This document shows, one piece after another, positions 1 to 64,000 of a stretch of 64,000 nt of DNA. The DNA lies in contig NZ_CP129118.1 of the NCBI RefSeq assembly GCF_033304615.1, forward strand, positions 926,001-990,000. Reading direction: 5' to 3'. The position numbers were made by a program, and so were the translations under genes. Origin of the DNA: Sporosarcina oncorhynchi. GTDB lineage: Bacteria; Bacillota; Bacilli; Bacillales_A; Planococcaceae. Below the pieces are notes generated by a model that saw only the letters and a program-made list of their open reading frames with translations, searched no databases and had not been told where the DNA came from. Positions within the stretch are counted from its first letter, which is position 1. Each line of letters starts with the position of its first letter.

Positions 1-169
1 CGCGGATCTGTGCGCGCATCGTTTCGGAAATCGACAACCCGGAAGCATTATCGCTCCCTTTGGCAATCTTCGTTCCTGAACCAAGCTTCACAAGACTCTT
101 CTCGATCTGACTCGCATTTCGCTGCGAACGGTTCGTCGAAAAAGAAATCTGCTCCTGACTTAGACGCAT
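1..169 (-). CDS. Flagellin-like protein, N-terminal part (runs off the window)
   Basis: Only the first 56 codons are inside the window. Read on the minus strand from ATG at 169, the peptide has the flagellin D0/D1 pattern: MRLSQEQ, then SLVKLGSGTKIAKGSDN and ASGLSISETMRAQIR. These match the [28 protein letters not shown] block of the main flagellin at 11833. A purine-rich GGGGTGAGG stretch lies just upstream of the ATG. The extreme N-terminus differs from the usual MIINHN start, so this is a divergent flagellin rather than a copy of hag. It is transcribed away from the FliS-like gene at 285, which suggests a secretion-chaperone partnership. The C-terminal half is not visible, so completeness cannot be judged. 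Confidence 0.82.
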   Translation of the reverse strand, partial: MRLSQEQISFSTNRSQRNASQIEKSLVKLGSGTKIAKGSDNASGLSISETMRAQIR

Positions 170-204
170 ATCCTCACCCCAACTCCATTAATTAAACCTT
201 CTCC

Positions 205-254
205 TACTTATTATCGGTACAAAAAGTTTGAAATGAACTGAAATTGACCGATAG
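205..254. promoter_or_regulatory. Possible divergent sigma-D-like -10 elements
   Basis: The 115-bp gap between the divergent flagellin-like and FliS-like genes holds ACCGATAG at 247-254 on the plus strand and ACCGATAA read on the minus strand at about 212-219. Both resemble the GCCGATAT -10 element of sigma-D promoters. Neither has a clean TAAA at the standard 15-bp distance, so this is suggestive only. Confidence 0.35.
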
Positions 255-284
255 AAAAAGAAAAGGTAACTGGAGTGAAAACGA

Positions 285-692
285 ATGACAACCGTGGATA
301 TCGAAAAAGCGATTCAAATCTACAAAGAAGCAAGTACATCCACACTCTCCATGATGGAATACATACTTCTGCTGCTTAATGAAATGCATAAAAATATCGA
401 GCAATGCGAAAAAGCGTTCAACGCACAAAATCTGCCTGAACGCGACCGCACCCTCCGCAAAGCGCAGGACTTTCTATTTGAAATCATGACAACAACCGAC
501 CAGGAAACAGCCTATAGCGCAAGGCTTATGACCATCTACATTCACATGAACCAATGTCTCGTCCACACGCAACTGACGAAACAACCTGACCTACTTAACC
601 ATGTAGGGCAAATGCTTGTTGAGCTAATCGCGTCATGGCAAGTGTCAAAACAAGTGACGCGCCGCAGGAATTTCACGACTGATCAATTGTAA
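285..692 (+). CDS. FliS-like flagellar export chaperone (second copy)
   Basis: A 135-residue, mostly helical protein. The segment YKEASTSTLSMMEYILLLLNEM followed later by LRKAQDFLFEIMTTTDQE and IYIHMNQCL corresponds in spacing to the helical bundle of FliS, which binds the C-terminal end of flagellin in the cytosol and keeps it unpolymerised before export. A second, canonical FliS is encoded at 46518. The N-terminal NNPYxxYQ signature of true FliS is absent here, so it is a diverged paralogue. GGAG at about 262-265 precedes the ATG. Divergent pairing with the flagellin-like gene at 169 suggests a dedicated chaperone for that subunit (inference). Confidence 0.7.
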   Translation: MTTVDIEKAIQIYKEASTSTLSMMEYILLLLNEMHKNIEQCEKAFNAQNLPERDRTLRKAQDFLFEIMTTTDQETAYSARLMTIYIHMNQCLVHTQLTKQPDLLNHVGQMLVELIASWQVSKQVTRRRNFTTDQL

Positions 693-744
693 GAGTGCCC
701 AATCGAAAGTTATAACACGTGAAATTCCCGCATGCATCATTCGA

Positions 745-1521
745 TTATTTCCCTTTAAACGACGGTTTCCGCTTCTCCGCAAATGCATGAAGTGCTTCGA
801 TACGGTCCTCAGTAGGGATTGTAATCTCATACGCTTTTCGCTCAATCGCAAGCCCCGTCTGCAAATCGACGTTCATACCGTTCTTAATCGCGAATTTTGC
901 TTGTTGCAAGGCAATTGGTCCATTTGCAAGTAAAGATGCAGTGAATTCATCAAGCTTCTCCTGCATGTTTAATGCGGATACGACGCGTGTAACGACGCCA
1001 TACTCGAGTGCTGTTTGTGCATCAAGTCTTCTTGCCGTTAAAATGAGTTCCAGCGCTTTCGCTTCACCAATTAGACGTGGCAAACGCTGTGTCCCGCCTG
1101 CACCTGGGATTATCGCAAGTCCAGTTTCCGTTAAGCCCATGACTGCACTGTCAACCGCAAAACGGAAATCACACGCGAGCGCAAGTTCCATCCCCCCACC
1201 GAATGCATAACCGTTTAGAACCGCGATTGTCGGCTGCGGCAAGTTTTCAATCATCGTGAATACTTCTCCGATTTTATAAATGTTTCGTTTAACCCGTACT
1301 TCCGTCAACGTCTTCCGTTCCTTCAAATCGGCCCCCACACTGAACGCACGATCTCCTGCGCCTGTAAAGACGACGACACGCACATCCGGATTGATGCGGA
1401 TCGATTCGATGACTTGTCCAAGTTCCGCAAGCATTTCATAGTTAAATGCATTCATCGCATCCGGACGATTCAAGGTTACATTGGCGATATGTCCTTTTTG
1501 TTCCAATCGTACTGTTTCCAT
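745..1521 (-). CDS. Enoyl-CoA hydratase/isomerase family protein
   Basis: Crotonase-fold protein of 258 residues. The substrate-CoA oxyanion regions are visible: AFSVGADLKER near residue 60 and NGYAFGGGMELALACD near residue 105, then the glutamate-containing LTETGLAIIPGAGGTQRLPR near 130. The TE and PGAGGTQ context fits a hydratase of fatty-acid or branched-chain amino-acid breakdown. The start is placed at METVRLEQ because GGGGG lies 6-7 bases upstream; a longer frame starting at 1542 has no such site. It stands alone, convergent to the FliS-like gene and divergent from the EAL gene, so its pathway cannot be read from its neighbours. Confidence 0.88.
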   Translation of the reverse strand: METVRLEQKGHIANVTLNRPDAMNAFNYEMLAELGQVIESIRINPDVRVVVFTGAGDRAFSVGADLKERKTLTEVRVKRNIYKIGEVFTMIENLPQPTIAVLNGYAFGGGMELALACDFRFAVDSAVMGLTETGLAIIPGAGGTQRLPRLIGEAKALELILTARRLDAQTALEYGVVTRVVSALNMQEKLDEFTASLLANGPIALQQAKFAIKNGMNVDLQTGLAIERKAYEITIPTEDRIEALHAFAEKRKPSFKGK

Positions 1522-1667
1522 TTCATTTCCCCCATTTCTCAAACTGTCATACTGTCAACATATCATTTTTGACAGAAACCCGCTATAAAAATAGAATAGT
1601 ATTCCGTGTGAAAAGTAATAGTCAAATCTAACTATATTTGCTATACTCAAAAAAATGGGGTGTTAAT

Positions 1668-2900
1668 GTGGAACCGAACGTATTTGTTGGCAGACAGCCG
1701 ATATTGGATAGGGAAGGCGCAATATTCGGCTATGAACTGCTGTACCGGAACAGTGAAATCAACCGCTTTCCGAATGTAGATGCAGAGACAGCCACCCTTC
1801 AAGTGATATTTAACTCGTTCCTATCAATAGGGATCGAAACGGTAGCAGGCCGCGCCATGTCTTTCATCAACTTTTCTGGGGAATTGCTTTCGAAAGACAT
1901 TTTTTCAAGGTTAAGGGCATCACGTGTCATCGTTGAAATTCTAGAGGACGTGGAGATTACCCCGATACTAATCAGCCGTCTTCGGGAAATTAAAGAAGAA
2001 GGTTTTCAACTCGCACTTGATGATTTCATCTTGCAGGAACAATATAAGATTCATCACGAATTATTCGAACTGATCGACTATGTCAAAGTCGATTATCTGC
2101 AAGCGGACGAAATGGAAAGACGTCGAATTGAGAAATTCATCCATACCTATCCGCATATCCGGATGGTCGCGGAAAAGATTGAAACGGAAGCGCAGTACGA
2201 GGAAGCACGGGACATGGGGTATGACCTGTTTCAAGGCTATTTCTTCGCGAAACCAGAAATCATTACAGGTACAGAACTACCACCCGATCTTCACCAACAT
2301 ATGCTGATCATTAACAGGCTGAACGATGTCAATGCGAATGTCGATGAAATTGCAAATTTGATCCTTCATGACATTTCCCTTACATATAAATTGTTGCGCG
2401 TCATTAATACGATGAACTTTGAGATTCCGAAAAGAGTGACCTCAGTAAAACACGCGGTCGTGCTGATCGGGATGGATGAATTGAAAAAGTGGCTGCGTAT
2501 CCTTATGTTGCATACGATTGGTGAACAATCGAATTCAGGCAGAGTACAAGCACTCGTTTCGTTCTCGCTGACACGCGCAAGGCTATGCGAACTTGTCGCG
2601 AAGCGGACTGGCAAGGTAAATAGCGACGAATATTTCTTCGTCGGCATGTTCTCACTATTGGATGCCATTATGAAAAAAGAGTGGGACGACATATTACCGC
2701 TTATCCCGTTCACTGATGAAGTTTCAGACACATTAAAAGGAATTCGAACAGAAATGACACCTTATCTTGAACTCGCAATTGCGGTAGAACGTTTCGACTG
2801 GCAACACATCCGTAAAATTGGCAAGCGTCTAGGCGTATCGGAAGCTGAATTAAGTGCCTATTCCTACGAAGCGATTAAGTGGTCACAGAAACTGGAGTGA
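1668..2900 (+). CDS. EAL-HDOD domain signalling protein (YuxH-type)
   Basis: 410 residues. The N-terminal half is an EAL-like fold (FVGRQPILDREGAIFGYELLYR; later LALDDF and a KVDY strand, then EKIETEAQ and FQGYFFAKP), the C-terminal half an HDOD module (IANLILHDISLTYKLLRVIN, then IGMDELKKWL). The catalytic E-A-L reads Y-E-L and the second half of the active site is poor, so c-di-GMP hydrolysis is uncertain; proteins of this layout usually act as signalling adaptors. The GTG start at 1668 is chosen because GGGGTG precedes it by 5 bases; the open frame extends upstream without a site. It lies between metabolic genes and just before degV. Confidence 0.88.
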   Translation: MEPNVFVGRQPILDREGAIFGYELLYRNSEINRFPNVDAETATLQVIFNSFLSIGIETVAGRAMSFINFSGELLSKDIFSRLRASRVIVEILEDVEITPILISRLREIKEEGFQLALDDFILQEQYKIHHELFELIDYVKVDYLQADEMERRRIEKFIHTYPHIRMVAEKIETEAQYEEARDMGYDLFQGYFFAKPEIITGTELPPDLHQHMLIINRLNDVNANVDEIANLILHDISLTYKLLRVINTMNFEIPKRVTSVKHAVVLIGMDELKKWLRILMLHTIGEQSNSGRVQALVSFSLTRARLCELVAKRTGKVNSDEYFFVGMFSLLDAIMKKEWDDILPLIPFTDEVSDTLKGIRTEMTPYLELAIAVERFDWQHIRKIGKRLGVSEAELSAYSYEAIKWSQKLE

Positions 2901-2975
2901 CGGGGAAGTCGTCAGAGGAATTATTCCAATTCAAGCTGTTTTCGAGTAGAATGGAAAACAGGAGTTGATTAACGA

Positions 2976-3824
2976 GTGAAAACAGCAATCGTGACAGACA
3001 GTACGGCCTATTTGCCGGAAACAATTACTAAAAACCTATCAATCCACGTCATTCCATTGACAGTGACGATTGATGGACGACCATATGATGAAGAAGTCGA
3101 TTTGACCTCTTCAGCGTTCTACGACAAAGTGCGTGGCGAAGGGCCTTTACCAAAAACATCCCAGCCACCAATCGGGAACTTTGTGAAGTTGTTTGAATCA
3201 TTAAAAGCGGATGGCTATGACGCAGTTATTTCGATCCATTTGTCGAGCGGAATTAGCGGTACATATGAGGGCGCGATCCAAGCAGGGGCATTAGTCGATG
3301 GACTAGACGTCCATGCCTTCGACTCGGAAATATCGTGTTATATGCAAGGCTTCTACGTCATTCGCGCGGCGGAGATGGCGAAAGAGGGAGCGACACCGAA
3401 AGAGATTTTAGTGGAACTTAATGAAATGAAAGAAACGATGCGTGCGTATTTCATGGTCGACGATCTTGCGCATTTACAACGTGGCGGCAGATTGTCAGGC
3501 GCCCAAGCACTGATTGGCGGATTGCTTCAAGTGAAACCGATTTTGCATTTTCAGGATAAAGTGATTGTGCCGTTTGAGAAGATTCGTACGCGTAAGAAAG
3601 CGATGAAGCGGATTGCTGATTTGCTCGCGGAAGATGCGGACAAGATGCCACTTGAAGCAGCGATTATCCATGCGAACAATCCGGAAGAAGCAGAAATGTG
3701 GAAAGCGGAGCTGGAAGAGCGGTTGCCAAGTGTGCAATTTACGATAAGCCATTTTGGTCCAGTGATTGGGACGCATTTGGGTGAGGGTTCGATGGGATTA
3801 GGCTGGGTACGGAAGAAATCTTAG
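2976..3824 (+). CDS. DegV family fatty-acid-binding protein
   Basis: 282 residues with the DegV/FakB pattern: KTAIVTDSTAYLPE at the N-terminus, LPKTSQPPIG near 60, ISIHLSSGISGTY near 85 and LQRGGRLSGAQALIGGLLQVKPIL near 160. Proteins of this family bind a fatty acid and, as FakB, present it to the kinase FakA. GTG start with AGGAG about 9 bases upstream. In B. subtilis a DegV paralogue (yviA) sits directly before comFA, so the position is conserved; the specific lipid is unknown. Confidence 0.9.
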   Translation: MKTAIVTDSTAYLPETITKNLSIHVIPLTVTIDGRPYDEEVDLTSSAFYDKVRGEGPLPKTSQPPIGNFVKLFESLKADGYDAVISIHLSSGISGTYEGAIQAGALVDGLDVHAFDSEISCYMQGFYVIRAAEMAKEGATPKEILVELNEMKETMRAYFMVDDLAHLQRGGRLSGAQALIGGLLQVKPILHFQDKVIVPFEKIRTRKKAMKRIADLLAEDADKMPLEAAIIHANNPEEAEMWKAELEERLPSVQFTISHFGPVIGTHLGEGSMGLGWVRKKS

Positions 3825-3849
3825 TAAAAAATTGCGAGATAAAACGATG

Positions 3850-3968
3850 ATTTGCGTTCCGGGCGGACGCTTTCCAGGGGGCGGGCGGTAAGCCGCTTCC
3901 TTCGCTTCGCTACGTCCAGGGTCTTACCTGTCCCGCGTATCCCCTAGGAGTCGCCGCCCTGCACTACA
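3850..3968. repeat. GC-rich dispersed intergenic repeat
   Basis: A strongly GC-rich block with short inverted parts (GGGCGGGCGGTAAGCC with a matching GGTCTTACC half, and GGGCGGACG with CGCCGCCC) in an otherwise AT-rich gap. Its look, ending in a GGAGTCGCCGCCCTGCA motif, resembles a dispersed non-coding repeat I know from Bacillales genomes; that identity is from memory and was not searched. The remainder of the gap to comFA holds the 20-bp repeats listed separately. Confidence 0.6.
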
Positions 3969-4183
3969 ATCATCTAGTAATCACCAAAATACAAGTGCGA
4001 GAAAAGAATATACTTCTCCATACTTTTCACTTCTAAAGGTTGAATAATAGATAAAACCCTAAAACCCTTATTTGTCGAACCCCATCTAGCGCGATTAAGA
4101 AATTCCTGCAAGCCCAACATCCCCACGAACAATACAATTATTGAAATATCCCTAATCGTCTCTTAAACCTCATATTCATCCAC

Positions 4184-4275
4184 AAAAGTCCAAAACTTCA
4201 CCCGAAAGTCCATAATCGCCCACAGAAGTCCATAACTCCGTAGAAAAGTCCATAATTCCCACTAGAAGTCCAAAC
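4184..4275. repeat. Five-unit tandem repeat, exact 20-bp period (GTCCA family)
   Basis: GTCCA occurs at 4188, 4208, 4228, 4248 and 4268, exactly 20 bp apart. Each unit is a conserved part, AAAAGTCCATAA or a near variant, followed by about 8 variable bases. The same family lies on the opposite strand at 62021-62132. It stands just ahead of comFA and is not part of a reading frame. Confidence 0.85.
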
Positions 4276-4310
4276 AAATCAACAAATACACTACGTACAG
4301 GAGAATGCAA

Positions 4311-5690
4311 ATGACTCAATCTATTAATCCTGCTATTAGAGATTTCCTGCAAGGTCGCATCTGGCTGCGCAGGCACACGCCTTTCGCGTCTGAAGAAATT
4401 GACGAACATATTGAAAACGGGCATATAAAGACCAGTCAAGGTATCCAAACAACGGAAGGCTTCTTGCGTCAAAAGCGGCATTTCTGCAATCGATGTGAAA
4501 ATAGCAATCAGGCATTGTTCACGACGTTCGATTGTGCGAAATGTGAAGCGCGCTGTGCGTATTGCCGGAATTGTATCAAGATGGGGCGTGTGTCTTCTTG
4601 TACGGAATTGATTGTCTGGAACGGTGAACCGCCTATATATCCGAAAAAACACTCGCTCGCTTGGCAAGGTACACTGACAGTTCATCAACAAAAAGCTTCA
4701 GATGAGTTAACAGAAAGCCAAGAGTTAAGTCGTTCTCATTTGATTTATGCGGTATGTGGATCAGGCAAGACAGAAATTCTCTTCCCGCCAATTCATCATT
4801 TATTACAACAGGGCAAGCGAGTATGCATTGCGGCACCACGCGTTGATGTAATCCTCGAACTGGAACCAAGACTGCGCTCGGCTTTTCCTGAAACAGAGAT
4901 AGAAGCATTATACGGCGGGGCGGCACCGACGATGAAAGCTTCTCAGTTAGTTCTGGCGACAACCCACCAGTTATACAGATTCCAGCATGCGTTTGATGCG
5001 ATTTTCGTAGATGAAGCAGATGCTTTTCCCTATAAAGCGGATGAGACGCTTCAACGGGCAGTGCGCAAAGCGGCTAAACCACAATCACCGATCCATTATG
5101 TCACCGCTACGCCAACTGATCAGCTACTCGCACAAATGAAAAAGACAGGCGGCGTCTCGATCATCAACCGTCGTTACCACGGACATCCTCTGCCAACACC
5201 CACCTATAAACCACTTTGGAAATACGAAAAAAATATTCAAAAAGGAAAACTGCCCCTAAAACTTGAGAAATGGACGACGGAACGTATAACTAAAAAAGAA
5301 CCATTCCTCATCTTCTTCCATCATATTGGCCTTATGGAGAAAGCTGAGCCGCTTTTCCAACTTATTGATCCAAGAATTCGTTCGGTCCATGCAGCTCATC
5401 CTGACAGGAAAGAATCCGTTCAAGCGCTACGAGACAATGAAATTCCTGGCTTACTGACAACAACTATTCTAGAACGTGGGATAACAATTCCAAACGTTCA
5501 AGTGGCGGTCGTTGGCGCGGAACAGGTGATTTTCGACAAAGGAGCACTGATCCAAATAGGCGGACGGGTAGGACGTTCTGCTATGTATCCCTCGGGAGAA
5601 TTTATCCTCTTCCATAACGGAATCACCTATGCGATGGATGAAGCGAAAAATGAAATCAACAAATTGAACAAAGGAGACGACACGGTATGA
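4311..5690 (+). CDS. comFA: ComFA, DNA-uptake helicase
   Basis: 459 residues. The N-terminal zinc site is visible as CNRC, CAKC, CAYCRNC within residues 60-100. The helicase core follows: Walker A as VCGSGKTE near 145 and the DEAD box as VDEADAFPY near 240, then a C-terminal helicase domain ending in QIGGRVGRS. ComFA is the cytosolic-face ATPase that helps pull single-stranded DNA in during transformation. The second ATG is preferred over the one at 4305 because AGGAG lies 7-8 bases ahead of it. The stop overlaps the start of comFC by 4 bp. The small comFB found between them in B. subtilis is absent. Confidence 0.95.
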   Translation: MTQSINPAIRDFLQGRIWLRRHTPFASEEIDEHIENGHIKTSQGIQTTEGFLRQKRHFCNRCENSNQALFTTFDCAKCEARCAYCRNCIKMGRVSSCTELIVWNGEPPIYPKKHSLAWQGTLTVHQQKASDELTESQELSRSHLIYAVCGSGKTEILFPPIHHLLQQGKRVCIAAPRVDVILELEPRLRSAFPETEIEALYGGAAPTMKASQLVLATTHQLYRFQHAFDAIFVDEADAFPYKADETLQRAVRKAAKPQSPIHYVTATPTDQLLAQMKKTGGVSIINRRYHGHPLPTPTYKPLWKYEKNIQKGKLPLKLEKWTTERITKKEPFLIFFHHIGLMEKAEPLFQLIDPRIRSVHAAHPDRKESVQALRDNEIPGLLTTTILERGITIPNVQVAVVGAEQVIFDKGALIQIGGRVGRSAMYPSGEFILFHNGITYAMDEAKNEINKLNKGDDTV

Positions 5691-6304
5691 ACTGCCTTCT
5701 ATGTGAACGACGGCTACAATCTTTACCGAGCTGGCAGATGCTCATAGCCGTAGAAAAAACGTCTTTAATTTGCGACGACTGTTCAAAAAGCTTCGAACGT
5801 GTCGACATAATAGAAGAGAGCAATCTGTTAGACAGGATTACATCCATCTACACATACAACGAAGCGATGCGAGAGTATTTGCACCAATACAAATTCTTGC
5901 AAGACATTGCGCTAGCGGGAGTATTTATGAATGAATTACGGGAAACTATCAATACACATCACACAATAATTGTCCCGATTCCGATGCATCCGATAAAGAA
6001 AATTGAGCGTACCTTTGCGCATGTCGAAGAGTTGTTGAAGACAGCCGATCTACCATTCGATGATATACTAGTCAAAACAGATACTGCAGTTATGGGGGAA
6101 AAGACGAGGGAAGAACGGCTGTCGATGGCGCCGCTATTTCAAGTCAAACCATATACAACAATCCGGGATACGACATACATACTTGTCGATGACATTTACA
6201 CAACAGGCACGACACTCAGTCATGCGGCAGCTGCATTAAAAGAAGCAGGTGCAACTAGAGTAGAAGCAGTCACGCTCATTCGTGCCGAAACAACGAAACT
6301 TTAG
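5687..6304 (+). CDS. comFC: ComFC, competence phosphoribosyltransferase-fold protein
   Basis: 205 residues. An N-terminal pair of CxxC motifs (CLLC near 3-6 and CDDC near 30) gives a zinc finger, and the C-terminal half has the PRPP-binding signature ILVDDIYTTGTTL near residue 165. Known partner of ComFA in DNA uptake. It is translationally coupled to comFA by an ATGA overlap and followed 12 bp later by yvyF, so the three probably share a transcript. Slightly shorter than the usual 220-240 residues. Confidence 0.93.
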   Translation: MNCLLCERRLQSLPSWQMLIAVEKTSLICDDCSKSFERVDIIEESNLLDRITSIYTYNEAMREYLHQYKFLQDIALAGVFMNELRETINTHHTIIVPIPMHPIKKIERTFAHVEELLKTADLPFDDILVKTDTAVMGEKTREERLSMAPLFQVKPYTTIRDTTYILVDDIYTTGTTLSHAAAALKEAGATRVEAVTLIRAETTKL

Positions 6305-6316
6305 GAGGAAACGAAT

Positions 6317-6730
6317 ATGGCAGAATTGAAGGATTGTCCAAGTTGCGGAGCCTTTTTCAACTACACAGGCATCCGTGATGTGTGCGCCAGTTGTGCGCAA
6401 AGCGAAGAGAAAAAATACGAGGAAGTATATCGATTCTTGAGAAGACGCGAAAATCGTGCAGCTACAATTGAACGAATCGTGGAAGCGACAGGTGCGACTG
6501 AAACGATGCTTCATAAGTGGGTACGTAAAGGACGTCTGCAACCGGCGTTATTCCCGAACCTCGGTTACCCATGCGATAACTGTGGGAAATTAACAGCACA
6601 AGGAAAACTCTGTGATAGCTGTACGCAAGAATTGAGCAGTGAACTGCGCCAATTCGAAGCAGCAAAGGAATTCCGGGAAGCGGTCAGTAAAAGTGAAACA
6701 GGAACGTATTTAGCAGATAAGCGGAAATGA
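6317..6730 (+). CDS. yvyF: Flagellar-operon zinc-finger protein (YvyF family)
   Basis: 137 residues with two zinc-ribbon-like cysteine sets, CPSC/CASC at residues 8-30 and CDNC/CDSC near 88-105, flanking a helix-turn-helix-like segment (TIERIVEATGATETMLHKWVRKGRL). It matches the family annotated as TIGR03826 flagellar operon protein, which always sits between comFC and flgM. No biochemical role is established; the HTH-plus-zinc layout hints at regulation. AGGAGG stands 8 bp upstream. Confidence 0.9.
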   Translation: MAELKDCPSCGAFFNYTGIRDVCASCAQSEEKKYEEVYRFLRRRENRAATIERIVEATGATETMLHKWVRKGRLQPALFPNLGYPCDNCGKLTAQGKLCDSCTQELSSELRQFEAAKEFREAVSKSETGTYLADKRK

Positions 6731-6865
6731 AGTACTGATGACAGCCGAATACGGTCCGTTTTCATGTCTTATACAAAAGACGTTTAGTAGGCACCACCAA
6801 ATGAAATACTAATGAAGGCGCATTCATTACAAAACGCTTACATAAGGTTTTCGTTCGAAAGACCC

Positions 6866-6892
6866 TAAACCTTGTCACAAATCTGCCGAAAT
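6866..6892 (+). promoter_or_regulatory. Sigma-D promoter for flgM operon
   Basis: TAAA at 6866-6869, 15-bp spacer, GCCGAAAT at 6885-6892, one base from the GCCGATAT consensus. It lies 44 bp before flgM, so FlgM, the inhibitor of sigma-D, would be made under sigma-D control as in B. subtilis. Confidence 0.85.
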
Positions 6893-6936
6893 AGAGGGTA
6901 AGACCAAAAAAAGTCAAATCGAAAGGAGCGAGCATC

Positions 6937-7200
6937 ATGAAAATCAATAAAATCAACATTCCACCGGTAAATCCATACCGTGCAAACCAAATGAAGACTG
7001 AACAAGTGAAAGAACAGGCGAAAGTAAAGACAGACAAACTGGAAATCTCTTCAGAGGCAAAACAGTTGTCCGAAGTCTCACCCGTTACAATCGGGCGGAA
7101 CGAGAAAGTACAACAATTGAAAGCGCAAATCGAATCAGGCAAATATGAAGTGAATCCAGAACAACTCGCTTCAAAGCTCATTAACTACTTCAACAAATAA
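6937..7200 (+). CDS. flgM: FlgM, anti-sigma-D factor
   Basis: 87 residues: a basic, unstructured N-terminus (INIPPVNPYRANQ) and the conserved C-terminal helix region (DKLEISSEAKQL, then RNEKVQQLKAQIESGKYEVNPEQLASKL) that wraps sigma-D. It holds sigma-D inactive until the hook is finished and is then exported. AAAGGAGCGAG precedes the ATG. First gene of the flgM-flgN-flgK-flgL block. Confidence 0.95.
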   Translation: MKINKINIPPVNPYRANQMKTEQVKEQAKVKTDKLEISSEAKQLSEVSPVTIGRNEKVQQLKAQIESGKYEVNPEQLASKLINYFNK

Positions 7201-7224
7201 TCTAGATGAAAGCAGGGAAACTCT

Positions 7225-7722
7225 ATGTCCATCGAAACGATTTTAGCCGTACTCGATAATCTCGAAAAACTGCATAAGAGCCTGCTCAGAATCGCAAACG
7301 AAAAGACGGCGCTCATCAAGAACGGTGACATCGGAGGCATCGATCAGCTCCTAAAAGACGAACAGGCGCATCTCGCGGCCATCGTCCAGATGGATCAGAA
7401 TCGGCAAAAAGCGGTCATCGCCTATATGAAAGGACAAGGACGTCCTGTACCGATGAACCCGACAATCTCCAACCTAATCGAAATAACACCCGAACCGGAC
7501 AAACAGCAACTCGTGGAGGCGAAGGACCGTCTCCTGCATGCGATTCAAGAATTGAAATGGCAAAACGACCTCAACCAGAAAATGACCTACCAATCCCTTC
7601 AATTCGTGAATCTGTCGCTGGACATGGTCCGCCCGCGTCCGGAATCGGCCAACTACTCAAAAACTGAAATCACCGGCAAAAAAGAGACGAAGGACATACC
7701 AACCTTCGACTCCCAAGCCTAA
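7225..7722 (+). CDS. flgN: FlgN, export chaperone for hook-associated proteins
   Basis: 165 residues, almost entirely helical, with the FlgN pattern: an N-terminal LDNLEKLHKSLLRIANEKTALIKNGD helix and the invariant DQLLKDEQ region near residue 45. It binds the C-termini of FlgK and FlgL in the cytosol. Located between flgM and flgK, with AAGGAGG of flgK beginning a few bases after its stop. Confidence 0.93.
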   Translation: MSIETILAVLDNLEKLHKSLLRIANEKTALIKNGDIGGIDQLLKDEQAHLAAIVQMDQNRQKAVIAYMKGQGRPVPMNPTISNLIEITPEPDKQQLVEAKDRLLHAIQELKWQNDLNQKMTYQSLQFVNLSLDMVRPRPESANYSKTEITGKKETKDIPTFDSQA

Positions 7723-7737
7723 GGAGGAACTCACACC

Positions 7738-9327
7738 ATGCGCTCCACATTCATGGGACTCGAAACAAACAAACGCGGACTCTACACACAACAATCCGCA
7801 CTCTATACAACAGGACACAACATCAGCAACGCCAACACACCAGGCTACTCCCGCCAACGCGTCAACATGCAAGCGACTGCAGGATTCCCGGGTGTCGGAC
7901 TGAACACACCAACAATGCCTGGATTCTTAGGAACAGGTGTTGAAGCAGGATCGATTCAACGGATTCGTGATGGGTTTGTTGATCAGCAGTTCAGAGGCGA
8001 ATCGAACAAGCTTGGCTATTGGGAGTCACGATCAAATGCAATTGCACAGATGGAAGATGTATTGGCAGAGCCTTCAGCATACGGACTGCAACAATCCTTC
8101 AGCGATTTCTGGCAATCATTGCAGACGCTTGCGACAAATCCTGAAAACGGTGGAGCACGTGCGGTTGTTGTTGAACGAGGCGTAGCGGTTGCCGACTCAT
8201 TTAACTATATTCATAAATCATTATCTGAAATTCAGACCAATCTTGGAAAAGAAATCGGTGTTTCTACGAAGAATATCAACTCTATTCTTAAACAGATTGG
8301 CGAGTTAAATAAACAAATCTCAGAAGTCGAGCCGAACGGCTATATGCCGAACGATTTGTATGATGCACGTGATAACTTGCTTGACCAGCTATCTGGCTAC
8401 TTGCCAATCGAAGTCAGCTATGAAAAATCTGGCGGCCGTGCGTTGGCCATTGCTGAAGGCACCGTAACCGTCAAGATCAAGACAAACAATCCTGCACAAC
8501 CTTTTATAACCGTTGTGGATAAAAGCAATGTATCACAATTAAAGCCTGTCGGTGACGGAACAGGCGGGACTGATTCTGAAGGCAATCCTATTGGAAACAT
8601 GACAGGCTTCACTTTTTCAGGCGGACCCGCAGACGGAAAAGAATTGAATGTCAATGACATGCAAACTGCCGGAGTACTTAAATCTCTTGTTAACTCCTAT
8701 GGATACAAGGATGGTGCAGATAAAGTAAAAGGTCTGTACCCTGAAATGCTTGCAAAGCTAGATAAGATGGCACAAGAATTCGCCAAAGCGTTTAATGAAG
8801 CTCATAGAAGTGGTACTGGTACACCGCCAAACAATTTGACAGGCAAAAATTTCTTTGAACCTTATGATATTAAAAATCCTGGACTAGCTGACGAAGAATA
8901 TGATTACAGTAAGCTGTCCGCAGGCAACATAATTGTCAATGAAGCTATTATAAATGACCATAGTTTACTAGCCGCATCAAGTGAAGCAGGAGAGATGGGT
9001 AACGGTAATAATGCTAAAAAACTAGGAGAAGTACTATTTGCACCTCTTGGCGGCTTAGAAGGTTCAAGTGTCCAATCCTACTATGCCGGCGTCATCGGTG
9101 AACTTGGTGTTCAAGGTGAACAAGCCGTGAAAATGACCAAAAACTCGATGACACTTCTAGGTGCAGTATCCAACCGACGAGACTCAATAAGTTCCGTCTC
9201 ACTTGACGAAGAAATGACCGACATGATCCGTTTCCAACAGGCTTACAACGCCTCTGCGCGAATGATCACAGTAATGGATGAAACCCTAGATAAAATCATC
9301 AATGGAATGGGTGTTGTCGGCAGATAA
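7738..9327 (+). CDS. flgK: FlgK, flagellar hook-associated protein 1
   Basis: 529 residues. The N-terminus carries the axial-protein motif NISNANTPGYSRQRV near residue 30, and the C-terminus the matching DEEMTDMIRFQQAYNASARM helix; these two form the D0/D1 coiled-coil at the hook-filament junction. The centre is a variable surface domain. Secreted by the flagellar type III apparatus, without a cleaved signal peptide. Length is normal for the family. Confidence 0.96.
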   Translation: MRSTFMGLETNKRGLYTQQSALYTTGHNISNANTPGYSRQRVNMQATAGFPGVGLNTPTMPGFLGTGVEAGSIQRIRDGFVDQQFRGESNKLGYWESRSNAIAQMEDVLAEPSAYGLQQSFSDFWQSLQTLATNPENGGARAVVVERGVAVADSFNYIHKSLSEIQTNLGKEIGVSTKNINSILKQIGELNKQISEVEPNGYMPNDLYDARDNLLDQLSGYLPIEVSYEKSGGRALAIAEGTVTVKIKTNNPAQPFITVVDKSNVSQLKPVGDGTGGTDSEGNPIGNMTGFTFSGGPADGKELNVNDMQTAGVLKSLVNSYGYKDGADKVKGLYPEMLAKLDKMAQEFAKAFNEAHRSGTGTPPNNLTGKNFFEPYDIKNPGLADEEYDYSKLSAGNIIVNEAIINDHSLLAASSEAGEMGNGNNAKKLGEVLFAPLGGLEGSSVQSYYAGVIGELGVQGEQAVKMTKNSMTLLGAVSNRRDSISSVSLDEEMTDMIRFQQAYNASARMITVMDETLDKIINGMGVVGR

Positions 9328-9345
9328 TAAGGAGGACGAATAGCA

Positions 9346-10239
9346 ATGCGCATTACACAATCAATGCTATCTAATAATATGCTGCGCAATCTATCAAGCA
9401 GCTACAATAAAATGGGCAAAATGCAAGAGCAACTAAGCTCCGGTAAAAAAGTGAACCGCCCATCAGACGACCCAGTAACTGTTATGAAAAGTCTCGGTTA
9501 CGGCATGACGGTTGATAAAGTCGGACAATTTCAGAAGAACTTAGGCGAAGTCAATAACTGGCTTGACAGTTCAGACGATGCACTGGATGGAGTAGGGCAA
9601 GTAATGCACCGTGCGAAAGAACTCGTAACGAACGCAGCGAACACAGGTACAATGACACCAGAAGATCGCGAGAAGATTAAAATTGAATTGGAACAAATGC
9701 AAGAACAATTACGAGATCTTGCGAATACAAAAGTAGGAGATAAATATATTTTTAGTGGGACGATGACGGACAAACCACTTTACAATAAAGAAGTAGATGC
9801 TACTGGGAATGCTTTAGGGTATGTAAATGACCCCTCATTCAATAGTGATGTGGAAATCGAAGTGTTCGATGGCGTTAGCCTAAAAGTAAATACAAAAGCC
9901 GCAGATACTTTCAGAGCAATGGATGACATGTTCAATGATCTTAAAGCTATTACTGCTGACGGTAAAGGATTTAGTGAAGCCTTAACAACAATCGATGGGT
10001 TAATGGACGATGTCCTAACACACCGAGCTGACATAGGAGCAAGATCAAACCGTGCAGAACTCATGCATAACCGTCTACAAGCACAAGAAGGATCAGCAAA
10101 AAAACAGCGCTCTGAAAACGAAGACATCGATTACGAAAAAGTCATCACAGAAATGATTACACAAGAATCAATACATCGCGCAGCTCTATCAGTAGGCGCA
10201 AGGATCATCCAACCATCATTAGTAGACTTCCTAAGATAA
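9346..10239 (+). CDS. flgL: FlgL, flagellar hook-associated protein 3
   Basis: 297 residues. Flagellin-like ends: MRITQSMLSNNMLRNLSSSYNKM, then EQLSSGKKVNRPSDDP near residue 30, and the C-terminal MITQESIHRAALSVGARIIQPSLVDFLR. It forms the second ring between hook and filament. GGAGG is 8-9 bases before the start, 18 bp after flgK. A 61-bp inverted repeat follows the stop. Confidence 0.95.
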   Translation: MRITQSMLSNNMLRNLSSSYNKMGKMQEQLSSGKKVNRPSDDPVTVMKSLGYGMTVDKVGQFQKNLGEVNNWLDSSDDALDGVGQVMHRAKELVTNAANTGTMTPEDREKIKIELEQMQEQLRDLANTKVGDKYIFSGTMTDKPLYNKEVDATGNALGYVNDPSFNSDVEIEVFDGVSLKVNTKAADTFRAMDDMFNDLKAITADGKGFSEALTTIDGLMDDVLTHRADIGARSNRAELMHNRLQAQEGSAKKQRSENEDIDYEKVITEMITQESIHRAALSVGARIIQPSLVDFLR

Positions 10240-10251
10240 TAGACATACCCA

Positions 10252-10312
10252 GGGTGCCTGGTATGGACACCATTCGCACGCCCTTCGCGAATTGTGGCTG
10301 TACCTGGCACCC
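10252..10312. repeat. 61-bp imperfect palindrome, copy 1
   Basis: Starts GGGTGCCTGGTA and ends TACCTGGCACCC, which are near-perfect inverted halves; the inner part is also partly complementary (CCATTCGC against GCGAATTGTGG). A second copy of the same length lies at 10889-10949. The pair brackets the YviE-like gene. Could act as a terminator or RNA hairpin, or be a small dispersed element. Confidence 0.8.
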
Positions 10313-10332
10313 GTTTTAGAAAGGAGAAGCCA

Positions 10333-10884
10333 GTGAACATACCACAACTCCAAATTCAAACAACACCAGCAAAACTAGGTCTTCAAATCGACAAACCCGT
10401 ACAACAAATCGAACAACCAAAAGCGGACCAACAAATCGAACAACCAGCGGCAATCCTAGAAATGTCCACAACGAAACCTCAACTATCATTAGACACAACA
10501 GAGAACCGTGCAGATCTAGACTTAAAAAGCATCATCACTCGCAACAAGGAAAACGCCCAATACGGCATGCAGTCCGCAAGAGAAGGCACCGGACGCCGCG
10601 CTTCAGAAGGCCAGCAACTCATGAAAATCGAAAACGGAGCTTCCATCGCAGACATCGCCAAACAGAACACCGACCGCCCACAAGCAGAACTCGGCATCCG
10701 CTTCGTAGGCGACCGAACCAAAATACAAATGAGCTTTACACAAGGCTCTCTCAACATAAACGTAACACCACAAAAGCCGATACATAACGTCCAAATTAAC
10801 AAACCAATCCATAATTACACGCAAGGCAAAGTAACAGGCGTAATGGAACAATACAATTCCATCGAAATCGATTGGAAAGCCTAG
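10333..10884 (+). CDS. YviE-like flagellar-cluster protein (DUF6470-type)
   Basis: 183 residues starting VNIPQLQIQTTPAKLG. The position between flgL and fliW, the TPAKLGLQI opening and the C-terminal NVTPQKPIH..GKVTGVMEQY.SIEIDWKA pattern match YviE of B. subtilis, a protein of unknown function. The GTG at 10333 follows AAAGGAG by 7 bases; the longer open frame from 10294 begins inside the palindromic repeat and has no site. Residues 20-45 hold three repeats of an IEQP/IEQPA motif. Confidence 0.8.
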   Translation: MNIPQLQIQTTPAKLGLQIDKPVQQIEQPKADQQIEQPAAILEMSTTKPQLSLDTTENRADLDLKSIITRNKENAQYGMQSAREGTGRRASEGQQLMKIENGASIADIAKQNTDRPQAELGIRFVGDRTKIQMSFTQGSLNINVTPQKPIHNVQINKPIHNYTQGKVTGVMEQYNSIEIDWKA

Positions 10885-10888
10885 TCCA

Positions 10889-10949
10889 GGGTGCCAGGTA
10901 TAGACACCATTCGCATGACCTTCGTGAATTGTGGCTGAACCTGGCACCC
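10889..10949. repeat. 61-bp imperfect palindrome, copy 2
   Basis: Same element and orientation as 10252-10312, beginning GGGTGCCAGGTA and ending ACCTGGCACCC. It is followed by GTTTTTA, so here it could also serve as a terminator between the yviE-like gene and fliW. Confidence 0.8.
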
Positions 10950-11022
10950 GTTTTTATACGGAAAACTTCTATAAATGCTATGCTAAAACAATAAAAAATC
11001 AATCTTAAGGAGTGTTACCAAC

Positions 11023-11454
11023 ATGCAAATACAAACCAAATTCCATGGCCTCATCGAAATCGAACCAACAGAAAGCTGGAACTTCCCGAAAGGTATCCCT
11101 GGTTTTGAAGATCAAACTGAATTCATACTGCTACCAATCGAAGGAAATAACGCATTTCAAGTGCTCCAATCAACAAAACAAGCAAACACAGCTTTTATCG
11201 TTGCTAACCCATACACACTGGTAGAAGACTATTCCTTCGAAATCGATGAACCAACAATTGACTTACTCGAAATCACGAAACCAGAAGACATCATGGCACT
11301 AGGAATCTTATCTATGAAACAACCTTTCGAACAATCAACAATCAATTTGCAAGCACCACTCATCTTCCAACTCCAAAACCGAAAAGCAAAACAGATGATT
11401 CTAAACGACAACCGTTTCGAAGTCAGACATCCAATCGGCAAAGGAGGAAACTAA
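11023..11454 (+). CDS. fliW: FliW, flagellin-binding assembly factor
   Basis: 143 residues with the FliW pattern: FPKGIPGFED near residue 22, a LLPIEG strand, FIVANPY near 65 and LQAPLIF near 110. FliW binds cytosolic flagellin; when flagellin is secreted, freed FliW binds CsrA and relieves repression of hag. It is coupled to csrA, whose ATG follows by one base after the TAA, and AAGGAGG lies within its last codons. The partner target, the hag leader, is 350 bp downstream. Confidence 0.95.
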   Translation: MQIQTKFHGLIEIEPTESWNFPKGIPGFEDQTEFILLPIEGNNAFQVLQSTKQANTAFIVANPYTLVEDYSFEIDEPTIDLLEITKPEDIMALGILSMKQPFEQSTINLQAPLIFQLQNRKAKQMILNDNRFEVRHPIGKGGN

Positions 11455-11455
11455 C

Positions 11456-11677
11456 ATGCTGGTCCTATCCCGAAAAACAAACGAAACAATAAAAATTGGC
11501 GATAACATCGAACTTCGTATTCTAGAAGTGAAAGGGGATACTATTCGGATTGGCATCGAAGCACCAAAATCCGTAGATATCCTTAGAGGAGAACTTGTTC
11601 AATCGATTACGGATACAAATACGGAATCGATGTCGGTAAATCTGGACATATTCGCAGAACTTACAAAAAAGGAATGA
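11456..11677 (+). CDS. csrA: CsrA, RNA-binding translational repressor
   Basis: 73 residues beginning MLVLSRKTNETIKIGDNIELRILEV, with the RNA-binding IRIGIEAP strand near residue 36. Binds GGA motifs in mRNA leaders; in Bacillales its main target is hag. Immediately after fliW and before hag, the same regulator-antagonist-target layout as in B. subtilis. Confidence 0.96.
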   Translation: MLVLSRKTNETIKIGDNIELRILEVKGDTIRIGIEAPKSVDILRGELVQSITDTNTESMSVNLDIFAELTKKE

Positions 11678-11704
11678 AAAACAATATAAACTTCAATAAA
11701 ACAC

Positions 11705-11731
11705 TAAACACTGAACACACTTGTCCGATAT
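11705..11731 (+). promoter_or_regulatory. Sigma-D promoter of hag
   Basis: TAAA at 11705-11708, 15-bp spacer, TCCGATAT at 11724-11731, one base from consensus. About 100 bp before the hag start, leaving room for the CsrA-binding leader. Confidence 0.88.
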
Positions 11732-11785
11732 TAGTATTGTAAGCGGCAAAAGAGTTCGGCCGGCTCTGGACACCGCCCAAAATAA

Positions 11786-11824
11786 GGGTCACATGGACGT
11801 GAACCCAACATACACTCAAGGAGG
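11786..11824 (+). promoter_or_regulatory. CsrA-binding leader of hag
   Basis: The stem GGGT-CAC / GTG-A-ACCC (11786-11806) presents GGA (11795-11797) in its loop. A second GGA lies in the ribosome-binding site AAGGAGG at 11818-11824. Paired GGA sites, one hairpin upstream and one in the Shine-Dalgarno, are how CsrA blocks flagellin translation in B. subtilis; by analogy this leader is the CsrA target. Confidence 0.75.
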
Positions 11825-11832
11825 AAAATAAA

Positions 11833-13188
11833 ATGATTATCAATCACAATATCGCAGCACTTAACACACACCGTCAATTGGGTTCAAACAATGCGCAGGC
11901 TTCTAAAAACTTGGAGAAATTGTCTTCTGGTTTGAAGATTAACCGTGCAGGAGACGATGCTGCTGGTCTAGCAATCTCTGAAAAAATGCGTGGACAAATC
12001 CGCGGTTTGGATATGGCACAAAAGAATGCTCAAGATTCAATTTCATTGATTCAAACTGCTGAGGGAGCTTTGAACGAAACTCACGATATTTTACAACGTA
12101 TGCGTGAATTAGCAGTCCAATCTTCAAACGATACAAACACTTTAGATGACCGTAAAGAAATTCAAAAAGAAGTAGAGCAATTAAAAGCTGAAGTTAACCG
12201 CATTTCTGAAACTACGGAGTTTAATACTAAAAAGTTATTAAACGGTAGTCTTGGTGTAAATGGAACATCTAGTAATAAAGCTAATGTCGATGTAGTTTCA
12301 GCTACTGGACTGACAAAAGGGAACTATTCTTTCACAGTTGATACAGCAGCAACTAAGGCTACGGCAGCAGCAGATGGAACTGATTTTACAAGTGCTACCG
12401 ACGTATCTGCAAAAGAATTAGTCATCAATGGAACTAAAATTGACTTTTCAGGAATGACTGCAGCGACTGCAGCAGATATTAGTGCTAAAATTAATGAATA
12501 CAAGGATATTACGGGAGTTGAAGCAAGTGGTTCTGCAGAAATCACTTTAACTCAAACCTCTTTCGGAACAGATGCGGAAATCGTATTAGGAGGTGCTGAC
12601 GCAGCAGAATTTGGTGGTGCCGTTACAGCAGGGATTGACGCAGTAGTTACTGTATCAAATCCTAATGGAGCCACAGAACAAGTTAATGGTATTGGACAAT
12701 CAATTACTTACAAAGGTGCCGAGTTCACAGCTAAAGGAACAGGAGCATCTACAGCGACTGTTTCAGTTACAGGCGGTGGAGCATCATTACAAATTGGAGC
12801 TAATAAAGACCAACATATGCAAATAGACATTGGTGAAATTAGTGCTTCTGTATTAGGTGATAAAGCGAACGGTGCTTACGTAAAAGACGTTAATTTATTA
12901 ACAAAAGATGGCGCGAATGATGCTATCAAAGTACTTGATAATGCAATCCAGCAAGTTTCTGGTGAGCGTTCTAAGTTAGGTGCATTCCAAAACCGCCTAG
13001 AACACACAATCAACAACCTCGGAACTTCTTCCGAAAACCTAACTGCTGCGGAATCACGTATCCGTGACGTTGATATGGCGAAAGAGATGATGGACTTCAC
13101 GAAGAACAACATCTTAACTCAAGCAGCACAAGCTATGTTGGCTCAAGCGAATACAGCACCGCAAGGCGTGTTACAACTCCTTCGTTAA
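11833..13188 (+). CDS. hag: Flagellin, main filament protein
   Basis: 451 residues. Canonical D0/D1 ends: MIINHNIAALNTHRQLG, LSSGLKINRAGDDAAGLAIS near residue 30, and the C-terminal LTAAESRIRDVDMAKEMMDF region ending PQGVLQLLR. The central 140-330 region is an Ala/Thr/Gly-rich outer domain, making the protein longer than the roughly 304-residue B. subtilis Hag. Preceded by a sigma-D promoter and a CsrA-type leader. A group I intron core and a spare copy of the last flagellin codons lie directly after the stop; if the intron splices from inside hag the encoded C-terminus could change, but the frame as it stands already encodes a full normal end. Confidence 0.96.
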   Translation: MIINHNIAALNTHRQLGSNNAQASKNLEKLSSGLKINRAGDDAAGLAISEKMRGQIRGLDMAQKNAQDSISLIQTAEGALNETHDILQRMRELAVQSSNDTNTLDDRKEIQKEVEQLKAEVNRISETTEFNTKKLLNGSLGVNGTSSNKANVDVVSATGLTKGNYSFTVDTAATKATAAADGTDFTSATDVSAKELVINGTKIDFSGMTAATAADISAKINEYKDITGVEASGSAEITLTQTSFGTDAEIVLGGADAAEFGGAVTAGIDAVVTVSNPNGATEQVNGIGQSITYKGAEFTAKGTGASTATVSVTGGGASLQIGANKDQHMQIDIGEISASVLGDKANGAYVKDVNLLTKDGANDAIKVLDNAIQQVSGERSKLGAFQNRLEHTINNLGTSSENLTAAESRIRDVDMAKEMMDFTKNNILTQAAQAMLAQANTAPQGVLQLLR

Positions 13189-13193
13189 TGTAT

Positions 13194-13512
13194 TCACGGG
13201 CGTCTTATCTGGCAACGGATAAGATCATCACTGGGTGAATTGCTGGAACCTCCTGAGAGCTCATCTACCACAGCGTAACTGGAAACGGTAAACGTGATGG
13301 TTTGAAAAAGAAGAGATTGGACAATCAGCAGCGAAGCCCCTGTCGGGAAACCGTGGGGAACGTTCAACGACTAGGATATACCGTCTAAGGCAATCGCTAC
13401 GACGATGAAATCCGTAGGGTGTTACGAGTCGTAACATTCGAAGTGCCCAGCCCCTTGGAATGTTTAAGGGTGAAGATATAGTCTGACCTTTATAGAAATA
13501 TATTGGACGCAT
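13194..13512 (+). other. Group I intron core downstream of hag
   Basis: No protein frame. It has the conserved elements of a group I ribozyme in order: a hairpin TCTTATC/GATAAGA (13203-13225), the GAATTGCTGGAACC region (13237-13250), AATCAGCAGC (13323-13332, P4/P6 strand), GTTCAACGACTAGG (13362-13375) and AAGATATAGTCTGACC (13473-13488), whose GACTA/TAGTC halves form P7. A CATTC/GAATG hairpin (13434-13461) sits before P7'. It ends next to a copy of the flagellin 3' exon. P1 and the 5' splice site could not be fixed by eye, so the boundaries are approximate. Confidence 0.8.
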
Positions 13513-13559
13513 CGCAAGCAAACCAACAGCCTCAGGGCGTACTTCAATTGCTACGTTAA
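13509..13559 (+). pseudogene. Spare hag 3' exon, copy 1
   Basis: In one frame the sequence encodes ASQANQQPQGVLQLLR then TAA, the standard flagellin C-terminus, and differs from the end of the upstream hag (AQANTAPQGVLQLLR). It follows the intron core directly, as a 3' exon would, and is followed by a terminator. It has no start of its own and can be translated only if the intron splices it to hag codons. Confidence 0.75.
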
Positions 13560-13568
13560 TATGGTTAA

Positions 13569-13612
13569 TAAAACGCGGTCCAGGATATCTGGATCGCGTT
13601 TATTTTTATTTA
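13569..13612 (+). terminator. Terminator after hag 3' exon copy 1
   Basis: AAACGCGGTCCA ... TGGATCGCGTTT hairpin followed by a T-rich run. It is the likely end of the hag transcript, because none is seen between 13188 and the intron. Confidence 0.8.
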
Positions 13613-13636
13613 CAAGTAAAAAGGGAGGATTTTAAA

Positions 13637-14476
13637 TTGAATAGAAGCAACATTGAGGCCGTAGTTATATTATTATTACTTTTACTTATAGCTTCACTAG
13701 GATTAGACATTCAATTCAACTTAGTTGAGTCATATTTCAATAGCTTCATAGGTTTTATTAATGTAGTTGTAATGGGAATTCTTACTTTTTATATATTCAA
13801 AGTAAATAAAGAGGTTGCTGATATTAATAAAATCAATTTGGAGATAAGCAAAAAACAACTTATTTATATCCACACTAACGATACTAATGCCTTGATTGGT
13901 AAGTTGGATCAGTATCTAAATAATAATAATGTCCTTTTATTATTTAGCTTACCTCATATTGCATACGATAATAAAAGAGAGTATTTGCTTAGAACATTTG
14001 ATGAAAACATTATTGTTTCAAGCGAGATATCTATAGAAGAACTGCTTCCAAAACAAATAGATGCAGAAATTAGGTTGAAAACAAATTTCAATCAAATGTT
14101 AATAGATAAAGAAATAGAACGGAAAAACCAAATAGATTACTTGTTTTCTTTATCAATTCCTAACTCCGTTTATGCGCGATATAAAATGAAAGATGTATTT
14201 GCCGCAAGAGATCAATTGAACTTATTTAAAGAAGATGTAGATTTTTACAGATTTAAAAACAACTTTCAAATTGTAAATAGTCTTATTGATATTGTAGAAG
14301 TATTACTTGCTAAGTATAATGATGAATCCATTGATAAATTAGTGCCTCAATGTAAATTATCCAACGGGCATGCTACTCAGATAATGTTATTTACTTTGCA
14401 AATTAAAGAGCAACTGAAAAATCTAAGGTACATAATAATTGAAGAACAAAGTCAGTATAAAAAAGATTTGAATTAG
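13637..14476 (+). CDS. Unknown membrane-anchored protein
   Basis: 279 residues; not recognised. Two hydrophobic helices occupy residues 8-24 and 35-55 (VVILLLLLLIASLGL; INVVVMGILTFYIF), and the remaining 220 residues are polar, rich in Lys, Asn and Ile, predicted cytosolic and helical. TTG start after GGGAGG. The gene is clearly more AT-rich than the flanking flagellar genes and is wedged between two copies of the hag 3' end, both signs of recent acquisition. Function cannot be inferred. Confidence 0.7.
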   Translation: MNRSNIEAVVILLLLLLIASLGLDIQFNLVESYFNSFIGFINVVVMGILTFYIFKVNKEVADINKINLEISKKQLIYIHTNDTNALIGKLDQYLNNNNVLLLFSLPHIAYDNKREYLLRTFDENIIVSSEISIEELLPKQIDAEIRLKTNFNQMLIDKEIERKNQIDYLFSLSIPNSVYARYKMKDVFAARDQLNLFKEDVDFYRFKNNFQIVNSLIDIVEVLLAKYNDESIDKLVPQCKLSNGHATQIMLFTLQIKEQLKNLRYIIIEEQSQYKKDLN

Positions 14477-14514
14477 TATTATGTCTAGCTACAATTGTGT
14501 AGCAGTAATGCCAT

Positions 14515-14712
14515 AATTTAATCTAAGTCAGTAGCTATGACTGAAATATAGAAGGGGCCCCTCATTCCTAAGTGCACGGTATTCGAAGTGCGCAAGCCCC
14601 TTAGGTTGTTTTTAAGTTTAAGAAAAAGTCTACTTCATGCTCGATAGACATACCGGTAAAGCAATCCAAAAAGCAAACACAAGTCGTACTTCGATTGCTA
14701 CGTTAATCTGGT
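14515..14712 (+). pseudogene. Decayed second copy of intron 3' half and hag 3' exon
   Basis: From TCTAAG at about 14521 it can be aligned with 13384-13560 of the first copy: GAAAT, TATTCGAAGTG, AGCCCCTT, AAGTCT and then the exon part AAGCAAAC...GTACTTCGATTGCTACGTTAA. About six exon bases are lost, breaking the PQG codons, and the P7 strand is damaged, so neither splicing nor translation is expected. Confidence 0.7.
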
Positions 14713-14715
14713 TAC

Positions 14716-14750
14716 TAAAACGCTGTTCGGAAAATCGAATTGCGTTTTTA
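14716..14750 (+). terminator. Terminator after hag 3' exon copy 2
   Basis: AAAACGC ... GCGTTTTT weak hairpin at the same place relative to the exon as the terminator at 13569. The flank after the stop codon (CTGGTTACTAAAACGC against ATGGTTAATAAAACGC) confirms the duplication. Confidence 0.55.
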
Positions 14751-15614
14751 CACATTAATTAATCGCTCTGATTCCTTCGTGATTTCTCTCCACTTATACA
14801 CGGTTGACCAATATGTTCTGTCCAAGGTATACGCTATTTCATTTATCGTATATCCTAACAGTTTCATCTTAATCAGTCCGTCGATCTCATCTTCGCTATA
14901 CTTTTTACTTCTCTGCCTTGAGCTTGTCAGTATTTCATAATCGGGATATTTGGATTTCCATTTCATCGTCTCCAGATTCAGCCTATCTTGCCAATTCGTC
15001 TTATAATACATCGATGGACATGCCGTAGTAACTTCACTTATAACATCTAGAAATCTAAATGTATCATCTACGGTAGTTGTTTTTAAAATATAGCCATTGC
15101 CATCATTTCTCTGACTCAGTCTCAATTTTACTTTGAAAACCTTCGTTACATGTTCGTTTAAAAGTTCTAGTTCTTCTTTTGTGAAGGATTGTAGATATAA
15201 TGCAATGTGAGGAGTCATGTAAATCTTTTTAAGCCGATGATTGATTCTGTATGAGATCATTAAAGACCCGTCGTCCATATAAAGTGTTGCCAGGAAGTGT
15301 GGTAATGTACAAAGTTTCAATACTTCTGGAGGAATTTGCTTTATACGATTATTTCCATAAAAAAGTTTTTCAAGCTTTGTAAACATTGATTGTGACTTGC
15401 TCGAGATTTCGGTTCGTGTTTTATTGAAATAAAGGTAGTCACTCAGATGCGCTACTTTCCATTCGCGATAGGCAAGTTGAGATTTACCAAAGCGCTCACG
15501 ATAATTACTGTTTATCCTTCTGCCTTGGATTTTCGTTAATGTCCCGTCGCCTAATATACTGCCAACCAGGATATTTAACTGCACCGGCGATAAAACTTGT
15601 TCACATAGTAGCAT
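14748..15614 (-). CDS. LAGLIDADG homing endonuclease
   Basis: 288 residues. Two LAGLIDADG helices are visible, LVGSILGDGTL near residue 18 and LATLYMDDGSL near residue 105, the catalytic aspartates being in GDG and DDG. The C-terminal 50 residues (YSEDEIDGLIKMKLLGYTINEIAYTLDRTYWSTV) look like a helix-turn-helix. Such enzymes cut intronless alleles and so spread group I introns. Start at MLLCEQV, with AGGAGTG about 6 bases before; the 11 upstream codons have no site. It faces hag from the far side of the decayed second exon copy, so it is now outside any visible intact intron. Confidence 0.88.
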   Translation of the reverse strand: MLLCEQVLSPVQLNILVGSILGDGTLTKIQGRRINSNYRERFGKSQLAYREWKVAHLSDYLYFNKTRTEISSKSQSMFTKLEKLFYGNNRIKQIPPEVLKLCTLPHFLATLYMDDGSLMISYRINHRLKKIYMTPHIALYLQSFTKEELELLNEHVTKVFKVKLRLSQRNDGNGYILKTTTVDDTFRFLDVISEVTTACPSMYYKTNWQDRLNLETMKWKSKYPDYEILTSSRQRSKKYSEDEIDGLIKMKLLGYTINEIAYTLDRTYWSTVYKWREITKESERLINV

Positions 15615-15729
15615 CACAATCACTCCTAATCCATAATAGGAACGCATGATCTTATTTTATCATAAACTATCAATTGTGCTACTATTCGAGAAGGCATTTA
15701 TCTCGTTTTCCCCGAAAGGAGCAGGAACC

Positions 15730-15990
15730 GTGCCTTACAGTGAACAACTTGAATTGGAAGAAACCAAAAGGCAGTTAGCCTTATATAAACAACAAGACCA
15801 GCTTCTTGCAGAGATTGAGCAAACGCTATATAAGATGAAAGAGATTGCTCAGGCGGCTGCAGACTTAAAGGATAATCCGTCAGAGATAAAGAATTTAGTT
15901 CTACAGATGGAAGCGTATGAAAAATCCATTCATTCTATGGAACTGAAGCTAGTAGATCTGCGACGAATAGCAGCTTCTCCTTTTAATTGA
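15730..15990 (+). CDS. Small coiled-coil protein, unknown
   Basis: 86 residues beginning VPYSEQLELEETKRQLALYKQQ. Almost entirely charged helix with heptad character (LLAEIEQTLYKMKEIAQ, then LVLQMEAYEKSIHSMELKL). GTG start chosen because AAAGGAG lies 8 bases before; an in-frame upstream extension is hydrophobic and has no site. It precedes the sigma-D-associated gene at 16107, but a gap with that promoter separates them. No family recognised. Confidence 0.65.
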   Translation: MPYSEQLELEETKRQLALYKQQDQLLAEIEQTLYKMKEIAQAAADLKDNPSEIKNLVLQMEAYEKSIHSMELKLVDLRRIAASPFN

Positions 15991-16036
15991 CATAATTCAT
16001 GAATGCTCAATAGATTTCACTCCAGCTAAAAAAATG

Positions 16037-16063
16037 TATAAAATCCACATTATTAACCGATAT
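16037..16063 (+). promoter_or_regulatory. Candidate sigma-D promoter
   Basis: TATA at 16037-16040 (consensus TAAA), 15-bp spacer, ACCGATAT at 16056-16063 (consensus GCCGATAT). Located 44 bp ahead of the unknown gene at 16107. Confidence 0.7.
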
Positions 16064-16106
16064 AACAACTATAACCAACCAACTACAAACAACGGAGGAA
16101 ACCATT

Positions 16107-16709
16107 TTGAAATTAATCATCGGAGAACAACATAAAGACTACGCCGCAACACCTACAGCAGAAGAAGTAATCGAGCACATTAATGAGCATGTGACGGAAG
16201 GATTCCACTTCAGCCATATCATCGTAGATGGCGAGGAAGTATATGACGATCATGAAGAGTACTTGGAAGAACATCTTGCTTCAATCGAACAACTTGAAGT
16301 TATCATCAAGTCCGAGAAAGAGTTTATGAATGATGTTCTTCTTTCGGCAGAAGAATACTTAATCCGCGCTAATCCTGAAGTGACTGCAGTTGCGAAAGCC
16401 TTTCAAGGCGTCCCAACTCAAGACAGTTGGGAGCAATTTGAGATGTTGTTAGGTGGGGCTGGATGGCTGTCTGATATGTTGAAGATTGTTAGCAGTAGCA
16501 AAGAGCGACCGACGAATTGGAAAGCGTATAAGGATTTTGCGGGCAATTTGCATTCGGAGCTTTCCAAGTTAGGGAAAGCTGTTGAAAAGAAGAAGAACAA
16601 TGAAATTTCGAAGGTTATTAAACAAGGTGTATTGCCGATCTTTGAGCGTCTGCAAACGGAGTTAGGCAAGACGATTGACTCGGAGTTTACACGTAAGAAT
16701 TTGAACTGA
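16107..16709 (+). CDS. Unknown acidic protein, probably motility-regulated
   Basis: 200 residues, not recognised. N-terminal third is compact (MKLIIGEQHKDYAATPTAEEVIEHI..HIIVDGEEVYDDHEEYLEEH), the rest helical with an EKKKNNEISK linker. No signal peptide or membrane segment, so cytosolic. TTG start 7 bases after GGAGGAA. The sigma-D-type promoter directly upstream suggests expression with flagellar genes; a chaperone or flagellin-modifying role is possible, but nothing in the sequence shows it. Confidence 0.72.
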   Translation: MKLIIGEQHKDYAATPTAEEVIEHINEHVTEGFHFSHIIVDGEEVYDDHEEYLEEHLASIEQLEVIIKSEKEFMNDVLLSAEEYLIRANPEVTAVAKAFQGVPTQDSWEQFEMLLGGAGWLSDMLKIVSSSKERPTNWKAYKDFAGNLHSELSKLGKAVEKKKNNEISKVIKQGVLPIFERLQTELGKTIDSEFTRKNLN

Positions 16710-16714
16710 CATAT

Positions 16715-16757
16715 AGACATCCTTTGTGACGTTGATCCGTTCAAAGGATGTCTTTTT
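16715..16757 (+). terminator. Intrinsic terminator
   Basis: AGACATCCTTTG paired with CAAAGGATGTCT, then TTTT; ends the 16107 gene. Confidence 0.9.
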
Positions 16758-16829
16758 ATTAGAGAAAGAATTGCACTAGCATCCATTGGTTTTTATAGTT
16801 GCATGAATGTAATAGGAGATGGAATAACC

Positions 16830-17279
16830 ATGAAATACAAAATAATAAATGTTAATGAGTCAAACAGAGAAGCAATTTTAAATCTCCGCATGACTCACGA
16901 GCAGCAAGCTTTCATCGAATCACCCGCAGACTGTTTGAAAGATGCTGAGGACTATCCTGAATTCCGACCCGTCGGCTTGTATGTGGATGAACAATTAGTC
17001 GGTTTTGCGATGTATGGCGCTTTGTTAGATAGTGCAGGCGGCCGTAATGTATGGATGGATCGTTTGCTCATTGATGAGCGGATTCAGCGGCGGGGGTATG
17101 GTCGTCGTTTTACTGAGTTGCTACTTGCGCGTATGGTGTCAGAATACGGGAAGCAACCGATTTATTTGAGTGTATTTGAGGAGAATACGGCTGCGATACG
17201 GCTGTATGAAGAGCTTGGATTTACGTTTATTCATGAGTATGACTCGGATGGAGAATTGATTTTCCAAAGGGGGGAATAA
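16830..17279 (+). CDS. GNAT acetyltransferase (BltD/spermidine type)
   Basis: 149 residues. Conserved acetyl-CoA signature DERIQRRGYGRRFTELLL near residue 85 and the C-terminal SVFEENTAAIRLYEELGF. The opening INVNESNREAILNLR and RPVGLYVDEQLVGFAMYG resemble BltD spermine/spermidine acetyltransferase, so a polyamine substrate is a reasonable guess. Start at the ATG after AGGAGATGG; nine upstream codons have no site. Confidence 0.85.
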   Translation: MKYKIINVNESNREAILNLRMTHEQQAFIESPADCLKDAEDYPEFRPVGLYVDEQLVGFAMYGALLDSAGGRNVWMDRLLIDERIQRRGYGRRFTELLLARMVSEYGKQPIYLSVFEENTAAIRLYEELGFTFIHEYDSDGELIFQRGE

Positions 17280-17348
17280 CACAATTGAGAATAGTTCTGC
17301 TATTGTTAGTTAGTAGACTATAAACACGTATAAGGATGTGTTGCACAG

Positions 17349-17783
17349 ATGTGGAAGGATTACATAAGTACAATATCAAAAGATTATTCATTCAAACGGC
17401 CAGCGTCTGTAGCTGAAATAGGGCAAATTACCGAGGAGTTAAACGTTGAGTTGCCTAAGAAATTGTTAGAAATCTATAAAGAAACAAATGGTGTATATGA
17501 TATTTTTGAATGCCATTTACTATGGCCAACCGAACGAATAGTAGAGGATAATTTGTTTTTTAGAAATTTTACAGACTATAAGGATATTTACATGCCATTT
17601 GATCACTTGTTGTTTTTCTCAGATAATGGGTGTGGTGATTTGTTTGGGTATAAAATATTGAATGGGTGTATTCAGACAGAGGATATTTATGTGTGGAACC
17701 ACGAAGATGATAGTAGAACAAGGGTCGCATCGTCTTTGGAAAGCTTTATCAAAGGGTGGATTACGGGTGGGATTAGTACATAA
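17349..17783 (+). CDS. SMI1/KNR4 (SUKH) family protein
   Basis: 144 residues with the SUKH pattern: an N-terminal helix, IGQITEELNVELPKKLLEIYKETNGVYD near residue 22 (the LPxxLxxIYxxxNG motif), and LLFFSDNGCGDLFGY near 90. SUKH proteins are commonly immunity proteins against contact-dependent or polymorphic toxins. No toxin gene is next to it, so this is an orphan; it may serve as a stand-alone immunity gene. Confidence 0.82.
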   Translation: MWKDYISTISKDYSFKRPASVAEIGQITEELNVELPKKLLEIYKETNGVYDIFECHLLWPTERIVEDNLFFRNFTDYKDIYMPFDHLLFFSDNGCGDLFGYKILNGCIQTEDIYVWNHEDDSRTRVASSLESFIKGWITGGIST

Positions 17784-17850
17784 GTTGATGGTAAAATTAC
17801 ATCACTCAAAACGCAAGTCCACCTTTTTTGCATAGAAGGGAAGTATCAGA

Positions 17851-18279
17851 ATGACTACAATAGCATTAAAACCGATGCGCGAACAGTTCGACATTTGGTT
17901 TCATACATCTGTGCCAGAGAAAGATCTATTCTTTCTCCGTGAAGAAGATCTTTCGGTAGTGGAAGAAAGCCTCGCAGGCACGCTCTTGTTCCCGCGAGAA
18001 GAATTTTTTAATCATTCTTCTTATAAAGGCGTACAAATGGTGAGCAGTTATATGTATTGGACGGTTGCCCGTGAGATGGCGTTTGTCATCGTTGCAACTC
18101 CAACGTGGCTCACCAGATTGAATCATGAAAAAAGGAGATTTCTTCTTAAGAGACAAGTTGAATTGTGCAGCGGACTAGCCGTTCCTGTATCGCTACTGAC
18201 AAATTCCACAATGATCCCTGAAGACTATATTATAGAAAAGGATAACGAACAATTCGCTGTCATCCGGCGGGCAATGTAG
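17851..18279 (+). CDS. Unknown protein, paired with next gene
   Basis: 142 residues; not recognised. Contains YMYWTVAREMAFVIVATPTWLTRL near residue 70, likely a beta-rich core, and no signal peptide. GAAGGGAAG precedes the ATG. The next gene starts 18 bp after its stop, so the two are probably co-transcribed and may act together. Confidence 0.6.
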   Translation: MTTIALKPMREQFDIWFHTSVPEKDLFFLREEDLSVVEESLAGTLLFPREEFFNHSSYKGVQMVSSYMYWTVAREMAFVIVATPTWLTRLNHEKRRFLLKRQVELCSGLAVPVSLLTNSTMIPEDYIIEKDNEQFAVIRRAM

Positions 18280-18297
18280 GAGAATCTTCCGAGGGAA

Positions 18298-18747
18298 GTG
18301 AAAGAGGAAATAATTAGCAAGCCCTATCAGCAGTATGATTCATGGAGTGGACAACCGGTTCCTGCGACAACTCCATCACATCTGTTGCCATATGCAAATA
18401 CATTTTCAACGGCTTCAGGTGCAAACTGTTTGGCGGCTGTACTCTACGCGATCAGCACCTGCCCTGAAGAGGAAGAGTGGATTATTCATGAATGGGTACA
18501 TCCGGAGACGTTCGCTCTTCAACTGAAACGCGCTTCTTATAATCAAACGGAAGAACATTTCAGAGCAAACGATGTCGTCGTCTGGGTGAATGAGGAAAAT
18601 GTCATACAGCACGTATCTTATTGCATCGATGGTTATTTATTCTTTAATAAAAGTGGGCAAGTTTTCACCAATCCATGGAAAGTTGTTGATTGGAGCGAAC
18701 TTGAACAGAGTTGGTCCCACTTTACTCCGGTTGTTTATCGGAAGTAA
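18298..18747 (+). CDS. Unknown protein with possible Cys-His active site
   Basis: 149 residues, GTG start 18 bp after the preceding gene. It has a conserved-looking ASGANCLAAVLYAIST near residue 42 and VVVWVNEENVIQHVSYCIDGYLFFNKSG near 98. A cysteine at a helix start followed by a strand-borne histidine resembles papain/NlpC-P60 folds, but the match is by pattern only. No signal sequence, so cytosolic if active. Confidence 0.6.
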   Translation: MKEEIISKPYQQYDSWSGQPVPATTPSHLLPYANTFSTASGANCLAAVLYAISTCPEEEEWIIHEWVHPETFALQLKRASYNQTEEHFRANDVVVWVNEENVIQHVSYCIDGYLFFNKSGQVFTNPWKVVDWSELEQSWSHFTPVVYRK

Positions 18748-18848
18748 GTATCGTTTTATCTGTACAAAAAACTGAAATGGTCTTGATAGGGGAATCGAGA
18801 TTTGTTTTTGACTAATAAAATCAGCCATAACGAATGGGGGATACAGTT

Positions 18849-19313
18849 ATGCGAGACGTAACTAGCGCAATCATCTTACGAATCATATTTATACTCGCAT
18901 TTTGTCTGAAACAATTCAGTTTGCTGTATTACGGACCAGGTCCTTACAATACGCTTGAATTTTCAATTACAACGATTTTATTCCTGACGATTGTTTTGCT
19001 CGTCATTCAGCAAAGAAGACATATGAAGAATAATGAGGGACGTCTCGTATTCCATGGTCACATTGTTCCTGAATTTAATCCGAAGGACGAACGGGAAAAT
19101 GAGTTTAGCGGGGAAGCGTATAAAATCGCATTTTCAGCTATGATTGTCATCTCTATTCTTATGATTTTTGTAGCTACATTCTTTTTATTATTCGAGTTTG
19201 CCCTCCAACCACTTTTTCTATTAGTAGGGATTGGGTTCATTCCGATCGCGGGCCTGCTAGCTTACTACTTCACCTATCGTAGTCAATATGTAAAAGAAAA
19301 CCGTCAGCGCTAG
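18849..19313 (+). CDS. Small membrane protein, unknown
   Basis: 154 residues with four hydrophobic spans (about 5-22, 32-50, 95-120, 122-140) and a polar loop of about 45 residues between the second and third. Start at MRDVTSAI, 7-8 bases after GGGGG. The last codons form the left arm of the terminator. No family recognised. Confidence 0.65.
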   Translation: MRDVTSAIILRIIFILAFCLKQFSLLYYGPGPYNTLEFSITTILFLTIVLLVIQQRRHMKNNEGRLVFHGHIVPEFNPKDERENEFSGEAYKIAFSAMIVISILMIFVATFFLLFEFALQPLFLLVGIGFIPIAGLLAYYFTYRSQYVKENRQR

Positions 19314-19337
19314 CTATAAGCTATGCTGACGGTTTCC
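19297..19337 (+). terminator. Terminator overlapping gene end
   Basis: AAACCGTCAGC paired with GCTGACGGTTT; the stop codon of the membrane protein is inside it. A close relative of the hairpin lies at 23461. Confidence 0.8.
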
Positions 19338-19390
19338 TGTCTGTTCACCTCATATATAAAGATTTTACAAGCCACACACAACCTCTATAG

Positions 19391-20134
19391 TCACTCGTCT
19401 TCTACCCGCTCAATCCCAGCTGTTTCAATGTCGGTATAGAAATCCCCATGGGTAACATCCAAACGTACTGTCAGCCCCTTATCCTCCTCGACACTTGCTA
19501 CTAATTCATGCGCTGTTTCTGGGACATAGAACAGTCGTACAGCGATATGCTGTTTGCTGCTATCTGTCCAGCCGATATATCTTTCGCCACGATAAGATTC
19601 AAAGAGTTCATCGAAATGCGGTTGGTTGACGTCATTTATGACAATGAATGCAACTTTGTCGAGATAAATAGAAATTTTCATGTTGCCATATTGCATGCCG
19701 AAATCTTCACGCCACGCGTCTTCGGGTGGTTCTGTCAGTTCAAAGGCATCGCCTAAAATCGCCTGTACTTCCTCCTGTGTCATCCCAATTGTAATGTCAT
19801 TTACATATAATCGGTTCTCCTTCTCGACAACTTGAGGAAATTCGCTCCCCTCGATTATGACCGGGGGTTCGGGTTTATTGACCGGTGGTTTCGGCTTTGG
19901 ATGTGCAGTCGGCAGTTCTTTGCCTGGCGTCAAGCCAGTTTGCGCATTTTGCCCTGTTAGCGTAGTAATTGTGAAAAATACGCTTAGTCCTAGCAATAAG
20001 ACCGTCACTAAGCCGACTGTCCAATTGATTTTCGGCTTTTTCTTCGGGCTTTCAAAATGACGAATTACATTCTGTTTGATTCGTCGCTTACTCTCATCCA
20101 AGTGTTTTAGCTCTTGCGGTTCATATTTACTCAT
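19391..20134 (-). CDS. Membrane anti-sigma factor-like protein
   Basis: 247 residues: a 37-residue basic cytosolic part, one transmembrane helix (INWTVGLVTVLLLGLSVFF near 36-55), a Pro/Lys linker (PKPKPPVNKPEPP) and an extracellular domain starting VNDITIGMTQEEVQAILGD, a SmpA/BamE-like motif. It overlaps the sigma gene by 8 bp; GGAGGTG precedes its ATG. Coupling to an ECF sigma and the one-helix layout point to a sigma-sequestering sensor of envelope state. The cytosolic part lacks an HxxxCxxC zinc motif, so it is not a classical ZAS type. Confidence 0.72.
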   Translation of the reverse strand: MSKYEPQELKHLDESKRRIKQNVIRHFESPKKKPKINWTVGLVTVLLLGLSVFFTITTLTGQNAQTGLTPGKELPTAHPKPKPPVNKPEPPVIIEGSEFPQVVEKENRLYVNDITIGMTQEEVQAILGDAFELTEPPEDAWREDFGMQYGNMKISIYLDKVAFIVINDVNQPHFDELFESYRGERYIGWTDSSKQHIAVRLFYVPETAHELVASVEEDKGLTVRLDVTHGDFYTDIETAGIERVEDE

Positions 20135-20645
20135 GCATAAGCACCTCCCATTCAATGCCTTCAAGTTTGGGACGAAGCAATTCTTTACCACGGCGAAGTC
20201 TTGTTTTCACTGTGCTTTGTGGGATGGATAAAAATGTTGCAATTTCAGCAATAGTCCATTCCTCAAAATAAAAATAGAGTAAAACCTCTCGTTGCTTGAG
20301 AGGTAATTCCAAAATGGCGTCCCCAATCAAGGTCTGTTCATCTTTTTTGACAAGATGATCTGAACGCTTCCCTTTTGTAAGAGCAACTAATTTGTTTTGC
20401 ATAGATACTTTCCGGTAATTCCAGCTTCTTAAATAGTCCAGGCTTTTATTCACCGTCAATTTCTTTAAATACGCTTTCAACACACCTTGTTCCTCGTAAC
20501 GATTTTGCGCTTCATAGAACTTAATGAACGCTTCTTGCACAATATCTTCTGCCGCCTGAAGATCTTTAACGTAATAAAAAGCCAAGCGCAACAAATCATC
20601 TGTATAGTCATCAATCATTTTTTCCAAGTTAGAAAGATTAAACAA
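20127..20645 (-). CDS. ECF RNA polymerase sigma factor
   Basis: 172 residues with sigma-70 region 2 (LLRLAFYYVKDLQAAEDIVQEAFIKFY near residue 17) and region 4 (LPLKQREVLLYFYFEEWTIAEIATFLSIPQSTVKTRLRRGKELL near 112). TTG start after GAGGAGGTGG. First gene of a two-gene unit with its putative membrane anti-sigma. Size and layout suit the group that includes SigV/SigX/YlaC; the exact group cannot be decided by eye. Confidence 0.92.
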   Translation of the reverse strand: MFNLSNLEKMIDDYTDDLLRLAFYYVKDLQAAEDIVQEAFIKFYEAQNRYEEQGVLKAYLKKLTVNKSLDYLRSWNYRKVSMQNKLVALTKGKRSDHLVKKDEQTLIGDAILELPLKQREVLLYFYFEEWTIAEIATFLSIPQSTVKTRLRRGKELLRPKLEGIEWEVLMHE

Positions 20646-20867
20646 TATCCCACCTCCTCATTTACATACTAAACGAAGCTCACATGCAAAAGGTTTGGAT
20701 TTGAGTGTGCATTATTTAACTTTTTATTGAATTGTGTGAGTGACTGGCACACAAACAACTTGAAATAAGCCCTTAAAATGCTACATAAGCATTCAAGGAC
20801 TTTCTGGTATTCTAAAATAAGTAAAGACACAAGGATCTAGATGTAGGATTAAAATTCTATGTCAAAA

Positions 20868-21167
20868 TTATGCTCTATGCGTGTCATACAAAACCTTATT
20901 ACACCCATCGATTTGTTCACGCAGTGAATATGGTGCTTGATCATATAAAATCAAGTCGATTTTCAACAGAGTATCCAACGTATTTTCAATCTCTTCAGTA
21001 AATACAAGCCACTGTAAATCAGTTAAGTTAGGAGCTTTCACTGCCAAATCAATATCCGATAATTCGCTGTGATCGCCATAAGCACGGGAACCAAATAATA
21101 AGATGGATTCAATTGCCGCATAGTTTTTTGCGATATCTTGTAGTTGTTTTAGAAGCAAATTATTCAT
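20868..21167 (-). CDS. MNT-type nucleotidyltransferase (antitoxin-like)
   Basis: 99 residues with the minimal nucleotidyltransferase signature LLFGSRAYGDHSELSDIDLAV near residue 23 (GSRA...DxD) and a third acidic strand KIDLIL. Overlaps the upstream HEPN gene by 4 bp. In HEPN/MNT modules this protein AMPylates or otherwise neutralises the HEPN RNase; older annotation reads nucleotidyltransferase domain protein. Confidence 0.88.
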   Translation of the reverse strand: MNNLLLKQLQDIAKNYAAIESILLFGSRAYGDHSELSDIDLAVKAPNLTDLQWLVFTEEIENTLDTLLKIDLILYDQAPYSLREQIDGCNKVLYDTHRA

Positions 21168-21580
21168 TCTGTATCCAATCCCTCGATATATTGTTCTTTC
21201 AGTGTGTAAAAGGTGCTTTTCATATCCGGAAAATAGCCAATGATGTTGCTTAGAATTTTTCGAGCCATATCTTCATCATAAGCGTGTGAAGTTTCATTTC
21301 GATCTTTAAGCATTTGCAACCATGCTTGCTCATTTTGCAGCCACCCTACTTGATAAGCCTCTTTCAACGTTTCACGTGGCGTCTTTGCATCAATTCCTTC
21401 TTGCGCCAGTAACCTTTTTAAAGTCTTCCAGTATATTTCAATTGTGAATTCGAAACGCTGAATTGTACCGTCGACAATTAAACTATTGTCCTGATCTTCA
21501 TTTAACGCATCCTCTAATCGATTCAAAGCCCTTTCAAGATTCTCAAAACTTTGTTTCACTTTGCGTAGTAAATCATCCAT
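21164..21580 (-). CDS. HEPN-type RNase/nucleotidyltransferase substrate-binding protein (HI0074 family)
   Basis: 138-residue four-helix protein. KDRNETSHAYDEDMA near residue 94 contains R-x4-H followed by A-Y, the RNase signature of HEPN toxins in the HepT/HI0074 group. Gene order HEPN then MNT with a 4-bp overlap is the typical toxin-antitoxin layout. A housekeeping function in tRNA or nucleotide handling is the alternative. Confidence 0.85.
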   Translation of the reverse strand: MDDLLRKVKQSFENLERALNRLEDALNEDQDNSLIVDGTIQRFEFTIEIYWKTLKRLLAQEGIDAKTPRETLKEAYQVGWLQNEQAWLQMLKDRNETSHAYDEDMARKILSNIIGYFPDMKSTFYTLKEQYIEGLDTE

Positions 21581-21773
21581 TGCATTTCACCTCTTCTTCA
21601 GAAATAGTGGTAAATTCACTATACCATATTTAGAAATTAATTATGTTCACACCTCATGAATCCTCACTTTCCTACTCTGTAACACAACTGTAAGATTGTA
21701 AATCTTCCATCCCGGGTAACTAAGAAGTAAAGACAAACAAGCATACTTTTAAAAATCTGAGGAGGAACTATTG

Positions 21774-22820
21774 ATGATGAATGAAAAACGATTTGTAGGC
21801 ATGTATAACAATGATGCGCAGTTAATGACGAAAATCGATCATTTGAAGAGACAGGGAATCGATGATGATAATATGTATGTTGTCACGCAACATGAATCAG
21901 ACGTTTCGATGTTCAAAGGAAAGGCTTATGCAGAAAATGACACACATTCTGAATCATGGCTGGACCGTTTCATGGATTTCATTACTGGCGAGGATCATGT
22001 GCACGGAACGTTACATCAAGCGGGAGTTCCAAAGTCAGATCTTGAACGTTATCATACGGAAATCCGTAATGGTGGTAAGCTGCTGTATGTGGATGAAGGG
22101 GAAGTAAGCAGGTTACATGCCGCTGACAGTAACCGTTTGACTTCGAATACGATGCCGACATACCCTAATCTTGGAGCGAATGCAGTTTCTGAATATGATG
22201 AAGGCGGTTTGACTGGAGAAGTGGGCCAGCCTCATATGGGTACAACAGGTGCATTCCAGGACACGCCTATTCATGAAGGTAGGAATGAAAGTTTTGGGAG
22301 AGCAGGCGGAGAGGCGCTTCGTGATGATATGAGCTACAGAACGCCTCCAAATAACCGAAACACAGAAACGGACCGCTTCACTGATCACACAGAAGAAGAG
22401 AGTATGCAGCTTCGTGAAGAACGGCTTCGTGTGGAGAAGGAACGAGTCGAACAAGGCGAAGTGTCGCTCCACAAAGGTGTCGTCTCTGAACACCAATCAT
22501 TCGATGTCCCGGTTTCACGTGAAGAAGTGTATATCGAACGTCGCCCAGTGAACGAATCGCAAACTGGTGACTTCACGATGCAGGAAGACGATGAAACAAT
22601 CCGTGTGCCGGTCATGGAAGAACGGGTTGAAGTGACGAAAACGCCATATGTCGCAGAAGAAATCGTTGTCGGTAAGCGAACTGTTGAGGATACTGAGCGA
22701 ATCGATGAAACAGTGAGACATGAAGAAGCGCGGTTTGATAAGACTGGTGATGTCGATGTCGAAGGCGATCGGTTGAATGAACCGACGATGCGAAATGATA
22801 ATAAGAACGAGAGATTCTAA
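21774..22820 (+). CDS. General stress protein, YsnF/DUF2382 type
   Basis: 348 residues. Residues 1-110 form the GsiB/17M-like repeat domain (RFVGMYNNDAQLMTKIDHLKRQGIDDDNMYVVTQ), then a disordered Gly/Asn linker, then a DUF2382 domain of repeated acid-base pairs (LREERLRVEKERVEQGEVSLHKGVVSE, VPVMEERVEVTKTPYVAEE). These proteins are sigma-B-type stress proteins in Bacillus. GGAGG stands 8 bases before the second in-frame codon ATG, which is used here. A GGGTAA at 21713-21718 could be a sigma-B -10, but its -35 is poor. Confidence 0.85.
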   Translation: MMNEKRFVGMYNNDAQLMTKIDHLKRQGIDDDNMYVVTQHESDVSMFKGKAYAENDTHSESWLDRFMDFITGEDHVHGTLHQAGVPKSDLERYHTEIRNGGKLLYVDEGEVSRLHAADSNRLTSNTMPTYPNLGANAVSEYDEGGLTGEVGQPHMGTTGAFQDTPIHEGRNESFGRAGGEALRDDMSYRTPPNNRNTETDRFTDHTEEESMQLREERLRVEKERVEQGEVSLHKGVVSEHQSFDVPVSREEVYIERRPVNESQTGDFTMQEDDETIRVPVMEERVEVTKTPYVAEEIVVGKRTVEDTERIDETVRHEEARFDKTGDVDVEGDRLNEPTMRNDNKNERF

Positions 22821-22836
22821 TAAAATGATAGAAATG

Positions 22837-22868
22837 GGAGCCTGCATCTACTGCGGGCTCTTTCTTTT
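22837..22868 (+). terminator. Intrinsic terminator
   Basis: GGAGCCTGC...GCGGGCTC hairpin followed by TTTCTTTT. Confidence 0.8.
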
Positions 22869-22914
22869 CATTGTTGTATAAATTTTTTCGCGTAGGATAG
22901 TCAATTTACAAGTA

Positions 22915-23458
22915 TTATTCATCCTCATCCCATTCTCCATAAAAATACTGTTCAGGACCGTCACCTTTTTCCTCAATCAGTATCGGGATGAAAGTGCTTG
23001 TATCCTGTTCATCAATCTCTTCAACGGTTACATGAAATGTCCATTCATCCCCGTAATCGAATAGATAGATAAAATGCTGTCCAGTGACGAAACCGCAACT
23101 GTCAATTCGGACTTTAGATGCGTCGGGACGACCGAATGTATCTGCAGGTGAAGCGATGCAGTTATGAGACCATTTTCGGATCCATGAAAAATGAATATAA
23201 ATGATCATCGTCGAAATGGAAAGCTTGGATTATGCTCCGATGCAAATCTTCCATCGTGCATATGCCGGGAAGTTTGAGTTTGCGCCACACACCTTTTGTA
23301 TACAATACCACGAATGTATATGCCGCTTCTTGTCGACGTTTCATTTCCCGTGGCAAGGTGTTTACTAATAATCCTTCCGGAAACAATGGGGTGAACATGT
23401 GTTGCATAAGCAGAAGATGGGTTTTTCTTCTGAGCAGGATGAAAATGTTCAATAACAA
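22915..23458 (-). pseudogene. pRiA4b ORF-3-like protein, frameshifted
   Basis: Two overlapping minus-strand frames together give one protein of this family (PF07929 type): VLYTKGVWRKLKLPGICTMEDLHRSIIQAFHFDDDHLYSFFMDP in one frame and KWSHNCIASPADTFGRP..YLFDYGDEWTFHVTVEEI in the next. The join needs removal of one A from an AAAA run at plus-strand 23173-23176. The N-terminal portion is also short relative to family members. A sequencing slip in the homopolymer cannot be excluded. Confidence 0.8.
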
Positions 23459-23460
23459 TA

Positions 23461-23498
23461 AAAACGTCAGCGCTAGCTTTTAGCCGCTCTGACGTTTT
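23461..23498. terminator. Hairpin related to the one at 19297
   Basis: AAAACGTCAG...CTGACGTTTT with the shared core CGCTAGCT. Also shares the following TTTTCCTGT with the 19297 terminator, so the two are copies of one element. Confidence 0.7.
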
Positions 23499-23542
23499 CC
23501 TGTTTAAATCCACCTAACTACGGTCAAATCTTGTATTTCTAG

Positions 23543-24373
23543 TCAACTCTGAGCTATTGGGACCTCATAATAGTCCTGCCGCTCCTGCTGCACAAATCCA
23601 ATCCGTTCATACAATTTCAAGGCATGATCATTTTGCGTTTCTACGTCTAACTTTATAATGTTCCCTGTAGGCAGTTCCTGTTTTACAATCCACTGTAATG
23701 CTTGATTGCCATACCCCTTGCCTCTATATTCAGCCAGCACTGCAAAGCCGGAGAGATAGGATTCTTCCTGATTACGCATAACGCGAATTTTACCGACTGG
23801 GGTGTCATCGACTTCAATAATGTATCTAGATTCTCTTTCGCGGGACAATCTTTCGTCATAGTAAGATACAGCATCTTCTATTGAAAGGGAAAAGGCTTCT
23901 GCATCCAATGCAGTTTCAAACTCCTTGTCTTCTAGAGTAGACTGCCGAAGCTGGACGCCTACTGTTTCTGCAAGTTCATTCTGCTTCCAATGCATATGGA
24001 ATTCTGAAAATGAATAGGCGCATGGTCGAACGGCCATCCATCCTTTTGCGGATTCCGAAGTCCCTGGAGCATTGAATAGCACTTTATTGAACCTTTTACT
24101 CTGAATGGCTTGTTGTGCCTGCATCCAAAGGGCAGTGAAGTGACCTTTTCTGCGTTCGCCGGGTTTCACCATGCCGCATACTTCGACTGTGGAACCGAAT
24201 CCGTATAATGCTAAATAGGCAATCAGTTCATCATCTTCCCACATAAAGAAATCGAGTGAACCATCTTGTCGTTCACGGAGCATTTCCCAATTCAATTTCA
24301 ATTCAATCTTGTCGTCCTGTTCGCATTGGTTTTGTAAATGTCGAATTCCTTCGAGTTGTTTAGATGAAAGCAT
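23543..24373 (-). CDS. GNAT acetyltransferase, two-domain
   Basis: 276 residues with two GNAT folds: an N-terminal one (EVCGMVKPGERRKGHFTALWMQA near residue 80) and a C-terminal one with a strong acetyl-CoA motif (VLAEYRGKGYGNQALQW near 215, then LDVETQNDHALKLYERIGF). The start MLSSKQLEG is supported by GGAGG 6 bases before; a 59-codon upstream extension overlaps rsgA's end region and has no site. Substrate unknown. It follows rsgA by 43 bp and may be read from the same attenuated transcript. Confidence 0.85.
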   Translation of the reverse strand: MLSSKQLEGIRHLQNQCEQDDKIELKLNWEMLRERQDGSLDFFMWEDDELIAYLALYGFGSTVEVCGMVKPGERRKGHFTALWMQAQQAIQSKRFNKVLFNAPGTSESAKGWMAVRPCAYSFSEFHMHWKQNELAETVGVQLRQSTLEDKEFETALDAEAFSLSIEDAVSYYDERLSRERESRYIIEVDDTPVGKIRVMRNQEESYLSGFAVLAEYRGKGYGNQALQWIVKQELPTGNIIKLDVETQNDHALKLYERIGFVQQERQDYYEVPIAQS

Positions 24374-24416
24374 CTTGTACCTCCAATAATAGTTGAAATT
24401 AACATTTACTTTTGAC

Positions 24417-25481
24417 TCATTTTCGCTGTGATTTTGTGATTGCCTTCCAGCGTTTCCGTTCAGCGATTTGAGATTGTGCATTCGTTTTACGATCCAAGTA
24501 TGCGATTTCCCGTTGCAATTTGACGTAGCTCGCAAAACGGTCTTCAGCAAGTTCTCCGTCTTCTAACGCTTGTTGAATGGCGCAGCCCGGCTCCGATTTA
24601 TGGCTGCAATCATTGAACTTGCATGACTCAGAAAGGGCCTCAATATCTGAAAATCCACCTTCAACACTTTCACTATCGTTCCAAAGCTGGAATTCACGCA
24701 TCCCTGGTGTGTCAATCAGTACACCGCCATCAGGCAAAGGGATAAGTTCGCGATGGGTCGTTGTATGACGGCCTTTCGCATCGTCTTCGCGGATTGTTTG
24801 TACAGTCATAGTCGAATCACCGCAGATCGCATTGACTAAAGAAGATTTGCCGACACCTGATGAACCTAATAGTGCAGCAGTTTTACCATCATGCAACAAC
24901 GAGCTGATTTGGTCGATCCCTCTGCCAGTTTTACTACTGACAGCAAGCACTTCCGTTCCGAAAGCGATATTTCGTGCTTGGTCAATAAAATCTTCTGGAG
25001 AATCGCACAGATCCGCTTTGGTCAGCACAATTACAGGCACTGCACCAGAGTCATAGGCGGCGACTAAGTATCTTTCCAATCTCGGGATGTTGAAATCATC
25101 GTTCATAGAAGTGACGAGAAATACGATATCGACGTTAACAGCAATTAGTTGTTCAGTCATGGTAACCCCTGCCGTTTTACGAGAGAAAACAGAACTTCTC
25201 GGGAGAATGGCGTGAATAATGCCTCGTTCCTCACCGGGCATCCGCTCAATCGCTACCCAGTCGCCGACAGCGGGGTAATCTCTTCGGTCAATTGCATGAT
25301 GAAGCAAAGAGCCGGAACAGACCGCTAGCCACTCGCCTTGTTCAGTTATTACCCGATACATATGCTTATGTTCTAATGTCACGCGTCCGATCTTACAATC
25401 GTTTGATTTGAAGAGATGTTGTTGTTCATCCCAATGTGTTTGAAAAAGTTCATTCCAACCATAGTTTTGTAGTGTAGTCAA
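24417..25481 (-). CDS. rsgA: RsgA-type ribosome small-subunit GTPase
   Basis: 354 residues. Circularly permuted GTPase: N-terminal OB-like part, G4 as LTKAD near 155, then G1 GSSGVGKSS near 212 and G3 DTPG near 255, and a C-terminal zinc site CKFNDCSHKSEPGC. RsgA helps late 30S maturation and responds to (p)ppGpp in other species. Bacillales often have the main copy (yloQ) elsewhere, beside the prkC/prpC genes, so this may be a paralogue. Expression appears controlled by a leader ORF and a terminator just upstream. AGGAGG lies 7 bases before the ATG. Confidence 0.92.
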   Translation of the reverse strand: MTTLQNYGWNELFQTHWDEQQHLFKSNDCKIGRVTLEHKHMYRVITEQGEWLAVCSGSLLHHAIDRRDYPAVGDWVAIERMPGEERGIIHAILPRSSVFSRKTAGVTMTEQLIAVNVDIVFLVTSMNDDFNIPRLERYLVAAYDSGAVPVIVLTKADLCDSPEDFIDQARNIAFGTEVLAVSSKTGRGIDQISSLLHDGKTAALLGSSGVGKSSLVNAICGDSTMTVQTIREDDAKGRHTTTHRELIPLPDGGVLIDTPGMREFQLWNDSESVEGGFSDIEALSESCKFNDCSHKSEPGCAIQQALEDGELAEDRFASYVKLQREIAYLDRKTNAQSQIAERKRWKAITKSQRK

Positions 25482-25508
25482 TTAAATTCCTCCTAAATAT
25501 GAGCATAT

Positions 25509-25549
25509 AAAAAAAGCATGGGTCCGTGTATGATCGGACACCATGCTTT
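25509..25549 (-). terminator. Leader terminator before rsgA
   Basis: Read on the minus strand: AAAGCATGG-GTCCG... paired with CGGAC-CCATGCTTT and a run of T at 25509-25515. It lies only 28 bp before the rsgA start, so it must be bypassed for rsgA expression. Its first half can instead pair with 25595-25614. Confidence 0.85.
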
Positions 25550-25614
25550 CACGCGCATACCAGAAGAAACATGCCTGTACTTAAGGCATGGCAGGTGAAA
25601 GTATGGGTCCGATC
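25532..25614 (-). promoter_or_regulatory. Alternative antiterminator pairing in rsgA leader
   Basis: Minus-strand GATCGGACCCATACTTTCAC (plus 25595-25614, inside the leader ORF) is complementary, with two mismatches or bulges over about 20 bp, to GTGAAAGCATGGTGTCCGATC (plus 25532-25552), the first arm of the terminator. A small hairpin CATGCC/GGCATG lies between them. The two structures exclude each other. Confidence 0.75.
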
Positions 25615-25646
25615 CAAGTCGCAATTGCCAAGTTGAAGTTTGCCAT
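25581..25646 (-). CDS. Leader peptide of rsgA, 21 residues
   Basis: Short ORF on the minus strand: MANFNLAIATWIG followed by PILSPAMP and TAA, with AGGTGA 6 bases before the ATG. It begins about 25 bp after a consensus promoter and its codons 11-18 form one arm of the antiterminator, so its translation would decide between the two RNA structures. Sequence is mostly hydrophobic. A second possible mini-ORF of 7 codons (MFLLVCA) follows. It is not a known family. Confidence 0.65.
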   Translation of the reverse strand: MANFNLAIATWIGPILSPAMP

Positions 25647-25677
25647 AGTAATCACCTGCTTTCTGAAAGTTAGATTA

Positions 25678-25706
25678 ATCATAATTCAGAGACGTTTGTC
25701 TGTCAA
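25678..25706 (-). promoter_or_regulatory. Sigma-A promoter of rsgA leader
   Basis: On the minus strand: TTGACA (plus 25701-25706), 17-bp spacer, TATGAT (plus 25678-25683). Strong match in both boxes and in spacing. Transcription would start near 25670 and run through the leader ORF. Confidence 0.88.
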
Positions 25707-26022
25707 GGAAGATTTGAGATTAATTGGAAGGTATGAGGAAAAGTTGTTAATAGTTTTTGTTGTAGAATAAGCCTGTCTATTCGCTGATGTCTACACTTTC
25801 ATTTTTATTTCAAAAAGTCACTTATCTTTGGGGATGTTATAGAACTTTAATTAAATGAAGTACATTGACAATGTGCATATTACAGATTACACTCGAATTA
25901 GAACATATATTCCTATAAGTGGCTGCAATTGAACTAAAATCTGCTAAGGAAAATAGTCTTAAAAAGTGGTATCCTAGTAACAAAGGTTTTTTTGCATACT
26001 AATGAAGGAAGGAGAGAAGACA

Positions 26023-26421
26023 ATGGAGAATCATGAACTGAAAGAAATGTTGCAATCCGTCATACAGGAAGCCATTCAACCCCTTTACGTGAAATTCGAT
26101 CAATTGGAATCAAGATTCGACAAACTCGAAGGAAGATTTGATAAGCTTGAATTCAGATTTGATATGCTTGAATCTAGATTCGATAAGTTTGAAGCAAGAT
26201 TTGATGAATTTGAGCTGTTCACTAGAACTAAATTTGCAGAAGTGGATGCCAAGCTTACTTCGATTTCCGAACAAGTGGCCAGCAATACAGAACGGCTTAT
26301 GGAAATTGAGAAACAAATGGTCCTTAAAAGTGAGTACATCCCCCAGATGGCTGCGATGACGACCCGGATGGACGAGTTATCACTTGATGTGAAAGTGTTA
26401 AAGAAAGCTATCGTGAACTGA
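26023..26421 (+). CDS. Heptad-repeat coiled-coil protein
   Basis: 132 residues. Residues 22-65 contain five consecutive seven-residue repeats of the form (E/S/G)RFDKLE, giving a parallel coiled coil; the gene therefore carries 21-bp internal repeats. The C-terminal part is a less regular helix. Start at MENHELKE after GGAG. A short paralogue-like protein lies at 41192. No signal sequence. Role unknown; such proteins may be structural or phage-derived. The 25707-26022 gap shows only a weak TATCCT-type -10 near its end and nothing else I can identify. Confidence 0.72.
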   Translation: MENHELKEMLQSVIQEAIQPLYVKFDQLESRFDKLEGRFDKLEFRFDMLESRFDKFEARFDEFELFTRTKFAEVDAKLTSISEQVASNTERLMEIEKQMVLKSEYIPQMAAMTTRMDELSLDVKVLKKAIVN

Positions 26422-26457
26422 CTTACAATTCAGCTATTCATAGGACAAGTTTGACTT

Positions 26458-26486
26458 CCATTGCGAACAAGCAATGGTTTTTTTTT
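26458..26486 (+). terminator. Intrinsic terminator
   Basis: CCATTGC...GCAATGG followed by a long T run, after the coiled-coil gene. Confidence 0.88.
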
Positions 26487-26581
26487 CGTCTTTTTGATTG
26501 GATCATCTTCTATAATGTCATCCAATTCAGAACCTTCCTATGGTAAACTAGTTTTAAACAACAACGGGGAGGTGATGAACA

Positions 26582-29500
26582 ATGCAGGTGAAACCGGTTA
26601 TCCAATCGAAACTGATGCCACCAATACCTTCAGCGACCTATATGAGACGTGCTTCTTTTATTAAAAAGCTAAGGCAATCAAGTCATATGAAACTGACAAT
26701 TATGCATAGTGGGGCAGGGTATGGGAAAAGTTCCGGTCTGGCGACGTATTTCTATGATACGGATGCTACATATAGCTGGTATTCTGTCACTGAAGAAGAC
26801 GATGACATTTTGCCGTTCATCACCCATTTGACGCAAAGTATTCGAAGAATCCGTCCTTCATTCGGCCACTCATTTACTGAATGGGGTATTATCCATAATG
26901 ATTTGGATATCGAGCGATGGCTTGTACAATTTATGAATGAGCTTTGTGAAATTGTCGATCCGTTCTATCTGATTATTGACGATTTTCACCATGTTGATCA
27001 CGTATTTACGATCAACTATATTCTTGAAAAAATGATCCAGTTATTGCCGCCATCCATCCATCTCGTTGTAGCGTCACGTACACGTCCGCGATGGTCAAGT
27101 TTGGCGAAGTTGAAAATGATGGGGCAATCGCTGGAATTGACAGAGGAAGACTTGCTGTTTTCTGAAGAAGAAGTGGCTGTTTTCTATGAAGACTATTTCA
27201 ATCAGATTTTGACAGAAGAAGAGGCATTGTCGATCGTGCAATTGACAGAAGGATGGGCAATTGCGGTTAATTTACTTGCCATTCATCTGACTGGAAGTGA
27301 AAAGGACTTTTCAGTTGAAATGAAACCCGCGTTGCAAGATCTGTTTGCGTATTTGTCTGAAGAAGTATTTAACCGGATGTCCGAAACGGAAAAGCGATGG
27401 GCATTATCATTCTCTATTTTTCCGATGTTTTCAACGGATCTCATCGAAGAGTTCTATGGAAAGGAAGCAAATGATGTCCTTCGTGAACTTGCAAGCAGAC
27501 ATGTATTCATTCAATCCCTCGGCGAAGGGGTTTACCGTTACCATGCTCTCTTCCAACAGTTTTTGGAACGGAAATGGCGGTCTGTCAATCTTGCGGAATA
27601 TGTCATATACCAGAAGAAAGCAGTGGCCTATTATTTGCAACAATCCGATCCAACGCAAGCCATTTTACATGCGGTGAAAAGCGACGATGCAAGCTTCATC
27701 GGCCAAATTATAATGGACAATGGTGCCACGTTAATCCGATCAGGCCAGTTTGAATGGCTGCTTGAGATTCTGAAAAATCTTCACCCGATAATAAAAGAAC
27801 AGCATTATCCCCTCTATTATTATGAAGGAGAAGCACATCGTTATCGTGCCTATTATGAAAAAGCACGTACTGCATACTTAACATGCATTGAAATAGCGGA
27901 AACATGCAATGACGATTATTACATCGGCAGGGCGCATGCCGGCATCGCGCATATTTACTTGGATACAATCCAGCCCGGTTTAGCGGATCCGCATTTATTG
28001 AACGCCATACTGTACGCGGAAAGAAGCGTGAGAACATCTTCGCATGAAAAGGAACTGCTCAAACGCCAATTCGCAGAAAACCTTGTCAACCTTGGAAAAG
28101 GGGCCGCAGCTGCCGAATGGGTGAAACAGGAAATTACGGATACAAGGATTTTACAGGAAGGGAACTTGGATGCGCGGATTGCTTTGCGGACCGGTAAGTT
28201 GAATGAAGCCCAAACGATCTTAACCACTAGAGAACATAGTTCAGTGTTACCCGATTCACATCGCGAAACAGATGTATTGTTATCGCTGATCTACGCGATG
28301 ACAGGACAATCATCACTTGCAATTACGAGTGCGGAAAACGGAATCAGCTTAGGAAAAGAGGAGAAGTCGGTATTCATCGAAGCGGTTGGCAGGATTCGGT
28401 TAGGACATGCAAAGATTTTGGAAGATCCGTTTACGATGGACGCATCCAAAACGTATTATCTACGGGCAATCGAGCAGATGGACGAGCTGAATGTTTCAAG
28501 AGGTAACGCAGAGCCGTATATGGGCTTGGCGATACTTTTTGCTAGGCTAGGTCATTTCACAGAAGCGATTCGTTACGGTAAAGCCGGCTTGCATGAAACA
28601 GATCGTGTTCAAGACGGTTGGCTGTCTGGGTTGATTCATATCAGTTTAGGCATTGTTTATAAGTACGCGAAGGATGATTTGAATGCAGAAAAGCACTTGA
28701 AAGAAGCCGAACGTCTGTTGATGGAATGCGGAGATCAATACGGAAAAATGGTCGTGACGTTTTGGCTCATGCGCATTTATTCACAAAAAGCAGACGAGGA
28801 GTTATTCACTAAGTACGCAGATGAGTTCTTTTCGCTTTTATACGAACAGGATTATTTCTATTTCTTAACGAGCGATACAATGTTCGGACCGTTCGACAGG
28901 CAATCCATCTACCCGTTAGTGATACAAGCATCAAAGTTGCATCCTGACCATGCAGGCATCCAGCAGGCGATTCATATCTTAGAGCTGAAAGATGTCGAAA
29001 ACCATCCTGGCTATAAGCTTGATGTATGCGTATTAGGTCCGTTCACTGTAAACCTCGGACTCGACGGAGTACAAGAGCGAAAGTGGCAACGAGACAAAGC
29101 GAAAGAACTGTTCCTGTATTTATTGTTGAATAAAACCCGGTACGTGCCAAAAGAGGAAATCATGCAGGCATTATGGACAGACATCGATGAAAAGACCGCT
29201 GATCGTGATTTTAAAGTGGCACTCAATGCGCTGTTGAAAGTATTAGAACCGAATCGGTCGGCAAGGGAATCATCATTCTTCATTTTGCGCAAACAAACGA
29301 TGTACCAACTGAACCCGCAAGCCGCCATTCAAACGGACTTGGAACGGTTCAAACAGTACATGGAAAAAGGCCTCGCAGAAAAAGTTGCAGACCAATCCAT
29401 CGAGCATCTATTAAAAGCGGCAGCATTATATAAAGGCAAACTGTTCGAAGAGAAACTGTCCGTTGAATGGATCGCCACTGAGCGAGAACAGGTTGAACAG

Positions 29501-29773
29501 CACTACATTCAGGTGATCGAAAAACTCGCCCAGTCCTACACGCGCTTGCAACAATACAACAAAACAATCGAATGGGCAGAACGCCTCGTCCGCATCGACC
29601 CAACATGGGAAGAAGCGTACCGCCTGCTTATGTACGCCCATTACCAACTCCAAAACCGACCACAATCCATCAAATGGTACAACCGTTGCACAGAGATACT
29701 TGAGGAAGAGTTCTCAATCAGACCAATGGAATCGACCGAGCAAATGTATAAAATGATCATGAACGAACTGTGA
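26582..29773 (+). CDS. Large MalT-like ATPase regulator with BTAD domain
   Basis: 1063 residues. N-terminal STAND-type NTPase: Walker A HSGAGYGKSS near residue 44, Walker B-like LIIDDFHHVDH near 133, then the winged-helix part of the NACHT/STAND arm. Middle 380-800 is TPR-like (repeated GRAHAGIAHIYL, GLAILFARLGHFTEAIRYG). At about 815 a winged-helix DNA-binding domain begins (LGPFTVNLGLDGVQERKWQRDKAKELFLYLLL) and a bacterial transcriptional activator domain closes the protein. GGGGAGGTGATG gives a strong start. It is 2.4 kb before the cre-preceded transporter/acyl-CoA operon at 32143; it may regulate it, but that is not shown. Confidence 0.88.
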   Translation: MQVKPVIQSKLMPPIPSATYMRRASFIKKLRQSSHMKLTIMHSGAGYGKSSGLATYFYDTDATYSWYSVTEEDDDILPFITHLTQSIRRIRPSFGHSFTEWGIIHNDLDIERWLVQFMNELCEIVDPFYLIIDDFHHVDHVFTINYILEKMIQLLPPSIHLVVASRTRPRWSSLAKLKMMGQSLELTEEDLLFSEEEVAVFYEDYFNQILTEEEALSIVQLTEGWAIAVNLLAIHLTGSEKDFSVEMKPALQDLFAYLSEEVFNRMSETEKRWALSFSIFPMFSTDLIEEFYGKEANDVLRELASRHVFIQSLGEGVYRYHALFQQFLERKWRSVNLAEYVIYQKKAVAYYLQQSDPTQAILHAVKSDDASFIGQIIMDNGATLIRSGQFEWLLEILKNLHPIIKEQHYPLYYYEGEAHRYRAYYEKARTAYLTCIEIAETCNDDYYIGRAHAGIAHIYLDTIQPGLADPHLLNAILYAERSVRTSSHEKELLKRQFAENLVNLGKGAAAAEWVKQEITDTRILQEGNLDARIALRTGKLNEAQTILTTREHSSVLPDSHRETDVLLSLIYAMTGQSSLAITSAENGISLGKEEKSVFIEAVGRIRLGHAKILEDPFTMDASKTYYLRAIEQMDELNVSRGNAEPYMGLAILFARLGHFTEAIRYGKAGLHETDRVQDGWLSGLIHISLGIVYKYAKDDLNAEKHLKEAERLLMECGDQYGKMVVTFWLMRIYSQKADEELFTKYADEFFSLLYEQDYFYFLTSDTMFGPFDRQSIYPLVIQASKLHPDHAGIQQAIHILELKDVENHPGYKLDVCVLGPFTVNLGLDGVQERKWQRDKAKELFLYLLLNKTRYVPKEEIMQALWTDIDEKTADRDFKVALNALLKVLEPNRSARESSFFILRKQTMYQLNPQAAIQTDLERFKQYMEKGLAEKVADQSIEHLLKAAALYKGKLFEEKLSVEWIATEREQVEQHYIQVIEKLAQSYTRLQQYNKTIEWAERLVRIDPTWEEAYRLLMYAHYQLQNRPQSIKWYNRCTEILEEEFSIRPMESTEQMYKMIMNEL

Positions 29774-29806
29774 GCAGCGACATTAAATCGCCGCTCACAG
29801 TTTTTT
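29767..29806. terminator. Bidirectional terminator
   Basis: CTGTGAGC...GCTCACAG followed by TTTTTT on the plus strand, between convergent genes. Confidence 0.88.
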
Positions 29807-30236
29807 AGTCTTGATTAAAATGCCAAAGCTTTTCTAAAGGAATGTCAGATTCAAGATAGCCGTACATCTTTTGCATACGTTCTGTGATTGCCTGATCGGG
29901 TGAAGTTGTAAAGAACTCAATGTTGACCTGACAATGCGCCAACGCCAAATGATCCGTCAGTTGGCGTGCGAATTGACCAAGTGGTTCTCGATATTCATCT
30001 CTCACTTCTTGCTCCGAAAAATAGGAACAAGAAACAGTATTCTCCCGAAAATCGTCTTCATCGTCAACTAGGTTAGATTCATATTCATCGATGATCGCCA
30101 GTACATACGCATACTCGCCAATCCTTACTTTCCATACTTCGAAGTCTTTTAATCTTATCTTCCGTTCAAAATAATCGATCACTCGTAATTCATCTCCAAT
30201 TTCAAGTGCATTGCAACCATCATTTCTTACATTCAA
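29805..30236 (-). CDS. Unknown protein
   Basis: 143 residues; no family recognised. Acidic middle (LVDDEDDFRENTVS), beta-rich N-terminal half, no membrane segment. Its start overlaps the end of the gene at 30220 (17 bp), so it is probably last in the four-gene minus-strand unit 31280 to 29805. Confidence 0.6.
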   Translation of the reverse strand: MNVRNDGCNALEIGDELRVIDYFERKIRLKDFEVWKVRIGEYAYVLAIIDEYESNLVDDEDDFRENTVSCSYFSEQEVRDEYREPLGQFARQLTDHLALAHCQVNIEFFTTSPDQAITERMQKMYGYLESDIPLEKLWHFNQD

Positions 30237-30429
30237 ATGAGTAAGAACTTGTTAGCGGATTATGTATTTCTAAGTGGAGATTCCCCCCAGCTTCATTACA
30301 TCCGTCTGCTCCGAGTTTAATTTCCTTTGTATTGAAATAACTTGTAGTTATCAACATAATTGCAGCTGTCAACATAATAACTGCTCCAATCGATAACAGG
30401 GTAGACATTATTTTTGTATTTCTAGACAT
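30220..30429 (-). CDS. Small membrane-anchored protein, unknown
   Basis: 69 residues with one N-terminal hydrophobic helix (MSTLLSIGAVIMLTAAIMLIT) and a short outward tail carrying two cysteines (DGCNEAGG and SFECKK). AAAGG precedes the start. Member of the same small unit. Confidence 0.6.
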   Translation of the reverse strand: MSRNTKIMSTLLSIGAVIMLTAAIMLITTSYFNTKEIKLGADGCNEAGGNLHLEIHNPLTSSYSFECKK

Positions 30430-30465
30430 TCAGCCATCAACCTTTCTTTTATTAGAATAAATTCA

Positions 30466-30708
30466 TCAAGCCTTCTTCGTAGATGTGACTTTTACGAGAG
30501 CGATAGCAACTAGCATTGAAAGAAATGCCGTTACAACAATCTTAACCCATGAAAGTTCCACATTAAAAGGGGACATTTCCTTCATATTAAATGTATACAT
30601 CGACCACCATTCATCTCCAGTTGAGAGAAAGACAGATGCAAACACCCATACACCGAATAATACCAGTGCATTCACGACATATAGAACCTTTTTCTGCAAT
30701 TTCAACAC
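30466..30708 (-). CDS. Small membrane protein, unknown
   Basis: 80 residues with two hydrophobic helices (9-28 and 53-72) separated by a WWSMYTF loop. GTG or TTG start near GGGAG. Third gene upstream in the unit; no family recognised. Confidence 0.6.
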   Translation of the reverse strand: MLKLQKKVLYVVNALVLFGVWVFASVFLSTGDEWWSMYTFNMKEMSPFNVELSWVKIVVTAFLSMLVAIALVKVTSTKKA

Positions 30709-30719
30709 TCCCGGATTGG

Positions 30720-31280
30720 TTACTTTACTTTAATAGTAAGCTTAGAAATCAACTGTTTTTCAGGTTCATAATAGAGTTCTTCAGTTTCAATTTCATCCAG
30801 TATTACAAATGCGCTCACAATATACTTACCTGAATCAGCCTCTACAACTTCCAGACTCTCTTGAATCAACAACTCATTATCCCACGTGAATGACTGACTA
30901 ATCGTCTCATTCGCTCCTAGTTCCACTACAACATACTCATAAAACGAACGACCTTGAATAGACTTGAAATCCGTACTGTTTAGCGGGTCCAACAGCCGGA
31001 AAGAGCTGACATCTTTCTTCTCAATCAAAACAGAAGAAATTCCTTCTTTCATATCCGCGGGAAGAGGCACATACAATTTTTTCGGCAAATCATTATGGTT
31101 CTTCAATGTCACCGTAACCACCAACTCATCATCAGATGTAACCTCTTGCATATTCACTGCCAAAGTCAATTCAATACCATCCATTTTCTTTGTAACCGAG
31201 CTATCTTCGGACGAGCAACCCGTCAGAATGATAAGTAGTCCAATGACGCTCGATAAGAAATACATCTTCAAATTATTCAT
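30720..31280 (-). CDS. Lipoprotein, BsuPI-like beta domain
   Basis: 186 residues. Signal peptide with lipobox LLIILTGC giving a lipid-anchored Cys near residue 22, then a beta-sandwich-like domain (ELVVTVTLKNHNDLPKKLYVPLP) resembling the intracellular proteinase inhibitor fold. First gene of the minus-strand unit. Extracellular role unknown. Confidence 0.72.
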   Translation of the reverse strand: MNNLKMYFLSSVIGLLIILTGCSSEDSSVTKKMDGIELTLAVNMQEVTSDDELVVTVTLKNHNDLPKKLYVPLPADMKEGISSVLIEKKDVSSFRLLDPLNSTDFKSIQGRSFYEYVVVELGANETISQSFTWDNELLIQESLEVVEADSGKYIVSAFVILDEIETEELYYEPEKQLISKLTIKVK

Positions 31281-31355
31281 CCCCTCTATAAAAGCTACGA
31301 TGCAATATTACTTATATACTCTTATACGATTGAAAGGTCTGGAAGTTTCATATAG

Positions 31356-31931
31356 TAAGGACGTTTCGATACGACGAGGGTACGTTGTGATACGGGGCTT
31401 CTACGTTTCGTTGCGCCCGCTACGTTTCGATACGACGGGGTTACGTTTCGATACGCGCGGTTTACTTTTCGTTGCGCCCGCTACTTTTCGATACGACGGG
31501 GTTACGTTTCGATACGGCGCCTCTACGTTTCGATACCAGCGGTTTACGTTTCGTTGCGCCCGCTACGTTTCGATACGACGGGGCTACGTTGTGATACGAG
31601 GCATCTACTTTTCGATACGAGCCGTTTACGTTTCGTTGCGCCCGCTACGTTTCGATACGACGGGGTTACGTTTCGATACGGCGCCTCTACGTTTCGATAC
31701 GAGCGGTTTACGTTTCGTTGCGCCCGCTACGTTTCAATACGACGGGGTTACGTTTCGATACGACGCCTTTACATTTCGATACGCATGGTTTACGTTTCGT
31801 TGCGCCTACTACGTTTCGATACGACGTGGTTACGTTGTGATACGAGGCATCTACTTTTCGATACGAGTGGTTTACGTTTCGTTGCGCCCGCTACGTTTCG
31901 ATACGACGGGGTTACGTTGTGATACATACGT
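31356..31931. repeat. 82-bp higher-order repeat array (TACGTTTCGATACG family)
   Basis: Tandem array of about 27 short units, each a conserved TACGTTTCGATACG-type core followed by 5-7 variable bases. Unit lengths follow 21, 21, 21, 19 bp, for a super-unit of 82 bp, repeated about seven times; the 19-bp unit is always the TTGCGCCCGC type. Frames run open through it only because the repeat lacks plus-strand stop codons. The rest of the 31281-32142 gap holds a terminator and a cre site. Confidence 0.9.
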
Positions 31932-32034
31932 GAAGATTCCCAACCAGATTGAAGATCAACAATTTCCATTGAAAAAACCTTCAAAGTCAAAGGCGTTTGC
32001 CTTAATTTCTGCCTAAACCCCGCAGAAATACGGC

Positions 32035-32069
32035 AAAAGAGTTGCACAGCGGAGCTGTGCAACTCTTTT
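32035..32069. terminator. Perfect 15-bp hairpin
   Basis: AAAAGAGTTGCACAG paired with CTGTGCAACTCTTTT, loop CGGAG. It can work on either strand and separates the repeat array from the transporter operon. Confidence 0.85.
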
Positions 32070-32101
32070 GTAACTCTATTAATTTAAAGTAATAGACAGA
32101 A

Positions 32102-32115
32102 AGAAAGCGTTTACA
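32102..32115 (+). promoter_or_regulatory. cre site (CcpA operator)
   Basis: AGAAAGCGTTTACA matches TGWAARCGYTWNCW at 13 of 14 positions. It is 28 bp before the substrate-binding protein gene, a position where CcpA binding would repress the operon while glucose is available. Confidence 0.75.
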
Positions 32116-32142
32116 AAAACGAATGGAGAGAGGGGTTCACGT

Positions 32143-33405
32143 ATGAAAAAGAAATTTTGGCTATTTACACTTCTTGCAGCACTCATGTTAATCGTCGCGG
32201 CCTGTAATGCAGACTCAGACACTAGCTCTGAAAAGCCGGATACATCAAAGGAAGGGTCAACTGACAGCACGGATGATGGTAAAGAAGAAGCTGGCGAACA
32301 AGAAGTTATCAAAATCGGTGTCCTTGCTTCCTTGACGGGTGCACTTGAATCGTATGGTAAGCAAACACGCCAAGGATTTGAACTTGGTTTGGAATATGCG
32401 ACAGACGGAACTATGGAAGTCGCAGGCAAGAAAATTGAAGTCGTCTTTGAAGACACAGAAACAAAACCAGAAGTGGCCGTTCAAAAGGCTACGAAACTAC
32501 TTGAAGAAGATAAAGTTGACTTCATCGTCGGTTCTTCCAGCTCAGGGGATACACTCGCTGTTCTTCCGTTAGCGGAAGAATACGAGAAAATCATGATTGT
32601 CGAACCCGCAGTTGCGGACAGTATTACAGGGTCTGAATTCAACCCGTTCATCTTCCGTACAGCACGTAACTCTTCACAAGATGCGGTCGCGGGAGCGGCA
32701 GCAATTGCAGGACCTGGCGTTAAAATCGCGACATTTGCACCGGATTACTCATTCGGATGGGACGGAATCGCGGCGTTCAAGAAAGCAGCGGAAGCACTAG
32801 GGGCTGAAATTGTTGAAGAACAATATGCGGATCCAGCTGCAACGGATTTCACGTCCAACCTACAAAAAGTCATTGAAGCAAAACCGGATTATATGTTTGT
32901 CGTTTGGGCGGGTGCGAACTCTCCTTGGAACCAAATTTCGGATTTAAAGATGCAAGAAAAAGGCATCAAGATTTCAACGGGTGCACCTGATATTCCAGCA
33001 CTATCGATCATGGAACCACTTGTTGGCATGGAAGGGTTCTCGGTTTATTACCACACACTTCCTGATAATGAAGTGAATGATTGGCTTGTAAAAGAGCATA
33101 AAGAACGTTTCAACGGTGAAGTTCCGGATCTATTTACACCGGGTGGTATGTCAGCGGCAATTGCCATCGTCGAAGCATTGAAGAAATCAGAAGGCGATGC
33201 AGATGGCAATAAATTGATCAAACTTATGGAAGGTATGTCTTTTGATACACCAAAAGGGACAATGACATTCCGTGAAGAAGATCACCAAGCATTGCAACCG
33301 ATGTATTCCATCAAACTTGAAAAGCAGGATGGCGTTCCGTATCCAGTTCCAGTTTTGATTCGCGAACTGTCGGCTGATGAAACGAAGCCTCCCATTAATA
33401 ATTAA
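32143..33405 (+). CDS. ABC transporter substrate-binding lipoprotein (LivK type)
   Basis: 420 residues. Lipoprotein signal with lipobox LIVAAC (Cys near 21), a Ser/Asp-rich linker, then a type I periplasmic-binding fold of the branched-chain amino-acid group: KIGVLASLTGALESYGKQTRQGFELGLEYA near residue 50 and VVWAGANSPWNQISDLKMQ near 250. It catches a ligand outside the membrane for the permeases encoded downstream. The operon context (acyl-CoA enzymes) suggests an organic acid or aromatic acid rather than an amino acid. Confidence 0.9.
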   Translation: MKKKFWLFTLLAALMLIVAACNADSDTSSEKPDTSKEGSTDSTDDGKEEAGEQEVIKIGVLASLTGALESYGKQTRQGFELGLEYATDGTMEVAGKKIEVVFEDTETKPEVAVQKATKLLEEDKVDFIVGSSSSGDTLAVLPLAEEYEKIMIVEPAVADSITGSEFNPFIFRTARNSSQDAVAGAAAIAGPGVKIATFAPDYSFGWDGIAAFKKAAEALGAEIVEEQYADPAATDFTSNLQKVIEAKPDYMFVVWAGANSPWNQISDLKMQEKGIKISTGAPDIPALSIMEPLVGMEGFSVYYHTLPDNEVNDWLVKEHKERFNGEVPDLFTPGGMSAAIAIVEALKKSEGDADGNKLIKLMEGMSFDTPKGTMTFREEDHQALQPMYSIKLEKQDGVPYPVPVLIRELSADETKPPINN

Positions 33406-33504
33406 CAGAAAGAAGGGGACAGCACATCACTGTCCTGTCTTTCTCAATCGGATGAAACCTTTCATCCGGTCGAGAAGGATACACCAGTCAGGAGGAGAAA
33501 AAGG

Positions 33505-34278
33505 ATGGATCCAATACTTAAAACAGACAATCTGACAATCCGTTTCGGCGGACATACAGCTGTTTCAGGCGTGAATTTTGAAATGCCTGCGCGGCAGCTT
33601 AAATCAATCATTGGTCCGAACGGTGCCGGAAAAACAACATTTTTCAATCTGCTTAGCGGTGAACTAAAACCGTCCGCGGGGGAGGTTTATTTCAAAGGGC
33701 AGCCAATTACTGGGATGTCTGCAGTGGCGAGGACCCGGCTCGGTCTTGGCCGTTCATTCCAGATTACGAATGTGTTCCCGAACTTAACGGTGCTTGAAAA
33801 TGTGCGACTTGCGGTGCAATCAAAAGAGAAAATACGCTATCAGATGTTCCGGCATTTTGTACGTTACCAATACTTAATGGATGAAGCTGAAAAATTGATT
33901 GAAATGGTTTTACTGCAAGGGCGGGAATACGCAATCGCTAGTCAGTTGTCGCACGGTGAAAAGCGAAAACTGGAAATCGCTATGCTGCTTGCGCTCGATA
34001 CGGAAGTGCTGTTGCTCGATGAACCAACGGCTGGTATGTCGCTTGAAGAAGTACCTGCGATATTGGACGTTATCCGGAAGATTAAGCAGACGGGTGAGAA
34101 AACGATTCTACTCATTGAGCATAAAATGGATATGATTCTAGACTTGTCCGATTCGATTATGGTGCTGTTCAACGGGAAATTGCTCGCAGATGCCAGTCCG
34201 AAAGAAATCATGGACAACGAAATGGTGCAAAACGCGTATTTGGGAGGTCTCTATGATGAAAACGCTGTTGAAAGTTGA
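33505..34278 (+). CDS. ABC transporter ATP-binding protein (LivG type)
   Basis: 257 residues. Walker A GPNGAGKTTF near residue 36, signature LSHGEKRKLEIAMLL near 150, Walker B VLLLDEPTAGMS near 172. The inserted helical part and GLGRSFQITNVFPNLTVLENV are typical of LivG. GGAGG precedes the start. The livF-type gene overlaps its end by 26 bp. Confidence 0.93.
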   Translation: MDPILKTDNLTIRFGGHTAVSGVNFEMPARQLKSIIGPNGAGKTTFFNLLSGELKPSAGEVYFKGQPITGMSAVARTRLGLGRSFQITNVFPNLTVLENVRLAVQSKEKIRYQMFRHFVRYQYLMDEAEKLIEMVLLQGREYAIASQLSHGEKRKLEIAMLLALDTEVLLLDEPTAGMSLEEVPAILDVIRKIKQTGEKTILLIEHKMDMILDLSDSIMVLFNGKLLADASPKEIMDNEMVQNAYLGGLYDENAVES

Positions 34279-34963
34279 CGGAATCCATACGCATATTGGG
34301 CAATACCATATCCTTCAAGGCATCGATTTCGAAGCCCGTGAAGGAGAAGTAAGTGTGCTACTCGGCAGGAATGGTGCGGGAAAAACGACAACGCTGAAAA
34401 CAATTATGGGATTAACACCGGCTTCAAAAGGAAGCGTGATTTTCGATGAACGTGACATCACGAAGCGGCCTACATATGAGACAGCTAATAACGGCATCGG
34501 TTATGTGCCGGAAGATCAGGGCATATTCGGCGATCTGACGGTTGAAGAGAATATGAAAGTGGCGATGCGCAAAGAAGATACTGCGACACTCGCTAGACAA
34601 GATTATGTCCTGGAACTGTTTCCGGATTTAAAAACGTACTGGAAAAAGGACGGTGGCCATCTGTCAGGTGGTCAGAAACAAATGCTTGCGATGGCGCGGG
34701 CGTTCGTCCATGACAGCAAACTGCTATTGATCGATGAACCGTCGAAAGGGTTAGCGCCGATCGTCATCGAGAAAGTGATGGAAGCGATTAATGAAATGAA
34801 GAAGACGACGACCATTGTGCTCGTCGAACAAAACTTCATGATGGCGAGCCGGATCGGTGATCGTTTTACATTAATTGATGACGGTGCGACGGTACAGGCG
34901 GGGGACATGAAAGAGTTGATTCATAACGAAGAATTGAAACGAAAATATTTAGGAATCGGGTGA
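34253..34963 (+). CDS. ABC transporter ATP-binding protein (LivF type)
   Basis: 236 residues. Walker A GRNGAGKTTTLKTIMG near residue 38, signature LSGGQKQMLAMARAF near 138, Walker B LLLIDEPSKGLAP near 158. The GVGYVPEDQGIFGDLTVEEN region is LivF-like. Start at ATGATG after GGGAGG; an open extension upstream lies inside the preceding gene. Confidence 0.93.
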   Translation: MMKTLLKVDGIHTHIGQYHILQGIDFEAREGEVSVLLGRNGAGKTTTLKTIMGLTPASKGSVIFDERDITKRPTYETANNGIGYVPEDQGIFGDLTVEENMKVAMRKEDTATLARQDYVLELFPDLKTYWKKDGGHLSGGQKQMLAMARAFVHDSKLLLIDEPSKGLAPIVIEKVMEAINEMKKTTTIVLVEQNFMMASRIGDRFTLIDDGATVQAGDMKELIHNEELKRKYLGIG

Positions 34964-34976
34964 AGGAGGCGGCACG

Positions 34977-35837
34977 ATGGAGTTACTAATCAACTTGACG
35001 ATCAACGGACTGGCCACGGGCATGCTCATCTTTTTGCTCGCATCCGGATTGACGCTCATATTCGGTTTAATGAGTGTGCTGAACTTTGCACACGGCGGAT
35101 TGTTCGCCTGGGGAGCTTTTTCAGGTGTCTGGTTTTATACACTGACAGGCAGCTTTTTCCTTGGTATTCTATTCGCGATTTTTACAGGCATCGTACTTGG
35201 GTTCATTACAGAAAAACTGATCATTACACCCGTGTACGGCAACCATGTACAACAGATTCTTATTACACTTGGCTTCATGCTCGTCTTAACGGAGATGCTG
35301 AAAGTCGTTTGGGGACCGAATCAGATTGCTGCGAAAGTACCATCGTATCTGGCGGGAAGCTGGGAGTTCGGTGATGTTCTTATTATCAAATATCGTTTGT
35401 TCATTATCGTCGTCGGGTTTCTCATCTTCGGGATCTTCCAATACATTTTACAGAAGACGAAGATCGGGCTTGTTGTCCGTGCGGGTGTTATGAATAAAGA
35501 AATGGTGCAAGCACTTGGCATTAACATTAAACGTGTGTTTCTCTATGTATTTATGGCTGGTTCTGCACTTGCTGCGCTTGGCGGCGTGCTGATGGCACCT
35601 TATTCAGGCGTCATTTACGCGGAAATGGGCTTTGAATTCGCAATCCTCGCATTCATCGTCGTTGTCATCGGTGGAATGGGAAGTTTTCCAGGTTCATTGC
35701 TTGCGGCGATTCTCGTCGGACTTGCGGGAAGTTACATGGCCTATTACGTTCCGGCACTTTCACTTGCGGTCAATATGATGCTGATGGCAATCGTATTAAT
35801 CTTCCGTCCGCAAGGGCTATTTACGGCAAAGGGGTGA
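34977..35837 (+). CDS. ABC transporter permease (LivH type)
   Basis: 286 residues, about eight membrane helices, starting LINLTINGLATGMLIFLLASGLTLIFGLMSVLNFAHGG, the strong LivH signature. GGAGGCGG precedes the ATG, 13 bp after the previous gene. Confidence 0.93.
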   Translation: MELLINLTINGLATGMLIFLLASGLTLIFGLMSVLNFAHGGLFAWGAFSGVWFYTLTGSFFLGILFAIFTGIVLGFITEKLIITPVYGNHVQQILITLGFMLVLTEMLKVVWGPNQIAAKVPSYLAGSWEFGDVLIIKYRLFIIVVGFLIFGIFQYILQKTKIGLVVRAGVMNKEMVQALGINIKRVFLYVFMAGSALAALGGVLMAPYSGVIYAEMGFEFAILAFIVVVIGGMGSFPGSLLAAILVGLAGSYMAYYVPALSLAVNMMLMAIVLIFRPQGLFTAKG

Positions 35838-35841
35838 CGGC

Positions 35842-36843
35842 ATGAAACGGAAATTTCATTGGAATAATTATGTGCTTGGAATCATCGCGATTGCACTTGT
35901 CATTTTCCCGTTCGTATCGGATTCCAGGACGTGGACAATTTTATTGACACAGATTTTCATCTTTTCGATTTTGGCAATGAGTTATGACATCTTACTTGGT
36001 TACACAGGCATTGTTTCATTCGGGCACGCGATGTTCTTCGGGATGGGGGCATACACGACAGCAGTAATGCTAAAACGAATTGACCCGACGATGGGGACAT
36101 TCATCCTATCCATCGGCGTCGGCATGCTGCTTGCGGCGCTCGTCAGCTTCTTCATCGGCTTGCTTACACTACGGTTGAAAAGTCACTTCTTCGCGATGCT
36201 GACACTTGCCGTTTCAGGCCTGTTCCTCGTCCTTGCTGAGAAATGGCGGACAGTGACACAAGGGAACGACGGATTCACATTTAAAGCACCGGAATTTTTC
36301 AAGGACCGGGTCATGTTCTATCTCGTCGTCCTCGTCATCCTTGTCCTTGTCTATATCCTCTTGCGCAGATTTGTCAACTCACCATTCGGACGTGTGCTCG
36401 TTGCGGTCCGGGAGAATGAACAGCGGACACGCTCGCTCGGATTCAATCCGCTTCATTATAAAGTAATTGCCTCAGTCGTTGCCGGTGTCATCGCAAGTCT
36501 CGCGGGATCGTTGTATGCAGTATCGTTGCGATTCGTGAATACAAGTGTGCTGACGATGGATATTACGCTCGATGCATTGCTGATGACAATCATTGGCGGC
36601 GTCGGAACGCTAATCGGTCCGATAGTTGGGGCGGGCATCATTGAATTGACGCAGCATTACTTATCAGGACTTGCGAAAGAGTATCCGATATTCGAACGGT
36701 GGATCATTTTCTTCGGCATCGTTTATATTTTGGCCGTGATTTTCTTCCCTAAAGGGGTCGTCGGAACAATCCGCGAGAAACTTTGGAAGCGCAACAGTAA
36801 GAAAGATGGCGTGAAACCCGTCGCGAAAAAGGAGGGCTTGTGA
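35842..36843 (+). CDS. ABC transporter permease (LivM type)
   Basis: 333 residues with about nine membrane helices, LLGYTGIVSFGHAMFFGMGAY near residue 50 and the ENEQRTRSLGFNPLHYKVIASV coupling region near 193. Follows the LivH-type gene with a 4-bp gap; its TGA abuts the start of the next gene. A basic C-terminal tail of about 20 residues. Confidence 0.93.
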   Translation: MKRKFHWNNYVLGIIAIALVIFPFVSDSRTWTILLTQIFIFSILAMSYDILLGYTGIVSFGHAMFFGMGAYTTAVMLKRIDPTMGTFILSIGVGMLLAALVSFFIGLLTLRLKSHFFAMLTLAVSGLFLVLAEKWRTVTQGNDGFTFKAPEFFKDRVMFYLVVLVILVLVYILLRRFVNSPFGRVLVAVRENEQRTRSLGFNPLHYKVIASVVAGVIASLAGSLYAVSLRFVNTSVLTMDITLDALLMTIIGGVGTLIGPIVGAGIIELTQHYLSGLAKEYPIFERWIIFFGIVYILAVIFFPKGVVGTIREKLWKRNSKKDGVKPVAKKEGL

Positions 36844-37856
36844 TGACTGTAGGAATCGTCAGTACAGGTGTCTATATCCCTGAAACAAAAATGACGGGAG
36901 AAGAGATTGCGAAACGTGCAAACTTACCGGTTGATGTCGTCAAGACGAAAATGGGCATTACGCAAAAGCCGATACCGGGGGAGAATGATCATACGGTTGC
37001 GATGGGTGTCTGGGCGGCGAAAGAAGCATTGAGAAAAGGGAATGTCGATGCGAAAGAAATCGATGTAATTATTTATATCGGCGAAGAATATAAAGAATAT
37101 CCGTTATGGACAGCCGCCATCAAAATCCAAGAAGAAATCGGTGCGCATCACGCATGGGGGTTCGACGTCGCTCTCCGTTGCGGGACGACAATTATGGCCA
37201 TCAAAGTCGCGAAGAGCTTGATGCTCACGGATGATTCAGTCAAGACTGTGCTGCTTGCAGGCGGCTATCGTAACGGGGATTTTATCGACTATGAAAACGA
37301 GCGCACCCGTTTCATGTTCAATCTTGGGGCGGGCGGAGCGGCGATGATTTTACGACGTGATCATCACGAAAACCTCATTTTGGAAACCGAACTGATGACG
37401 GATGGTTCATTCTCAGAAGATGTTGTCGTACCGGTCGGTGGTACGAAAAGCCCGCTGACTGCTGAAGACTTGGAGAATGGCTTGTATCGGCTTGACGTAT
37501 TAGATCCGGTCGGCATGAAAGCGAGGCTTGAACAGAAATCGATGCAAAATTTCCTAAAGGTCATCCGCACTTCATTACAAAAAAGTGGGTTTACCGAGAA
37601 AGACCTTAATTACTTGGCCATTTTGCATATGAAACGGTCTGCGCATGATTTCGTGCTGCGTGAACTTGGACTGGAAGAAGACCAATCGATGTATTTGCAT
37701 GAGTATGGCCATATCGGACAGATGGATCAGATCCTTTCAATAGAACTGGCATTGCAAGAAGGCAAGCTGAAAGACGGAGACGTCGCAGTTCTTGTGAGCG
37801 CGGGCATCGGTTATGCTTGGGGGGCAGTGACAGTGAAATGGGGAGGGAATCAATGA
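36843..37856 (+). CDS. KAS III-like (thiolase-fold) acyl-transferase
   Basis: 337 residues. 3-oxoacyl-ACP synthase III fold with nucleophile Cys at about residue 113 in FDVALRCGTTIMA. The FabH HQAN histidine motif appears instead as LHMKRSAHD, and the catalytic Asn region reads EYGHIGQMD, so the standard Cys-His-Asn triad is not preserved. It is unlikely to be the housekeeping FabH. Context with an acyl-CoA ligase and SDR suggests it condenses or thiolyses a CoA intermediate of the imported acid. Start at ATG behind AGGAGGGC. Confidence 0.85.
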   Translation: MTVGIVSTGVYIPETKMTGEEIAKRANLPVDVVKTKMGITQKPIPGENDHTVAMGVWAAKEALRKGNVDAKEIDVIIYIGEEYKEYPLWTAAIKIQEEIGAHHAWGFDVALRCGTTIMAIKVAKSLMLTDDSVKTVLLAGGYRNGDFIDYENERTRFMFNLGAGGAAMILRRDHHENLILETELMTDGSFSEDVVVPVGGTKSPLTAEDLENGLYRLDVLDPVGMKARLEQKSMQNFLKVIRTSLQKSGFTEKDLNYLAILHMKRSAHDFVLRELGLEEDQSMYLHEYGHIGQMDQILSIELALQEGKLKDGDVAVLVSAGIGYAWGAVTVKWGGNQ

Positions 37857-38740
37857 TGGAGTTACAAAAAGTGAAGTTGGCAAATGGGGAACAGATTGCG
37901 TATAGGGAGCGGAATGGTGGCGAACAGGTCGTTGTGCTTGTTCACGGCAATATGACGTCGTCGAAACATTGGGATGTGCTGATCGATACTATGGATCCGA
38001 AGTACAAAGTGTATGCGTTAGACTTGCGCGGATTCGGCGAGTCGACGTACGAGCAACGGGTAACCGGTATTCGTGATTTTTCCGAAGATTTACATGGGTT
38101 CATCGAAACGCTTAGACTCGATGAATTCGACTTGGTTGGCTGGTCGACGGGCGGAGCGATTTGTATGCAGTATGTTGCGGACCATCCTGGGAAGTGCAGG
38201 AAGTTGGTGTTGTTAGCATCAGCTTCGACACGCGGCTATCCGTTTTTCGGTACAAAAGCGGATGGAACGCCTGATTTGGAACGTCGTCTACAGACAATTG
38301 AAGATGTTGAGCAAGATGCCGGTAAGACGCTTGCGATGCAAGGACTTTATGACACGAAGAACCGTGAAGGGCTAAAAGCGGTATGGAATGCACTGATCTA
38401 TACGCAAAACCAACCTGACAGCTCAAAATACGATGAATACGTGGAAGATATGCTGACGCAGCGTAATCTAGCCGATGTGTACCATTCCTTAAATACATTT
38501 AACATTAGTTCTGTGCATAACGGCGTCACAGAAGGTAGTGACCAGGCGAAGGACATTACAATTCCTGTACTTGTATTGCGCGGCGATCGGGACTATGTCG
38601 TCAATGCCCAAATGACGGAGGAAATAATGGAAGACCTCGGCGATAATGCGACGTTCATTTCACTCGAAGATATGGGGCATTCACCGCTCATTGACAACTT
38701 GGAAAAATTGACGGAAACGATCGAAACATTTTTAGGATAA
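37853..38740 (+). CDS. Alpha/beta hydrolase
   Basis: 295 residues. Oxyanion strand VVLVHGNMTSSKHWD near residue 28, nucleophile elbow GWSTGG near 100, acid in LRGDRDYVV near 245 and His in DMGHSPL near 275. Such enzymes in catabolic clusters act as esterases, C-C hydrolases or enol-lactonases. Coupled to the preceding gene by an ATGA overlap. Confidence 0.9.
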   Translation: MMELQKVKLANGEQIAYRERNGGEQVVVLVHGNMTSSKHWDVLIDTMDPKYKVYALDLRGFGESTYEQRVTGIRDFSEDLHGFIETLRLDEFDLVGWSTGGAICMQYVADHPGKCRKLVLLASASTRGYPFFGTKADGTPDLERRLQTIEDVEQDAGKTLAMQGLYDTKNREGLKAVWNALIYTQNQPDSSKYDEYVEDMLTQRNLADVYHSLNTFNISSVHNGVTEGSDQAKDITIPVLVLRGDRDYVVNAQMTEEIMEDLGDNATFISLEDMGHSPLIDNLEKLTETIETFLG

Positions 38741-38752
38741 GGAGCTGACAGC

Positions 38753-39493
38753 ATGAGAATGAAAGGTAAAGTCGCCATTATTACAGGTGGCGCAAATGGG
38801 ATCGGACTTGCTGCTTGTCACCGATTCGCTGAAGAAGGCGCGAAAGTCATCATGGCTGATTTTGATGAAGCGTCAGGTGCAGAACAGGAAGCAGTAGGTA
38901 AGGAAAAAGGATTTGAACTGACATTTGTTCAAGTGGATGTTGCAAACCGTGAAAGTGTCGCGCAGTTAATTGAAAAGACATTGGACCTCCATGGCAAAAT
39001 CGATGTCTTAATTAACAACGCAGGGATTACGAATGATGCGACTTTACTCAAGATGGATCCGGCTGTTTTCCAGCGCGTGCTCGATGTGAATTTAACGGGT
39101 GTCTTCAACTGCACGCAGGCAGTTGTACCGCATATGATCGAAGCGGGAAGCGGCAAAATTATTAATACATCCTCCGTTAGTGGCGTGTACGGAAATTTTG
39201 GCCAGACAAATTATGCAGCAACAAAAGCTGCGGTAATCGGCATGACAAAAACATGGGCGAAGGAATTCGGTCGAAAAGGAATCAATGTCAATGCCGTCGC
39301 ACCTGGCTTTACAGCGACAGCGATGGTGAAGAAGATGCCTGAAAAGGTCATTGCGCAAATGGAATCGGCTGTGTCATTGCAACGACTCGGCGAACCGGAA
39401 GATATTGCAAATGCCTATCTGTTTTTAGCAAGCGAAGAATCCAATTATGTCCATGGGCATGTAATGCATGTTGATGGCGGCATCATGATGTGA
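38753..39493 (+). CDS. Short-chain dehydrogenase (FabG/PhaB type)
   Basis: 246 residues. Rossmann GGANGIG near residue 12, NNAG near 88, catalytic Ser in NTSSVSG near 140 and YAATKAA near 153; the NVNAVAPGF and DGGIMM ends suit 3-oxoacyl-CoA reductases. It would interconvert a 3-hydroxy and 3-oxo acyl-CoA in this operon. Confidence 0.92.
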   Translation: MRMKGKVAIITGGANGIGLAACHRFAEEGAKVIMADFDEASGAEQEAVGKEKGFELTFVQVDVANRESVAQLIEKTLDLHGKIDVLINNAGITNDATLLKMDPAVFQRVLDVNLTGVFNCTQAVVPHMIEAGSGKIINTSSVSGVYGNFGQTNYAATKAAVIGMTKTWAKEFGRKGINVNAVAPGFTATAMVKKMPEKVIAQMESAVSLQRLGEPEDIANAYLFLASEESNYVHGHVMHVDGGIMM

Positions 39494-39512
39494 TGAAAGG
39501 AGGGAGGAACCC

Positions 39513-40997
39513 GTGTTTCATGAACGTGGCTGGATTGTAAAAAGAACGGCATTGTCTGCAGGACGGACCGCATTGATTAATATCCATTCTGGCGAAAGCT
39601 GGACGTACGGCGAGTTGTATAACCGGATTGGACGCTGGGTTTCCTTCTTCCGTGAGAAAGGTTATGTGAAAGGTGAGCGCGTTGTCGTCTATTCACCGAA
39701 TACGATCGAGCTATTTGCCGTGCTGTTTGCGTGTGAGCGGATGGGCTTGATTTATGTCCCGTTGAATTGGCGGTTGAGCTTACCTGAATTGCAAGGGTTG
39801 CTTGATGATTGTGGTCCTATTATTGTGCTCTTTCATAAAAACTTCGAACAATCTGTACAACTATTGAATGTGCATGAAGTAGCCTCTCTATCGATCGCAG
39901 AGAAGTTTGAATGTGCCAGAAATATCGAGCCACTTCCTGAAGTGGATTGCTCGGATCCGTGGATGATCATTTATACAGGGGGAACGACGGGTGTACCGAA
40001 AGGCGTCGTCCTGTCCCATGAAGCAGTGAATTGGAATGCACTCAATACGATTGCAAGTTGGGGTTTATCAGAAAACGACACGACGATCAATTATATGCCG
40101 TTATTTCATACAGGCGGGTTGAATGCGTTAAGTATTCCATTGCTTATGGCGGGCGGCACTGTGGCGATTGGTCATCAGTTTAATCCGCAAGAAGCGCTCG
40201 AAGCGACCAATCAATACGAAGCGACAATTTCGCTGTTTGTGCCGACGATGTATCAGATGATGATTCAAACAGATTATTTCAAGGCATCGAATTTCCCATC
40301 GATGGACACATTTCTGTCGGGGGGCGCTCCTTGTCCAGAAACGATCTACACAGCTTTCCAACGTAAAAAAATCCGTTTTAAAGAGGGGTATGGCATGACG
40401 GAAGCGGGTCCAAATAATTTCTTCATCCGGCCGGACGATGCAGCAGTGAAAGTTGGTTCTGTCGGGAAAAGCATGCTGTTCAACGATAGTAAAGTGCTCG
40501 ATCTAGATGGGAATGCTTGTTCACGCGGAGAAATCGGTGAGCTGTTCCTTAAAGGACCGCATATGTTCACTTGTTATTGGAACAAACCTTCTGAAACGAA
40601 TGATGCACTTCACGATGGATGGCTGCGGACGGGGGATCTTGCGAAAATCGATGAGGATGGAGATACATATATCGTCGGCAGAAAAAAGGATATGATCATT
40701 ACAGGCGGTGAAAATGTCTACCCGCAGGAAGTGGAGCAATGTCTCATTGCTTTTGACGGTATACAAGAAGCTGCAGTCATTGGGAAAGAAGATGACATAT
40801 GGGGCGAGAAAGTGGTCGCGTTTGTATCCTTATATGATGAAAATCGAGGAAATGAGGATATGATTTTAACCCATTGTAAAAAGTCCCTTGCCTCATACAA
40901 AATTCCGAAAGAGATTATTATTATTCCCGAGCTGCCTAAGACACATGTTGGGAAAATTGATAAGAATGAATTGCTGAAATGGAAACAAAATAGATGA
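39513..40997 (+). CDS. AMP-forming acyl-CoA ligase
   Basis: 494 residues. P-loop-like motif IYTGGTTGVPKGVVLSHE near residue 152, GYGMTEAGPN near 292, the ATP motif DGWLRTGDLAKIDEDG near 370, IVGRKKDMIITGGENVYPQEVE near 390 and the C-terminal Lys in THVGKIDKNEL. It activates a carboxylic acid to its CoA ester, the natural first step after import. GTG start behind AGGAGGGAGG. Confidence 0.93.
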   Translation: MFHERGWIVKRTALSAGRTALINIHSGESWTYGELYNRIGRWVSFFREKGYVKGERVVVYSPNTIELFAVLFACERMGLIYVPLNWRLSLPELQGLLDDCGPIIVLFHKNFEQSVQLLNVHEVASLSIAEKFECARNIEPLPEVDCSDPWMIIYTGGTTGVPKGVVLSHEAVNWNALNTIASWGLSENDTTINYMPLFHTGGLNALSIPLLMAGGTVAIGHQFNPQEALEATNQYEATISLFVPTMYQMMIQTDYFKASNFPSMDTFLSGGAPCPETIYTAFQRKKIRFKEGYGMTEAGPNNFFIRPDDAAVKVGSVGKSMLFNDSKVLDLDGNACSRGEIGELFLKGPHMFTCYWNKPSETNDALHDGWLRTGDLAKIDEDGDTYIVGRKKDMIITGGENVYPQEVEQCLIAFDGIQEAAVIGKEDDIWGEKVVAFVSLYDENRGNEDMILTHCKKSLASYKIPKEIIIIPELPKTHVGKIDKNELLKWKQNR

Positions 40998-40998
40998 T

Positions 40999-41034
40999 AA
41001 CAGCGCGCAGCTATACTAGCTGCCGCGTTTTTAT
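40999..41034 (+). terminator. Terminator of transporter/acyl-CoA operon
   Basis: CGCGCAGCT ... AGCTGCCGCG hairpin followed by TTTTTA. Confidence 0.8.
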
Positions 41035-41191
41035 TTTTGCTGGAATGGTAGATTAAACCGAAGAGAAAATATGCGAGCCATGCTATACTAGTAATAATGA
41101 AAAAAATGTCGAATGAAACAGAATGAATGATGAAATGAGACATCCTAGAACAAAAAAATAGAAGGAAATCTTATTGAAAGGAGCCGTTGAA

Positions 41192-41404
41192 ATGGAAAAA
41201 GAAGATGCAATCATCCAAGCAATGATGGAACTGTCTGCTCAACTGAAAGAGTTAAAGTCGGATATGACAACAGGGTTTGCAGAAGTAAGAGCAGATATCG
41301 CAAAACTGGATGACAAAATTGAAACAGTCGATGCGAAAGTGGACGTATTGTCGCAAAGTCTTATCAGAACCCAGGCAGATGTACTTCGCTTGAAAAGAGC
41401 CTAA
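41192..41404 (+). CDS. Small coiled-coil protein
   Basis: 70 residues, one long charged helix with heptads (LSAQLKELKSDMTTGFAEVRADIAKLDDKIETVDAKVDVL). Start at MEKEDAII, 8 bases after GGAG. Similar in style to the longer protein at 26023, so possibly one family. Function unknown. Confidence 0.65.
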   Translation: MEKEDAIIQAMMELSAQLKELKSDMTTGFAEVRADIAKLDDKIETVDAKVDVLSQSLIRTQADVLRLKRA

Positions 41405-41419
41405 TCGTACAAAACTTTC

Positions 41420-41455
41420 ACCATTCGTATACGATATGCGGATGGTATTTTTTGT
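41420..41455 (+). terminator. Intrinsic terminator
   Basis: CCATTCG...CGGATGG followed by TATTTTTT. Confidence 0.75.
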
Positions 41456-41541
41456 TTTTAAATAAATTGCTTAAATTTTCTAATGGTTTACAATATGAGT
41501 ACAAAGAAACGCAGTAACTCAATCCAAAAGGGGGAAAATGT

Positions 41542-42243
41542 TTGAAACCGATTATCGGCGTTACGACGGATGTGGATGATGCTGGGTCCCAGTTTACGAG
41601 ACTCGCATATATTGAAGCTGTGCAAAAAGCGGGTGGGGTACCGATTATCCTGCCAACAGGAAATGACGAGGATGTTGAGCAGATTTGTGGGTTGTTGGAC
41701 GGTTTACTGCTGACAGGTGGAGGAGATGTGGATCCCTCTCATTTCAATGAAAATCCAAATCCGAAACTTGGGGATGTGACGCCCGAACGCGATAGCATCG
41801 AATTGTTGCTGGCGAGTCATATGTTGAAAGCTGACAAACCGATTTTAGGCATTTGCCGCGGCATGCAACTGTTGAATATCCATTTTGGCGGAACGGTGTA
41901 TCAGGACCTTGATTCACAATATGGCGATACGCTAATCAAGCATAGCCAAAAAGCAAGGAGTGAATTTCCGACGCACAACGTAATTGTGAAACCGCAGACG
42001 AAGTACCATTCAATCGTTAATGAAAACAGCATTCGTGTGAATTCATATCACCATCAAGGGCTTAAAGACATCGGTGGTCCGCTTATTGTTTCGGGCGAAG
42101 CACCAGATGGAGTTGCTGAAGTAATTGAAAGTACTGAACACGCATTTGTCATTGGACTACAATGGCATCCCGAGTTATTGCTTAAGAAGCAAGATCCGAA
42201 CTCGGCGAAGTTATTTGAAGCATTTATAGACGCTTGTAATTGA
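41542..42243 (+). CDS. Gamma-glutamyl hydrolase family (class I glutamine amidotransferase-like, PuuD type)
   Basis: 233 residues. Nucleophile Cys in LGICRGMQLLN near residue 108, and the His-Glu pair in LQWHPELL near 213; LLTGGGDVDP near 70 is typical of peptidase C26 proteins such as PuuD. These hydrolyse gamma-glutamyl-GABA or similar gamma-glutamyl amides. TTG start behind GGGGG. No putrescine-pathway partner is adjacent. Confidence 0.9.
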   Translation: MKPIIGVTTDVDDAGSQFTRLAYIEAVQKAGGVPIILPTGNDEDVEQICGLLDGLLLTGGGDVDPSHFNENPNPKLGDVTPERDSIELLLASHMLKADKPILGICRGMQLLNIHFGGTVYQDLDSQYGDTLIKHSQKARSEFPTHNVIVKPQTKYHSIVNENSIRVNSYHHQGLKDIGGPLIVSGEAPDGVAEVIESTEHAFVIGLQWHPELLLKKQDPNSAKLFEAFIDACN

Positions 42244-42270
42244 TTGGGAAACTATAGACAGTGAATAAAA

Positions 42271-42307
42271 AACACGCCCGCACTGGAATACTCCTGGCGG
42301 GCGTGTT
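42271..42307. terminator. Bidirectional terminator
   Basis: AACACGCCCGC paired with GCGGGCGTGTT between convergent genes. Confidence 0.9.
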
Positions 42308-42312
42308 GCTAT

Positions 42313-44298
42313 TTATATCTTGAATTGATTGATTGTGCTTGTCAGTTCTTCACTCAAATCAGTTAGTGTTTCTGCTGCTTCCGTCACCGATTGGATTGCG
42401 CGTAATTGTTCCTCAGTGGAGGCACTCACTTCTTCACAGGCAGCTGCCGTCTGTTGTGATGTTGCTGCCATCGTCCGAACAATCATTGCGACGTCATCTT
42501 TATTCTGTGTCACATGTGTAATTTCCGTAATGATTGCATTGATGGACGACTGCATCTCATTCATTAGACTGGATAGTTCTGCAAATGATGCTTCTGTCTC
42601 TTCAACGACATCTCCTTGCGTACGGAAAGTGTCAATCGTTTCATTCATCTCGGTTGTAACAAGTTTAGATTCCTCCTGCAATTCTAGCACAGTCAACTTT
42701 ACGTCTTCCGTAGCATTCGCTGATTGTTCCGCAAGCTTTCGGACTTCATCGGCGACGACCGCAAATCCTTTGCCGTGTTCACCTGCGCGAGCTGCTTCGA
42801 TACTAGCGTTCAATGCAAGGAGATTCGTCTGGGCAGAAATTTCCGTGATTGTCTCCATAACACTGCCAATCGCTTTGACTTTATCGCTAAGCACTATAAT
42901 CGCTTCGCTCATCGATCTTAATTTTGAACCGGAAGTGGTAAATGTCTCTTTCAATTCCGTCATCTGTTTCTGACTAGATGCGTTCATTGAACTTGTCCGT
43001 TTCGCGATATCGGACATATGATCCGCCTTGCTGTTCATATCATTAATCTGATCGCCGAGCTGTTCTGTCATTTCGGCAACGTTCTCTGAGTCTTCAGCGG
43101 ATTGTGAGGCACCTTCAGCAATTTCTGTCACCGCATGGGCAACTTGTGAGCTAGATGCATTTGTTTCTTCCGCGACAGCGCTCAAGTTTTCAGAGTTGGT
43201 GCGGACGTTAACGGCGGATTCACTAACTACCGCAATAATCCCTTTCATATTGGTAATCATTTTATTAAAGTTATCACCAAGCTGACCAATCTCGTCGTTT
43301 GTTTTAATATCCGAATGGACTGTTAAATCACCAGTCGCAACTGAATCCATGAGACTCTTCAGTGTTCCAATCGGTTTAATCAGTCGGGAGATGACGTAAT
43401 ACATTGTTGCTGTAATGACAACGAGCGTAATCAATGAAATAATCAGCATTGAATTACGAATTTGAGAGGCCATACCCATTAGCTTGTCTTTCTCATAGAC
43501 AGCTGCTACTTTCCATCCGAAATCGGGTAAAGTTGTATATACATCAATTTTCGTTGTACCATCTTCATCGAATTCTACATACCCTTTTTCATTCTCGAAA
43601 ATTTTCTGGATATGAGGGAACTGCAACATATCTTCTCCATTATGTAACGGATGGGCTAATGCCAAGCCAGTATCGTTAATTAGAATTGTATAGCCATCAA
43701 AAGGTAGTGCGTTGGCGTTTAGTTCACTAGTCAACTTTGTTAGGAGAACATCTACACCGACAACACCGATGAGCTTTCCATTTTTAATGACTGCTTTAGA
43801 TGCGGTTATAACAAATTCGCCTGTCGTATGATCGATGTAAGGTTGGGACCATTGAACTTGGTCAGGCGATGATTTGGCGTTTATATACCATTCCCTCGCT
43901 AAAGCATCAAGGCCCGTGACATCAGCAGAAGGGGAAATGACAGTATGATTGGTCGCTGTAGAATAAAATACGCCTGAGGCTTCAGGGTAAATTTTCAGGA
44001 ACTCTTCAAGTTCTGCAGACAGAGCTTTTTCCTGGGGACTGTTCGACTTTTGACCAGTGTAATCAGGAAGTTTTTCAGACTTAGAAAAAAGTTCGATTCC
44101 CGTCGAGTATTGTTCGAAGAAGTTTTCAATCGACACCGCTGTTTGTTCAGCTGTCGCTTGGCTCATGTTGACGACACGTTCAAGTGAACGTTTCTTCACT
44201 TGGTCGTTCGTCATAAATGCCATTAAGGAAATACCTATTAGAAATAGTACGACTGTTGTAAGAATTATCTTTGTCCGTATAGATTTAAACATATACAT
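42313..44298 (-). CDS. Methyl-accepting chemotaxis protein (dCache sensor)
   Basis: 661 residues. Membrane helix near 10-30, extracellular dCache-like domain (residues 40-275, with [28 protein letters not shown]), second helix near 282-305, HAMP (about 306-360), and the signalling domain with the hairpin [41 protein letters not shown] near 495. Receptor for an unidentified small ligand, possibly an amino or organic acid. A sigma-D promoter is seen upstream, so it belongs to the motility regulon. Confidence 0.94.
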
Positions 44299-44334
44299 AC
44301 ACTTCCTTCCGTTTTATATGTTGTACTATTATTA

Positions 44335-44361
44335 ACTTCGGTAAAATGAAAGGAGTGTTTA
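44335..44361 (-). promoter_or_regulatory. Sigma-D promoter of the chemoreceptor gene
   Basis: On the minus strand: TAAA (plus 44358-44361), 15-bp spacer, ACCGAAGT (plus 44335-44342). Located 37 bp before the start codon. Confidence 0.75.
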
Positions 44362-44492
44362 GTACTATATAAACGTTTGTAATAACTTTATTACTTCGGA
44401 TTAATAGTTTGGTAATTTATAGTAAATAGTAATGAAAAAAGAATGAAAATTGAATAGTGATTCATTCCTAACGGAAATTTTTCCACTTTTCC

Positions 44493-44519
44493 TTAACTCC
44501 GCTATTGACAAGCCGATAA
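44493..44519 (+). promoter_or_regulatory. Sigma-D promoter of flaG-fliD operon
   Basis: TTAA at 44493-44496, 15-bp spacer, GCCGATAA at 44512-44519; 41 bp before flaG. It also settles that the longer frame starting at 44450 is not the real start, since that would precede the promoter. Confidence 0.75.
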
Positions 44520-44560
44520 TAAACATAACGGAGTTCTCAATTACAGGGAGGTTTGGGATT

Positions 44561-44938
44561 ATGGTTGGACGCATCGGGGGAAACACGGCTTCACCGCAAA
44601 TTAGCGGAAGCAGTGAAAGCGCGGCACCTGTTAACGAGTTTGTTGTTGCAGAAATAAAACCTGTGACAACGCAAACGCAACAGCAGACGCAACAAGGGGA
44701 AGAAAAACAGCTGCCGGTTGAAAAAGCGAAACAGATGACCGATAGTATGAATAAGTTCTTGGAAAGCGTCAACACACAACTACGTTTCAAATTACATGAT
44801 GAACTAAACGAATATTACGTAGCAATCGTAGACTCAACTACAAACGAAGTCGTCCGAGAAATTCCATCAAAGAAACTGATGGACATCCATGCAGCCATGA
44901 AGGAATTTGTCGGACTACTCATCGATCGTAAAATCTAA
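44561..44938 (+). CDS. flaG: FlaG family protein
   Basis: 125 residues, with the FlaG C-terminal core LRFKLHDELNEYYVAIVDSTTNEVVREIPSKKLMDIHAAMKEFVGLL. N-terminus is disordered, Gln/Thr-rich. Limits filament length in other species. Start at MVGRIGG behind GGGAGG. Next gene fliD follows by 15 bp. Confidence 0.92.
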   Translation: MVGRIGGNTASPQISGSSESAAPVNEFVVAEIKPVTTQTQQQTQQGEEKQLPVEKAKQMTDSMNKFLESVNTQLRFKLHDELNEYYVAIVDSTTNEVVREIPSKKLMDIHAAMKEFVGLLIDRKI

Positions 44939-44953
44939 GGAGGACGAATAACT

Positions 44954-46471
44954 ATGCGCATAGGCGGATTAGCAACAGGAATGGATACAGAAAATATCAT
45001 TAAAGATATGATGCAGGCACATCGTATACCATTAGATAAAATCACACAGAAAAAACAATACCTCCAATGGCAACTCGATGATTATCGCAAAACGAACCGC
45101 AATCTAAGAGACACAGGCTATAAAGTTACGGATACGGTTGGTAAACAGGCTACATTTATGCAAAAGACGATGAATATCTCAAATCCGGATGCTGTGGGGA
45201 TTAAGGCTACTAGTGCTACTGGGGAGTTTTCTGGGTCGATTGAAGTTACGAAATTGGCTACACAAGCTGCCAGACAAGGAAATTCATTCTTTGTAAGTGA
45301 AACGGATAAAAGAATCGTGGTTAATGGAAAAGAGTTCACGGCAACAGAATTTGAAAATGCAACGCTAAAAGACCTGGGTATTGATGGGAAGTCTGCTATA
45401 TCAATAAATGCCCCAGGCACTAAAGAGGCAGTAAACTTAGAATTCGAAGACTCAGCAACGTTGAAGTCAGTTTTAGCAGATATAAATAAGAAAACAGGTG
45501 TATCGGCATTTTTTGACTCTGGTAGTGGTAAAATTGCGGTTAGTGCAAAAAATACTGGAGCAGGAAATATTGAGATTGTTGGCGGTCAGGGCGGTTTAAA
45601 TGACTTAGCTGCTGGTCTAAAACTTGACGCTGCAATAACTCCTGGAAATAGCCAATCAGGTAGCGATGCGATATTTACTTTTAACGGACTTACAACAGAA
45701 CGTTCTTCAAACACATTCACAATCAATGGTTTCGAAATTAACCTTAAACAAGCTAACTCTGGCCCGGTAACATTCAACTCCGCTCCAGACGTCGACAAAG
45801 TCATGGAGTCCGTCGTCAAATTTGTTGACGATTACAACAAGATGATTGAAGAGTTGCATGCGAAAATTAAAGAACCTGTTTACCGTAACTTCCAGCCGCT
45901 TTCCGATGAGCAAAAGAAAGATATGAAAGAAAAAGAGATTGAGCTTTGGGAAGAGAAGGCAATGAGTGGTACGCTCCGCAATGATCCTACGATTGCTAGT
46001 ATGCTGACAAAAATGCGTCAGATGATGAGTGAGAAAACAGATGGAACTGAATACTCATTAAAAGATATTGGTATCACACCAATCAAAGATTTCAAAGAGA
46101 ATGGTAAGCTTGAAATTAATGAAACTGAATTACGAAAAGCTATTTCAGAAAATCCGAATATGGTATCTGATATATTTACCAAGTCGGCTAGTGACACAGA
46201 AAAAGGCGGAATCGCTATCCAATTCCGTAAGACAATCGATGAAACAAATAAAGTCATCTCTACTAAAGCCGGTAGTACGGGATCTGTCAGCGACAGCTTC
46301 ACACTTGGTCGTACGATGAAAGGCTTTGAGAAACAAATCGAACGCTTCGAAGAACGTTTGAAAGTGACGGAAAATCGTTATTGGAAACAGTTCACAGCAA
46401 TGGAAAACGCAATTCAACGTGCAAACGCTCAATCTGCAAGTCTTATGAGTGCTTTAGGCGGCGGAATGTAA
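44954..46471 (+). CDS. fliD: FliD, filament cap protein
   Basis: 505 residues: N-terminal MRIGGLATGMDTENIIKDMM (the GLATGMD hallmark), a central variable domain, and C-terminal SLMSALGGG. Forms the cap at the filament tip under which flagellin polymerises. AAGGAGG precedes it. Confidence 0.95.
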   Translation: MRIGGLATGMDTENIIKDMMQAHRIPLDKITQKKQYLQWQLDDYRKTNRNLRDTGYKVTDTVGKQATFMQKTMNISNPDAVGIKATSATGEFSGSIEVTKLATQAARQGNSFFVSETDKRIVVNGKEFTATEFENATLKDLGIDGKSAISINAPGTKEAVNLEFEDSATLKSVLADINKKTGVSAFFDSGSGKIAVSAKNTGAGNIEIVGGQGGLNDLAAGLKLDAAITPGNSQSGSDAIFTFNGLTTERSSNTFTINGFEINLKQANSGPVTFNSAPDVDKVMESVVKFVDDYNKMIEELHAKIKEPVYRNFQPLSDEQKKDMKEKEIELWEEKAMSGTLRNDPTIASMLTKMRQMMSEKTDGTEYSLKDIGITPIKDFKENGKLEINETELRKAISENPNMVSDIFTKSASDTEKGGIAIQFRKTIDETNKVISTKAGSTGSVSDSFTLGRTMKGFEKQIERFEERLKVTENRYWKQFTAMENAIQRANAQSASLMSALGGGM

Positions 46472-46517
46472 GACTCGAACCGGTCGCAGCAATCCATAAA
46501 AAGGAGATATGCAACTA

Positions 46518-46919
46518 ATGGCAATAAACAACCCTTATGCAACGTACCAGAATAACTCGGTGAATACGTCGACTCCTGGCGAGTTGACGCTCATGTTATA
46601 TAACGGATGCTTGAAATTCATCCAACAGGCGAAACGCGCTTTGGAACAAGGCAGTATTGAAGAAAAGAATACCTACACACAAAAAGCACAAGCAATTGTC
46701 ACTGAACTGATGGTTACGTTGGATCAGTCCCAAGCTGTATCCAAAGAGATGATGATTCTTTATGAATTCGTCAATAACCGTTTGCTGGATGGCAACATTA
46801 AAGGCGATGCGGGCCTATATGATGAAGCGTCAGAAATTATTACGGAATTCCGCGATACATGGAAGCAAGTGATTCAAATCAACCGCACAAAAATGTACGG
46901 GAATATGGATGAAGTATGA
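46518..46919 (+). CDS. fliS: FliS, flagellin export chaperone
   Basis: 133 residues with the full signature MAINNPYATYQNNSVNTSTPGELTLMLYNG at the N-terminus and EFRDTWKQV near the end. The first in-frame ATG at 46509 is too close to AAAGGAG, so the second is used. Partner of Hag; overlaps fliT by 4 bp. A diverged second FliS lies at 285. Confidence 0.95.
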   Translation: MAINNPYATYQNNSVNTSTPGELTLMLYNGCLKFIQQAKRALEQGSIEEKNTYTQKAQAIVTELMVTLDQSQAVSKEMMILYEFVNNRLLDGNIKGDAGLYDEASEIITEFRDTWKQVIQINRTKMYGNMDEV

Positions 46920-47269
46920 TTCGCCCCGCTTTAGTCCGTTGGTATGAAATCGTTCAGCAGTTGTTGACGGCTACCAAACAGACAGATGAAGAGCAACGGG
47001 ATGCTATTATCGAAAAAATCGATGGCATGCTTGATGAACGTGATCAGTTGCAACAGGAGATTCAAGCCCCCTTCACGCCTGAAGAGGAAGTATTGGGAAA
47101 GCAACTTGTGCTGCTTGAAAAGCAGGTCGTTCAATCCCTTGATGCGTATATGAACTTGATTCGTACGAATATAAATGATTCCAAGTCTAAAAAAGAACAT
47201 GTGAAAACGTATATGAATCCTTATGGTAAAGTGGCGCGCGACGGTACTTTTTACGATACGAAACAATAA
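46916..47269 (+). CDS. fliT: FliT-like chaperone
   Basis: 117-residue helical protein translationally coupled to fliS (ATGA overlap), beginning with RPALVRWYEIVQQLLTATKQ and including LLEKQVVQSLDAYMNLIRTNINDSKSKKEH. Position and character fit FliT, the FliD chaperone. Confidence 0.85.
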   Translation: MIRPALVRWYEIVQQLLTATKQTDEEQRDAIIEKIDGMLDERDQLQQEIQAPFTPEEEVLGKQLVLLEKQVVQSLDAYMNLIRTNINDSKSKKEHVKTYMNPYGKVARDGTFYDTKQ

Positions 47270-47274
47270 GTGAG

Positions 47275-47300
47275 CCGGCCAATCAATGGTCGGTTTTTTT
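47275..47300 (+). terminator. Terminator of flaG-fliT operon
   Basis: CCGGCCA...TGGTCGG with seven T. Confidence 0.85.
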
Positions 47301-47425
47301 ATCATTCATAGGTGAATGACTATTCACAAAAGTGACTAAAGTACCTGTACTAATTTACTATTAATGGTACACTGAATTTATAGATAAATAGGATGAGATT
47401 GTTTATTTACAAAGGGGGCTTACAA

Positions 47426-48907
47426 ATGCAACAAGTACATGTGGAAAAACTAATGCACGAGCAATTTGCGAAGAAAAACTTTATTCTGTTTCTCACGCTT
47501 GGGGGATCTTGTTTAATCGGCACAATTTTCTATTTCGCAACGGGTCAAGGAATGATGAAGTCAATTAGTATGATGATTCCAGTTATTACGTCCGTCGTTT
47601 TTTATGCTTTAGCAAAGAAACTGTTGATTTTCGAGAAAACATTTCCCTATATCATTCTTGCATTCACCGCAGGAGCTGCTATTTTTAATGGAGTTTTTGG
47701 TGATCCATCGATTGCCACCGCAGGTATTGCTTTCTTCATTTTAGGGATAGCGAGTGTACATGCTTCCGTAGGGGTTCTTTCTTATGGATTCGTACTTTCC
47801 ATGGGTGTCATTTTCGTGTTTCTAACAAGGTATCCGTATCAGGAACAAATTGCATCCAGCAAGGGATCCCTAGTATTGCCGCTTGTTCTATTAGGTGTTG
47901 GTTTACTCATCCAAATTAGACAGACAAGGAAACTTGAAGCGCAAGTGAACAGCTCCACGCAGGAGCAAGTGGAGCGGGCCATCAAGGAAGAGCAAAAACA
48001 TAGTAACTTGACGGCAGAAGTTGAGCATGTCGCTGAAGATTTAAGCACAATCGGTTATACGGCAGAACGTCATCTGGATTCCCAGAAAGAACTTCTTGGC
48101 ATTATGGATGCACTTGCCACAGGTGATGAACAGGAAGCCGCTCAAATCGGAAAAATTGCGCACAATGCTGAAAGTGCCCGTGCGGATGCAGCCAAGTTGA
48201 GAGATGATGTCAAGTTAATGTATACCGAAGCGGATGAACTGCGGACAGGCTCCGAAAAGATTGTTGGTCTAATGCGCAATTCCCGGATGGGCATGGTCGA
48301 AGTCGAGGAGCTGTTATCAGAGTTGAGCGGCTCATTTGGGGCTTTAACGCAAAACATCGAGCAGACGAATGCACTTGCGACATCGATCGCGACCATTACA
48401 GAACAGACGAATTTATTAGCTTTGAATGCTTCTATTGAGGCCGCACGTGCAGGCGTACACGGAAAAGGTTTTGCAGTCGTAGCAGAAGAAATTCGGAAAC
48501 TTGCAAATATGACTGCAGAAACGTTGGCGAAAATTAATAGTAATTTGAATGATGTAAACAGGATGAACGACCAATCCCGGACTAATTTATTGGCAAGTAC
48601 CGGAAAATTGAAAAAACAAGGTGAGATGACTGCGGAAGCGGAAAGTAGGGTAGACAATATGCATAGGACGTTAAGTGGCCTGCATGCAAAATTCGAACTG
48701 TTCGAATCCAAAATGATTGTCATTGCGGATGAAACAGCCGATATCGGGGAAATGACCGGAACCTTTGCAGATTTGCTATCGCAGTCGAGTGCATCGCTTG
48801 AAGAAGTGAATGCGACAGTGCATACGACAGTTGCGGATAACGAGCAAATCGTTCAGACACTTGAAGGCACAATCAAACGAACGAAAGCATTGGCTGAAGT
48901 TCGATAA
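47426..48907 (+). CDS. Methyl-accepting chemotaxis-type protein, membrane-embedded sensor
   Basis: 493 residues. Instead of an external ligand domain it has an N-terminal bundle of about six membrane helices (residues 20-180), then directly the signalling domain with [41 protein letters not shown] near 325; no HAMP is evident. It would sense a membrane-related signal such as energy state. Start at MQQVHVEK behind GGGGG. Confidence 0.88.
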
Positions 48908-48964
48908 AACTGGTTGTGTTTGGTATACTTAAAGCAAGAAAAGGAATAATGTGAGGTGGGAGCA

Positions 48965-49342
48965 ATGCAGTACAAGCGTCATGAATATTTCAGGTATGAA
49001 TTTGACCATCAACTGGAAGCCACGTTACAGGTTTTATTGACAGATGGCTCAGGCGAATCGAATCCTGGAACATGCAACCTGCTGGATATTAGTCCGGGCG
49101 GCACGAAAGTGTCTACCGAATTCAATCTACCCGAAACGCGGGGACCACTACAATTGCGACTCATTTTTACGCTATTTGAACAACCATTGACAATTGAAGG
49201 TGAGATTGCATGGAAGAAACCGGTTTCCGATGGATTTCAATACGGAATCGATTTCATTGAAGATCCTTCCATTGAGAAATTGATTGTCGGCGAATTAAAA
49301 TTGCGCAGGCAACGCGAAGCGGAAGAGAAGGCTGGCAAGTGA
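48965..49342 (+). CDS. PilZ-domain protein
   Basis: 125 residues. Second-messenger motif KRHEYFRYEF at the N-terminus and DISPGGTKVST near 48 correspond to the two c-di-GMP-contacting parts of PilZ; the arginine pair of RxxxR is only partly kept (K-R-H-E-Y-F-R). Neighbour of the chemoreceptor and of the flagellar chaperones, so a motility role is plausible. Start at ATG behind GAGGTGGG. Confidence 0.8.
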   Translation: MQYKRHEYFRYEFDHQLEATLQVLLTDGSGESNPGTCNLLDISPGGTKVSTEFNLPETRGPLQLRLIFTLFEQPLTIEGEIAWKKPVSDGFQYGIDFIEDPSIEKLIVGELKLRRQREAEEKAGK

Positions 49343-49472
49343 AACTGAATTGAACTAACGTGATTTATTCGTCACATTTCGACAAGATTTTAATTTTCCT
49401 TCGAATAAAAGAAGGAGATTGAAATAGATTTGTAGAAGAAGACAGTATCGGTTAATTAAAGGAGGAGTTCAT

Positions 49473-50042
49473 ATGCTAGATTTTAACATCCGAGGGGAAA
49501 ACCTTGAGGTAACTCCAGCAATTCGTGAGTACGTCGAGAAGAAAGTCCAAAAACTCGAAAGGTACTTCACAGAGGGCGCTAATGCTACTGCCCACGTAAA
49601 CTTGAAAGTGTATAACGACCGACAGACGAAAGTGGAAGTTACAATTCCAATGAAAAATTTGACACTTCGTGCTGAAGAGCGTCACGATGACATGTATGCA
49701 GCTGTTGATTTAATCGTCGATAAGCTCGAACGTCAAATTCGTAAATACAAAACGAGAGTGAATCGCAAGTTCCGCGAGCGTGAAGGCGTTGCAGCTTTCC
49801 TTCAGTCTGTTGAAAAGGAAATGAGCAGTCAGGAAGACACGCCGAATGATGACAGCGAGTTTGAAGTTGTCCGTACGAAGCAGTTTGACTTGAAGCCGAT
49901 GGATCAGGAAGAAGCGATTCTGCAGATGAATATGCTTGGACACAACTTCTTCATCTTCACAGATGCTGAATCTGACGGTACACATATCGTCTACAAACGT
50001 AAAGACGGTAAATATGGTCTAATCGAAACTGAATCAATTTAA
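49473..50042 (+). CDS. hpf: Ribosome hibernation promoting factor, long form
   Basis: 189 residues. N-terminal ribosome-binding domain ([31 protein letters not shown]) and C-terminal dimerisation domain ([39 protein letters not shown]). It dimerises 70S ribosomes to 100S in stationary phase. In B. subtilis (yvyD) it lies at the same place before secA. AAAGGAGG precedes the ATG. Confidence 0.95.
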
Positions 50043-50049
50043 GGTACAT

Positions 50050-50073
50050 CCCCCGGAGAAATCCGGGGGTTTT
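50050..50073 (+). terminator. Terminator of hpf
   Basis: CCCCCGGA...TCCGGGGG followed by TTTTA. Confidence 0.9.
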
Positions 50074-50145
50074 ATTTATTTTGGATGCATTTCTTCTTTT
50101 TATCCAAAAAATCTCATCTTTTCATCGATAAAAGGCACCGACTAT

Positions 50146-50174
50146 TTGCACCGCGCTTTTTACAATGGTAAAAT
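50146..50174 (+). promoter_or_regulatory. Sigma-A promoter of secA
   Basis: TTGCAC at 50146-50151, 17-bp spacer, TAAAAT at 50169-50174. A start at 50146 for secA would lie inside it, so the real start is later. Confidence 0.82.
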
Positions 50175-50205
50175 GAAGGGTGAACTTAATGAGGATGTGA
50201 CTTAT

Positions 50206-52713
50206 ATGCTTGGCGTATTGAATAAAATGTTTGATCCGAATAAAAGAGATTTGAAACGTCTAGAGAAAATTGCAGACAAGGTCGAGGCATTAAGCACCGA
50301 AATGGAGCAGCTGGCGGATGAACAGCTGAAAGCCAAAACAGCTGAACTCCAGGATCGTGTAGCCAATGGCGAGACGTTGGATGATATACAACATGAAGCG
50401 TTTGCAGTCGTACGAGAAGCTTCACGACGTGTTCTCGGCATGTACCCATTCCGCGTCCAGTTGATGGGTGCAGCGGCTTTGCATGAAGGGAATATCGCGG
50501 AAATGAAGACCGGTGAAGGGAAGACGCTGACGTCGACGCTGTCGGTTTATTTGAATGCGCTTGAAGGTAAAGGCGTCCATGTCGTGACGGTCAACGAATA
50601 CTTGGCGAGCCGTGACGCAACGGAAATGAGCGAGTTATTCGAATTCCTTGGCATGAATGTTGGCCTGAACTTGAACAGTCTATCGAAAGAAGAAAAGCGT
50701 GAAGCGTATGCAGCGGATATTACGTATACGACGAACAATGAACTCGGGTTTGATTACTTGCGTGACAATATGGTGCTCTACGAAGAGCATAAAGTGCAAC
50801 GACCATTGCATTATGCAGTCATTGACGAAGTCGACTCCATTTTGATTGATGAAGCACGGACACCACTTATCATTTCTGGACAGGCTGCGAAATCGGCAGA
50901 GCTTTACCGTCTGGCGAACCGATTCGTCATGACGATGAAAAAGGAAGACGATTATTCGTATGATGAATCAACAAAAGGCGTCGTGCTGACAGAAGCGGGA
51001 ATTGAGAAAGCGGAGAAAGCGTTCAGCATCGATAACTTGTTTGATTTGAAGCATGTCACGTTGAACCATGCCATTAACCAATCATTGAAAGCGCATGCGA
51101 GTATGCATATCGATGTCGATTATGTCGTCCAAGAGGGCGAAGTGGTGATCGTCGATTCATTCACTGGGCGTTTAATGAAAGGTCGTCGTTACAGCGACGG
51201 TTTGCACCAGGCTATCGAAGCGAAAGAAGGCCTGGAAGTTCAGAATGAAACGATGACACTTGCAACAATCACTTTCCAGAACTTCTTCCGGATGTATGAC
51301 AAGTTATCCGGTATGACGGGTACGGCGAAGACGGAAGAGGAAGAGTTCCGCAATATTTACAATATGAATGTCATCGCTATTCCGACGAACCGTCCAATTG
51401 CTCGTGACGACCGTCCGGATTTGATTTATTCATCAATGGAAGGTAAATATAAAGCGGTTGCTGAAGATATCAGAGAACGTCATAAGAAGGGGCAGCCCGT
51501 GCTTGTTGGTACGGTTGCAATCGAGACGTCAGAAATTATTTCGAATTTCTTGAAGAAATACGGCATTCCGCATGATGTATTGAACGCGAAAAATCATGGT
51601 CGTGAAGCGGAAATTATATTAGGTGCTGGACAAAAAGGTGCCGTGACGATCGCTACGAACATGGCAGGTCGTGGTACGGACATCAAGCTTGGTGAAGGTG
51701 TACAAGATGTCGGCGGACTCGCGGTCATCGGTACGGAACGTCATGAATCACGCCGGATAGATAATCAGTTGCGTGGACGTTCAGGTCGTCAAGGAGACGA
51801 TGGCGTGACGCAGTTCTACTTGTCTCTTGAAGATGAGTTGATGCGCCGTTTTGGTTCTGAGCAGATGAAGGGCATGATGACGAAACTTGGCATGGATGAT
51901 ACGACACCGATCCAGTCAAAAATGGTCTCGCGTTCTGTTGAATCGGCACAGAAACGTGTCGAAGGGAATAACTTCGACTCGCGTAAACGTTTGCTTCAAT
52001 ATGACGATGTGTTACGTCAACAGCGCGAAATTATTTATAAAGAACGTAATGAAATATTGGGCTCTGAAAATATCCGTGAAGTGCTAGAAGGCATGTTGAC
52101 AAATGTCATTGCACGCGTTGTAGCAACGCATGCGCCTGATGAGACGGATAAGGAATGGAAATTGAAGGGGCTTGAAGACTTCCTTGGCGCGAACCTTTTA
52201 CCTGAAGGTGTCATTACGGTTGCCGAGATGGAAGGTAAATCGGAAGAGGAATTAAATAAATTGATTCACGAAGCGGTCATTGCACGATATAATGAGAAGG
52301 AAGCTGAAATGTCCGATGAGCGGATGCGTGAATTCGAGAAAGTCGTTCTGCTCCGTGCCATCGATTCGAAGTGGACCGATCATATCGATGCGATGGATCA
52401 ATTGCGTCACGGAATACATTTGCGTGCTTACGGTCAGACTGACCCATTACGGGCCTATCAGTCTGAAGGCTTTGCGATGTTCGAAGAAATGGTGACGTCG
52501 ATTGAAAATGACGCGTCGAAATATGTCATGAAAGCTGAAATCCGCAACAACCTCGAGCGTGAGGAAGTCGCGAAAGGGCAAGCCGTTAACCCGAAAGAAG
52601 ACGGTGAAAAAGTGACGAAAAAGCCGGTGCGCCGTGCAGTTAATATTGGACGTAACGATCCGTGTCCATGCGGCAGCGGTAAGAAATATAAGAATTGTCA
52701 CGGCAAAGATTGA
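50206..52713 (+). CDS. secA: SecA, preprotein translocase ATPase
   Basis: 835 residues starting [21 protein letters not shown]. Walker A in [11 protein letters not shown] near 102, [14 protein letters not shown] near 208, the helicase-type IIIb region [12 protein letters not shown] near 485, and a C-terminal zinc motif [14 protein letters not shown]. Drives export through SecYEG. The longer frame starting at 50146 is excluded by the promoter. Confidence 0.97.
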
Positions 52714-52861
52714 CGGCCGTGTTAAGATAACATGTACTAAACTTTCCGTCAGTGGTCGCCTATATTCGATGCTCCCAACGCTTCGCTTGTAGGCGCAAAA
52801 GCCATTCGTCGTAACGGTTTTAGCTGATGGAATTTCACTTTATTCTCAGGAGGAAACAACT

Positions 52862-53966
52862 ATGATGGAATTATCCGATGTGCGTAACGAGCTCGACAAA
52901 ACAGCTAAGAAATTAGCGGACTTTAGGGGGTCTCTTTGACTTAGAAAACAAAGAGGCACGAATCCAAGAGTTAGACGAAGTAATGCTGGAACCGGGATTC
53001 TGGGATAGCCAGGAATCTGCCCAAAAAGTCATTTCTGAATCAAATGCATTAAAAGATACGGTCGGCGAATATAACGAGCTGAATGATGCACAGGAAAACC
53101 TGGAGATGACGTTGGAGCTTCTTCGCGAGGAGAATGACGAAGAGTTACAACAAGATCTTTTTGCAGAGTTGAAGGAATTCAAGAAGAAGATGGAAGACTT
53201 CGATTTGCAAATGCTATTGAGCGACGAATATGACCGCAACAATGCTGTGCTTGAAATTCATTCAGGTGCTGGTGGTACGGAATCACAGGACTGGGCATCT
53301 ATGCTGTTGCGGATGTATACACGCTGGTCTGAACACCAAGGCTTCAAAGTGGAAACACTTGACTATCAGGCAGGGGACGAAGCTGGCGTGAAATCCGTTA
53401 CGCTTTCGATTAAAGGCCATAATGCATACGGTTATTTGAAAGCGGAAAAAGGCGTACATCGTCTCGTTCGTATTTCTCCGTTTGATTCATCGGGCAGACG
53501 CCATACGTCATTCTCATCCATTGAAGTAATGCCGGAATTTGACGGCGATGTCGATATCGATTTGAAGATGGAAGATGTCAAAATCGATACGTACCGTTCA
53601 AGCGGTGCGGGTGGACAGCACGTCAATACGACGGATTCAGCGGTTCGTATGACGCATATTCCGACCGGCGCGATTGTTACGTGTCAGACGGAACGTTCAC
53701 AGATTAAAAACCGTGAGCGGGCCATCAATTTATTGAAAGCGAAAATTTATCAAATCCGCGTCGAAGAAGAGGAAGCACGTCTTCTCGAAATCCGTGGAGA
53801 TCAGAAAGAAATCGGTTGGGGAAGCCAGATCCGTTCGTACGTGTTCCACCCTTATTCCATGGTAAAAGATCACCGGACGAATGAGGAAACAGGAAACGTC
53901 GGTGCAGTTATGGACGGCGAAATCGATCAATTCATCAATGCCTTTTTACGATCACGTATTGATTGA
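52862..53966 (+). CDS. prfB: Peptide chain release factor 2 (programmed +1 frameshift)
   Basis: 367 residues after frameshift. Zero frame runs ATG (52862) to TGA (52937-52939) in the context CTT TGA C with an SD-like AGGGGG three bases before; a +1 slip continues into the main frame ([23 protein letters not shown]). RF2 landmarks: [13 protein letters not shown] (SPF anticodon-like) and [11 protein letters not shown] (GGQ). The shift site senses RF2 shortage and is the standard autoregulation. GGAGG precedes the ATG. Confidence 0.96.
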
Positions 53967-53998
53967 TAAAAAAAGCGCACTTCGGTGTGCTTTTTTTC
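53967..53998 (+). terminator. Terminator of prfB
   Basis: AAAAGCGCAC-TTCG-GTGTGCTTTTTTT hairpin with UUCG-type loop. Confidence 0.92.
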
Positions 53999-54198
53999 TT
54001 TTGGATGTTTCAAAAAAATATATATGTGTATAGTAAGGTGTAAAGGTTTATCGGATAGAGGTTTGCTTAAGTAGGGATTTTTTTATCGAATTGTCATCAA
54101 TTTGATAAAATTGGTTACCTTCTTCAGCAGTGTACCTTTCCTTTCCTTTGGTATACTAAGGGATGTAGCACATTACTTAATGACAGGAGGAAACGAAC

Positions 54199-54531
54199 AT
54201 GAAAAGCAAATTATTAGCAGTTGTCTTCGGTGCGACACTTGTACTTGGTGCATGTGGCGGCGGTGGCGACAAAACAACTGATTCCGGTGCAGGGGATTCA
54301 GCAAACGGCATTGATGCAGACAAAGTCTACCAGGCTAACTGTGCAACTTGTCACGGTGGTAACCTTGAAGGACGTGGAAATGCTCCAGCACTAGCTAACA
54401 TCGGAGCTGAACTTTCTGAATCTGAAATCCACACAATCATCGAAGAAGGTCTACCAGGCGGAATGCCAGGAAATCTTATCCAAGGTGACGATCTAGATGC
54501 AGTAGCGAAATGGTTGTCTGAAAAGAAATAA
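54199..54531 (+). CDS. cccB: Cytochrome c-551, lipoprotein
   Basis: 110 residues. Lipobox VLGAC with Cys near 19, Gly-rich linker, haem site CATCH near 51-55, and the axial Met in GGMPGNL near 90. Membrane-anchored small cytochrome c of the respiratory chain. prfB-cccB order as in B. subtilis. Confidence 0.94.
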   Translation: MKSKLLAVVFGATLVLGACGGGGDKTTDSGAGDSANGIDADKVYQANCATCHGGNLEGRGNAPALANIGAELSESEIHTIIEEGLPGGMPGNLIQGDDLDAVAKWLSEKK

Positions 54532-54545
54532 TTCGATTGACTGAA

Positions 54546-54579
54546 TAACGCAATAGGCGCTAGATGCCTGTTGCGTTTT
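54546..54579 (+). terminator. Terminator of cccB
   Basis: AACGCAATAGGC...GCCTGTTGCGTT followed by TTTTT. Confidence 0.9.
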
Positions 54580-54617
54580 TTTATGTTTGTTGGACGATTT
54601 GTGTTTTGTTGTGAGGG

Positions 54618-55800
54618 TTCTACGTTTCGATGCGCTCGCTCTACGTTTCGATACGGCGCGTCTACGTTGTGTTGCACGTTCTACGTTTCGTTGCGAAGCC
54701 CCTATGTTTCGTTACGCTCGCTCTACGTTTCGATACGGGTCGTCTACGTTGTGTTGCGCGTTCTACGTTTCGTTGCGAAGCCCCTATGTTTCGATACGCT
54801 CGCTCTACGTTTCGATACGGGGCGTTTACGTTGTGTTGCGCGTTCTACGTTTCGTTGCGAAGCCCCTATGTTTCGATACGCTCATCCTACGTTTCGATAC
54901 GGAGCGTCTACGTTGTGTTGCGCGTTCTACGTTTCGTTGCGAAGCCCCTACGTTTCGTTACGCCCGTCTTACGTTTCGATACGGTGCGTCTACGTTGTGT
55001 TGCCCGCTCTACGTTTCTTTGCGAAGCCTCTACGTTTCGTTACGCCCGTCTTACGTTTCGATACGGTGCGTTTACGTTGTGTTGCGACTTCTACGTTTCG
55101 TTGCGAAGCCTCTACGTTTCGTTACGAACCCTCTATGTTTCGTTACGCCCGTCCTACGTTTCGATACGGTGCGTTTACGTTGTGTTGCGACTTCTACGTT
55201 TCGTTGCGAAGCCTCTACGTTTCGTTACGAACCCTCTATGTTTCGTTACGCCCGTCCTACGTTTCGATACGGGGCGTTTACGTTGTGTTGCGCGTTCTAC
55301 GTTTCGTTGCGAAGCCCCTATGTTTCGATACGCTCATCCTACGTTTCGATACGGAGCGTCTACGTTGTGTTGCGCGTTCTACGTTTCGTTGCGAAGCCCC
55401 TACGTTTCGTTACGCCCGTCTTACGTTTCGATACGGTGCGTCTACGTTGTGTTGCCCGCTCTACGTTTCTTTGCGAAGCCTCTACGTTTCGTTACGCCCG
55501 TCTTACGTTTCGATACGGTGCGTCTACGTTGTGTTGCCCGCTCTACGTTTCTTTGCGAAGCCTCTACGTTTCGTTACGCCCGTCTTACGTTTCGATACGG
55601 TGCGTTTACGTTGTGTTGCGACTTCTATGTTTCGTTGCGAAGCCTCTACGTTTCGTTACGAACCCTCTATGTTTCGTTACGCCCGTCCTACGTTTCGATC
55701 CGGTGCGTTTACGTTGTGTTGCGACTTCTACGTTTCGTTGCGAAGCCCCTACGTTTCGTTGCGAAGCCTCTACCTTTCGATACGCTCGCTCTACGTTGAG
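54618..55800. repeat. Large 82-bp higher-order repeat array, same family as 31.4 kb
   Basis: About 1.2 kb of tandem short units with cores TACGTTTCGATACG, TACGTTTCGTTGCG and TACGTTGTGTTGCG, arranged 21+21+21+19 bp (82 bp), the 19-bp unit being the TACGTTGTGTTGCG type. Some super-units are 103 bp because of one extra 21-mer (around 55095-55200). Nearly identical blocks recur (for example 55015-55080 and 55480-55580), showing recent duplication. Three plus frames stay open with a YVSLR/YVSIR pattern, a consequence of the repeat. The remaining gap to ftsE holds only an extended -10. Confidence 0.92.
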
Positions 55801-56021
55801 TTGCGCGTTCTTCTTTCCAATTTCCCCCTTGGATTTGATTACCAATTGCTATATTGCAAAAACATTACACATCACCCTTCCGATTTTAATCCAACTCACA
55901 TATCACAATTGCACTAATGTCGAATACCATCGACTTATGTCGAAAAAACCGATAAATGTTATTCGAAAATAGCCCATCAAACCATTTGATACATAACTGT
56001 AATACTTAGCGGCTCATGTCG

Positions 56022-56030
56022 TGTTATAAT
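56022..56030 (+). promoter_or_regulatory. Extended -10 promoter for ftsEX
   Basis: TGTTATAAT (TG-N-TATAAT) about 54 bp before ftsE; no good -35. Confidence 0.55.
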
Positions 56031-56083
56031 GGGTCTGTCGGTGAAAAAAATAAGGAATACAATAATATTCAGGTGGTTTTTAA

Positions 56084-56770
56084 ATGATTGTGATGAAAGA
56101 TGTTTACAAGAAATACCCGAATGGGGTTGTTGCTGCAAACGGCATCAATGTCAAAATCGGCCGGGGCGAATTCGTGTATGTCGTTGGACCGAGCGGTGCG
56201 GGAAAGTCTACATTTATTAAAATGATGTACCGAGAAGAAACCCCGACAAGCGGCTCGATCATGATTAACAGCATTAATCTTGCGACGTTAAGAAGTAAGA
56301 GAGTTCCGTACTTGAGAAGGCAGATTGGTGTCGTCTTCCAGGATTTTAAACTATTACCGAAATTGAATGTTTACGAGAACGTCGCATTTGCGCTTGAAGT
56401 TATCGAAGAAACACCTAAGCAAATCCGCAAGAAAGTGAACGAAGTGCTTGCGCTTGTCGGATTGACACAAAAGGCTAGAATGTTCCCGAATGAATTATCA
56501 GGTGGCGAACAGCAACGTGTATCCATCGCGCGCTCAATCGTCAATTCGCCTAAGGTCGTCATCGCGGATGAACCTACTGGGAACTTGGATCCCGATACAT
56601 CTTGGGATATTATGAATATTTTTGAACAGATCAATTCGCGCGGCACGACAATTGTCATGGCGACGCATAATAAGGAAATCGTCAATACAATCAGGCACCG
56701 TGTCATCGTTGTCGATGGCGGGATGATTACGAGAGACGAATACGAAGGGGTATACGGCTATGAAAGCTAG
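56084..56770 (+). CDS. ftsE: FtsE, cell-division ABC ATPase
   Basis: 228 residues. Walker A VGPSGAGKSTF near residue 36, signature LSGGEQQRVSIAR near 139, Walker B VVIADEPTGNLD near 159. With FtsX controls a peptidoglycan hydrolase at the membrane. Overlaps ftsX by 11 bp. Confidence 0.96.
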   Translation: MIVMKDVYKKYPNGVVAANGINVKIGRGEFVYVVGPSGAGKSTFIKMMYREETPTSGSIMINSINLATLRSKRVPYLRRQIGVVFQDFKLLPKLNVYENVAFALEVIEETPKQIRKKVNEVLALVGLTQKARMFPNELSGGEQQRVSIARSIVNSPKVVIADEPTGNLDPDTSWDIMNIFEQINSRGTTIVMATHNKEIVNTIRHRVIVVDGGMITRDEYEGVYGYES

Positions 56771-57644
56771 GACGTTGGGGCGGCACTTCAGAGAGAGCCT
56801 TAAGAGTCTCGGCCGAAACAGCTGGATGACGTTCGCCTCGGTCAGTGCTGTAACGGTTACATTATTACTCGTTGGTGTGTTCATCGTCATCATGATGAAC
56901 TTGAACCAATTGGCTGACAATATTGAGAACGATGTTGAAATCAAAGTCATAACGGATCCTGCGGCGGATATTGAACAAGTGAAGCAGTTAGAAAATGAAG
57001 TGCGTGAAACCCCTGGTGTCGCGACAGTCATTTATTCATCACGTGATGCAGAATTGGACAAGATGATCAGTTCTTTCGGTGATGAATTGAACCTTTATAA
57101 GCAGAGCAATCCTTTAGGGGACGCGCTATATGTGAAAGCGGTTAACCCACATGAAACCGCCGAAGTGGCAGAAGAAATAAGTACATACGATAACATTTAC
57201 CAAGTCGTTTACGGCGAAGGTAAAATTGAAAAACTGTTCAATGTGCTAACAATGAGCCGTAATATCGGATTGGCACTTATTTTGGCATTATTGTTCACAG
57301 CCATGTTCCTAATCTCTAATACGATCCGTCTGACAATCGTTGCGAGGGGCCGTGAAATCGAAATTATGAAACTTGTTGGTGCGACGAATAGCTTTGTTAG
57401 GATCCCGTTTGTACTTGAAGGGATCTGGCTTGGCGTGCTCGGTTCGCTAATTCCAATGGGTGTCATATCGTTCGCTTATTACGAACTGTATTCCCAATGG
57501 GAACCGAAATTGCAAAATGAATTATTCCAGTTGTTGAATGCTACACCTTTCATATTCCAAGTAAATGCCCTTCTTCTTTTCATGGGGGTGTTCATCGGTG
57601 TATGGGGCAGCTTCATGTCTGTACGGAAATTTCTTAGAGTCTGA
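56760..57644 (+). CDS. ftsX: FtsX, cell-division permease-like protein
   Basis: 294 residues, four membrane helices (about 25-48, 172-195, 220-245, 265-287) with the large extracellular domain between the first two. Acts with FtsE to activate the CwlO-type hydrolase encoded next. Confidence 0.95.
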   Translation: MKARTLGRHFRESLKSLGRNSWMTFASVSAVTVTLLLVGVFIVIMMNLNQLADNIENDVEIKVITDPAADIEQVKQLENEVRETPGVATVIYSSRDAELDKMISSFGDELNLYKQSNPLGDALYVKAVNPHETAEVAEEISTYDNIYQVVYGEGKIEKLFNVLTMSRNIGLALILALLFTAMFLISNTIRLTIVARGREIEIMKLVGATNSFVRIPFVLEGIWLGVLGSLIPMGVISFAYYELYSQWEPKLQNELFQLLNATPFIFQVNALLLFMGVFIGVWGSFMSVRKFLRV

Positions 57645-57742
57645 TCCGTTGCCTGAGAACGAAAAGGGGTGCTGTAGCCCCGTATCTGGCAATTTATTGA
57701 TGAACCAGCCTGCGGCACTAGCATAAAGGGGGAAACAAGAAA

Positions 57743-59056
57743 TTGAAGAAACGCAGATTAATCATGGCGAGTTTCGTCATCGTCCTGTTGTTATCTTCCG
57801 TAGTCGGTACTACGGGGGCATTGGCGAGCACGTTAAATGATCTGAAGAAAGAGCAGAAACAGAATGCTGATAAAAAGAGTAATTTGAAAACGTCTATTAA
57901 AAATAAAGACAACGCCATCAAGACGACTGAAACGGAAATTCAAAAGTTCCTTAATCAGATATCGAAGCTGAATAAAGAAATCGAAGAAACAAATGCCAAT
58001 ATGAACCGTGTTATCGATAAAATCAACAAAACGAATGATGAAATCGCTGAACTGCGTGAGTCCATCGAAATTTTGGAAAAGAAGATTGAAGAACGGGATG
58101 TCGTGCTTCGTGAACGTGTACGGGCAATGCAAGTAAAAGGCGGCCAAGTAAGTTACATTGACGTGCTCCTTGGCGCGAACAGTTTTGCGGATTTCATTGA
58201 CCGTTTCTCAGCTGTGTCAACATTAATGGATGCAGACCGTGATATTATGCGTAAGCAGAAAGAAGATATCGAACAGCTTGAAACGGAGAAGGCGCTCGTC
58301 GAAAAGAAATTGGAAGAGTTGGAAGCTTCAAAAGCACAGCTTGAAAAATTAAAAGCGAATCTTGAATCGAAAAAAGTCGAGAAAGCTAAAGTCATCGACC
58401 AATTGGAAGCAGAACAGGATCGTCTGTCTAAAGAAAAGAGTCAATTGGAAGAAGACTTCCATGAAACGGTTGAAATCGAAGCTTCACTTGAAAAGAAAGT
58501 TATCGCTGAACAGAAACGAATTGCTGAAATTGCACGTAAAGAAGCCGAACGCAAAGAAGCTGAACGCAAGCGGAAAGCAAAAGAAGCAGCGGATCGTGCA
58601 GCTGCATCGAATCGACCAAGTGCTCTACCGGCAGTCTCGAATGGTTTCTGGACAAAGCCTGCAAGTGGACGCTATTCATCTTCGTTCGGTTGGCGAATGC
58701 ATCCAATCTATAAAACCCCACGTCAACACCGTGGGGCGGATATCGCGGCTCCAATTGGAACGACAGTTGTTGCTGCGGGTGATGGCGTAGTTAACTATGC
58801 AGGAACAATGGGCGGCTACGGCAATGTTATTATGATCAGTCATTATAATAATGGTCAGACGTTCACAACTGTTTATGCGCATCTTTCTTCTATCAATGTT
58901 AGCGTTGGACAAGTTGTGGACAAAGGCAGTCGGATAGGGGCTACAGGTAATACAGGAGCATCTACCGGTCCGCATTTGCATTTTGAAATGCATATTGGCA
59001 ACTGGACAGATTCCGGTCCAAGTGCGGTCAACCCTTTACGTTATGTTTCATTCTAA
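57743..59056 (+). CDS. CwlO/PcsB-type hydrolase with M23 domain
   Basis: 437 residues. Signal peptide (LIMASFVIVLLLSSVVGTTGALA, cleavage about 30), long coiled coil about 35-260, linker rich in Lys/Ala/Arg, and a C-terminal LytM/M23 peptidase with HRGADIAAPIGT near 330 and PHLHFEM near 415 supplying the zinc ligands. FtsEX-controlled cell-wall hydrolase or activator (EnvC layout). TTG start after GGGGG. Confidence 0.92.
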   Translation: MKKRRLIMASFVIVLLLSSVVGTTGALASTLNDLKKEQKQNADKKSNLKTSIKNKDNAIKTTETEIQKFLNQISKLNKEIEETNANMNRVIDKINKTNDEIAELRESIEILEKKIEERDVVLRERVRAMQVKGGQVSYIDVLLGANSFADFIDRFSAVSTLMDADRDIMRKQKEDIEQLETEKALVEKKLEELEASKAQLEKLKANLESKKVEKAKVIDQLEAEQDRLSKEKSQLEEDFHETVEIEASLEKKVIAEQKRIAEIARKEAERKEAERKRKAKEAADRAAASNRPSALPAVSNGFWTKPASGRYSSSFGWRMHPIYKTPRQHRGADIAAPIGTTVVAAGDGVVNYAGTMGGYGNVIMISHYNNGQTFTTVYAHLSSINVSVGQVVDKGSRIGATGNTGASTGPHLHFEMHIGNWTDSGPSAVNPLRYVSF

Positions 59057-59066
59057 TTAATCCAAG

Positions 59067-59097
59067 AAATCCGTCCTTTTATAGGGCGGATTTTTTT
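59067..59097 (+). terminator. Intrinsic terminator
   Basis: AAATCCGTCC...GGCGGATTTTTTT. Confidence 0.88.
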
Positions 59098-59243
59098 ACA
59101 GCTTAATAGATTAGAAACGTATAAATATGTCATACATTTGAATGACTATTGAAAATTCCTGCCTACATGCGTGCATTTTTCTAGCAATTAAAGCGTTTAT
59201 CCTATACCATAGCCCGTATATGGAAGTAAGGAGTTTGAGTGCA

Positions 59244-59906
59244 ATGCCAGTAACAAATTATTATCATATCGCGAGTGTTACGATTCCGTCGACGTGGATT
59301 GCGCTCATTGTTGCGTGTGTTGCGGCATATATTGGCATTCGGATGAAATTCGGCAAAAGTCATGCGGAGCGATTTGGTGACGCCGTGTTTTATGTCATTA
59401 TTATCTGGAAATTATCTGTCATCATTACCCAATTTGACACTGTTATCCATGCACCAATTTCCATTGTTTATTTTAATGGAGGGTTCGTTGGTTTCTGTCT
59501 CGGATTAGCTTTTGTTGCGTTTCGAACAGTGATGGATGTGCGTAAGGAAAAATTGGATGGGAAAGGACTCGTTGTTTTATTCACAGGAGCGGTTGTTGCA
59601 TTGGCATTATTTCAAGTCATGATGGCTGTGTTAAATAATGGCGGTTCTTTCGTGAAAATCATTACTATCGTTGTCTTTCTCGCAGTCGCTATTGTTGTTT
59701 GGATCAGTGCAATGAAAGACGGTGAACAGTTCGTCCAGTTATCATGGTTAGTCATGGCGGCTCATACATTTGTCGCGGCTGTGCAACCGAAAGGTGTCTT
59801 CCAACCCGCACATATTGTAACGCTAGCAATCGGCTTGTTCTTCATCGTCTTGTTTACGAGAAAATCCAAATTTGTTTTAGAAAAACGGGGGAATTACAGT
59901 GAATAA
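59244..59906 (+). CDS. Membrane protein paired with a redoxin
   Basis: 220 residues with about six membrane helices; not recognised. Starts MPVTNYYHIASVTIPSTWIAL, then GKSHAERFGDAVFYVIIIWKLSV near 45. Start chosen behind AAGGAG; a 34-codon upstream extension is less likely. Overlaps the redoxin gene by 8 bp, so the two are coupled. It may serve as electron donor or anchor for the thiol protein, in the manner of CcdA, but no Cys pair typical of CcdA is seen. Confidence 0.75.
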   Translation: MPVTNYYHIASVTIPSTWIALIVACVAAYIGIRMKFGKSHAERFGDAVFYVIIIWKLSVIITQFDTVIHAPISIVYFNGGFVGFCLGLAFVAFRTVMDVRKEKLDGKGLVVLFTGAVVALALFQVMMAVLNNGGSFVKIITIVVFLAVAIVVWISAMKDGEQFVQLSWLVMAAHTFVAAVQPKGVFQPAHIVTLAIGLFFIVLFTRKSKFVLEKRGNYSE

Positions 59907-60495
59907 AAAAGTGATTGGCTATATTATAGCTGCACTCGTTATCGGTTCGATGATCGCCATCATGGTGAATAATAATTTGAATAAGCCTGAACCCATCGAT
60001 ACAACAGGCATAATTGTCGGTACAGGTGGAGAAGCGTCTGCGGATGAAGAGTTAGAAGTTGGTCTTCTCCAAGGCAATCTGCCGCCTGATTTCGAACTGA
60101 ACACGCTCGCTGGTGAGACTGTGAGACTGTCCGATTTAAAAGGAAAGAAAGTCGTGCTGAATTTCTGGGCGACATGGTGTCCTCCTTGTAAGGCGGAAAT
60201 GCCACATATGGAGAAATATTATTCAAAAAATGCTGAGAAAGACAATGTGGAAATTCTATCTGTCAATTTGACAACTGGCGAAAACCGCGGTGTGAAAGCT
60301 GTTCAGGAATTTATTGATGCGTACGAACTTACTTTTACGATTCCACTGGATGAACAGGGAATCGTTGGAGATACCTATCAGGTGTACTCAATTCCGACAA
60401 CATTTATGTTGAATACCGACGGCACGATTTCACAAAAAATCGTTGGGCCGATGGATGAATCGATTATGGAACAATTGGTCGAAGATTTATATTAA
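59899..60495 (+). CDS. TlpA/ResA-like thiol-disulfide oxidoreductase
   Basis: 198 residues. Single N-terminal membrane anchor (VIGYIIAALVIGSMIAIMV), then a thioredoxin fold with FWATWCPPCKAEMPH near 92 and the cis-Pro in YSIPTTFML near 170. Extracytoplasmic reductant of cysteines, for example for cytochrome c maturation; cccB lies 5 kb upstream. GTG start behind GGGGG. Confidence 0.9.
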   Translation: MNKKVIGYIIAALVIGSMIAIMVNNNLNKPEPIDTTGIIVGTGGEASADEELEVGLLQGNLPPDFELNTLAGETVRLSDLKGKKVVLNFWATWCPPCKAEMPHMEKYYSKNAEKDNVEILSVNLTTGENRGVKAVQEFIDAYELTFTIPLDEQGIVGDTYQVYSIPTTFMLNTDGTISQKIVGPMDESIMEQLVEDLY

Positions 60496-60566
60496 TAATT
60501 GCCGGATTTCTGTTGTCGTAACAGACTGTCCCTCTTCATATAGTAAATGGAGGAGGGAAGTTATCG

Positions 60567-62009
60567 ATGCGCAGAAGCCGGTTTTTTGTATTCGCCATTT
60601 TAGCTATTATGGCGACAGGCGTATTTCTGATTTTGGATGGATGTTCTTCAGGTGATGGAAAAAGTGCAGGAAAAGTGATGTCGGAGACTTTCCCGGTCAT
60701 CGATGAGGCGTATAGCATCATCAAGGAAAAGGCGGTGTACCCAATCGATGGGGACAGGCTCGTAGAAGGTGCGCTACGCGGTATGGCTGATGTAATTGGA
60801 GATCCGTATTCAACGTATCTGTCAGAAGAGGAAGCAGTGTCGCATCGGGAGTCACTCGCTGGTGAACGGGTTGGTATTGGAGCGGAAATTACACGCTCAA
60901 GTGGCCGCTACATTATTGTCTCGCCGATTAAAGGCTCGCCGGCTGAGAAAGCGGGTTTGCAGCCATATGACGAAATCGTTCGCATTAACGGAGAAGCGCT
61001 TGGCGGATTGACGTTACAGGACGTCGTCAAGAAAATCCGTGGGAAGGAAGGTAGCGCGCTGTCCATGACCATCTACCGACCTGATCTGAATAAACACCTG
61101 GAATTGAAAGTGCTACGGGAAGTCATCCCTGTGAAGACTGTGTCTGCTGAACTGATGGAAGTAAGGGGCGAAAAATTTGGTTACATAGCTCTGACGATGT
61201 TTGGCGATGAAACGGCAGAAGAGTGGAAAAAGGCAACAGATAAAATGATTGCTGAAGGTGCAAGGGCATTGGTTATCGATGTGAGAGGAAATCCTGGCGG
61301 CTATTTGCGTGCGGTCGGAGAAGTGGCTGGGAGTTTATTGCAAGATGACACGGTTTTCGCGTATATGCAAAATGCGAAAGGTGAATTGACACCACTTGTC
61401 GTGGAGCCTTCGGAGAAATTTAAGTTTGATGAAAAACTGAAAAAAATGCCTGTCGTGTTATTGCAAGACAAAGGCAGTGCATCTGCTAGTGAAGTACTCA
61501 GCGGTGCGATTAAAGATTTACGACGCGGCTTTATTATTGGGCAGAAAAGCTTCGGTAAAGGGACTGTCCAAGATACGACAGAATTGTCCAATGGTGGAGA
61601 AATGAAGTTGTCTACTCATAAATGGCTGACGCCGAAAGAGACGTGGATTCACGGTAAGGGAGTGGATGCGGATCTGGTTAGCGAGCAGGCGAAGCTGTTC
61701 ACGGAACATATCCGGTTTACAACAGATGTCTATAAAGCAGGGGATTATCATGATGATATCGCCTATGCGCAACGTCTGCTTGCGGGGCTTGGGTATTCAG
61801 TCCAACGGGATGACGGCTATTTCGACGAATCGACAGCTCTTGCTGTCCATGACTTCCGCGTTGCGAACAAAGTGGAGATAGACAGTATTATGGACCGGAA
61901 GTTCTTCACGAAATTGCGCGAGAAGGTAGATGCGTATAGGAAAGATCAGGCGAATGATAAGCAGCTGCAGGTTGCGGTTGGGTATGTGCATCATTTGTTG
62001 ACGGAGTGA
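60567..62009 (+). CDS. ctpB: Carboxy-terminal processing protease (S41), CtpB type
   Basis: 480 residues. N-terminal anchor (FAILAIMATGVFLILDGC; the last Cys may be lipidated), PDZ domain about 85-180 (GVGIGAEI..SPAEKAGLQPYDEIVRING), S41 core with GSASASEVLSG (Ser) near 312 and GKGTVQ (Lys) near 337, and a C-terminal peptidoglycan-binding domain. In B. subtilis CtpB cuts SpoIVFA in sporulation. AGGAGGG precedes the ATG. Confidence 0.93.
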   Translation: MRRSRFFVFAILAIMATGVFLILDGCSSGDGKSAGKVMSETFPVIDEAYSIIKEKAVYPIDGDRLVEGALRGMADVIGDPYSTYLSEEEAVSHRESLAGERVGIGAEITRSSGRYIIVSPIKGSPAEKAGLQPYDEIVRINGEALGGLTLQDVVKKIRGKEGSALSMTIYRPDLNKHLELKVLREVIPVKTVSAELMEVRGEKFGYIALTMFGDETAEEWKKATDKMIAEGARALVIDVRGNPGGYLRAVGEVAGSLLQDDTVFAYMQNAKGELTPLVVEPSEKFKFDEKLKKMPVVLLQDKGSASASEVLSGAIKDLRRGFIIGQKSFGKGTVQDTTELSNGGEMKLSTHKWLTPKETWIHGKGVDADLVSEQAKLFTEHIRFTTDVYKAGDYHDDIAYAQRLLAGLGYSVQRDDGYFDESTALAVHDFRVANKVEIDSIMDRKFFTKLREKVDAYRKDQANDKQLQVAVGYVHHLLTE

Positions 62010-62020
62010 GTATGGGTGCG

Positions 62021-62132
62021 GTTATGGACTTTTGTAGTGAGCTTTGGACTTTTGCGAATGGATTTGGAGTTTTACATTGAGTTTTGGAGTTCTTCGGACA
62101 GTTTTGGAGTTATGTGAGACGTTATGGACATT
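62021..62132. repeat. Six-unit tandem repeat, exact 20-bp period (GTCCA family, inverted)
   Basis: TGGAC or TGGAG begins at 62025, 62045, 62065, 62085, 62105 and 62125. The consensus TTWTGGACTTTT is the reverse complement of AAAAGTCCAWAA in the array at 4184-4275. It lies between ctpB and its terminator. Confidence 0.85.
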
Positions 62133-62144
62133 TGATAGATTTTT

Positions 62145-62174
62145 AGATCTCCTGCGCGAGCGGGGGATTTTTTT
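62145..62174 (+). terminator. Terminator of ctpB
   Basis: AGATCTCC...GGGGGATTTTTTT hairpin. Confidence 0.75.
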
Positions 62175-62286
62175 AGTGGGCAAATAGTAGAGTGTATGAA
62201 AAAATTACGCGCTGTCTCACACGCAAGCCCATTCTTTTGATACAATGAAGAGTAAATAAGCTTTCGGGATGGGATGGTGCCGGGTG

Positions 62287-63456
62287 ATGAGTGAACAAGT
62301 ACTGATGGATCTAGTAAAAGCGGTTGCTTTATTTTTCTTGAATCCAGTCTGGTTAGTTGCGGTAGTCGCCGCGGTCGGACTTGGGTATTTCCGTGTAAAG
62401 CGAGAGCGGCGAAGCTTTCATGTTCGTCTGCATCCCGGTTTAACGGAGATGAAAAGAGTGCTGGCTGAATCGTGGTTACCTGCACTCGTGTTATCTGTAC
62501 TGATTTCCGGAGTTGGCCTCACTGTCGATGCAAGTTGGTTAGTACTTGTATCAGCATTGGCAATTGTTTCGATGATGACATTTTATTATCAATCCGCCTC
62601 ACCGATTTATTTCGCGGCACTTGCTTTCTTCGGACTGTACGCAATGCAACAGTTTGCGGGTGATTTCAATTTCCGTGGCTGGTCGCCGGCTGATGTCGAT
62701 CTGTTTGGAGAAATAGCGTTGACGGTTCCGGTTATAGCAGGCTTGCTGCTAATTGCAGAAGGATATCTTGTCCGTAAGAAGGCGGCGGCTTATGCATCGC
62801 CGTTTCTGACGAAAACGAATCGTGGATTACGGGCAGCTACGTTTCTGTCAAAACGCCTTTGGTTATTGCCAGTTGTTTTCTTAGTGCCGGGTGATTTCAT
62901 GACAGCGTTCGCCCCGTACTGGCCGCAATTTACGCTAGGTGCAACGGCGTTTAGTTTTGTGCCTGTTCCGCTTATTATTGGCTTTTCACAAGTTGCACGG
63001 TCAAGTTATCCCGAATTGTTATTTCCGAAAATGGGACAGGCAATCGGTTCGCTTGGTATAATCGTTGTCGTTTTCGGAGCGTTTGCATGGTGGATGCCGA
63101 TTGTCGGCTGGGTAGCACTTGTTATCGGCGTTATTGGCAGAATGATGGTGACGATTATCGTCGCGGTTAAAGAACGAAAAGGTGGTTTCATCGCAGCTCC
63201 TCAATCGGCAGGCGTCGTTATCGCGGGGATCTTGCCTGAGTCGCCAGGGGCAAAACTTGGTCTCGTACCCGGCGAGTGCATTCGAAGTGTGAACGGAATC
63301 CAAGTGTCAAATGAAAAAGAATTGTATGATGCTATTCAAGTAAACGCGGCACATTGTCGTCTGCAAGTAATCGGACGTGACGGAGAAGTCCGGCTCATGC
63401 AGCAAGTGTTATTCCGTCATGACCACCACCGGTTAGGATTGCTTGTCGTCCGTTAA
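62287..63456 (+). CDS. minJ: MinJ, cell-division topology protein
   Basis: 389 residues: about seven or eight membrane helices, then a C-terminal PDZ domain (GVVIAGILPESPGAKLGLVPGECIRSVNGIQVSNEKELYDAI). Size, layout and location between ctpB and csbA match MinJ (SwrAB) of B. subtilis, which bridges DivIVA and MinD at poles and septum. The swrA gene sometimes beside it is not seen here. Start at MSEQVLM is probable, an ATG 18 bases earlier has no better site. Confidence 0.9.
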   Translation: MSEQVLMDLVKAVALFFLNPVWLVAVVAAVGLGYFRVKRERRSFHVRLHPGLTEMKRVLAESWLPALVLSVLISGVGLTVDASWLVLVSALAIVSMMTFYYQSASPIYFAALAFFGLYAMQQFAGDFNFRGWSPADVDLFGEIALTVPVIAGLLLIAEGYLVRKKAAAYASPFLTKTNRGLRAATFLSKRLWLLPVVFLVPGDFMTAFAPYWPQFTLGATAFSFVPVPLIIGFSQVARSSYPELLFPKMGQAIGSLGIIVVVFGAFAWWMPIVGWVALVIGVIGRMMVTIIVAVKERKGGFIAAPQSAGVVIAGILPESPGAKLGLVPGECIRSVNGIQVSNEKELYDAIQVNAAHCRLQVIGRDGEVRLMQQVLFRHDHHRLGLLVVR

Positions 63457-63478
63457 GCCATAAAAGGAGTTAAGCAAA

Positions 63479-63748
63479 ATGGATCTCGCTACATTGGAAA
63501 CAAAATTACTGCTAGCACTCATTCTTCCTGGGTTACTCGTCGTCTTTTTCACGCGCGTGACATTCCACCATATTGTCGGACTCGTTTTGACAATTGCGCT
63601 CATTGCCGCTTCGATTTATGCAGGCTATACACATACATGGATATTGTATGTGGCGGATGCGTTGTCACTCACTGTAGGCTTTTGGTACGCGACGCGTATG
63701 GTGAAGAGGGCGAGAGAGCATGAACATGAACATGAGGAAGTTGAATAA
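63479..63748 (+). CDS. csbA: CsbA-like small membrane protein (DUF2198)
   Basis: 89 residues with three helices and a His/Glu tail (AREHEHEHEEVE). CsbA lies before uvrB in B. subtilis and is a sigma-B protein; here it follows minJ. AAAGGAG precedes it. Confidence 0.85.
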   Translation: MDLATLETKLLLALILPGLLVVFFTRVTFHHIVGLVLTIALIAASIYAGYTHTWILYVADALSLTVGFWYATRMVKRAREHEHEHEEVE

Positions 63749-63758
63749 ATGAACGATA

Positions 63759-63787
63759 TGCCGCTCCGTTTAGGGGGCGGTTTTTTT
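63759..63787 (+). terminator. Terminator of csbA
   Basis: CCGCTCC...GGGGGCGG followed by TTTTTTT. Confidence 0.85.
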
Positions 63788-63848
63788 GATGGGTGCGGGT
63801 GGCTCGTAGTTGCGTAGCATCCGGATTGTATGACGCGATTAACACAAA

Positions 63849-63873
63849 AGAAAAACCGCCTGAGAGACGGTTT
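63849..63873 (-). terminator. Terminator of the last gene
   Basis: On the minus strand AAACCGTCTCTCAGGCGGTTTTT follows the stop codon of the partial gene. Confidence 0.75.
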
Positions 63874-63877
63874 CCAT

Positions 63878-64000
63878 TTACATGAATAAGCTATAGACGG
63901 CGAGCACTCCGATTGTTCCAAGGACGACGGGCATGAGGCCGCCGCCGAGATAGGCGATGAGGAATGCGGTTACCGTTCCGATAATGCCGAATAAGATATT
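63878..64000 (-). CDS. C-terminal end of a membrane protein (partial)
   Basis: The last 40 codons, ending ...GTIGVLAVYSLFM, are hydrophobic and Gly-rich (AYLGGGLMPVV). The 5' part is outside the window, so no family is assigned. Confidence 0.7.
   Translation of the reverse strand, partial: NILFGIIGTVTAFLIAYLGGGLMPVVLGTIGVLAVYSLFM

Follow-up and report, generated by a model that had tools for sequence, protein, structure and literature searches.

Leader open reading frames (ORFs) have marked ribosome-protection genes before, namely vmlR and hflXr (PMC9226507, PMC6310831) and also erm and msrD. The leader of vmlR in Bacillus subtilis consists of an anti-antiterminator with the leader ORF, a pause hairpin with a TTNTTT motif, a terminator and an antiterminator. 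It is induced by initiation arrest, three natural variants of its peptide also work, and the pause hairpin SL-2 together with TTNTTT makes a NusG-dependent pause (PMC9226507). In Listeria, the rli80 leader of hflXr (lmo0762) places a leader ORF, alternative structures and a terminator in front of a gene for a ribosome-acting GTPase homolog (PMC6310831), and hflX, which likewise encodes a ribosome-acting GTPase homolog, is preceded by the leader ORF uORFC-6-1 and by RNA with alternative folds (PMC8632094). In Escherichia coli, arrest at the start codon of toiL, the upstream ORF of topAI, by tetracycline or retapamulin opens the fold of the leader, a response that extends to several drug classes (PMC12121999).

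For RsgA, one study reports that an RsgA/EngC paralog of Streptomyces coelicolor is induced under the transcription factor WblC; the order of its listing points to SCO6149 as the induced copy (PMC7157823). Furthermore, rsgA is among the protein-synthesis genes tabulated in a study of organisms that produce protein-synthesis inhibitors, loss of Era is described to raise spectinomycin sensitivity, and Era is described to stand in for RsgA in Staphylococcus. An attenuator of rsgA was predicted from sequence alone in a 64,000-nucleotide stretch of Sporosarcina oncorhynchi DNA (the window), with the remark that no such element was known to be described, and we likewise found no description of one in the open-access literature. 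Here, we analysed this leader, its relatives and the gene behind it. Most of our sequence tests gave the outcome expected of an attenuator that senses ribosomes, and our models suggest, with a probability of roughly 0.8, a four-strand ribosome-mediated transcription attenuator that is switched by arrest at the start codon and controls an RsgA paralog.

Results

The window originates from a 3.48-Mb genome in one contig. The gene behind the leader (24417..25481, minus strand) starts with TTG and encodes a protein of 354 amino acids, which matches Pfam RsgA_GTPase (4.1e-54) and scores 187.9 bits with TIGR00157 (cut-off 100). It retains the P-loop, HTT and DTPG motifs and the zinc ligands C287, C292, H294 and C300; the TIGR00157 score, P-loop, DTPG and zinc ligands place it among the RsgA GTPases. 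The same genome carries two further RsgA relatives, a canonical copy of 294 residues and a divergent third copy. The housekeeping rsgA is located at G000:C1:1943907-1944788, beside genes whose sequences are probably rpe-like and PASTA-kinase-like. A canonical copy is also present in 30/30 genomes picked for having the paralog. A quick maximum-likelihood tree built from 93 proteins splits off 62 paralogs by a branch with support of 92 and 30 canonical proteins by another with support of 100. Because of the two further copies in the genome and this split, the target is, as judged by sequence and tree, a distinct RsgA paralog and not the housekeeping rsgA that the original prediction named; a housekeeping (YloQ-type) identity was rejected on its position outside the canonical clade of the quick tree. 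In the same tree, the divergent third copy has a long branch and is placed adjoining the paralogs.

Relatives of the paralog that carry a name and share at least 78% protein identity all belong to Sporosarcina, the nearest being S. quadrami with 95% (24 loci in all). A plasmid search yielded relatives in 176 records, each below 60% identity; a relative on a Lysinibacillus plasmid had no leader ORF with a strong Shine-Dalgarno sequence (SD). PADLOC returned only weak P-loop-type matches. The GNAT gene that had been suggested as a possible part of the unit does not belong to it in general: within the 0.6-1.5 kb examined behind the gene, it occurred in 2/84 loci, one of which is the window's own. 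Reports on expression of the paralog in Bacilli were searched for in the open-access literature, with nothing relevant found.

Every element of a leader attenuator was found on the minus strand, and the promoter, the 21-codon ORF with its SD, the terminator and the complementarity of codons 11-18 are all present as predicted. The leader begins with a sigma-70-type promoter, TTGACA-17-TATGAT (25678..25706), with 11/12 consensus matches. A scan of 801 bases gave 4 promoter-like sites, of which this is the best, with 2.9 expected. TTGA[CT]-N16-19-TAnnnT was found upstream of 83/84 related leader ORFs, compared to 2.8 on average when sequences were shuffled by mononucleotide; as the scan count is near expectation, support for the promoter comes from conservation and not from the scan. 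The leader ORF (25581..25646; ATG 25646-25644, TAA 25583-25581) has 21 codons and encodes MANFNLAIATWIGPILSPAMP; it stands behind a strong SD within AAGCAGGTGAT and has counterparts in related loci. Its SD (25659-25652) and start codon lie in strand A (25643..25659), the 5' side of the putative anti-antiterminator, assigned by the pairing of the SD helix and by A:B duplexes. Strand B (25591..25614) comprises ORF codons 11-19 and is the candidate partner of either A (OFF) or C (ON), based on pair counts, swap tests and masked folds. Codons 11-18 (25614-25595) form 19 pairs with 25552-25532, with one bulge and one mismatch.

The stop codon lies in the loop of a hairpin, P2 (25570..25590), at the apex of the antiterminator; 5 of its 7 pairs have changed on both sides among relatives. 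P2 is followed on its 3' side by TTTCTTCTG (25561..25569), which nearly matches the NusG pause motif TTNTTT and may act as such. Strand C (25532..25552), the alternative partner of B by pairing and swap tests, contains the 5' arm of the terminator plus a few preceding bases, and strand D (25509..25525), assigned by pairing of the terminator helix, contains the 3' arm and seven T (25515-25509). The terminator core stem spans 25546-25516, or 25549-25513 with A-T pairs. The terminator with its T run ends 27 nt before the TTG start of the paralog at 25481 (28 bp in the original prediction), with the SD of the paralog, AGGAGG, at 25489..25494. The leader folds with a stability z of -6.1, and 0/200 dinucleotide shuffles were equally stable. 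No Rfam family reached its cut-off at gathering or permissive thresholds, the best weak match having an E-value of 0.19 on the other strand; the L20 leader scored 13.9 bits against a cut-off of 58.7. A search for a second such leader in the same genome gave none, the next matches having E-values of 0.8 or worse.

The paralog is present in 44/68 genomes of the genus Sporosarcina (E <= 1e-60), and all 44/44 paralog loci carry a leader ORF that follows an SD, is 19-25 codons long and ends in a variant of IGPILSP. The search required an in-frame SP or SL, so that the agreement in frame among these ORFs is partly built in. We aligned 42 of the leaders, leaving out L015 and L024 with their large inserts. 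The antiterminator together with P2 is paired in 92.1% of cells, and 9 of its pairs show two-sided changes (4.7 on average in shuffles, with 1/500 as high; slid versions 2-5). Four of these pairs (5 cells) belong to the antiterminator proper and five to P2. An intrinsic terminator with covariation precedes the gene: its helix is paired in 94.3% of cells, and 41 cells have changed on both sides, a number reached by 0/500 shuffles. These two-sided changes fall in just 3 pairs, a count which 98/500 shuffles reach, and the covariation is mainly one exchange common to 20 sequences that accounts for two of the 3 pairs. The SD helix (A:B) is paired in 96.1% of cells, with 2 two-sided pairs (24/500 shuffles as high). 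Thus, the compensatory changes expected in relatives do exist in both helices, but within the genus they amount to 4 pairs in the antiterminator proper and 3 in the terminator. Judged by alignment, the case for pairing within the genus appears good and the number of independent compensations modest.

To follow the leader into other genera, we built a covariance model whose structure consists of the antiterminator and P2 and ran it on 261 family genomes; the order-level search likewise covered 261 genomes, with identical labels. The family search gave 94 matches at E <= 0.01. Within the genus, the matches were exactly the 44 paralog-bearing genomes (42 by construction, 2 not) and 0/24 of those lacking the paralog. 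Forty of the 50 matches outside the genus were fetched and examined (10 were not fetched), and 40/40 lie upstream of an orthologue of the paralog, in five other genera. Their leader ORFs have 20-26 codons and mostly encode peptides unlike between genera (e.g. QIQSIMSRSVYR, RIGMFQVSHHTYAF and RISKFMMSHSVCL), with the exception of L082 (genus g15), which resembles the Sporosarcina type. A leader ORF predicted to be translatable precedes the gene in 44/44 and 40/40 loci. An SD with a dG of -8 or below was found in 43/44 genus leaders and 38/40 leaders from other genera, and a dG of -10 or below in 42/44 and 38/40, respectively.

Across Bacilli, the paralog was detected in 187/398 genomes and 65/145 genera (E <= 1e-70). 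With a rule that required 10-32 codons, an SD dG of -8 or below and a distance of at most 420 nt upstream, a strong leader ORF was found before 46/58 further Bacilli paralogs (44/56 without two genomes entered twice), and a terminator by the same survey's rule in 24 of these 46 loci. As controls under the same leader-ORF rule, canonical rsgA gave 1/30 and other genes of the window 4/46, a fifth match being the target itself; for the canonical control of the window's genome, which is part of an operon, the upstream sequence is not matched in kind. A strong leader ORF is also found in Alkalibacterium and Macrococcoides, but not before two deltaproteobacterial paralogs and a cyanobacterial one. 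Translational attenuation was considered for 25 paralogs that have a leader ORF and lack a terminator and was rejected, with a predicted SD release above 0.15 in 3/25. In Listeria, where the paralog presumably has the locus tag lmo1332, the ORF shows a 9-pair complementarity to the region before the gene, with an SD release of 0.78 in the free state going to 0.76. We make no claim of translational attenuation at such loci because the SD-release test was mostly negative.

Given that B is proposed to pair with two partners, strand duplexes were computed for 84 leaders with their own partner and with partners from other genera. For B:C, own and swapped energies were -32.3 and -14.4 kcal/mol in g1, -30.9 and -12.7 in g13, -26.9 and -13.1 in g14, -25.5 and -15.6 in g15, -23.0 and -15.5 in g19 and -24.1 and -20.4 in g12, where 26% of the swapped duplexes match the own stability. 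For A:B, own duplexes ranged by genus from -17.4 to -21.6 kcal/mol and swapped ones from -12.4 to -16.3 (own/swapped in g13 -21.6/-13.6, g14 -21.5/-14.1 and g12 -17.4/-12.4 kcal/mol); swaps equalled the own partner in 19.5% of cases in g1, 10.4% in g15 and 0-4% elsewhere. Compared to dinucleotide-shuffled ORF strands, the duplex of ORF and terminator in the 84 leaders had a mean z of -3.1 to -5.7 by genus.

The B:C test is biased for the 40 leaders from outside the genus because the model that found them included B:C; A:B was not in the model. It was hence repeated on 24 loci that were detected through the protein alone and have both a strong leader ORF and a hairpin resembling a terminator; L146 and L152, from the same genomes as L171 and L167, were left out of this set and kept in the class-wide ORF counts and the SD-release test. 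For the 11 family loci missed by the model, B:C reached -27.5 kcal/mol with the own and -15.1 with swapped partners (z <= -2 in 11/11), the own duplex beat every swap in 8/11, and A:B reached -21.0 compared to -14.6 (z <= -2 in 6/11). For the 13 other Bacilli loci, the corresponding values were -19.3 and -13.7 for B:C (z <= -2 in 8/13) and -19.0 and -13.3 for A:B (z <= -2 in 7/13). That B stays complementary to two partners at once despite sequence turnover is, read from these duplexes, the signature of a switch. A mutually exclusive antiterminator formed from ORF sequence is thus kept across sequence change, weakly in g12 and with no switch in g19. Taken together with the covariation, both alternative helices are maintained while the sequence changes, which supports the leader-ORF attenuator that had been proposed.

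Switching was modelled in the 84 leaders by masked folds, which describe equilibrium only and represent the ribosome as a fixed footprint from -16 to +15. In free RNA, the mean numbers of antiterminator and terminator pairs were 3.4 and 12.6 in g1 (44 leaders), 1.0 and 14.9 in g13 and 0 and 15.4 in g14. With a ribosome at the start codon they became 21.0 and 1.6, 17.3 and 3.5, and 21.3 and 1.1, respectively: B:C is predicted to displace the terminator in g1, g13 and g14 and partly in g12 and g15, whereas g19 shows no switching (3.9 antiterminator versus 12.6 terminator pairs). With a ribosome at the stop codon, the terminator re-forms. These folds agree with the original prediction in that a ribosome completing the ORF leads to termination and an early stall to antitermination. 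They contradict its view that the antiterminator remains when initiation is poor: without a ribosome, the leader hides its SD and AUG and forms the terminator (12.6 versus 3.4 pairs). Absence of initiation should be OFF because the empty leader folds into anti-antiterminator and terminator. As far as predictions go, the anti-antiterminator contains the leader ribosome-binding site (RBS), and a ribosome positioned on the start codon opens it.

The position of the arrested ribosome was scanned in 79/84 leaders; the five with at least 330 nt between ORF and gene were left out (L015, L024, L026, L091 and L092), and with them all of g19. The antiterminator exceeded the terminator at codons 1-7 in 39, 35, 37, 26, 13, 11 and 2 of 41 leaders of g1, at codons 1-5 in 18, 18, 18, 6 and 0 of 22 in g13 (codon 7, 0/22) and at codons 1-4 in 7, 6, 6 and 0 of 7 in g14 (codon 7, 0/7). 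At codon 1, this applied to 4/7 leaders in g12 and 1/2 in g15. A few g1 leaders were ON again at codons 19-25 (at most 5/40). Among the protein-found loci, 4/11 from the family and 5/13 from other Bacilli were ON at codon 1 and several others shifted part-way; 0/11 and 1/13 were ON when free, and the same numbers held at codon 7. Since the ON state is for the most part limited to codons 1-3 or 4, these models make arrest on the start codon or immediately behind it the likely natural trigger.

The peptide itself does not seem to matter for this. Synonymous constraint in the ORF, which had been set as a test beforehand, was not found: pooled pN/pS for codons 2-8 in four genera was 0.72, 0.32, 3.07 and 1.66. 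Amino-acid constraint on the leader ORF thus appears weak or absent; as pN/pS is not low, it is the start site and the RNA pairing that are kept and not the peptide, in agreement with a sensor of the start site. Frame +2 is likewise open in 49/84 leaders, and with the weak peptide constraint the coding case therefore rests on SD and start codon. A search for arrest motifs revealed no residue motif common to the genera, and RLR occurred in 0/44 genus ORFs. In L129, from another genus, RLR lies close to the ORF's end. The stretch from stop codon to strand C contains an exact TTNTTT in 17 of the 84 leaders, only TTNTTC in 54 and neither in 13, counts that stand without a chance control. By analogy with vmlR, P2 is a possible RNA polymerase pause hairpin at which NusG-dependent pausing may occur.

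Discussion

Our analysis establishes the anatomy of the leader, its conservation, the kept complementarity of both helices and a predicted switch window. We propose that A, comprising RBS and start codon, B, the distal half of the leader ORF, and the terminator arms C and D would work as follows. In free RNA, or once a ribosome is done with the ORF, A:B and C:D would form, the leader RBS would be hidden and transcription would terminate. A ribosome or 30S initiation complex residing on codons 1 to 3 or 4 would cover A and set B free, which could then pair with C around P2, block the terminator and allow transcription of the paralog. A ribosome moving onward would cover B and thereby restore termination. 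The signal would then be arrest at the step from start to elongation and not the peptide. The most plausible arrest agents are drugs that hold ribosomes on the start codon, i.e. pleuromutilins, lincosamides, streptogramin A and tetracyclines, as suggested by the vmlR and toiL papers.

By analogy, the element appears to be of a known kind, with an architecture close to that of vmlR, a target type close to that of hflXr and a drug-induced start-codon arrest close to that of toiL. As in vmlR, an anti-antiterminator holds the ORF, a pause hairpin sits at the antiterminator apex and a terminator follows (PMC9226507); vmlR differs in its ORF of 3 codons (MIN) and its ABC-F target, whereas here an RsgA paralog is the target and the ORF, with 19-26 codons, itself supplies B. 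The rli80 leader of hflXr is described with a 14-residue ORF carrying an RLR macrolide-arrest motif, whereas here arrest is predicted at the start codon. The toiL system differs in that it acts on translation and Rho, in a gram-negative bacterium and on another target (PMC12121999). The S. coelicolor paralog differs in its control by the transcription factor WblC.

But, does the switch respond to drugs or to the state of the ribosome itself? In an alternative with the same switch and an endogenous signal, the leader SD would collect non-productive 30S complexes (excess or immature 30S, or failed subunit joining) and turn the GTPase ON. The ON window, made up of the start codon plus two or three codons behind it, fits a bound 30S equally well, and an SD dG of -10 or below in 42/44 and 38/40 leaders would suit such a collector. 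In addition, solved structures of RsgA relatives exist, and several of these entries are, we presume, 30S complexes. In contrast, a non-initiating 30S would have to open the A:B hairpin, and the known relatives vmlR, toiL and hflXr are described to respond to drugs; we therefore regard a 30S sensor as rather unlikely and lean towards drugs as the natural signal of the start-arrest switch.

Readings that dispense with start-codon arrest fare worse. Ribosome-related genes often autoregulate, and a structured leader could be bound by a protein, e.g. the paralog itself or a ribosomal protein, with the ORF being incidental. Such binding is very improbable given that no Rfam family reaches its cut-off and that SD, AUG and helices are retained even as the sequence differs from genus to genus. 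The topology of leader ORF, antiterminator and terminator would also suit a codon-specific attenuator of the trp/his leader type that senses amino-acid starvation; with no conserved run of a single amino acid, peptides unlike between genera and arrest beyond codon 6 predicted to be OFF in nearly all scanned leaders, which leaves little room for control codons, we give this idea scarcely any credence. Least credible of all is a functional small protein, with the terminator just setting its ratio to the GTPase: the ORF is indeed present in 44/44 and 40/40 loci, but pN/pS ranges from 0.32 to 3.07 in codons 2-8 and the peptide ends differ between genera.

Returning to the start-arrest switch, why should a slow or blocked ribosome call for an RsgA paralog? 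One tentative answer is that the paralog has a protective role. On a broader scale, we offer with similar reservation that the Bacilli-wide RsgA-paralog clade might be a ribosome-rescue or protection factor, silenced by leaders and released when ribosomes or 30S subunits stall between initiation and elongation. An assembly GTPase would then have been redeployed like HflX to HflXr, and the sensed particle would be the substrate of the enzyme, which would close the loop. The paralog leaders of several genera, and the strong leader ORFs over much of the class, suggest a further drug-response factor under a housekeeping annotation, and drugs that switch the leader ON would hint at what the paralog protects against. 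With its peptide-independent design and its own RBS as a switch strand, the leader could also serve as a reporter of start-codon arrest. The little-studied paralog may thus belong to the bacterial response to ribosome-blocking drugs.

Variation among the leaders

Leaders L091 and L092, both from genus g19, were detected by the covariance model of the leader as well as by complementarity, and neither switched to ON in masked folding, in which the leader RNA is folded with a ribosome footprint blocked at a chosen codon. At the class locus L189, the helix of the distal leader ORF with the 5' arm of the terminator (B:C) and its helix with the Shine-Dalgarno (SD) sequence and start codon of that ORF (A:B) are both strong, and the predicted fold is ON even for the free RNA, the opposite of the other leaders. 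Leaders L015 and L024 carry palindrome-rich inserts of approximately 200-250 bases between the leader ORF and the terminator; these are located in the loop of hairpin P2, leaving the P2 arms and the switch strands undisturbed.

Other elements in the window

We found a group I intron on the + strand at 13176-13505 (RF00028 match, 90 bits) beside a flagellin-like ORF at 11833-13188. The match starts 12 bases ahead of the ORF end, and the C-terminus of the encoded protein still looks normal despite this overlap. About 1.2 kb from the intron, an ORF on the - strand (14748-15647) containing ILVGSILGDGTL resembles a LAGLIDADG homing endonuclease.

Other RsgA-like proteins

The genome harbouring the window paralog encodes a third RsgA-like protein of 338 aa (L002, G000:C1:3139332-3140243), which is strongly divergent and forms a long branch in the tree. 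Upstream of the Listeria paralog (L122, 2334-2500), we observed the ORF MAIVKMENLIINTGVFYL and a short hairpin covering the SD sequence of the paralog gene; a switch was unsupported by folding. The paralog is also plasmid-borne: in Lysinibacillus fusiformis (L123, plasmid pMGMM7, NZ_CP130332.1), no strong leader ORF was found upstream of it, and fosM, annotated as fosfomycin resistance, follows directly 3'. Two plasmids labelled Stenotrophomonas rhizophila (CP065518.1 and CP031730.1) encode a paralog with 56% identity to the Bacilli protein of the window, which may reflect either wrongly labelled records or transfer.
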